Assembly (NCBI GenBank): GCA_002007405.1
Contig: JYIN01000001.1
Span: 1 to 32,714 of the forward strand
Direction: 5' to 3'
Length of the DNA: 32,714 nt
From: Gammaproteobacteria bacterium Gsub
GTDB lineage: Bacteria; Pseudomonadota; Gammaproteobacteria; PS1; Pseudothioglobaceae
The position numbers and the translations under genes are program-made. The notes beneath the pieces were generated by a model. It had not been told where the DNA came from. It made no database searches and was given only the letters and a program-made list of their open reading frames with translations. Position 1 is the stretch's first letter. Each line of letters starts with the position of its first letter. Below are positions 1 through 32,714 of the stretch, one piece after another.

Positions 1-143
1 CACCGTTTGCATGGAATAATCATAAACCCGTTTGGTCGCCTCCACTTGGTAAATAATACTATCATCCCAATTAGTCTCAAGGGTGTCAATTGCTGTAGTA
101 TTGACCACAACACTCCAATTCAAACCAAATACAACATCCAGCA
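1..143 (-). pseudogene. Fragment of a second copy of the DUF4395-type gene
   Basis: This stretch matches 3212-3354 at 142 of 143 positions and in the same orientation. It corresponds to codons 47-94 of the intact gene at 2741-3493. The single difference (position 122 versus 3333) changes Ser54 to Leu. The match stops abruptly at 143/144, so the 5' part of the gene is missing, and the left side runs off the window, so the copy may continue there. It is a true second copy lacking its start, or an assembly join; the mismatch slightly favours a real copy. Confidence 0.85.
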
Positions 144-231
144 TTTTTTGGTATATGGATAAAAATCATGTTATATTTATCATTGATATCTTGATATGGA
201 TTTTTTGTTTTGTATTTGTAGTATAGTTTTT

Positions 232-978
232 TTAACATCTTTTACTTTCATATTCGAAATTTGCATAATCTTCTTTATAATACTCTATTATTTTTTCTTT
301 TACTTCACTGCTAACTTCAACTTTTGCTTTTTTTGATCTGTTTTCATGAGGAAGTGATTCATCTATATTTAGAACTTTGCATATCTCTTGCCAATCATCT
401 TTTATGTTTTCTATCTTTCCTAACTTATCCAGCTGAGTACTATCTTTTATATACTTAGAGTATGGTTCCCAGTGATGGTTGTGTATTTTCATCATTTTTC
501 CCACAAAGTCTTCAAAACTCATTGTTTTAGCTGCAGACCCAAACAATGCTTTCATCTGACTAAAACGAAAGCTATCCTCTTGATTAAAAAACATTTGAAA
601 ATTACTAACAGTTCTTTTGACAGGTTCTCTAACAAAACCAAATTTATAATAATCTTTGAACTCTTCAATAGATTCTTCAAAAGTACCATAGTACATGCTA
701 AACTCGCAGTTTCCTACAGTTACACCACTTGACATAGAGAAGTCAACCCTATGCTTTTGATCATACATTGTGTCTTTTAAATATAATTTTTCTAACATGT
801 TAGTTTTCAACTGTGGTGCCCCCCCCATTTTATGATAATGGTAAGCTCGCACAATATTTTCTTTTCGGGGTCTAATCTGTAGTGCTTTTTTTATACTACT
901 ACATGCAGCTTTTGGTGTTTCGTAGTAGACTGCTCTAAGCTTGTGTGAGTCAGATGAACATGTTAAATCTACAGTCAC
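232..978 (-). CDS. PAPS-dependent sulfotransferase (Sulfotransfer_2-like)
   Basis: The 248-residue product has the two cofactor-binding signatures of PAPS sulfotransferases. A 5'-phosphosulfate loop-like stretch TPKAACSSIKK lies at residues 21-31, and a 3'-phosphate-binding stretch VREPVKRTVSNF at 116-127. The family transfers sulfate from PAPS to a sugar or other hydroxyl; the acceptor cannot be read from sequence. The chosen start is GTG at 978, with a weak GGA six bases upstream; the next in-frame upstream codons reach a stop at 997-999. A much better ribosome site (AGGAG, 1046-1050) precedes an ATG at 1036 in a different frame that runs 28 codons over this start, so the 5' end may have suffered a frameshift. 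Codons 51-54 contain eight consecutive G. Flanked by gene fragments, it looks acquired. Domain call fairly sure, start uncertain. Confidence 0.75.
   Translation of the reverse strand: MTVDLTCSSDSHKLRAVYYETPKAACSSIKKALQIRPRKENIVRAYHYHKMGGAPQLKTNMLEKLYLKDTMYDQKHRVDFSMSSGVTVGNCEFSMYYGTFEESIEEFKDYYKFGFVREPVKRTVSNFQMFFNQEDSFRFSQMKALFGSAAKTMSFEDFVGKMMKIHNHHWEPYSKYIKDSTQLDKLGKIENIKDDWQEICKVLNIDESLPHENRSKKAKVEVSSEVKEKIIEYYKEDYANFEYESKRC
819..826 (-). repeat. G8 homopolymer inside the sulfotransferase gene
   Basis: Eight C on the plus strand give eight G in the coding strand, spanning the Met51-Gly-Gly-Ala codons. It is the longest G/C run I noticed in this AT-rich window; the next longest are six bases (in murE and pyk). 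Gain or loss of one base would truncate the protein, as in known slipped-strand contingency loci. In the sequence given the frame is open (ON). Confidence 0.8.
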
Positions 979-1036
979 AGTTTTCCAACTGGCAATTTAA
1001 ATCTTTTTTAATGGAATGTGGATTGAATAGTTTCAT
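950..1036 (-). other. Short out-of-frame ORF with a good ribosome site, leading into the sulfotransferase
   Basis: An ATG at 1036 sits nine bases after AGGAG (1046-1050) and opens 28 codons ending in TGA at 950-952. It overlaps the GTG start of the sulfotransferase in another frame. It could be the true N-terminus of that protein, separated by a one-base indel, or a leader coupling translation to the GTG start. The peptide itself resembles nothing I recognise. Confidence 0.35.
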
Positions 1037-1158
1037 TTTTTCTTACTCCTGAATATACGGTTCCTTCCTGAATTATGTGGGAATTTCTTGAAAGTCAGCA
1101 ATTTTCAGCTTGCTGAAATTTCCACAAACCCACGGGAAGCTCACTTTAACTGGGAGCA

Positions 1159-1251
1159 TTAGCCATAACGCCTGTGGGTTTTATTATGCGCATGAGACAC
1201 ATTATTACCACTCATTGGGCGTTTGCCCGTTACTTGACATACTCTTGCCAT
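1159..1251 (-). pseudogene. rpmB: Truncated rpmB (50S ribosomal protein L28), N-terminal 28 codons
   Basis: The reading frame from ATG 1251 begins [17 protein letters not shown] and continues [10 protein letters not shown], which is the N-terminus of bacterial ribosomal protein L28. Homology ends after the RR pair; two further codons lead to a stop at 1159-1161. The normal protein is about 78 residues, and I could not find the remaining C-terminal part in any frame of 979-1158. A plausible -10 (TATAAT) lies roughly 35 bases upstream, so the original promoter may still be present. rpmB is normally a single-copy gene, so an intact copy should exist elsewhere and this is probably a duplicated, broken end. 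Less likely, it is the resident gene damaged by insertion or assembly error. Confidence 0.8.
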
Positions 1252-1454
1252 AACCAACTCATCAAAAATATAAAAAGGAGGGATTATACTTAAAAAATTG
1301 AGACATCTACATAATTATAGATGATTAACAAAATGGAGATTTTGCCGAATTGGTGAAAGACAGTGTTTTGACGGTTATTCATAATTTATGTAAAGGTTTA
1401 AAACTAACCTTTTTCAAAACAAAATTCTTTATCTACCCTAATCCAAACGGACGG

Positions 1455-1460
1455 TATAAT
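1455..1460 (+). promoter_or_regulatory. -10 box of tRNA-Ser promoter
   Basis: A perfect TATAAT lies 10 bases before the first base of the tRNA, followed by a GC-rich ACGCC stretch of the kind seen at stable-RNA promoters. No convincing -35 hexamer stands at 16-18 bases upstream. Confidence 0.55.
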
Positions 1461-1470
1461 ACACGCCAGC

Positions 1471-1560
1471 GGAGGGATGGCAGAGCGGCTGAATGCACCG
1501 GTCTTGAAAACCGGCAAGGGTTAATTCCCTTCCAGGGTTCAAATCCCTGTCCCTCCACCA
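1471..1560 (+). tRNA. tRNA-Ser (anticodon UGA)
   Basis: The full cloverleaf is readable. The acceptor GGAGGGA pairs with TCCCTCC. A D arm GCA/TGC closes GAGCGGCTGAA. The anticodon arm CCGGT-CTTGAAA-ACCGG carries TGA. A long class II variable arm AAGGG/CCCTT follows, then the T arm CAGGG-TTCAAAT-CCCTG, and CCA is encoded. The long variable arm and anticodon make it a serine tRNA reading UCN codons, chiefly UCA/UCG. The discriminator base is A rather than the G73 of Escherichia coli serine tRNAs. It is the only RNA gene with certain identity here, and it marks the boundary between the mosaic left end and the sox operon. Confidence 0.96.
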
Positions 1561-1579
1561 ATATGCGTTGCAGTATTTT

Positions 1580-1616
1580 AGGCTGCTACCAATCATGGTA
1601 TAAATTGAGGCCTTTT
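1580..1616 (+). terminator. Possible weak terminator after tRNA-Ser
   Basis: AGGC and ACCA arms can pair with TGGT and GCCT, followed by five T. The loop is large and the stem weak. It lies directly against the end of the converging HupE-like gene. Confidence 0.3.
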
Positions 1617-2737
1617 TAAATTATGATACGCTCAACGCCCCACCAAATACCAAGCCCGCCGATGAGGATTGAGATAGGGATGGTGGCAATTTTTTGAGGG
1701 TTTAGGTTGAAGTATTTTAACAGTAGTAAGATTGATACTACACCTAGCACAATGACTATTTGTGCTAATTCAACGCCGATATTAAAGCTGATTAGGGTAG
1801 TTAAAAAAGTGTCAGCGCGCATTTCAAATTGTTTGAGCATGGTGGCAAAACCCAGACCATGAACCAGCCCAAATAAAAATACAATGATGCTTTTTCGTTT
1901 GATGGATTGTTTGCTTAATAAATTCTCGATTGCCACATAGGCAATTGAGAAGGCAATCAAAGGCTCCACAATTTGGGGTGGGATTTCCACCACGCCTAGC
2001 ATTGCCAAACCCAGTGTTAGTGTGTGTGCCACAGTAAAAGCAGCAGTCAATAATAAAAGTCTATGCCATAAAACACGAGACAACGCCATCCCGATGATGA
2101 ATAAAATATGGTCCCAGCCAAGAGGAATAACATGGCTAAAACCAATGGTGATAAATTGTAAAATCCTTTGTGTGATAGGTATTGGCTCTGGGTAGTTTAT
2201 GTGAATTAGCCCGCTTGAGGCACCATCTCTTAACCAGCGCCACGCACTCCAATTGTATTCGTCTTTTTTAACCACTTGCCAGCGAAACGCACTATCACCG
2301 TAAATTTTTCCGTATTGCCATGCTAGGGTTTTAGGCCAGTATTTGAGCTGTGCAACATAAGTGAGTAGGGTTTTTCTGGGTCTTTTTTTATAACCGACAA
2401 TGTCAATTTTAACGGATTTTAGGCTTAAACGCTGTGGTTTGCTATTGATATTTAATCGAAAACTGCTCAAAAAATCAGCCTCAAAAGCTTTAAATCTTTG
2501 ACCCAATATATCTGGCTTTAAAGCTCTGAGTTCGTCATACTCAGCGGCGTTAGGTGCATCAGTGGTTTTTTTGTATTGAGTCCCAATCCCACTCATAGCA
2601 GCCTCTATGCTTAAGTCAATTTGTACCTCAATGGTTTTATCAGCAAAAATTGAGACCTCTACTAAGGCGGGTTTGACAACATCGGCTTGGGCGCTATTAA
2701 ACAGTAAAAGAGCAACTGCAATTTTTAACAAAAGCAT
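1616..2737 (-). CDS. HupE/UreJ_2-type membrane protein
   Basis: The 373-residue product starts with a signal peptide (hydrophobic 3-16, cleavage near AQA at 17-19). A soluble domain to about residue 190 follows, presumably periplasmic, and then about six hydrophobic segments. The membrane half has the HupE/UreJ family pattern: a GWDHILF motif, FTVAHTLTLG, an acidic-flanked IAFSIAYVAIEN segment, and FGLVHGLGFA. Family members are proposed to handle nickel or other metals, but the function of the long UreJ_2 type is not established. It follows the DUF4395-type gene by three bases and probably shares the soxB transcript. No hydrogenase or urease gene lies nearby, so a nickel role is not supported by context. 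Family call confident, role unknown. Confidence 0.8.
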   Translation of the reverse strand: MLLLKIAVALLLFNSAQADVVKPALVEVSIFADKTIEVQIDLSIEAAMSGIGTQYKKTTDAPNAAEYDELRALKPDILGQRFKAFEADFLSSFRLNINSKPQRLSLKSVKIDIVGYKKRPRKTLLTYVAQLKYWPKTLAWQYGKIYGDSAFRWQVVKKDEYNWSAWRWLRDGASSGLIHINYPEPIPITQRILQFITIGFSHVIPLGWDHILFIIGMALSRVLWHRLLLLTAAFTVAHTLTLGLAMLGVVEIPPQIVEPLIAFSIAYVAIENLLSKQSIKRKSIIVFLFGLVHGLGFATMLKQFEMRADTFLTTLISFNIGVELAQIVIVLGVVSILLLLKYFNLNPQKIATIPISILIGGLGIWWGVERIII

Positions 2738-2740
2738 GCT

Positions 2741-3493
2741 TTATGCTTTACTGTGTTTTTTAAAATGTTGTTTTTGTTTTTTTTCTGCAACCTTGTTCCA
2801 ATCAATATTATTACAAGACTCGCAGATGTCTTTAAATAGCCCTAATTTAACTAAACCAGTATGTATTTTACAGCCTAGGCAAAATCCGAGTACGGTCTCC
2901 ATCCACATCATAAATAGGCATATCCATACCAAATTAAGTGCCAGCCAAGAGGGTACATAATTATAACTGACGGGGATATTTGTACCTATCAGGGCGTTAA
3001 TTTTAATGGCAAAATAGTCGGGATTAAAAAACACAATGCACACCAAAATAAAACTAGCCCCCAATGCCCATGCACAGCGTTTTGGCACAATCGGACGCCA
3101 AATTTTTTCCTTGTTTATAGTAAGTAGGCTGGCAATTAAGATGGTAGGTGAAAACCGCGCACTAAAAACAAACATGCCTAAAAACATCTCCAATAGAGCA
3201 TAACTCAATAGCACCGTTTGCATGGAATAATCATAAACCCGTTTGGTCGCCTCCACTTGGTAAATAATACTATCATCCCAATTAGTCTCAAGGGTGTCAA
3301 TTGCTGTAGTATTGACCACAACACTCCAATTCGAACCAAATACAACATCCAGCAGGGTAAATACCATATAAACTGGAATTATCAACAAAATGCCAGCACG
3401 CACCCGCATCGTGGTATCGTCAATGTAGGTCATCTCTTCTCTGGGGTTACGAAACCAAAGATTTTGAATTGTAAATTTAATCTTCTCTAACAT
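2741..3493 (-). CDS. DUF4395-type membrane protein in the soxB operon
   Basis: The 250-residue product has about four membrane segments (near 32-52, 93-112, 140-156 and 181-204). It carries the hallmarks I associate with DUF4395: NP..R then DDTTMRVRAG at the N-terminus, ARFSP in the middle, and FCLGC (Cys205, Cys208) after the last segment. A second cysteine pair, CESC (224 and 227), lies in the basic C-terminal tail, so the four cysteines could bind a metal or work in redox chemistry; that is inference. It lies 31 bases after soxB and three before the HupE-like gene, in one direction, so a link to sulfur oxidation is likely. A partial second copy lies at 1-143. No strong ribosome site precedes the ATG. 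Confidence 0.75.
   Translation of the reverse strand: MLEKIKFTIQNLWFRNPREEMTYIDDTTMRVRAGILLIIPVYMVFTLLDVVFGSNWSVVVNTTAIDTLETNWDDSIIYQVEATKRVYDYSMQTVLLSYALLEMFLGMFVFSARFSPTILIASLLTINKEKIWRPIVPKRCAWALGASFILVCIVFFNPDYFAIKINALIGTNIPVSYNYVPSWLALNLVWICLFMMWMETVLGFCLGCKIHTGLVKLGLFKDICESCNNIDWNKVAEKKQKQHFKKHSKA
3212..3354 (-). repeat. Internal segment duplicated at 1-143
   Basis: This segment of the intact DUF4395-type gene is repeated in direct orientation at 1-143 with one mismatch. The two copies are 3211 bases apart, so recombination between them could delete or amplify the sulfotransferase, tRNA-Ser and HupE-like genes. Confidence 0.85.
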
Positions 3494-3524
3494 GGTATCT
3501 AAACTTAACTCAATGCTTATTTTG

Positions 3525-5417
3525 TTAGATTAACTTACCAGCATAATTTTCAATGCCGGGATTATTTTTTACCCCTTTAATGGTTGGGTGATTGACTTTG
3601 CTTAGTCTGAGGTGTTTTTGGCGACGCAAATAATCCGCTGCCACATCCCACATTAAACGCCCATTTCCCACCGAGCTAACTTGTGCCCAGCCTGAAACTC
3701 GGTAAGATTTTTTCGCATCAATTGCAATGCCTGCATCATCTTTCATATTGCTAATACGGTTGCCCAATCCAGCCGCTGGATCAATAGTGTAATCCATACC
3801 GCCAACACGCACCATATCGCCACCTGACTGCAGATAGGGGTCTTGGACAAATAGATTCTCAGCAATACCCTCTAAAATTCCTTTGATTTGTGCACCTGTA
3901 AGCTCACTCACATAGGTTTCGCCATAGGTCATTGAGGTATTGGTCATCAAATCTTCCATAGTAACGCTATCCCCTGCTAACACACTAGTGCCCCAACGCA
4001 CCCCAGCTGACAGTGCAAAATCGGCATTGTGTTCTTCACGCAAAGCATTAACTAAAACTTGATCCCAAGTACCCATAAAGTTACCACGGCGGTAGAGTGT
4101 CTGCTGTGTAGTACAGAGTTTTTCATGTAAAATTTCATTGTAGGTTTTACCCACTCGGTTAGGGTTATTACTCATGGTTGAGGAGCGTGCCTCAACCACA
4201 TTTTTATCATATTTAGTATTACGCATTTTATTAATAAACGACACCATTTGTGCATCTGGTTTGATAAGATTGGTCAAAATCGGTAACATTTTGTAGTTGT
4301 AGCCTGCCACCTTATGGTTTTTAATATCTAAATCCATCACCCCAATATATTTGCCTGAACAGCCCGCATTAGTGACCACAGTAATCCCGCCCGGATTTTT
4401 AACCTCAATCGGCTTGGGCATACCGTCATGGGTATGACCGCCAAAAATTGCATCAATGCCCACTATGCGAGATGCCATCTTGATATCAACATCCATACCG
4501 TTATGAGAAACCACAATCACCGCATCGGGCTTTTCATTGCTACGAATATCTACAACCAACTCGCTCATCTCATCTTCACGCAAACCAAATGACCAGTCAG
4601 GAAAAAAGTATTTTTGCGGATTGGCATTGGAAGTTCTTGGAAAAGCCTGACCAATAACTGCAATCCGATGACCACCCACATTTTTAATCACATAAGGTTT
4701 AAATGGTAACGCCTCATCTTCGTTGTAGAGTCCATTGCCATCGTATTTTTCAGTCATGGCAATATATTTATCACCCAACAGGGCATCTTCCATAATACGC
4801 ACATTTTGACCCAAAAAATCGCCTTTGAAAAAGCCGATATTTTTGAGTGTTTCCTCTTCTTTATAGGTAAATTCCCAATGCCCGACCATCACATCAACAC
4901 CGAGCAAATTGCAGGCCTCAACCATATCTGCCCCGCGTGTCCAAAGCGAGGTACCCGAACCCTGCCAAGTGTCACCACCATCAACTGTTAGCGTGTTTTG
5001 CACCCCGCCAGCACTATCACGCAAGGAATCTAAGACAGTTTTAATCTGCCCAAAACCGCCGGTTTTGCCATATTTAGCCGCCAATGTTTCAAAATTATTA
5101 TAAGTAAAGGCATACGCCTCGGCTGAGCTGGGACGGATACCAACGGCTTTTAATAATTGACTGCCCACTACATGTGGCAACTTCCCAAATGTATCGCCAA
5201 AACCCAGATTAACATTTGGCTCACGAAAATAATTGGGTAGTAAATTGCCGTGTGTATCGGTAATATGCAAAATCCGTGCACTCCCTGTTTTTGCTACTTC
5301 ATATTTATTATCTTGTGCAAACAAAGCGGTGGTGTTTTTTGTATAGCCTGTACCAATCAAGCCTGCTGCCGAACCAGCGCCCAACACTTTGATAAAATCT
5401 CTGCGCGTCAATGCCAT
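3525..5417 (-). CDS. soxB: SoxB, thiosulfohydrolase of the Sox pathway
   Basis: SoxB removes the terminal sulfone as sulfate from the thiosulfonate carried on the SoxY cysteine, in the periplasm, using a dinuclear metal (manganese) centre. The 630-residue product opens with a Tat signal TRRDFIKVLGAG (Arg5-Arg6) for folded export. Metal-binding motifs of the metallophosphoesterase domain follow: HITDTHGN (Asp54, His56), GGDTWQG, the SoxB-type GHWEFTY, VSHNGMD and GGHTHDG. The C-terminal half is the 5'-nucleotidase C-terminal-like domain. I start at ATG 5417 because GAGGAG lies seven bases upstream; an ATG 24 bases further upstream lacks this and would bury the twin arginine. It heads an operon with two membrane proteins and diverges from murE. 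No other sox genes are in the window. Confidence 0.96.
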   Translation of the reverse strand: MALTRRDFIKVLGAGSAAGLIGTGYTKNTTALFAQDNKYEVAKTGSARILHITDTHGNLLPNYFREPNVNLGFGDTFGKLPHVVGSQLLKAVGIRPSSAEAYAFTYNNFETLAAKYGKTGGFGQIKTVLDSLRDSAGGVQNTLTVDGGDTWQGSGTSLWTRGADMVEACNLLGVDVMVGHWEFTYKEEETLKNIGFFKGDFLGQNVRIMEDALLGDKYIAMTEKYDGNGLYNEDEALPFKPYVIKNVGGHRIAVIGQAFPRTSNANPQKYFFPDWSFGLREDEMSELVVDIRSNEKPDAVIVVSHNGMDVDIKMASRIVGIDAIFGGHTHDGMPKPIEVKNPGGITVVTNAGCSGKYIGVMDLDIKNHKVAGYNYKMLPILTNLIKPDAQMVSFINKMRNTKYDKNVVEARSSTMSNNPNRVGKTYNEILHEKLCTTQQTLYRRGNFMGTWDQVLVNALREEHNADFALSAGVRWGTSVLAGDSVTMEDLMTNTSMTYGETYVSELTGAQIKGILEGIAENLFVQDPYLQSGGDMVRVGGMDYTIDPAAGLGNRISNMKDDAGIAIDAKKSYRVSGWAQVSSVGNGRLMWDVAADYLRRQKHLRLSKVNHPTIKGVKNNPGIENYAGKLI

Positions 5418-5482
5418 TATTTTCTCCTCTAAATAAAACAATTAGCTGCTAATGATACCAAAAAAAACAATGGGTTAGGCTT

Positions 5483-5488
5483 TATAAT
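5483..5488 (+). promoter_or_regulatory. -10 box directly before murE (possible leaderless start)
   Basis: A perfect TATAAT ends six bases before the murE ATG, so transcription would begin at or next to the start codon. No Shine-Dalgarno sequence is visible there, which fits a leaderless message. No clear -35 box is seen. Confidence 0.4.
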
Positions 5489-5494
5489 GAAATC

Positions 5495-6889
5495 ATGAAT
5501 ATGATACAACTGCTTGCTGATATCACCCCCACTAAAATTGACTTGGAAATATACGGCTTGTGCTTACACACCGCCGATGTACAAGCAGGCGATGTGTTTG
5601 TCGCCTTGCAGGGAAAATCCACCCATGGTATCAATTATATTCAACAGGCGATTGATAAGGGCTGTGTTGCAGTTTTAGTAGATTCAAAAGACTGTGAATG
5701 TAGCGTGCCTAGTATTCGTATCAACAATTTAAAACAACACTTACTAACTCTATCTGCTACTTGCTATCCACAAGCACAACAGGTGAATATCGTCGGTATT
5801 ACTGGTACGAATGGCAAAACCTCAGTGGCGTATTTTATATCCCAATTACTAACTAAACTCGGGGTTGAAAATGGCCTGATTGGCACCCTAGAAATTACTA
5901 ACAGCAATGCAACTTCTAACAATACCACCCCCGATATTTTTACTTTGTATAAAGTGCTAAATAATTATTATCTTAAAGGCATCAAAACCGCGATATTGGA
6001 GGTTTCTTCGCATGGTTTAGACCAAGACAGAGTAGCTGGGCTAAATTTTAACCAAGCCATTTTTACCAACCTAACTCAAGACCATCTTGATTACCACCAA
6101 ACCTTGGAAGAATACCAAAAAACCAAATTAAAATTATTTAAATTAGACTCCCTGAATTGTGTGATTATCAACCGAGATGATGCCTGCCACAAAAATTTTC
6201 TATCCGTATCCAAACATACAAAACAAATCACCTACGGGCTTGATGATTTTAAAAAAATTAAACCAATTCAACAAGGTTTTTTATGCCAATTAGAGGGCTT
6301 TGTTTTTGAGTTGTCACTGTTAGGCACATTTAATTTATCTAATGTTTTAGCAGCACTCAGTAGCATTGAACAGCTTGGGTTTAAACGCACACAAATTATC
6401 CCTCTACTCCACCAGCTGCTTTCGCCAACTGGTAGAATGCACAAAATTAACACGGGGCTAATATGGGTGGATTATGCCCACACCCCTGATGCCTTAGAGA
6501 ACGCCATCACCACACTACAAAAACACTACCCTGAGCATAAAGTGCGTATTTTATTCGGTTGTGGTGGCAATCGAGATAAAGATAAACGCGCCCAAATGGG
6601 TAACATCGCATCCACACTAGCAAACAGTGTTGTGCTAACCAATGACAACCCTAGAGACGAAGACCCGCAAGCCATTATTGATGATATTATGGTTGGCATT
6701 GATACGCACTTTGCACCCAAAATCACTTTAAACAGAAGGCTTGCCATTCAAAGTGCAATCACCACCCTAGGCGATGACGAGTGTTTGTTAATTGCTGGTA
6801 AGGGGGGCGAAACCACACAACAATTTGAGGATAAAATTCTCAGTCTAGACGATATCCAGATTGCAGCCGCTATTTCGGCTCAAAGCTAA
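5495..6889 (+). CDS. murE: UDP-MurNAc-tripeptide synthetase MurE
   Basis: MurE adds the third amino acid to UDP-MurNAc-L-Ala-D-Glu in the cytoplasm during peptidoglycan synthesis. The 464-residue product has the N-terminal uridine-binding domain, the ATP-binding GITGTNGKTS at 101-110, EVSSHGL and NLTQDHLDYH in the central domain, and DNPRDE near 384-389. The DNPR motif marks enzymes that use meso-diaminopimelate. It is slightly shorter than the E. coli enzyme (495). The start ATG 5495 has no ribosome site; a second in-frame ATG lies two codons later. The gene stands apart from any murein cluster; its 3' end overlaps the opposing SYLF gene by 20 bases. Confidence 0.95.
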   Translation: MNMIQLLADITPTKIDLEIYGLCLHTADVQAGDVFVALQGKSTHGINYIQQAIDKGCVAVLVDSKDCECSVPSIRINNLKQHLLTLSATCYPQAQQVNIVGITGTNGKTSVAYFISQLLTKLGVENGLIGTLEITNSNATSNNTTPDIFTLYKVLNNYYLKGIKTAILEVSSHGLDQDRVAGLNFNQAIFTNLTQDHLDYHQTLEEYQKTKLKLFKLDSLNCVIINRDDACHKNFLSVSKHTKQITYGLDDFKKIKPIQQGFLCQLEGFVFELSLLGTFNLSNVLAALSSIEQLGFKRTQIIPLLHQLLSPTGRMHKINTGLIWVDYAHTPDALENAITTLQKHYPEHKVRILFGCGGNRDKDKRAQMGNIASTLANSVVLTNDNPRDEDPQAIIDDIMVGIDTHFAPKITLNRRLAIQSAITTLGDDECLLIAGKGGETTQQFEDKILSLDDIQIAAAISAQS

Positions 6890-7430
6890 ATTTTTGACCC
6901 CCTATGGTGGCCTCATACATTAATCCGGCTTTTGGCAAAGTGAAAACAGCGACCCCATCATTATAATCAACATCTGCACTAGCGCCAGCAGTCAATGCCA
7001 CCGCAGAAGCTTGGGCGCCCATCTCAAAATCACCACTGATAAATTTATCTAGTGCGTCTTTATCCTTAAAAAAGATGACTTCACTATAAGTTTGCCCACC
7101 AAATTGAAACCCTATCGTTACTTGCGTCAATGTTGAATAACCAATAAACGCACCATCTTTGTAAACATAGCCCTCTCCATACGCACCGCCTAGTCCAAAC
7201 CCGGCCTTGCCCACTGTTGGAAACACCGCATAACCATAAGCGCGGTCAAAAAATAAATTAAGTTTTGGGTCTATAACCTTAAATTTATTGATGGTTTTAT
7301 CTGCATCTAGGTGAGTTGCCTCCGATTTTGCACCTTTGGGCTGCTTTTTCTCCTCTTCAAACGGATTCCAACCCGCTATTACAAAGCCAGAAAATGTGGT
7401 GAATAATAATATTGTGAATAACTTTTTCAT
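6870..7430 (-). CDS. Exported SYLF (Ysc84-type) lipid-binding domain protein
   Basis: The 186-residue product has a signal peptide (MKKLFTILLFTTFSGFVIAG). A short charged stretch and a SYLF/Ysc84 domain with AYGYAVFPTVGKAGFGLGG, YSEVIFF and a glycine/alanine-rich middle part follow. Eukaryotic relatives bind phosphoinositides and actin; bacterial members are exported proteins of unknown function, probably lipid-associated. The signal peptide has no clear lipobox cysteine. ATG 7430 is preferred to an upstream start at 7466 because GGGAGGAAAG stands just before it and the signal peptide begins there. It converges on murE with a 20-base overlap. Family call is good, role unknown. Confidence 0.82.
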   Translation of the reverse strand: MKKLFTILLFTTFSGFVIAGWNPFEEEKKQPKGAKSEATHLDADKTINKFKVIDPKLNLFFDRAYGYAVFPTVGKAGFGLGGAYGEGYVYKDGAFIGYSTLTQVTIGFQFGGQTYSEVIFFKDKDALDKFISGDFEMGAQASAVALTAGASADVDYNDGVAVFTLPKAGLMYEATIGGQKFSFEPK

Positions 7431-7508
7431 AACTTTCCTCCCATAAATAAAGTACGATTGTACCATTTTTTAGCCCCTTGTATAGCAACTCAAATATAAA
7501 ATAAATTC

Positions 7509-8486
7509 TCAAATATTATCAAGAAACTTTTTTATTCTAAGAAGGGGTTGTTTGAGTTTTGCAATTAGGAACTTAAAAATATCACTGCGTTTTGCCACAA
7601 ATTTATTATCAATAGGAGGGTTTAAGAAGATTGATTCAAAGCGTTGAAAAATATTTGTGTCATTGACATATTGATTTTCAATATTATTAACAAAGACAGG
7701 GGCGGATAAATATTTTTGATACAAGGCATCATTGTTATCTACCTCAACAATATGTTTAATAACCGCATCAAAATTTTGATAGTTATGACAATTGATAAAC
7801 GCCTCGGGATTAAAATCTTTTGCTATTTCTTTATTGCCCCAATAAATTGGAATGCTGCCTGATAGAAATGCAAAAAAGATTTTTTCAGTGGTGTAGCCAG
7901 GATGGGAACTGTTTTCAAAAGCAATAGTAAATTTGTAACGACTTAAAAAATCCACTTTTTTATTTTTCCTACTGACCGTATAGCCCAGATTATTTAATAC
8001 CTCTCCACCCGAATCTATGGGTTTGTATTGTTGTAATTGGTGAAAAAAATCAATCCGCTCTTTGGCGTTTTTATTGGAGTAGAGAAAATTACAAAACAGA
8101 CGATTTTCTTGGGCTATTTTTTCTGCTTGTTGGGGTTTTTGTTTGAGGATTTTAAAATTGGGGTCTACTTTTTCTGAGCTGAGTTTGTAAAGCGGTAGAC
8201 GATAATTTTTCGATGTTACTGGATAGTCAAAACTAAAAGCATAATCACACTGCCTAAAATTAGGACGCACATTTTCTGAGGCGTAGAAAATTCGCGGACA
8301 ATGGTATTTTAAGAAACGATGTCCAAAACAAGAGTAAATTAAAAAATCAGGTTTATCCGATAATACCAAATCAAAACGCTTAGAAAGCAAAATAAAAAGC
8401 GCATTATTTCTAATTTCTTTTTCATTTTGCGGGTGCCAAAAATCGGTAAAATTTATTTTGACTTTAGGTTTTGGTAAGCGAGGCAT
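7509..8486 (-). CDS. GT10-family fucosyltransferase-like glycosyltransferase
   Basis: The C-terminal half carries the GT10 (alpha-1,3/1,4-fucosyltransferase) signature: FENSSHPGYTTEKIF, then GSIPIYWGN, IAKDFNPEAFIN. GT10 enzymes transfer fucose from GDP-fucose to GlcNAc-type acceptors, building Lewis-like structures; in some bacteria the family may use other sugars. The product is 325 residues from ATG 8486, which starts PRLPKPKVKINFTDFW, a normal GT10 beginning. A 44-residue upstream extension on the same frame is open but lies antisense to the neighbouring sulfotransferase and looks spurious. The basic C-terminus (residues 290 onward, rich in Lys/Leu/Phe) may touch the membrane. Start codons of this gene and the divergent sulfotransferase are only four bases apart. 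No GDP-fucose synthesis gene is in the window. Confidence 0.85.
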   Translation of the reverse strand: MPRLPKPKVKINFTDFWHPQNEKEIRNNALFILLSKRFDLVLSDKPDFLIYSCFGHRFLKYHCPRIFYASENVRPNFRQCDYAFSFDYPVTSKNYRLPLYKLSSEKVDPNFKILKQKPQQAEKIAQENRLFCNFLYSNKNAKERIDFFHQLQQYKPIDSGGEVLNNLGYTVSRKNKKVDFLSRYKFTIAFENSSHPGYTTEKIFFAFLSGSIPIYWGNKEIAKDFNPEAFINCHNYQNFDAVIKHIVEVDNNDALYQKYLSAPVFVNNIENQYVNDTNIFQRFESIFLNPPIDNKFVAKRSDIFKFLIAKLKQPLLRIKKFLDNI

Positions 8487-8490
8487 ATAT

Positions 8491-9300
8491 TTGATAAGTT
8501 TTAATCGAAAATTAAACGAAATTGGGCGTAGAATTAAACACAAATTCAAGCCAAATAACAGAAAAGTTGATTTTATCATTATTGGTACGCAAAAAGGTGG
8601 GACAACCGCATTAGACACTTATCTTCGGCAACAACACCGGCAAATTTGCATGGCAGATTATAAAGAATTACATTATTTTGATAACGATGATTTTTGGACT
8701 GATAATGCCCCTAATTATCGTTATTATCAAAATTTATTTAGTCCTAAAAAATCACATAAAATCATTGGTGAGACCACCCCAGTTTATCTGTATTGGAATC
8801 CAGCATTGCAACGCATTTATAACTACAATGCCCAATGCAAACTGATTGTTTTATTAAGAAACCCTATTGAACGAGCATATTCACATTGGAACATGAGCCG
8901 TGATAATAACAAAGAGCAGCTGCCTTTTTTACAAGCCCTAAAAGCTGAGTTAGAACGAGCTAAAAAACAAGCGCCCGAGCAATTAAGAACACACTCTTAC
9001 ATTGACAGAGGCCTGTATGTCAAACAATTACAAACCCTATGGCATTATTTTCCAAAAACCCAGACTTTGATTTTAAAAAGCGAAGATTTAAAACAAAATC
9101 CGCAACAAACTTTGAACAGGGTTTGTGATTTTTTGGGTGTTGAACGGATTGAAAACCTAACCCCCATTCAAGCAAATTCTAGAAGTTATCTACGCTCAAT
9201 AGATGCAGCGGAAAAACAATATTTATTAGATATTTTTACCCCAGAGATTAGAAAATTAGAAAAAACATTGGGCTGGGATTGTGCTAATTGGTTAATCTAA
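8491..9300 (+). CDS. PAPS-dependent sulfotransferase (Sulfotransfer_1-like, NDST-type)
   Basis: A basic N-terminus leads into VDFIIIGTQKGGTTALD, the 5'-phosphosulfate loop of heparan-sulfate-type sulfotransferases (about residues 26-42 of the 269-residue product). LLRNPIERAYSHWNM near 120-133 is the 3'-phosphate site, and SYIDRGLYVKQLQ and ILKSEDL follow as in that family. It would transfer sulfate from PAPS to a sugar of the surface glycan. No ATG is available upstream of the conserved loop. TTG 8491 is chosen because GAGG lies seven bases upstream; TTG 8458 is the alternative and would overlap the divergent GT10 gene. It ends six bases from the end of the opposing GT2 gene. Confidence 0.88.
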   Translation: MISFNRKLNEIGRRIKHKFKPNNRKVDFIIIGTQKGGTTALDTYLRQQHRQICMADYKELHYFDNDDFWTDNAPNYRYYQNLFSPKKSHKIIGETTPVYLYWNPALQRIYNYNAQCKLIVLLRNPIERAYSHWNMSRDNNKEQLPFLQALKAELERAKKQAPEQLRTHSYIDRGLYVKQLQTLWHYFPKTQTLILKSEDLKQNPQQTLNRVCDFLGVERIENLTPIQANSRSYLRSIDAAEKQYLLDIFTPEIRKLEKTLGWDCANWLI

Positions 9301-9306
9301 AAAGAG

Positions 9307-10296
9307 TTATTTTTTAGTATCCTTTAAGATAAAATCGTTGTAATCAACACTATTATTGGCAACCCCGCGCCAATGTTTAAATAGAAAAAGATAAGTTTTA
9401 ACGATCGTCTTTAGGGTTTGCCACTGCCACGGATAAAAACTTAATAAAAATTTAACATAGCCTAATTGTCCGTATAAATAAGCAATGACATTAATAAATT
9501 GATGTTGGTAAATACACTGATGCCAGCAAATAAATTGGTAAATAATTTGCATTTTTACTAACTGGGTATTGTTGCAACTCACCTCTTCGCCTTGGTGGTG
9601 TATCAATTTAAAATCAGGCAGGTATCGCAGCGCGCCTCTGCCATAATATTGATAAACTTGGTAAGACAATATGGCATCCTCGGCACAAGACCAAAGAATA
9701 AAATTGGCGTTAAACGAAAAATGCTCAAAAACGACCTTTCTAAACGCCATATGGCAGCCTTGTATCCACTCGACATCACACGGTTTTTTGCAGACCCGAA
9801 CGCCGTGGGTGTTCGTACCAGACCTCAATATGCGCATATTAATGCCGTCATACAATAATAATATATTGATTATTTTATGAAACCACCAATAGGTTTTTTT
9901 AAGCAAACGAATAAGATAATTATTGATATTGGGTGCAGACGGATAAATAATTTGACCAGTTAAACCCATTACTGATGCGTTGTTGGTAAAATATCGTTGG
10001 GCAACTTCTACATAATCGCAGCTCAGCTCGGTATCATCATCAATAAAAAATAACACCTCGCCACTGGCATGTTCAATACCTTTATTCCTAGCCTGTGCTG
10101 CTGATTTAATGGGGTGAAAATAAAGCCGAATATTAAGCGTGGTAAATGTTGAAACCAGGCGTTTAGTACTATCAATATCACCTTGTTCAACAATGATAAT
10201 TTCATCAAAGCCTTGTGTAAGTTTGTAAATTGAATCCAAACAAAGCCCTAAATCTTTACGGCGGTTTAAGGTTGGAATAATGAGCGAAGTCTTCAC
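9307..10296 (-). CDS. GT2-family glycosyltransferase
   Basis: The 329-residue product is a GT-A fold glycosyltransferase. It has SLIIPTLNR at 4-12, the nucleotide-sugar region with QARNKGI at 68-74, the metal-binding FFIDDDTEL (DDD at 86-88) and a CAEDAILSYQ catalytic-base stretch. It is a close paralogue of the genes at 12339 and 13322 (shared FDEIIIVEQGD and C-terminal DYNDFI-type ending). Donor and acceptor cannot be inferred. Its ATG overlaps the stop of the upstream sulfotransferase gene (ATGA), so the two are translationally coupled. It would act at the cytoplasmic face of the membrane in glycan assembly. Confidence 0.88.
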   Translation of the reverse strand: MKTSLIIPTLNRRKDLGLCLDSIYKLTQGFDEIIIVEQGDIDSTKRLVSTFTTLNIRLYFHPIKSAAQARNKGIEHASGEVLFFIDDDTELSCDYVEVAQRYFTNNASVMGLTGQIIYPSAPNINNYLIRLLKKTYWWFHKIINILLLYDGINMRILRSGTNTHGVRVCKKPCDVEWIQGCHMAFRKVVFEHFSFNANFILWSCAEDAILSYQVYQYYGRGALRYLPDFKLIHHQGEEVSCNNTQLVKMQIIYQFICWHQCIYQHQFINVIAYLYGQLGYVKFLLSFYPWQWQTLKTIVKTYLFLFKHWRGVANNSVDYNDFILKDTKK

Positions 10297-11222
10297 AAAT
10301 AGTGGTATTTTTTTAATTTTTGGGCATCCAAATTAAATTCTTTTGCAAAATCAACATTTTTAATATTCAATAATGCTGCTATTTCTTCTTTTTTTTGTAA
10401 ATCTGGCATGTGGTGTGCTACTGCTCTTTGAATTTTTAATTCTCTTAGCCATTTGATCAATAATAGTTTGCGTAATAAAAAACGCAACGGACGCGGGTAA
10501 AAGTACAGAGAATGGTTAATAAAATGCTCTAAAGTGATGGGGTGTGAATATTTGCTGTTTTTGCTAGATTTTTTTATATTGGTTTTTGGTAATAAATAAG
10601 AGGTGGGCAACACTAAGTTTAAATATTGACTTAACTGTTGTAAATAATGCTCGGGGTCGTATTTAATGTCTTCAAATAATAAAATTGTGAGCTGCGGAAA
10701 ATTTTTTTTTAAGATGGATAAATACACCTCCAAAAAATACATTTGGTAACATGGTGCATGCGGATTTTTAGTCAATTCTACAATAAATTTATCCCAAGTG
10801 TTTCTTTTTTTATCAGCAAAGAAACGCCAATAATAATCTTCAACAAAATGTGAAAACAAATAATCAACTGGACATCTGATTGAAGTCAGCACGCTTAAAT
10901 CATCGTTAATAAATAATTGGCGTAAATTGCTAAAAATAACCTCAAAATTGCTAATAAATGAAACGCTGATATTTTCTTCGCTGATGATGTTTGTTTTCTT
11001 CTCATCTAAAAATGGTTGCAGACTTTGTCTGAGTTGTTGGATTTTTTCTACACTCAATAGCTCATCTTTTATTTGGAAAAAGACTGGGTTAAATTGGTTG
11101 TATTGATAGGCTTTGCCCAAAAAATAGACTTTATTTTGCTGGTGCAGGGGTAAAAAAACATTGTTTTGCAAACTGGTTGTTGCGGTCTTTGGCAGTCCAA
11201 TATGCAGTAGAATCTTATACAT
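10293..11222 (-). CDS. Sulfotransferase-family protein
   Basis: The 309-residue product begins with HIGLPKTATTSLQ at residues 7-19, the 5'-phosphosulfate-binding loop of sulfotransferases. SIRCPVDYLFSHF at 114-126 has the position of the 3'-phosphate site but lacks the usual Arg-(Asn/Asp)-Pro order, with Cys-Pro-Val instead. The rest is divergent, so it belongs to a different subfamily from the other two sulfotransferases here. Its coding strand contains a run of nine A (10702-10710). It diverges from the WecA-like gene by 51 bases and is coupled by a 4-base overlap to the following GT2 gene, implying that the two products work on the same glycan. Confidence 0.78.
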   Translation of the reverse strand: MYKILLHIGLPKTATTSLQNNVFLPLHQQNKVYFLGKAYQYNQFNPVFFQIKDELLSVEKIQQLRQSLQPFLDEKKTNIISEENISVSFISNFEVIFSNLRQLFINDDLSVLTSIRCPVDYLFSHFVEDYYWRFFADKKRNTWDKFIVELTKNPHAPCYQMYFLEVYLSILKKNFPQLTILLFEDIKYDPEHYLQQLSQYLNLVLPTSYLLPKTNIKKSSKNSKYSHPITLEHFINHSLYFYPRPLRFLLRKLLLIKWLRELKIQRAVAHHMPDLQKKEEIAALLNIKNVDFAKEFNLDAQKLKKYHYL

Positions 11223-11273
11223 AAGTCTGGTGTTTGGGTAAAATGGGCGCTTGTTTTTTGTCTTTAATTTATT

Positions 11274-12323
11274 TTGCTCACTCTGCTTTTATTGGTTTTC
11301 TTTATTTCTACACTCATCAGTTGGTTGTTAATTAAATTCGTCCCCTGCCCCAATAAGCCAGTGCTTGGGGTGCAAAATATACACCAAAAAAATACCTTGA
11401 GGATTGCTGGCATCGCCATTATATCAGCATTGTATGTTGGGGTGTTAATCACCCGTCAAGACCAAAATTTATCATTGCTATTAGCATTGTCGCCAGTATT
11501 TTTAATCGGCATTACTGAAGATATTACCCAAAAAATCCCCAGCATATATCGCCTGTTATCGGCCTTTTTATCCGCCTTTATAGCCCTTAGCATTTTAGGT
11601 GTTGAGTTAAACCATATCAACTGGCCATGGTTTGACCAAACAATTTTAAGCATTGGTCCAATCGCAATCCTCTTTAGCGTATTTATGATAGCTGGCATCT
11701 CCCATGCGGCTAATGTGATTGATGGCGCTAATGGTCTTTTACTCGGACACAGTATTCTGGCTGCTGCTATTTTTCTAACAGTGGCTTATCAAGTGAATGA
11801 TTTACTCATTATTAACGCCAATCTTATCTTTATTTTCAGCCTACTGGGTGTGTTTGTTTTTAATTTTCCGCATGGCAGAATATTTGTTGGTGATGGAGGT
11901 GCTTATATCATTGGCGCTTTTTTAGCCATCATTGCCCTGTCTCTAGTTGCTAAGCATCATGAAGTATCGCCATGGTTTCCTTTGGCAGTTATGATCTACC
12001 CAGTGTTTGAGGCACTTTTTAGTTTATATAGACGCAGCGTTAGTCGCCATTATCGCTTAGACCAGGCAGACAGGCGCCATTTGCATTCGTTATTGTATCG
12101 CCGCTTGCTCAATAACCATTTTAAATATTTATCTGTAAAGTTCGGTAGAAATGCTGCCACCTCAATATTGATTTGGCTATTCACTGCACCTTTTATGTTG
12201 GTAACACTACTGGCTTGGCAACAACATTTATTGATGATCACAACTGCCTTGGTATTTTGTGTATGCTACTTATTTGTTTATTTTGCTATTGTTCGTTTTA
12301 AAAATCGCTGGGGAAAATTTTAA
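11274..12323 (+). CDS. WecA/MraY-family polyprenyl-phosphate sugar-1-phosphate transferase
   Basis: A 349-residue polytopic membrane protein with about ten hydrophobic segments and the family's cytoplasmic motifs: NVIDGANGL, NFPHGRIFVGDGGAYIIG and the DRRHLHSLLYRR loop near 265-275 that resembles the HIHH region of WecA. Such enzymes start surface-glycan synthesis by moving a sugar-1-phosphate, usually a HexNAc-phosphate, from a UDP-sugar onto undecaprenyl phosphate. The start is TTG 11274: an in-frame stop at 11265-11267 excludes a longer form, and the first membrane helix begins right here. No ribosome site is visible. It heads the six-gene plus-strand glycan operon, which supports an initiating role. 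MraY itself is less likely because the gene lies outside a murein cluster. Confidence 0.87.
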   Translation: MLTLLLLVFFISTLISWLLIKFVPCPNKPVLGVQNIHQKNTLRIAGIAIISALYVGVLITRQDQNLSLLLALSPVFLIGITEDITQKIPSIYRLLSAFLSAFIALSILGVELNHINWPWFDQTILSIGPIAILFSVFMIAGISHAANVIDGANGLLLGHSILAAAIFLTVAYQVNDLLIINANLIFIFSLLGVFVFNFPHGRIFVGDGGAYIIGAFLAIIALSLVAKHHEVSPWFPLAVMIYPVFEALFSLYRRSVSRHYRLDQADRRHLHSLLYRRLLNNHFKYLSVKFGRNAATSILIWLFTAPFMLVTLLAWQQHLLMITTALVFCVCYLFVYFAIVRFKNRWGKF

Positions 12324-12338
12324 AAACCATGCCGACTT

Positions 12339-13313
12339 ATGTCAAAAAAACCAAACAAAGCAAACACAACCAGCCTAATCATTCCTACTTTAGATCGCAC
12401 CCATGATTTGAGGCGTTGCCTAACATCCATTTGTCAATTAAACCAACAATTTGATGAAATTATTATCATTGAACAAGGGGATGTACATAAAACTAAGGAG
12501 ATGATTGCCCAATTTGATGGCTTAAATATCTGGGTATATTTTCACCCTACAAAATCATTAACCCAAGCACGAAATCTAGGTCTTAAACAAGTACGAGGCG
12601 AATTTATTTTCTTTATTGATGACGACACTGAGCTAGATCAAGATTACCTCAAAGTTGGCTTAGATTATTTTGAGCAACATCCTAAAGTAATGGGTATAAC
12701 TGGACCTTTGTCTCAAGATATGTGTATTTTTGATCGGTCTTGGAAATTAAAGATTTATCAAACACTATTTTTACTAAATGGTCACAGTTTTAATATATCA
12801 CGGTCGGGGTATTATCAAAATAATTGGGGCAAAGTCAAAAATCAGGCAGTGCAATGGTTGGCGGGGTGTAGTATGGCATATCGTCGCCAAGTATTCACCC
12901 AGGGGTTTAACTTTAACGAAAATTTTATCGCTTGGTCATCAGGCGAAGATATTATGTTTAGTTATCAAATTTATAAATTTTATGGCAAGGGTGCGCTGAT
13001 GTATGTGCCTGAATTTTATCTGCAACACCATGAAAATGAAAAACACAACCTAACACAAACAAACTTACTCAAAATGCGAATAATCTATCATTTTATTTTT
13101 TGGAAAAAAGAAGTGCATCAAGGCTCGTTTTTTAATTTTATCTGCTATCTGCACAGCCAAATTGGCTTATTTTTATTTGAACTCTACCCCAAACGCAGGA
13201 TGCTGACAACACTAAAAACCCTATTAAAATCCTATGGTTATTTATTAAGGCACCATAGGAAAATACACAATAATCAAATTGACTATAATCAATTTATTTT
13301 ATCCAATCATTAA
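12339..13313 (+). CDS. GT2-family glycosyltransferase
   Basis: The 324-residue GT-A glycosyltransferase has SLIIPTLDR at 12-20, QARNLGL at 76-82 and FFIDDDTEL at 91-99 (DDD 94-96), with GEDIMFSYQ later as the probable catalytic-base region. It is a tandem paralogue of the next gene; an 87-base stretch coding for residues near 20-48 is identical at DNA level between them, while the rest has diverged. It follows the WecA-like gene by 15 bases. It probably adds one sugar to the lipid-linked chain; specificity unknown. Confidence 0.9.
   Translation: MSKKPNKANTTSLIIPTLDRTHDLRRCLTSICQLNQQFDEIIIIEQGDVHKTKEMIAQFDGLNIWVYFHPTKSLTQARNLGLKQVRGEFIFFIDDDTELDQDYLKVGLDYFEQHPKVMGITGPLSQDMCIFDRSWKLKIYQTLFLLNGHSFNISRSGYYQNNWGKVKNQAVQWLAGCSMAYRRQVFTQGFNFNENFIAWSSGEDIMFSYQIYKFYGKGALMYVPEFYLQHHENEKHNLTQTNLLKMRIIYHFIFWKKEVHQGSFFNFICYLHSQIGLFLFELYPKRRMLTTLKTLLKSYGYLLRHHRKIHNNQIDYNQFILSNH
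12396..12482 (+). repeat. 87-bp exact repeat, copy 1 (in GT2 gene)
   Basis: This stretch is identical base for base to 13355-13441 in the following paralogue, and sequence diverges immediately on both sides. Exact identity limited to one block inside otherwise diverged paralogues suggests recent gene conversion. Confidence 0.95.
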
Positions 13314-13321
13314 TATCTAAT

Positions 13322-14281
13322 ATGGTTAGTAGTTTAATTATCCCAACTCTAAACCGCACCCATGATTTGAGGCGTTGCCTAACATCCATTTGTCAATTAA
13401 ACCAACAATTTGATGAAATTATTATCATTGAACAAGGGGATATTGACAAAACCAAACAGTTGGTTGCCATATTTAAACAATTAAATATCAACTTGTATTT
13501 TTATTCAATAAAGTCAGCAGCCCAAGCTAGGAATAAAGGCATTGATAAAGCGCGTGGTAAGTTTTTATTTTTTATTGATGATGATACCCAATTATTTGAT
13601 AAAAACTATATAAATACAGCGCTTGATTATTTTAAAAAACATCCAAAAGTTGTGGCACTGACGGGGAAAATACTGATAGATAAAAAGAATTATCAACAAA
13701 ATATATGGGCACGGTTTTATCACCGCTTGTTTTTATTAAACGGGGCAAATATTAATATTCGGCGCTCAGGTACTCATAACGATGGCTGGTTTAGCGATAA
13801 AATCCAAAATGCACAATGGCTATTTGGTGGTCATATGGTTTGTAGAGATTTGGTATTTAAACAAGGATTTAGGTTTAATAAAAATTTTATTCGACGCTCA
13901 GATTATGAAGATGCAATATTTGGTTACCAACTTTATAAATTTTATGGTGAGGGTGCCTTGGTTTATCTGCCGACTTTTAAGCTCAAACATTTTGATGCAA
14001 ATGAGATGGTTAGCACTTATGCTGATGCGATCAAAATGCAGGTTGTATATCAGTTTATTTTCTGGCAACAAACTGTATCCCGGCATTCATTATTTGATTT
14101 AATTTGTTATTGTTATGCTCAAATTGGTATTGTTTTAATTGAGATTTTCCATCCAGAACGGGGGAAAAATCGCTGGTTAAAATTTAAGGTTTTTGTAAAA
14201 TCTTATATTTATATTTTAAAAAATCATCAAAAAATAGCCAATAACAGCATTGACTACAATCGATTTATCACCCATGGCTGA
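13322..14281 (+). CDS. GT2-family glycosyltransferase (tandem paralogue)
   Basis: The 319-residue product has SLIIPTLNR at 4-12, QARNKGI at 68-74, FFIDDDTQL at 83-91 (DDD 86-88) and YEDAIFGYQLYKFYG. It resembles both the preceding gene and the minus-strand GT2 at 9307-10296: the QARNKGI motif is shared with the latter, the 87-base exact block with the former, giving a mosaic look. It starts eight bases after its neighbour and overlaps the next gene by eight. Donor and linkage unknown. Confidence 0.9.
   Translation: MVSSLIIPTLNRTHDLRRCLTSICQLNQQFDEIIIIEQGDIDKTKQLVAIFKQLNINLYFYSIKSAAQARNKGIDKARGKFLFFIDDDTQLFDKNYINTALDYFKKHPKVVALTGKILIDKKNYQQNIWARFYHRLFLLNGANINIRRSGTHNDGWFSDKIQNAQWLFGGHMVCRDLVFKQGFRFNKNFIRRSDYEDAIFGYQLYKFYGEGALVYLPTFKLKHFDANEMVSTYADAIKMQVVYQFIFWQQTVSRHSLFDLICYCYAQIGIVLIEIFHPERGKNRWLKFKVFVKSYIYILKNHQKIANNSIDYNRFITHG
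13355..13441 (+). repeat. 87-bp exact repeat, copy 2 (in GT2 gene)
   Basis: Second copy of the block at 12396-12482, 959 bases downstream and in the same orientation. Recombination between the copies would fuse the two glycosyltransferase genes in frame. Confidence 0.95.
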
Positions 14282-15233
14282 CACACTCATCTCAGTTGTG
14301 ATGCCAGTTTATAACGCCCAAAAATTTCTAGCTGAGGCGATTGAGTCTATCCTGCACCAAACTTACCCGCACTTTGAATTTATCATTATCAACGATGGCT
14401 CAACGGATGAGAGTACGGATATTATTCAGCAATATGCCCAGCAAGACAAGCGGATTTTTGTTATCTCTCAAGAAAATAGAGGTATTGCCGAGGCACTAAA
14501 TAATGGCATTAGGAACAGTAAAGGGCAATATATTGCCAGAATGGATGCCGATGATATATCATTGCAGGAGCGGCTAATCACGCAGTTATCGTTTCTGGAA
14601 AAACATCCAAATATTGATGTGTTGGGTTGCGATTTTCTCATCATTGATAAACACGGAAAGACAACCCAAAAAGTTACCACTGCTAAAACGCCACAAGATA
14701 TTGCCATCACCTTATGTACGCAGATACCATTTACCCATTCAACTGTGATGATGCGTCGACAAATATTTGAGCGTTTTGCCTATGAAAATACCCCTTGCGA
14801 GGATTATTGGCTATTTGCCCAATGTTTTCATCAGGGTAATTTTGCAAACAGCAACCAAACTTTATTTAAATATCGCCAAGATTACGGACATTCTCTAAGC
14901 GATACAAAAAGGCTTGAAATGCGTACCTACAATAAAACAGTTGGGAGATATTTTTTTAACAAAAACCAAGCCTATCTTAAAAAAATCATCAATTCTAAAC
15001 ATTTGAGCAAACATTTTATCGATGTATTGGCGGTCATGTTTGCACATGGCTATATTAAATTCAGCCTATTTTATTTGTCCAAAACACCAAAATATTGGGT
15101 ATCTTTTTCTTTTCTAACAGTGCGTTATCGTCTTGCCACTATGATGTATTATTTAAAATACAATAAAAAATACTATGCTTTGTATCGGCTGGTTAATTTT
15201 ATTAAAAAAATATTGATGATCAACAAAACATGA
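14274..15233 (+). CDS. GT2-family glycosyltransferase (WaaE/SpsA type)
   Basis: The 319-residue product shows the classical GT2 pattern: ISVVMPVYNAQKFLAEAI at 6-23, FIIINDGSTDES at 36-47, GIAEALNNGI and RMDADDI at 89-95 (the DxD-type metal site), then ITQLSFLEKHP. The C-terminal 60 residues are hydrophobic and basic. It belongs to a different GT2 branch from the three IIPTLNR paralogues. ATG 14274 is chosen over TTG 14250; it overlaps the end of the preceding gene by eight bases, and the conserved beta-strand starts right after it. Its own stop overlaps the next start (ATGA), so it is translationally coupled within the operon. Confidence 0.9.
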   Translation: MADTLISVVMPVYNAQKFLAEAIESILHQTYPHFEFIIINDGSTDESTDIIQQYAQQDKRIFVISQENRGIAEALNNGIRNSKGQYIARMDADDISLQERLITQLSFLEKHPNIDVLGCDFLIIDKHGKTTQKVTTAKTPQDIAITLCTQIPFTHSTVMMRRQIFERFAYENTPCEDYWLFAQCFHQGNFANSNQTLFKYRQDYGHSLSDTKRLEMRTYNKTVGRYFFNKNQAYLKKIINSKHLSKHFIDVLAVMFAHGYIKFSLFYLSKTPKYWVSFSFLTVRYRLATMMYYLKYNKKYYALYRLVNFIKKILMINKT

Positions 15234-16219
15234 AAATTTTAATGGTTGCCAACAATGATATAAAAACCATGGGTGGTATTGAGACCCATATCCGCCAATT
15301 ATCAACAGAATTAAAAAAGAATTCCCAAGTTACGGTGGCGCATCTGTTCCCAAGTCGGCGGTTTTTGGGGTTAAAAAAAATACCAAAAGTAGCCGATTTT
15401 AATAAAATCTCAAGCAATTTTGATGTGTTACATTTTCATGGGTTTAGTGCTGTTTTTGTCATCCTTTTGGCTTTTTTTGCCAAAAAACAAAACCAAGTTA
15501 GATGGGTTTATACCCCACATATGCACCCATTTAATAAACATCGGCGGGCTTTTTTGGCAAAATTATTTTTCCATATATTAACCAAACATGTGCTTAAAAA
15601 AATTGACAAAATCATTGTTTTATCAAACCATGAGAAGGGTTTCTTTTTAGATTTTCTAAATATTGATAAGATTGCCTTAATTCCCAACGGCATTGAATCG
15701 GTGAATCAAAATATATTGGCAAAAAAAATGAGAAAACATTTTTTATTTATTGGGCGTTATGAGTATAACAAAAGACCATGGATTATTGAAAAAATTGCCC
15801 CACTTTTCCCACAATACCACTTTGTTTTTGTTACCAATAAACAAAATTTAGTTGCAAAAGACAACATTATTTATCACTACAATATCAGTGATTCGGCAAT
15901 TAACGCACTTTACAGCAGCAGTCTTGCCACGATTATCCCCTCTAAATATGAAGCATTTAGCATGGTGGCACTGGAGTCACTAGCGGCTGGGACTCCGATT
16001 ATTATTACTCAGAATGTGCAAATTAAAGAATACCTTACTCCCAATGTTATGGTTTTGATTGAAGAAAAGAACACCCAACAAAATCTCATCTATGCCATTC
16101 AAAAAATAATCAACACCAAGGACAGTCTATTTTATCAATCTTGCCAGGATTCGGTGCAAATTGCCAAACAATTTCTTTGGTCTAATATTGCAAAACAAAC
16201 ACTAAATCATTATCAATAA
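15230..16219 (+). CDS. GT4-family (GT-B fold) glycosyltransferase
   Basis: The 329-residue product has the N-terminal MGGIETHIRQL typical of GT4 retaining glycosyltransferases and, in the C-terminal Rossmann domain, LFIGRYEYNKRP and PSKYEAFSMVALESLAAGTP, whose Glu-X7-Glu motif binds the nucleotide sugar. A hydrophobic segment at about 74-84 may contact the membrane. It is the only GT-B enzyme of the glycan island. It is coupled by ATGA to the upstream GT2 gene and is followed by another GT2 gene after six bases. Confidence 0.92.
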   Translation: MKILMVANNDIKTMGGIETHIRQLSTELKKNSQVTVAHLFPSRRFLGLKKIPKVADFNKISSNFDVLHFHGFSAVFVILLAFFAKKQNQVRWVYTPHMHPFNKHRRAFLAKLFFHILTKHVLKKIDKIIVLSNHEKGFFLDFLNIDKIALIPNGIESVNQNILAKKMRKHFLFIGRYEYNKRPWIIEKIAPLFPQYHFVFVTNKQNLVAKDNIIYHYNISDSAINALYSSSLATIIPSKYEAFSMVALESLAAGTPIIITQNVQIKEYLTPNVMVLIEEKNTQQNLIYAIQKIINTKDSLFYQSCQDSVQIAKQFLWSNIAKQTLNHYQ

Positions 16220-16225
16220 ACCAAT

Positions 16226-17044
16226 ATGCAGACAAAATTTTCAGTGTTGATGTCAATATACAACCAAGAAAAAGCAATCTATTTTAATAGGGCAATGCAA
16301 TCTATTTGGGACGAACAAACGCTAAAACCTGATGAAATTATTTTAGTTGAAGATGGAAAACTAACAGCCCCGTTATATCAAAACATAGATGTGTGGGCAA
16401 ACAAACTGGGAGAGAAACTCACTATTGTGCCCCTTAAACACCATGTTGGAATCAGTGGCGCTCTTAATGCTGGGTTACAAAAATGTCGTTATGAGATCAT
16501 TGCTAGAATGGACAGTGATGATATCGCCTTAAAAGATAGATTTGCCAAACAATTAGCGGTATTTAAAAATCACAGCGTTGATATTGTTAGCTCGTGGGTG
16601 GGTGAATTTGATAAAACTGAAGATAACATAGTCTCATATCGTAAATTACCACAATACCACAATCAAATTATTAAATTTAGCAAAAAAAGATCGCCCATTA
16701 ACCACCCTGCTGTCATGTATAAAAAATCCATTATTAAAAATGCTGGCAACTACCCTTGTAAAATTATCCTTGAGGATTATTATCTGTGCGTTAAAGCAGC
16801 GTTAGCAGGCGCTAAATTCTACAACATTCAACAACCTCTGGTTAATACTCGAATCGGACATAAACATATTAGCAGACGGAGCGGCTGGCAATATGCACTA
16901 GGCGAGTATCAAATGCAAAAAAAATGCTTTCAACTAGGTTATATTAATTTTTTTGAATTTATTAGAAACATTAGCCTGCGTTTTATTGTAAGAATAATGC
17001 CCAGAAAAATAGTCACCGTTATCTACAAAATATTAAGAAGGTAG
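16226..17044 (+). CDS. GT2-family glycosyltransferase
   Basis: The 272-residue GT-A glycosyltransferase has FSVLMSIYNQEKAIYF at 5-20, EIILVEDG at 37-44, GISGALNAGL and RMDSDDIALKDRF at 94-106 (DSDD metal site), INHPAVMYKK and EDYYLCVKAALAGAKF. This pattern resembles enzymes that add galactose or similar sugars to O-antigen or capsule chains, but the sugar cannot be told. It is the last gene of the plus-strand glycan operon; no flippase, polymerase or exporter follows in the window. Confidence 0.9.
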   Translation: MQTKFSVLMSIYNQEKAIYFNRAMQSIWDEQTLKPDEIILVEDGKLTAPLYQNIDVWANKLGEKLTIVPLKHHVGISGALNAGLQKCRYEIIARMDSDDIALKDRFAKQLAVFKNHSVDIVSSWVGEFDKTEDNIVSYRKLPQYHNQIIKFSKKRSPINHPAVMYKKSIIKNAGNYPCKIILEDYYLCVKAALAGAKFYNIQQPLVNTRIGHKHISRRSGWQYALGEYQMQKKCFQLGYINFFEFIRNISLRFIVRIMPRKIVTVIYKILRR

Positions 17045-17259
17045 CCTAAAAATAGATTCTCAAAAATACCCATTAAGAGGTTTGAAAAATTTTAATGCAG
17101 TCTATTAGAACGCAGAATAATGTGTTTTTTATCTAAAAATAAATCAATCTGCTTATTTATTATTCTGTGCGCATAATGTTACTTTGATGCTTGTTTTTTG
17201 GGGTTTAAGTTGGATTTTTAAAGGTTGATAACCTACAAAACAAGTGCTTATGACCCGCC

Positions 17260-17288
17260 TTGATAGTTATTTGCTTTGTGCGTATAAT
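17260..17288 (+). promoter_or_regulatory. Near-consensus sigma70-type promoter of the tkt block
   Basis: TTGATA at 17260-17265 and TATAAT at 17283-17288 are separated by exactly 17 bases, differing from consensus at one -35 base. Transcription would start near 17295, some 24 bases before the tkt ATG. It lies inside the upstream open extension of the tkt frame, which argues that the extension is not translated. Confidence 0.8.
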
Positions 17289-17318
17289 AGCCCAGTTTTG
17301 TCTCTCAAGGAAATTTTT

Positions 17319-19301
17319 ATGCCGTCACGCACAGATTTAGCAAATGCAATTCGCGCTCTTAGTATGGACGCAGTCCAAAGGGCAAATTCTGGGCATCCGG
17401 GTGCACCGATGGGGATGGCAGACATTGCTGAGGTACTTTGGAACGACCATATGCAATATAATCCAGCAAACCCAGACTGGGTTGGGCGTGACCGCTTTGT
17501 TTTATCAAATGGGCATGGTTCAATGTTGCTTTATTCATTGTTGCATTTAACTGGTTTTAACTTGAGCATAGATGATATTAAAAATTTCCGACAGCTTCAT
17601 TCTAAAACAGCAGGTCATCCTGAATACGGCTATGCTGATGGCATTGAAACCACAACGGGTCCGCTCGGTCAAGGTATTGCTAACGCAGTTGGTATGGCAA
17701 TTGCCGAGCGCACCCTGGGCGCCCAATTTAATAAACCTGGGCATAATATCATTGACCATCATACTTATGTATTTATGGGCGATGGTTGTTTGATGGAAGG
17801 CTTATCACACGAATCTTGTGCAATGGCAGGGGCACTGGGTTTGGGCAAGTTGATTGCTTTTTGGGACGACAATAATATTTCTATTGATGGGCATATTGAC
17901 GATTGGATGGAGCGTAGCGTGCCCAAGCGTTTTAAATCTTACGATTGGCATGTCGTTGTGATTGATGGGCATGATTCTGTTGCAATCAATGATGCTATTA
18001 TTGAAGCCAAATCTGTTAGTGATAAACCTAGTTTAATTTGTTGTAAAACCATCATTGGTTTTGGCGCACCAAACCTTGCAGGCAGCCACGATTGTCATGG
18101 TGCCCCCCTAGGTAATGATGAAGTTGCTGCCACGCGCAAAGCATTGGGCTGGGAGTCTGCACCATTTGAGATTCCAGCCGATATTTATGCTGGCTGGGAC
18201 CATAAACAACAAGGCGCTACTGCTGAGCGTGTATGGGATGATAAATTTGTCGCCTATAAAACAGAATTTCCAAACGAAGCGGCAGAATTCAAACGCAGAA
18301 TAGCAGGTAAGATGCCTGCTAATTTTGCAACTGAAATGGACAAATTCATTGCCAAAACACAAGAGCAGATGCCTAATATTGCCTCGCGTAAAGCCTCACA
18401 AAATACAATTGAGGTGATGGGGGCATTGTTACCAGAATTATTTGGTGGATCTGCTGATTTAACCGGCTCTAATTTAACCAGTTGGTCAGGCACCGTCAGA
18501 GTCAATGCCGATAACGCCAACGGTAACTATATTTCATGGGGGGTGCGTGAATTTGGTATGGCACACATGATGAATGGCATGGTACTGTATGGAGGGTTTA
18601 GGGTGTATGGTGCAACTTTTTTGATGTTTATGGAATTTATGCGTAATGCCTTGCGTATGTCATCGCTAATGAAAATTGGCACGATTTATGTTTATACACA
18701 CGACTCTATTGGTCTTGGTGAAGATGGTCCAACTCATCAGCCTGTTGAACAAATATCTACCATACGCATGATTCCGGGGTTCCACTCTTGGAGAGGCTGT
18801 GACGCAGTTGAATCAGCGGTGTCTTGGAAAATGGCGATGCTACGCACTAACGCACCAACAGCTTTGATATTTTCTCGGCAAAATTTAACACCAATTGAGC
18901 GCACCACTGAGCAAGTTAAAAATATTGAAAAAGGTGGCTATGTACTTAGAGATTGTAAGGGGAAAGCGGATATTATTTTTATTGCTACAGGTTCTGAGGT
19001 AGCTCTGGCAGTTGAGGCAGCAATGGTGATGGACGCTAAAGTCCGCGTGGTTTCAATGCCTTGCACCAATGCCTATGACGAACAAGACAAAGATTATCAG
19101 GAATCGGTATTAACACCAGGTGTTAAACGCTTAGCAATTGAAGCAGGTGTGGGGGATGGTTGGTATAAATACATTGGTTTAGACGGGGGTTTGGTTTGTA
19201 TGACAACATTTGGTGAAAGTGCCCCAGCAAAGGATTTATTTAAAGAATTTGGCTTTACAGTAGAAAATATTATTGCTAAGGCAAAAGCACTCTTAACTTA
19301 A
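17319..19301 (+). CDS. tkt: Transketolase
   Basis: Transketolase moves two-carbon units between sugar phosphates with thiamine diphosphate. In an autotroph it regenerates pentose phosphates in the Calvin cycle as well as serving the pentose phosphate pathway. The 660-residue product (family about 660) has SGHPGAPMG at 24-32, the ThDP motif from [12 protein letters not shown] to [20 protein letters not shown] in the pyrimidine domain and a C-terminal domain with [17 protein letters not shown] 17319 is chosen because AAGGA lies eight bases upstream and a strong promoter sits between it and the alternative start at 17244. It leads the block with gap, pgk, pyk and fba. Confidence 0.97.
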
Positions 19302-19331
19302 TTCTAATAATAAAATAACGGGAGTAAAAAA

Positions 19332-20327
19332 ATGGCAATTAGAGTAGGTATTAATGGTTTTGGTCGCATTGGTCGTATGGTTTTTCGTGCCATCGCCAAA
19401 GATTTTCCAAAATTAGAAGTGGTCGGTATCAACGACTTATTAGACAATGATTATTTGGCATATATGCTTAAATATGACACCGCACATGGTCGTTTTGAGG
19501 AAAAAATTACTATTGATGGCGATAATTTTGTGATTGCTGACAAAAAAATCCGTCTATCTGCTGAGCGCAACCCAGCAGACCTTAAATGGGGTGATATTGA
19601 TGTTGATGTAGTCATCGATTGCACTGGTTTTTTCTTGACCGAAGAATCTTGCCAAGCCCACCTTGATGCAGGCGCTAAAAAAGTAGTCCAATCAGCCCCC
19701 AGTAAAGACGCAACGCCAATGTTTGTCTATGGTGTTAATCACAGCGAATATGCATCTCAAAAAATTATCTCAGCCGCCTCTTGCACCACCAACTGTTTAG
19801 CGCCAATTGCCAAAGTGATCAATGATAATTGGGGGCTTAAACGCGGTTTAATGACCACAGTTCACGCCGCAACAGCAACCCAAAAAACCGTTGATGGTCC
19901 CTCAATGAAAGACTGGCGTGGCGGGCGTGCGGTGTTCGAGAATATCATTCCCTCATCAACAGGTGCAGCCAAAGCCGTGGGTGTGGTATTGCCAGAATTA
20001 AATGGCAAATTAACTGGTATGGCGTTTCGTATTCCTTCTGTGGATGTTTCAGTGGTTGATTTAACTTGTGAATTAGACAAACCGGCAACTTATACCCAAA
20101 TTTGTACAGCCATTAAAGAAGCCTCTGAAGGCACGATGAAAGGTACCTTGTCTTATACAGATGAGATGGTCGTATCAAGTGATTTCCGCGGTATTAGCGC
20201 CTCTTCAATTTTTGACGCGGGTGCAGGAATTGCTCTTGACGATACCTTTGTTAAGGTGGTTTCTTGGTATGACAATGAGTATGGCTACACTTGTAATATG
20301 TTGCGTTTGGTTGAGCATATTGCTTAA
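19332..20327 (+). CDS. gap: Glyceraldehyde-3-phosphate dehydrogenase
   Basis: Converts glyceraldehyde 3-phosphate to 1,3-bisphosphoglycerate and the reverse; in carbon fixation the reductive direction matters. The 331-residue product begins with the NAD-binding [16 protein letters not shown]. It has the catalytic [10 protein letters not shown] (Cys151), the phosphate-binding [10 protein letters not shown] and [12 protein letters not shown] at the end. The Asp following IN at 34-35 suits NAD, though NADP use cannot be excluded by eye. A GGGAG ribosome site precedes ATG 19332; it lies 30 bases after tkt, so co-transcription is likely. Confidence 0.97.
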
Positions 20328-20425
20328 ATGAATTTAAAGAACGGGCGGATAATAAAAATTTACACCCCTATTTTGACCCATCAAAAATAATTTCAATGGG
20401 TTGTCTAATTTATTTTTAGGAAAAT

Positions 20426-21589
20426 ATGTCAATTATCAATTTATCAGATTTGGATTTAACCTCAAAAAGAGTGCTGATTCGTCAAGACCTTAATGTGCCA
20501 ATTAAAAACGGTGTGGTTACCAGCGATAAACGAATTAAAGCCTCGCTACCAACCATTGAGTTAGCGATGAAACAAGGTGCAAAAGTGATGTTAATGTCGC
20601 ATCTTGGTCGCCCCCAAGAAGGTGAGGTGAGTGATGAATTTAGCCTACAACCAGTGGCGAATCGCCTGAGTGAGTTATTAAATACCGCCGTGCGTCTAGA
20701 AAAAGATTGGTTAAACGGGATTGAGATCAATGACAAAGAGGTGGTGCTTTGTGAGAATGTGCGTTTTAATAAAGGTGAGATAGCAAATAATGACGACTTA
20801 TCAAAAAAAATGGCAGCCCTATGTGATGTTTTCGTCATGGATGCTTTTGGCACCGCACATCGTGCCCAAGCCTCAACGCATGGGGTGGCAAAATATGCCC
20901 CTGTTGCTTGTGCTGGACCTTTATTATCAGATGAATTAGCCGCCTTGGGTAAGGCCTTAGAAAATCCAAAGCGTCCAATGGTGGCAATTGTTGGTGGCTC
21001 TAAGGTTTCTACTAAACTGAATGTGTTAGAATCGTTGTCCAAGATTGTTGATCAATTAGTTGTTGGCGGTGGTATTGCCAATACTTTTATCGCTGCACAA
21101 GGGCATAATGTCGGTAATTCTTTATGTGAACATGATTTAATTCCAACAGCTAAAAAACTAATGCAAGATTGTGAAATTCCAGTACCAACAGATGTTGTTT
21201 GTGGCAAAGAATTTTCAGAAAGCACACCTGCAGAAACCAAATCAACTGATAAACTAGACAATGACGATATGATTTTTGATATCGGTCCTAATGCCGCTAC
21301 CGAATTAGCTAAAATTATGAAAAATGCGGGCACGATTGTTTGGAATGGTCCAGTTGGTGTGTTTGAATTTGAGCAATTTTCAGGTGGCACTAAAACTTTG
21401 GCTATGGCAATTGCGAGCTCAGCCGCGTTTTCAATTGCTGGTGGTGGCGATACACTGGCTGCCGTTGATAAATACGGTATTGAGTCCAAAATGAGTTACA
21501 TCTCAACTGGTGGCGGTGCGTTTTTAGAATTTTTAGAAGGCAAGAAATTACCAGCAGTTGCCATCTTAGAAGAAAGAGCTTTGAGGTAG
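20426..21589 (+). CDS. pgk: Phosphoglycerate kinase
   Basis: Phosphorylates 3-phosphoglycerate to 1,3-bisphosphoglycerate (Calvin direction) or the reverse in glycolysis. The 387-residue product has [11 protein letters not shown] at 15-25, the substrate-binding [44 protein letters not shown] and the C-terminal GGGDTLAAV and [13 protein letters not shown]. An AGGA ribosome site lies just before ATG 20426. The gap to the upstream gene (98 bases) contains a weak ACCCAT/ATGGGT stem but no convincing terminator. The stop is three bases before the pyk start. Confidence 0.97.
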
Positions 21590-21592
21590 GAC

Positions 21593-23041
21593 TTGGCAAG
21601 ACGAACTAAAATACTAGCAACACTTGGACCAGCAACAGACAAACCGGGTGTATTGGAAAATATTCTAATGGCGGGCGCCAATGTCGTGAGGATTAATTTT
21701 TCTCACGGCTCAGAACAACAGCACCTTGACAGAGTAGTGGCAACCCGCAACTGGGCTAAAACTCACAATACTTATGTTGGGGTTTTGATGGATCTTCAGG
21801 GACCGAAAATCCGTATTGCTTGTTTTAAAAATGGCATAAAAATCATACTTAACAATGGCGATGCTTTCACCCTTGATGCAGATATGGATGAGAATCTAGG
21901 GGATCAAAACTCGGTGGGTATTGCTTATAAAACTTTGCCACAAGATGTTAAATCTGGTGATATATTGCTACTTGATGACGGCAAAATAGTTTTAAAGGTT
22001 ATTGATGTTAAAGGCAACAAAATTAATACTCAAGTCATACAAGGTGGGGTCTTATCTGACAAAAAAGGCATCAATCTTCGTGGCGGTGGCTTGTCTGCTA
22101 ATGCATTGACCGAAAAAGATAAAGCCGACATACTCATTGCTGCAAAAGCAAATGCGGATTATGTTGCCCTTTCATTTCCAATGAGTGGCGATGATGTGCG
22201 CAAAACCAAACACTTATTAAAACAAGCCGGGTGCAATGCTGGAGTTATCTCAAAAATTGAACGCGCTGAGGCTTTGGCGGATGAGATTATTTTTGATATT
22301 ATTAAAGAATCTGCCGGCATTATGGTAGCGCGTGGTGATTTAGGTGTTGAAATAGGCGATCCTCAATTACCTGCACAACAAAAGCGTCTTATCAAATTAG
22401 CAAGGTCAAATGACCGTATTGTTATTACCGCAACGCAAATGTTAGAATCAATGATTGCCAGCCCAATTCCAACCCGTGCAGAAGTGTTTGATGTTGCTAA
22501 TGCGGTGCTAGACGGCACTGACGCGGTTATGCTCTCGGCTGAGACTGCAACTGGCAGTTTTCCTGAGAATGCGATTAAAACCATGCACGATGTTTGTTTG
22601 GAGACTGAAAAAAATCCCATTGCAAAAATATCCCATCATCGCTTAAATAAAAATTTTGAACATATTGACGAAACCATTGCCATGAGCACGATGTATGCGG
22701 CTAATCATCTAGGCACCAAAATAGTGGCAGCACTAACACAGACCGGCAAAACGGCGATGTGGATGTCAAGAATCAGCTCCAATATTCCTATTTATGCTAT
22801 GAGTGACAACATAAAAACTTTACGCCAAGTTACATTATATCGGGGGGTTTATCCTTGCGGTATTAAAAAAAATACAAAAAACAACTGGGCAGATGTTAGT
22901 AGGAATGTTATCAATACCCTGTTAAATAGTCAGGTTGTTAAAGACCAAGACTTGATAATACTCACCAAGGGCATGTATAAGGATAAATCAAGCGGCACAA
23001 ATATGATGAAAATTTTGCGTGTCGGTGATGATAACTATTAA
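21593..23041 (+). CDS. pyk: Pyruvate kinase
   Basis: Makes pyruvate and ATP from phosphoenolpyruvate and ADP. The 482-residue product has RRTKILATLGPATD at the N-terminus, VRINFSHGS, MDLQGPKIRI, the active-site region GIMVARGDLGVEIG and TATQMLESMI, and a C-terminal allosteric domain containing ALTQTGKTA. It starts at TTG 21593, preceded by GAGG and AGGA and placed three bases after the pgk stop, so translation is probably coupled to pgk. Its presence among Calvin genes links fixed triose phosphates to pyruvate synthesis. Confidence 0.95.
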   Translation: MARRTKILATLGPATDKPGVLENILMAGANVVRINFSHGSEQQHLDRVVATRNWAKTHNTYVGVLMDLQGPKIRIACFKNGIKIILNNGDAFTLDADMDENLGDQNSVGIAYKTLPQDVKSGDILLLDDGKIVLKVIDVKGNKINTQVIQGGVLSDKKGINLRGGGLSANALTEKDKADILIAAKANADYVALSFPMSGDDVRKTKHLLKQAGCNAGVISKIERAEALADEIIFDIIKESAGIMVARGDLGVEIGDPQLPAQQKRLIKLARSNDRIVITATQMLESMIASPIPTRAEVFDVANAVLDGTDAVMLSAETATGSFPENAIKTMHDVCLETEKNPIAKISHHRLNKNFEHIDETIAMSTMYAANHLGTKIVAALTQTGKTAMWMSRISSNIPIYAMSDNIKTLRQVTLYRGVYPCGIKKNTKNNWADVSRNVINTLLNSQVVKDQDLIILTKGMYKDKSSGTNMMKILRVGDDNY

Positions 23042-23058
23042 AATGACAAAAAACTTTG

Positions 23059-23064
23059 TATAAT
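23059..23064 (+). promoter_or_regulatory. Possible -10 box upstream of fba
   Basis: TATAAT stands 57 bases before the fba ATG, preceded by TTTG, without a clear -35 at 16-18 bases. It could give fba its own transcript in addition to readthrough from the tkt promoter. Confidence 0.35.
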
Positions 23065-23120
23065 TTTGAACAATCATACTAAGGTCACAACAAAATAATA
23101 AAATAAAAAAGGAGAAGACG

Positions 23121-24182
23121 ATGTTAATTTCGCTAAGAGAATTATTAGACCATGCAGCAGAAAACGACTATGGAATGCCAGCATTTAATGTTAATAACAT
23201 GGAGCAGGTCCATGCCATTATGAGTGCTGCTGATAAAACCAATAGCCCAGTTGTTATGCAAGGCTCAGCTGGGGCAAGGAGTTATGCGGGTGAGCCTTTT
23301 CTACGCCATTTAATTGCGGCTGCTATTGAAATGTATCCTCATATTCCTATAGTTATGCACCAAGACCATGGTAGCGAACCTGCGGTTTGCTTACGCTCAA
23401 TCCAATCGGGTTTTTCATCGGTGATGATGGATGGCTCACTGATGCCAGATATGAAAACCCCTGCCTCGTTTGAATACAATGTTGCCGTTACTAAAGAAGT
23501 AGTGAAAATGGCACATGCGGGCGGGGTATCGGTTGAGGGTGAATTGGGCTGCTTGGGGTCATTAGAAACTGGAGAAATGGGCGAAGAAGACGGTCATGGT
23601 GCAGAGGGCAAATTAGACCTCGACATGTTGCTGACCAGCGTTGAAGAAGCGGCTGATTTTGTTAAAGCAACCAATGTTGATGCCTTAGCAATTGCCATTG
23701 GCACTAGCCATGGGGCATATAAATTTACCCAAGAGCCAACTGGAGAAATTTTAAGAATTGATAGAATTAAAGAAATTCATGCCCGCATTCCTAGCACCCA
23801 TCTAGTGATGCACGGGTCCTCAAGTGTACCCCAAGATTGGTTGAAAATTATCAATAATTTTGGTGGCGATATGGGACAAACCTATGGTGTGCCAGTGAAT
23901 GAAATTCAAGAAGGCATCAAAAATGGAGTGCGCAAAGTCAATATTGATACCGACCTACGCATGGCATCAACGGGGGCAATTCGCCGTCATTTAACCGAAA
24001 ATACTGCTAATTTTGACCCGCGTAAATTTTTAAAAGAAGCCACCAACGCCATGAGCGATATTTGTGCCGCGCGTTTTGAATCCTTTGGTTCAGCAGGTAA
24101 TGCCAGTAAAATCAAAGTCTCATCACTTGATAACATTAGCCAAAAATACGCCGCTGGTGAATTAGACGCACAGATTAAATAA
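23121..24182 (+). CDS. fba: Class II fructose-bisphosphate aldolase
   Basis: Condenses dihydroxyacetone phosphate with glyceraldehyde 3-phosphate, and in Calvin-cycle bacteria also with erythrose 4-phosphate. The 353-residue product is a class II zinc enzyme: [15 protein letters not shown] at 20-34, HQDHGSEP at 80-87 with catalytic Asp82 and zinc His83, [21 protein letters not shown] and [13 protein letters not shown]. The length and EGELG pattern fit the CbbA-type branch found in autotrophic Proteobacteria. GGAG lies six bases before ATG 23121. It closes the central-carbon block; RuBisCO and phosphoribulokinase are not in the window. Confidence 0.96.
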
Positions 24183-24386
24183 ATCTACAAAATTAAAAAC
24201 AATGTGTATTTTGCACACTATTTTATTTGTGTTCATATTATCATGATTTTTTTACTGTTTGAGGGAGATATAGTTATTTCAAGCCCACTAACCCGATTTT
24301 AGTTACTATTCTTGCAACAACAACCGCCAATATACTTGGCATATTATGGAGGCGAACGAATTACAAGCTTGGCTCAAGGTTTAGTT

Positions 24387-24494
24387 TTAATCAAAACCAA
24401 TAACCTTGCCTGTAAAACGACTATACAGAGCAACCCCTAAGCAGACTAAACCCCATACAATACCTAATAAAAATGTGCCGATTACAAATAACAT
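24387..24494 (-). CDS. Possible small single-pass membrane peptide (35 aa)
   Basis: The ORF from ATG 24494 encodes MLFVIGTFLLGIVWGLVCLG followed by a short basic tail (SRFTGK) and an acidic end. That gives one clean membrane helix with a positive-inside C-terminal flank. A perfect TATAAT on the minus strand (24501-24506) ends six bases before the ATG, so the message could be leaderless; no ribosome site is seen. Small membrane proteins of this design often accompany respiratory or transport complexes, but nothing nearby names a partner. I do not recognise the family. It may be chance, although an uninterrupted helix plus flanking charges in a spacer is suggestive. Confidence 0.4.
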   Translation of the reverse strand: MLFVIGTFLLGIVWGLVCLGVALYSRFTGKVIGFD

Positions 24495-24628
24495 AAGGAC
24501 ATTATATCATAATGAATGATATGGAATTAGCCATCAAGTTACGAGCAGATGGTGCTTTATATAGCATCTAAATGGTTGTTTCCTAATAAAAAATAACGAC
24601 CCATCTTAATGGAAAAATCAAAATATTG

Positions 24629-24670
24629 CATTACAAGACCTTTGCATCATTATGCGAAGGTCTCATTACA
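24629..24670. repeat. Palindrome flanked by 7-bp direct repeats
   Basis: CATTACA at 24629-24635 and 24664-24670 frames a 28-base palindrome whose 12-base arms (AGACCTTTGCAT / ATGCGAAGGTCT) differ at one pair around a CATT loop. The layout resembles terminal inverted repeats within a target-site duplication, as if an insertion sequence had lost its interior. It lacks a T run, so it is not an obvious terminator. Confidence 0.5.
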
Positions 24671-24708
24671 ACAAAAATGTATAGTGTTATAGGAATTTAA
24701 TAAAAACA

Positions 24709-25446
24709 ATGGCACGACCCAAAATAAAACTACCTAAATTACTGCTTAAACCAGTGGGTCGTGCTATGAGTGATTTTGACATGATTAGGGCAGGAGATAG
24801 AATTTTATTGGCGGTTTCTGGTGGCAAGGATTCTTTAAGCCTATTGCATTTGTTGCGGCATTTTCAGCGTCATGCACCGATTAAATTTGAGTTGGGCGTA
24901 GTAACGATTGACCCGCAGGTTAGAGGGTTTTCACCACAAGCCTTAGCAGGGTTTTTTAAACAATTTGACACCCCTTATTTTTTTGCAGAATTTCCCATGT
25001 TAGATAGGGCCGCACAGAGTATGCGTGGGGATTCTTATTGTTCGTTTTGTGCGCGCATTAAACGCGGTTTGATGTATCAAGTGGCGCGGCGTGAGGGTTA
25101 TAATGTTTTAGCATTGGGGCAACATTTGGATGATTTGAGCGAGAGTTTAATGATGTCAATATTTCATAATGGCAAAATCCAAACCATGAAAGCGCATTAT
25201 ATCAATGATGCCAAAGATTTGCGGATTATTCGCCCCTTGGTTTATGTGCGTGAGCGCCAATTGGCAGATTTTTCAACCATCGCCCAACTGCCAGTGATTC
25301 AAGATTCTTGCCCTGCGTGTTGGACAGCGCCAACCGAGAGAGCACACTTCAAAAAATGGCTATTGAATGAAGAAAAACGCACGCCCAATTTATATAAAAA
25401 TTTGCTCAGTGCGATGAGGGTTATGTTAGACGGAGTTAATCATTAA
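24709..25446 (+). CDS. ttcA: TtcA-family tRNA 2-thiocytidine synthetase-like protein
   Basis: TtcA adds sulfur to cytidine 32 of certain tRNAs using ATP and an iron-sulfur cluster. The 245-residue product has the PP-loop SGGKDS at 37-42, a CSFC pair (Cys111, Cys114) followed by ARIKRGLMYQVARREG, GQHLDDLSESLMMS, and a second pair CPAC (Cys201, Cys204). Two cysteine pairs plus PP-loop match the cluster-binding TtcA/TtuA superfamily. It is shorter than E. coli TtcA (311 residues), lacking part of both ends, so a relative with another tRNA target is possible. Only a poor ribosome site precedes ATG 24709. Its end overlaps the likely start of the acyltransferase gene. Confidence 0.85.
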   Translation: MARPKIKLPKLLLKPVGRAMSDFDMIRAGDRILLAVSGGKDSLSLLHLLRHFQRHAPIKFELGVVTIDPQVRGFSPQALAGFFKQFDTPYFFAEFPMLDRAAQSMRGDSYCSFCARIKRGLMYQVARREGYNVLALGQHLDDLSESLMMSIFHNGKIQTMKAHYINDAKDLRIIRPLVYVRERQLADFSTIAQLPVIQDSCPACWTAPTERAHFKKWLLNEEKRTPNLYKNLLSAMRVMLDGVNH

Positions 25447-26278
25447 ATTATTATTAAAATTTTTCTCAATCTTGCCACTACGAATAAACCACGCACTGGG
25501 TGCTTTAATCGGGCGATTTTTTTATTTATTTGAGGGTAAAGTCAAGCGAATAACGCACAAAAATATTGCTCTTTGTTTCCCCAATTTGGATAAAAATCAG
25601 CGCGAGACTCTTATCAAAAAATCTTTAATTGAAGCCGGAAAAAGTTTAACTGAATCCAGTTTTATTTGGCTTAATGATTTTCAAACCAATCAAAAATCTA
25701 TTGTAAAAACCATTGGTGCCCAGCATTTAAATACCTCAGATGCGATAATCTTACTGGTGCCACATTTTGGTTGTTGGGAAATTACGGGCAGAGTGTTGTC
25801 ACTTTTAAAACCCACTACTTTTCTATACAAGCCACCTAAAAAAATCCGACAAGCAAATTTTTTAATAAAAACCAGACAACAGGGTAATTTGTTGATGGCA
25901 AGTACGGATAAAAAAGGGGTGATTAAACTGCAACGCGCCATTCAAAATAGAGAGTTAATTGGCATTTTGCCGGACCAAAATCCTGGCACTCAAGGCAGCG
26001 TACTTTCGCCATTTTTTAATCAAAATATTCCTACTATGACTCTTTTGGTAAGGTTGGCAAGAAAACATAATGCTAAAGTGCTAATGACTTGGGCTAAGCG
26101 TTTAGACAAAGGCGTAGGCTATGAGTTAAATCTAGAGTTGATTAATGTTTTATCTAAATCTGGGACGATTGAGGCTGATGTAGCACTTATGAATCAAGCT
26201 ATTGAGAATTTAATCAAAACCCAACCCGAGCAATATTTGTGGAGCTATAAACGCTTCAAATCAGTGATTAAATACTAA
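25442..26278 (+). CDS. LpxL/HtrB-family lipid A acyltransferase
   Basis: Adds a secondary acyl chain to the lipid A precursor at the inner membrane. The product has the HX4E catalytic motif (HFGCWE; His108, Glu113 in this numbering), GILPDQNPGTQG, LVRLARKHNAKV and EQYLWSYKRFK at the C-terminus. The open frame has no ATG or GTG near the natural N-terminus. The clear membrane-anchoring beginning (IKLLLKFFSILPLRINHALG) is preserved only if translation starts at ATT 25442, which has GGAG six bases upstream and overlaps the ttcA stop. The alternative TTG 25472 has no ribosome site and removes ten conserved-looking residues. Family call is solid (278 residues, slightly short); the start is inferred. 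Probably one operon with ttcA. Confidence 0.85.
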   Translation: MKLLLKFFSILPLRINHALGALIGRFFYLFEGKVKRITHKNIALCFPNLDKNQRETLIKKSLIEAGKSLTESSFIWLNDFQTNQKSIVKTIGAQHLNTSDAIILLVPHFGCWEITGRVLSLLKPTTFLYKPPKKIRQANFLIKTRQQGNLLMASTDKKGVIKLQRAIQNRELIGILPDQNPGTQGSVLSPFFNQNIPTMTLLVRLARKHNAKVLMTWAKRLDKGVGYELNLELINVLSKSGTIEADVALMNQAIENLIKTQPEQYLWSYKRFKSVIKY

Positions 26279-26345
26279 GAGGTATTGTAATTGCTGAGAT
26301 TTTTTTTACTTGGGTTTTATGTTACAACCACAATCAAACCTAACC

Positions 26346-27035
26346 TTAGAGTGCCTCGGCTCGTGCCAAAACCATGACATCACAGCGTTTAATCCCAGTA
26401 TTTCTGAGTATGGTTTTTGCCAATTCGCCAAAACTAGTGCCTGTGGTCATCACATCATCAACCAGTAAGATATTTTTATACGGCATGGCACTTGCTACAA
26501 AAGCACCCATAATCTCTTGCTTTCGTTGGTCTAACTTTAATGATGATAAGGGTTGGGTTGCTTTAATCCGCTGACAATGTTGGGCATCAATAACGACCCG
26601 CTCATGCTTGGCAATGACCCGCAGCAATTCTAATACTTGATTGTAGCCCCTCTCTATTAAGCGCTGGCGGCTCAGTGGCATAGGGATAATCGCATCATAA
26701 TTCACCCCTGTTTTTAGAATTGAGCGATACAAAATATGTAATTGGCGAGCAAAATAGGCACCAATGCAAAGTTGGTTGTTGTATTTGAAAGCTTTAATCA
26801 AACGGGCAATCTCGCCTTGATAATCATACAAAGTATAGGCGCGGTTAAACTTAGGCGCATGTGCCAAACATTGCCCACAAAAATCAAGATTACCAACAAT
26901 TGGATGTGCGCATGAGCGGCAACGCAACAGGTGGTTGGTAAATTTGAATTCGCACTCTGGACAGACGCAAAGTCTTGCTAATTCCCCACATAACACGCAG
27001 GATTGTTTGGGGATTAGTCTCTGGTAAAAATCCAT
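26346..27035 (-). CDS. comF: ComF-family phosphoribosyltransferase-like protein
   Basis: The 229-residue product has a cysteine-rich zinc-binding N-terminus (C..C pairs at 13/16 and 25/28, then CRSC and CGQC). A type I phosphoribosyltransferase domain follows, with the PRPP loop ILLVDDVMTTGTS and PLSRQRLIERGYNQ. ComF proteins are needed for DNA uptake in naturally competent bacteria and may act in recycling of imported DNA ends; the reaction is not established. Its start overlaps the end of yaaA by 22 bases, so both are co-translated. It converges on the acyltransferase gene with 67 bases between. Confidence 0.92.
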   Translation of the reverse strand: MDFYQRLIPKQSCVLCGELARLCVCPECEFKFTNHLLRCRSCAHPIVGNLDFCGQCLAHAPKFNRAYTLYDYQGEIARLIKAFKYNNQLCIGAYFARQLHILYRSILKTGVNYDAIIPMPLSRQRLIERGYNQVLELLRVIAKHERVVIDAQHCQRIKATQPLSSLKLDQRKQEIMGAFVASAMPYKNILLVDDVMTTGTSFGELAKTILRNTGIKRCDVMVLARAEAL

Positions 27036-27766
27036 GTCAATGAATCCGACATAGTTGCCCTAAATTTATAACCTTCAACAGTAAATGCTTTGAGTAATTC
27101 AGGGTCTTTGAGTTGATTTTTAATGATGTAATTCACCATCAAACCTCTAGCGCGCTTGGCATAAATGCCGATAATTTTATACTGCTCATTCTTAAACTCT
27201 TTAAACACGATATTAATAACCTTGGCGTCTAAGGTTTTTTCATCAATACCTTTAAAATATTCATTAGAGGCCAAGTTAATAACTACCTCAGACTCATCTT
27301 CATTCAATACTTTAGAGATTTTAGAGCCCCAAAATTCATATAAATTTTTGCCCCTATTATTGACCAACCGAGTGCCCATTTCCAAACGATACGGCGCAAT
27401 CAAGTCTAGCGGTCTAACCACGCCATACAGCCCCGATAACATACGCAGGCTTTTTTGTGCAAACGCTAAATCACTCGCCGATAAATTTGGCACATCAATA
27501 CCGTTATAGACATCACCCTTAAAAGCCAAAAGCGCTTGCTTGGCGTTATTTAGGGTAAATTTTGTAGGGAAATTTTGCCACCTCTCAAAATTCAAATGTG
27601 CCAATTTATCACTGATTGACATTAGTCTGGCGATTTGGTTTTGGGTTTTTGTTTTGAGTAAATCAACCAAAATCATAGTGTGCTCAATCTGGCGTATTTG
27701 AGTAAATTGAGTTAAATTAGTGGGGGAGAAATCTTGCGTTTTTGAAGGGGATATGACCGCTAACAT
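27014..27766 (-). CDS. yaaA: YaaA (DUF328/UPF0246) peroxide stress protein
   Basis: YaaA lowers free intracellular iron during hydrogen peroxide stress in E. coli and binds DNA; biochemical detail is limited. The 250-residue product (E. coli 258) begins MLAVISPSKTQDF and has FKGDVYNGID, LRMLSGLYGVVRPLDLI, YRLEMGT, LASNEYFKG and KRARGLMVNYII, all typical of the family. No ribosome site is evident before ATG 27766. It leads the two-gene unit yaaA-comF and is divergent from gltB, with 129 bases between the starts. Confidence 0.95.
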   Translation of the reverse strand: MLAVISPSKTQDFSPTNLTQFTQIRQIEHTMILVDLLKTKTQNQIARLMSISDKLAHLNFERWQNFPTKFTLNNAKQALLAFKGDVYNGIDVPNLSASDLAFAQKSLRMLSGLYGVVRPLDLIAPYRLEMGTRLVNNRGKNLYEFWGSKISKVLNEDESEVVINLASNEYFKGIDEKTLDAKVINIVFKEFKNEQYKIIGIYAKRARGLMVNYIIKNQLKDPELLKAFTVEGYKFRATMSDSLTWIFTRD

Positions 27767-27847
27767 GGCTTTACAAAATAAGCAAAAGAGACAACATTCT
27801 ACAGTTAAATACAGTGTATTTCAAACCTTTTATTATGGCTTTTACGA

Positions 27848-27853
27848 TATAAT
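27848..27853 (+). promoter_or_regulatory. Possible -10 box of gltB
   Basis: TATAAT lies 42 bases before the gltB ATG in the divergent yaaA-gltB spacer. A -35 at the expected distance is not convincing. Confidence 0.4.
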
Positions 27854-27895
27854 TACCAAGTTTTTTTTGATTTTTATTTGCCCGTTTTCTAAACC

Positions 27896-30800
27896 ATGAA
27901 AAGCTCATCATTATACCCACCAAAAGCACATGGACTCTACAATCCAAAATTTGAAAAAGACAGTTGTGGAGTAGGTTTTATCGCTCATATTAAGGCAAAA
28001 TCTTCACATAAAATCACCACCGATGCTCTAGAAATGTTATCTAGAATGGATCACCGTGGTGGCTGTGGTTGTGAGAAAAATACTGGCGATGGCGCTGGTA
28101 TTTTGACTAATATTCCACATGAATTTTTTGCCAAAGAAATCCGCAATCTGTTTGCTACTAGCGTTGAAAAAGGCAGCTATGCGGTAGGCAATGTTTTTCT
28201 TCCACAAGATGACAACGAACGCGCCCATTGCATGAATTTACTAGAACAATCAACTATTAAAGAAAAGCAAAAACTAATCGGCTGGCGTGATGTTGTAATT
28301 GATGCTGACAAAGCAAATATTGGCAACACCGCTAGAAGATCACAACCAATTATCAAACAAATCATCATCAAAAGTGCGGAGGGTATTGATAATGCTGCCT
28401 TTGAGCGGGCTTTATTCATTATTAGAAAACACACTTCAAATCTTATTCGCACCGATAAAACCCTGACCCAGGGTTTATTATTCTATGTTTGTAGCCTATC
28501 CACTAGTGTTATTGTTTATAAAGGCATGTTGATGGGCTCTCAAGTGCTTGATTTCTACACCGACCTATCCAACCCTGAATTTTCGACTTATTTGGCAATG
28601 GTGCATTCGCGCTTTTCAACCAATACCTTCCCTTCTTGGGATAGAGCGCAACCTTGTCGTTACATGTCACATAATGGTGAAATTAACACTCGTCAAGGCA
28701 ATTATAATTGGATGCGCGCTAGAGAAGGCACATTAAAAAGCCACTTATTTAAAAACAATTTAGCCAAAACACTGCCTGTGGTTGAAACCGAGGTTTCTGA
28801 TTCGGGAAGTTTTGATAATGTTTTAGAATTTTTAATGATGAATGGTCGATCACTTCAAGAAGCGGTGCTAATGATGGTGCCTGAGGCTTGGCAAAATGAT
28901 GACAACATGAACAATAAAAAAAAGGCTTTTTATGAATATTTTTCAAATATTATGGAGCCTTGGGACGGTCCTGCCTCTATCGCCTTTACTAATGGTCATT
29001 ATATCGGTGCAGTTTTAGACCGTAATGGTTTACGCCCTTCGCGTTTTTACCTAACCCATGATGGGCGCGTGATTATGGCATCCGAGGTAGGTGTGGTTGA
29101 TGTGGCAGATGATAATATTAAAACCAAAGGCAGGCTACGCCCTGGAAAGATGTTTTTGGTGGATTTTGACCAAGGTAGACTGATTGATGATGAAGAAATA
29201 AAATCTGGGCTTGTCGCACAAAACCCCTACCAAAATTGGCTGAGTGAGCAAAAAATCCATTTATCAGAATTACACTGTGAAATCCAAGTACATGGATTCT
29301 ATCCCGAGTCTTTAATTCATCGCCTCAAGTCTTTTGGTTATAGCACCGAAACCTTACAATTTATGCTTTTGCCACTGATTAATGAACTGCGCGACCCAGT
29401 TGGCTCAATGGGTAACGATTCGGCTCTAGCATGTTTAAGTAATCAATCGCGCATTATTTATGATTATTTTAAGCAATTATTTGCCCAAGTAACCAACCCC
29501 GCAATCGACTCTATCCGTGAAGAGGTGGTGATGTCATTGCGCTCGTCCATCGGTCCTGAGGGCAATTTACTCACCAACAAGGCAGAAAATGCCCACCGTT
29601 TAGTGATTGACCACCCGATTTTAACCAATGAAGAAACCGCAGCACTGAGGCACTGTAACCACCGTGGCTGGACCAGCAAAACCATTGATATTACCTATGA
29701 TATTGATCAAGACAAAAAAATCTGCGAATTGTTAGATGATATTTGCATACAAGGCTCACAAGCCATTAAAGATGGGCATTCTTTGGTAATTTTATCAGAC
29801 CGTAATAGCAGTGAAAACCGGATAGCGCTTAGTGCTTTATTGGCTTCCTCAGCACTGCATCGATATCTAGTTGCCAAACACGAACGCACCCAAGTTGGTA
29901 TTATTATTGAAACAGGCGAGGCGCGTGAAGTACATCATTTTTGTCTGCTTGTTGGTTTTGGCGCGGACGCCATCAATCCTTATTTAGCCTTTGAGGCATT
30001 ATGGCAAGCGCGGCGTGAAAAAATGATTGATATTGAAAGTGATATAGCGATTATTAAAGCCTACCGCAAAGGCGTGGGTAAAGGTATGCTGAAAGTAATG
30101 GCAAAAATGGGAATCTCAACACTGGAATCTTATAAAGGTGCGCAAATTTTTGAGGCCCTAGGTTTAGCACCTGAGGTAATGGAAAAATGTTTTTTTGAAA
30201 CCGAGTCACGCATCAAAGGTGTCGGCTTTGAAACTTTACAAGCTGAGGTTGAAAAACGCCACAAAAATGCTTATCAAACCTACGATTTAGATAATCTGGG
30301 GCACTATCATTGGCGTAGTGGTGGCGAGTCTCACATGTGGGATCCGCAAACCATTGTTAATTTACAACTTGCGGCACGCAATAATAACCAAAACGCCTAT
30401 TGGGAATTTTCTAAACATGCCAATGAACAAGGTACCCGTCATTGCACTTTGCGTGGGCTAATGTCATTCAAAAAAAGCAAACCAATTGCTGTTGAAGAGG
30501 TGGAAAGCACCAAAGAAATTGTCAAACGCTTTGCCACAGGGGCAATGAGTTTTGGCTCAATATCACAAGAATCACATGAATCTTTAGCCATTGCCATGAA
30601 TCGCTTAGGTGGCAAATCCAATACTGGCGAAGGTGGCGAAGATAACAAACGCTGGCGTGCTGATACCAACGGTGATTCTCGCCGATCAGCCATTAAACAA
30701 GTGGCTTCGGGTCGCTTTGGGGTAACCATTGACTACCTCAATAATGCTGATGAAATCCAAATTAAAATTGCACAAGGTGCCAAACCGGGTGAAGGCGGTG

Positions 30801-32413
30801 AGCTACCGGGCTCTAAAGTCGATGCCCATATTGCCAAAATTCGCCACTCAACAGCAGGCGTGGGTTTAATCTCGCCGCCACCACACCATGATATTTATTC
30901 AATTGAAGATTTATCCCAACTGATTTTTGACCTTAAGCGTAGCAATCCTTGCGCACGCATCAGTGTAAAACTGGTTTCCGCAGTAGGGGTTGGCACGATT
31001 GCCGCTGGGGTTACCAAAGCCAAGTCTGACCATATCGTTATTGCTGGGCATGACGGTGGGACTGGGGCCTCGCCTCTGACCTCGATTAAACATGCAGGGC
31101 TGCCTTGGGAGCTTGGCTTGGCAGAAACCCACCAAACGCTAGTGATGAACGACCTGCGATCACGCGTTATTATTCAAACTGATGGGCAGCTCAAAACTGG
31201 GCGTGATGTTGCCATTGCCATATTGCTTGGTGCTGAAGAGTTTGGCTTTTCTACTGCACCGCTGATAACCATGGGTTGTATTATGATGCGTAAATGCCAC
31301 CTCAATACCTGTCCTGTAGGCATTGCCACACAAGATAAAGAACTGCGTAAAAAATTTACCGGCAAACCAGAATATGTAGTTAATTATTTATTTATGGTGG
31401 CAGAAGAATTGCGCTTGATTATGGCCCAACTTGGTTTTCAAACTGTCCGTGAAATGATTGGTCGGGTTGATAAGTTGGAAATGCGCCGAGTCGCCAAACA
31501 TTGGAAGAAAAGCAGTATAAATTTAGACGCATTGCTCACACCCGCACAAAAACTACATAAAAATACGCTCACCTACCAATGTATATCACAAGATCATCAA
31601 TTAGAGTCACAGCTTGATAATACTCTTATTGAGCGCTCAAAAGTCGCCATTGAAGGCAATAAAAAAGTACAATTTGATTTGCCAATTAGTAATATCAATC
31701 GTGCAGTTGGGGCTATGCTTTCTTCTCATGTGATTAAAGTGCGTGCAGGTAATAATCTTAAAAAAGACGCCATTCATATCAACTTCAAAGGTTGTGCTGG
31801 ACAATCTTTGGGTGCTTTTTTGGCAAAAGGTATCACTTTAGAAGTTGAAGGTGATGCAAATGATTATGTGGGTAAGGGGTTATCAGGCGGGAGAGTGATT
31901 GTCTATCCACCTAAAAATTCAACTTTTGATGCTGAGAGTGAAATTATTGCTGGCAATGTCTGTGGTTACGGCGCAACCGCTGGAGAGATATACCTCTCAG
32001 GTCGTGTTGCAGAGCGCTTTTGTGTGCGTAATTCAGGGGTTGTTGCTGTGGTTGAGGGGGTGGGAGATCATGGTTGTGAATATATGACAGGTGGTAGAGC
32101 CATCATTTTGGGCGAAGTCGGACGCAACTTTGGGGCTGGTATGAGTGGCGGAATTGCCTATATTTACAATCCTAATAAAACTTTTAAATCGCTCACCAAC
32201 CCTGTTATGATTGATTTTGACCCAATGGATGATGGGGCACAAAAAGAGCTTCATCATTATTTGTCAAATCACGCTAAATTTACAAATTCAAAAATTGCAC
32301 AACATATACTTGTTAATTGGAATAACGAACTCCAACATTTTATTAAAGTGATGCCTAAAGACTTCAAACGCGTTCTATTACAAGAAAAGCAAACAAAAGC
32401 GAAAACAAAATAA
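27896..32413 (+). CDS. gltB: Glutamate synthase, large subunit
   Basis: Makes two glutamates from glutamine and 2-oxoglutarate, the central ammonia-assimilation step, with the GltD subunit supplying electrons from NADPH (or ferredoxin in some types). The 1505-residue product has a short propeptide ending at Cys24 (FEKDSCGVGF), the nucleophile of the class II amidotransferase domain. A central linker domain follows, then the FMN/2-oxoglutarate domain with GAMSFGSISQESHESLAIAM and GGKSNTGEGGED. The 3Fe-4S cluster ligands lie in GCIMMRKCHLNTCPVG, and the C-terminal beta-helix has repeated glycine turns (GLSGGRVIVYPP, GAGMSGGIAYIY). Length is normal. gltD does not follow within the 300 bases to the window end. 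No ribosome site is obvious. Confidence 0.97.
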   Translation: MKSSSLYPPKAHGLYNPKFEKDSCGVGFIAHIKAKSSHKITTDALEMLSRMDHRGGCGCEKNTGDGAGILTNIPHEFFAKEIRNLFATSVEKGSYAVGNVFLPQDDNERAHCMNLLEQSTIKEKQKLIGWRDVVIDADKANIGNTARRSQPIIKQIIIKSAEGIDNAAFERALFIIRKHTSNLIRTDKTLTQGLLFYVCSLSTSVIVYKGMLMGSQVLDFYTDLSNPEFSTYLAMVHSRFSTNTFPSWDRAQPCRYMSHNGEINTRQGNYNWMRAREGTLKSHLFKNNLAKTLPVVETEVSDSGSFDNVLEFLMMNGRSLQEAVLMMVPEAWQNDDNMNNKKKAFYEYFSNIMEPWDGPASIAFTNGHYIGAVLDRNGLRPSRFYLTHDGRVIMASEVGVVDVADDNIKTKGRLRPGKMFLVDFDQGRLIDDEEIKSGLVAQNPYQNWLSEQKIHLSELHCEIQVHGFYPESLIHRLKSFGYSTETLQFMLLPLINELRDPVGSMGNDSALACLSNQSRIIYDYFKQLFAQVTNPAIDSIREEVVMSLRSSIGPEGNLLTNKAENAHRLVIDHPILTNEETAALRHCNHRGWTSKTIDITYDIDQDKKICELLDDICIQGSQAIKDGHSLVILSDRNSSENRIALSALLASSALHRYLVAKHERTQVGIIIETGEAREVHHFCLLVGFGADAINPYLAFEALWQARREKMIDIESDIAIIKAYRKGVGKGMLKVMAKMGISTLESYKGAQIFEALGLAPEVMEKCFFETESRIKGVGFETLQAEVEKRHKNAYQTYDLDNLGHYHWRSGGESHMWDPQTIVNLQLAARNNNQNAYWEFSKHANEQGTRHCTLRGLMSFKKSKPIAVEEVESTKEIVKRFATGAMSFGSISQESHESLAIAMNRLGGKSNTGEGGEDNKRWRADTNGDSRRSAIKQVASGRFGVTIDYLNNADEIQIKIAQGAKPGEGGELPGSKVDAHIAKIRHSTAGVGLISPPPHHDIYSIEDLSQLIFDLKRSNPCARISVKLVSAVGVGTIAAGVTKAKSDHIVIAGHDGGTGASPLTSIKHAGLPWELGLAETHQTLVMNDLRSRVIIQTDGQLKTGRDVAIAILLGAEEFGFSTAPLITMGCIMMRKCHLNTCPVGIATQDKELRKKFTGKPEYVVNYLFMVAEELRLIMAQLGFQTVREMIGRVDKLEMRRVAKHWKKSSINLDALLTPAQKLHKNTLTYQCISQDHQLESQLDNTLIERSKVAIEGNKKVQFDLPISNINRAVGAMLSSHVIKVRAGNNLKKDAIHINFKGCAGQSLGAFLAKGITLEVEGDANDYVGKGLSGGRVIVYPPKNSTFDAESEIIAGNVCGYGATAGEIYLSGRVAERFCVRNSGVVAVVEGVGDHGCEYMTGGRAIILGEVGRNFGAGMSGGIAYIYNPNKTFKSLTNPVMIDFDPMDDGAQKELHHYLSNHAKFTNSKIAQHILVNWNNELQHFIKVMPKDFKRVLLQEKQTKAKTK

Positions 32414-32714
32414 CATTTATTTTTTAAAAGCCATTTTTTAATAATTATTCTGGTTTATGTGATTTTTTTAGTTATAATCTTGCTGATTGTTTATAGTTTT
32501 TTATCATAAACTTTGGGGGTTTAAAATTACCAATTAAATTACACCACCCCAAAACCTCCGACAACTTTTTAAAATTTCTTATATAGAACACCTTAACATT
32601 AAAACTCAGCGAGCGGGCTGAAAGCCCGTCCGCTGGAGTGCTTAGTTAGGATGTGCCTTATAGCATAAGCCTTGATACAAAGCACAAACTGGTTTTTGAT
32701 TATATGCTTTTTGC
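32414..32714. other. Downstream region of gltB, no protein gene seen
   Basis: AT-rich spacer with a TATAAT at 32473-32478 and a possible long stem between TTTGGGG (about 32512) and CCCCAAA (about 32550). A strongly paired segment starts at 32605. No terminator with a clear T run follows gltB. The last 100 bases are described as a candidate structured RNA. Confidence 0.5.
32605..32690 (+). ncRNA. Candidate structured RNA, HEARO/IscB guide-RNA-like
   Basis: CAGCG-A-GCGGGCT-GA-AAGCCCGTC-CGCTG folds into a strong hairpin at 32605-32634. Just after it, GTGCTT pairs with AAGCAC, enclosing GGATG, a TTAT-AGC-ATAA hairpin and AAGCC. The order (hairpin with GAAAG, GTCCGC, GGATG, small hairpin, AAGCC) is similar to what I remember of HEARO RNAs, the omega-RNAs of IscB nucleases, which lie directly upstream of iscB. 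That gene would be beyond the right edge, so the assignment is by pattern only. It could instead be another structured repeat. Confidence 0.35.

Follow-up and report, generated by a model that had tools for sequence, protein, structure and literature searches.

An island of glycosyltransferase and PAPS sulfotransferase genes points to a sulfated, plausibly fucosylated surface glycan in a bacterium of the Pseudothioglobaceae

Marine bacteria can carry sulfated capsules, and work on Vibrio sp. KMM 8419 describes one whose structure has been solved and whose cluster includes PAPS genes and sulfotransferases (PMC11641403). In this marine gammaproteobacterium, a single cluster of 80 genes, with transport of the Kps type, unites the PAPS, transport and sugar genes. 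An O-antigen locus that carries a sulfotransferase of its own has been proposed there too, and the passages considered make no mention of a GT10 enzyme (PMC11641403). The locus analysed here resembles the Vibrio cluster in that several sulfotransferases lie among glycosyltransferases and that PAPS genes would serve a polysaccharide. Its parts are, however, scattered over contigs: the sulfotransferases stand in the island, and the PAPS genes elsewhere with the genes for GDP-fucose. The island is a further instance of the known sulfated capsule and O-antigen loci, with a GT10 gene added and the PAPS genes kept away.

The genome comprises 1.37 Mb in 14 contigs and is 100% complete. The window, meaning the whole stretch of DNA analysed, is the entire contig C9 (32,714 bases), which also encodes a SoxB protein exceeding its NCBIfam cut-off. 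The island lies between the Ysc84 gene and tkt. At its left end, it carries a GT10 fucosyltransferase homologue on the minus strand (7509..8486) and sulfotransferase 1 on the plus strand (8491..9300). As listed, the open reading frames of these two divergent genes (7509-8618 on the minus strand, 8458-9300 on the plus strand) overlap at their 5' ends; a start at 8486 for the GT10 gene (MPRLPKPKVKINF), which is the point where the FucT match begins, and one at 8491 for sulfotransferase 1 are more likely than the listed starts. GT2 glycosyltransferase a (9307..10296; PF00535, 1.1e-20) and the divergent sulfotransferase 3 (10293..11222) follow on the minus strand. All remaining genes are on the plus strand: a WecA-type polyprenyl-phosphate sugar-1-phosphate transferase as the putative initiator (11274..12323; PF00953, Glycos_transf_4, 1.7e-25), which scores under the cut-off of the WecA equivalog, the GT2 enzymes b (12339..13313; PF00535, 4.9e-22), c (13322..14281; PF00535, 7e-21) and d (14250..15233; PF00535, 7.2e-39), a GT4 glycosyltransferase (15230..16219; PF00534, 1e-17; PF13439, 3.2e-15) and GT2 enzyme e (16226..17044; PF00535, 2e-20). 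Sulfotransferase 2, of the Sulfotransfer_2 family, lies outside the island on the minus strand (232..978; PF03567, 3e-17). All glycan genes named in the initial annotation score above the curated Pfam cut-offs at their positions, which confirms its inventory of one GT10 gene, two sulfotransferases of different subfamilies, a WecA-like initiator, five GT2 enzymes and one GT4 enzyme, as well as the third sulfotransferase at 232-978. The same annotation had described the locus as lacking flippase, polymerase, exporter and sugar-nucleotide synthesis genes; the content of the island agrees for flippase, polymerase and sugar-nucleotide genes.

The three sulfotransferases differ in how closely they resemble characterised enzymes. 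Sulfotransferase 1 matches Sulfotransfer_1 (PF00685) at 1.1e-20 and has its nearest PDB matches in 3rnl (1.3e-22) and in an animal heparan sulfate 3-O-sulfotransferase (1.7e-16), with which it shares the PAPS motifs and the sequence family, whereas a carbohydrate is only the putative acceptor here. Sulfotransferase 3 is a borderline member of the same Pfam family (7.8e-5; its 22.6 bits exceed the cut-off of 22 by only 0.6) and aligns to SULT1A1 with an E-value of 0.0016, and for sulfotransferase 2 a sequence search found no relative in the PDB. All three nonetheless carry a 5'-PSB motif followed, in order, by a 3'-PB motif (PKAACSS/REPVKRTVSNF, QKGGTT/RNPIERAYSHW and PKTATT/RCPVDYLFSHF). Single-sequence AlphaFold models of sulfotransferases 2 and 3 reached pLDDT values of 36 and 37, too low for fold comparison. 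Neither of these two proteins has relatives in viral contigs, nor did sulfotransferase 3 have any in plasmids or sulfotransferase 2 in phages. A literature search on Thioglobus and sulfotransferases returned nothing specific.

Sulfation requires a donor, and the genome encodes both ATP sulfurylase (Sat, C7:95728; PF01747, 291 bits) and APS kinase (CysC, C2:71380). CysC, the PAP phosphatase CysQ, Fcl and ManC all pass their NCBIfam cut-offs. The genes manC-gmd-fcl-cysC-cysQ form a same-strand run on C2 with gene ends that are close or overlapping, and the PAPS and GDP-fucose donors are therefore probably co-expressed. A role of cysC in sulfate assimilation was considered and rejected: inspection of the PAPS_reduct profile matches in the genome revealed no CysH or CysD, the matches being DndC and SspD, which belong to DNA phosphorothioation systems, and a TilS-like protein. 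CysC thus most likely serves the sulfotransferases only, and sulfation is very probably what PAPS is made for. As cysC is on a different contig from the island, it is the genome inventory that ties this PAPS source to the island sulfotransferases. In seven relatives, a sulfotransferase gene is found no more than about 2 kb from cysC, which is sometimes accompanied by cysQ. Our genome likewise combines APS kinase and PAP phosphatase with sulfotransferases; the sulfotransferases of those loci are mostly TPR-fused proteins of ~600 amino acids, whereas ours are short and stand among glycosyltransferases, and in our genome cysC-cysQ are accompanied by gmd-fcl instead. The initial proposal of PAPS-dependent glycan sulfation, which called for PAPS synthesis genes in the genome, is supported by these findings. 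An APS kinase for which no assimilatory partner was found also suggests a genome-level predictor of sulfated glycans, namely cysC without cysH beside sulfotransferase or fucose genes.

The GT10 protein scores well above the cut-offs for both of its domains, FucT_N (2.6e-25; 89 bits against 27) and Glyco_transf_10 (9.8e-23; 81 bits against 24). It has the FucT_N and GT10 C-terminal domains in common with the alpha-1,3-fucosyltransferase of Helicobacter pylori (PDB 2nzw, 5zoi), to which (2nzw) it aligns across both domains with a phmmer E-value of 6e-43, and keeps the FENxxxxGYxTEK and ENxxPNF stretches of that enzyme. We take the former to be the conserved GDP-fucose region and the latter to hold the acidic residue. 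In the tree, in contrast, the clade of the window GT10 stands apart from the Helicobacter row.

From these elements, we consider it likely that the island makes a sulfated, probably fucosylated surface glycan fed by PAPS from Sat and CysC. When expressed, the island would build a lipid-linked oligosaccharide or polysaccharide destined for the cell surface. The WecA-type enzyme would place the first sugar phosphate onto undecaprenyl phosphate, the five GT2 enzymes and the GT4 enzyme would lengthen the lipid-linked glycan, the two PAPS-dependent sulfotransferases of the island would sulfate its presumed sugar substrates, and GT10 would attach a branch, probably of fucose. PAPS would come from Sat and CysC, its by-product PAP would be cleared by CysQ, and GDP-fucose would be supplied by manC-gmd-fcl. 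Flipping and ligation would fall to machinery elsewhere in the genome, where one of three Wzy_C proteins is a candidate ligase, polymerase or oligosaccharyltransferase. If this is right, an autotroph that has sulfate as waste spends ATP to sulfate its own surface.

The chief weakness of the fucose claim is gmd. While fcl and manC are intact, gmd, which matches PF16363 over positions 1-332, contains an in-frame TAA at codon 294, the frame being otherwise open over its full length on both sides. Compared with the intact GMD of a relative (G051; 343 aa), in which the 48 residues past the stop are conserved, the gene shows 86.5% identity, and no second match in the genome scores at the GMD level. 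Fucosylation may therefore have been lost, unless the stop is an assembly error: either the assembly is wrong at this codon or GDP-fucose synthesis disappeared recently. A real stop would leave GT10 without its donor and the coat sulfated yet not fucosylated, with GT10 idle or working on another donor and sulfation as the only live modification. We regard such a coat as a serious possibility, if somewhat short of an even chance, as GT10, fcl and the remainder of gmd show no other sign of decay and an error at the level of the assembly or the strain could account for the stop. The fucosylation put forward in the initial annotation is thus plausible from the predicted activity of GT10, its likeness to the H. 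pylori enzyme and the existence of manC, gmd and fcl, but weakened by the interruption of the only gmd, which also makes it directly testable. A different fate of the glycan would follow if a PglL/PilO-like Wzy_C protein moved it from the lipid to protein, for example pilin, rather than into an O-antigen or capsule. The three Wzy_C proteins outside the island (652-685 aa) are mutually related, one of their genes directly adjoins type II secretion and pseudopilin genes on C5, and no Wzx flippase was found in the genome by a PF01943 search that gave matches in 13 of 14 control genomes. Yet in Pfam these proteins match PF04932 alone, without PglL-specific domains, another of the genes sits among ribosomal-protein genes, and the LPS genes imply the need for a WaaL-type ligase, all of which makes protein glycosylation unlikely to our minds. 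Compared with a Wzx/Wzy-dependent O-antigen locus, the Wzy or WaaL (Wzy_C) component is present here, in three copies elsewhere in the genome, whereas Wzx is the component that the search did not find. The earlier expectation that the pathway is completed elsewhere therefore holds for nucleotide sugars, PAPS and Wzy_C proteins, whereas no Wzx matched PF01943. The idea of a PglK-like flippase, as found beside the GT10 gene of Ca. Thioglobus sp. KZ2-2019, was rejected because the best ABC-flippase match in our genome is MsbA. Contig C8 carries a second initiator, of the WcaJ/WbaP type, and a dehydratase that appears PglF-like from its sequence.

The purpose of a sulfated, probably fucosylated glycan is a separate matter, on which the distribution of the genes is informative. 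The family was sampled with a single genome for each species, 83 in all including this one, and 19 of them encode PF00685 sulfotransferases. Leaving this genome out, they occur in 15 of the 29 species of one other genus and in 3 of 53 elsewhere (Fisher p 3e-6, with genomes counted as independent and equally complete), and in none of the 12 genomes of each of the genera g5 and g8. The g5 genomes are compact and mostly single-contig, g8 includes KZ2-2019, and from genome size and general knowledge we presume that both genera are animal symbionts. The initial annotation had raised the idea that the coat mimics host glycans, and a Lewis-like, sulfated structure serving symbiosis would fit the similarity of GT10 to H. 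pylori FucT and that of sulfotransferase 1 to animal heparan sulfotransferases. For sulfotransferase 1, however, 3rnl is a closer match than the animal enzymes, the sulfotransferases of the family occur mostly in one genus and are missing from the presumed symbionts, and GT10 is found widely among bacteria from many habitats, with relatives in at least 551 stretches when 84,980 species genomes were scanned; we consider host mimicry very improbable. To call the combination typical of animal glycans was likewise an overstatement, given this spread and the sulfated capsules of marine bacteria (PMC11641403). Avoidance of phages or predators by a horizontally acquired, fast-changing glycan island, in which being different outweighs the exact sugar, has more in its favour, and we hold it tentatively as a real possibility. 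Upstream of tkt, 19 relatives have no glycan gene resembling those of the island (two of these stretches, L197 and L199, are cut short by contig ends), and the island is therefore lineage-specific at this site; the GC content of its genes is 0.31-0.39 against 0.38-0.44 in the flanking housekeeping genes, the genes of GT2 enzymes b and c share an identical block of 87 bp that points to recombination, the GT10 clade covers several phyla, and the genome carries the Dnd- and Ssp-type genes. No mobile-element genes were seen within the island, which argues against this view. Phage or predator avoidance is compatible with the sulfated-glycan explanation, as it concerns purpose and not mechanism. An ancestral presence of the island in the family was rejected on the same comparison upstream of tkt, together with the finding that, in one relative (G001), the WecA homologue is isolated, with thioredoxin- and Rho-like genes as its neighbours.

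Beyond the family, a tree of 77 GT10 rows places the window protein in a clade (SH-aLRT 95) with KZ2-2019 and with one metagenome-assembled genome (MAG) each from Gammaproteobacteria, Myxococcota, Bacteroidota and KSB1. Three of these five partners have a sulfotransferase gene at a distance of 34 bp to 4.5 kb from GT10, two of the clade loci being cut by contig ends, compared to 1 of the 70 other rows. The association (Fisher p 6e-4, from an iterated profile search of 80 loci partly seeded by those same matches) is weak in a tree-based shuffle test, in which 46 of 500 shuffles were as low, and we take the link of this clade with sulfotransferase loci as a lead rather than a proof. It points to enzymes that may make sulfo-fucosylated glycans. 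That this GT10 subclade and PAPS sulfotransferases form a module crossing phyla, fed in our genome by a joint PAPS and GDP-fucose operon, is a rather doubtful extension. Within the family, six of the 83 genomes encode GT10, and the genome studied here is the one in which GT10 and a PF00685 sulfotransferase occur together.

The tandem glycosyltransferase genes GT2 b and c of the glycan island share an identical 87-bp block (window 12396-12482 and 13355-13441). Given that the two genes are about 60% identical outside this block, their sequences point to recent gene conversion between them. Relatives of the island's GT10 fucosyltransferase homologue occur in other genomes: in a Myxococcota MAG (L024:10025-11620), a Sulfotransfer_2 gene lies 34 bp after a close GT10 relative, and the family member G001 carries a lone GT10 gene (41% identical; contig C57, L023:2338-3330) with TRAP-transporter genes on both sides.

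Elsewhere in the Gsub genome, the GDP-fucose synthesis gene gmd (L018:2880-3910; contig C2, about 72.9-73.9 kb) contains a single in-frame TAA at codon 294, apart from which it is conserved in frame and sequence. One Wzy_C gene (652 aa; C14, L107:11214-13172) is flanked by EF-G-like (fusA) and ribosomal-protein genes, a site usually occupied by tuf. Another Wzy_C protein (685 aa; C5, L109:7982-10039) adjoins type II secretion and pseudopilin genes and is a candidate pseudopilin glycosyltransferase. This 1.37-Mb sulfur-oxidiser genome also encodes DndC/DndD-like and SspD-like DNA phosphorothioation genes, located at L227 (C6:127 kb) and L228 (C2:115 kb).
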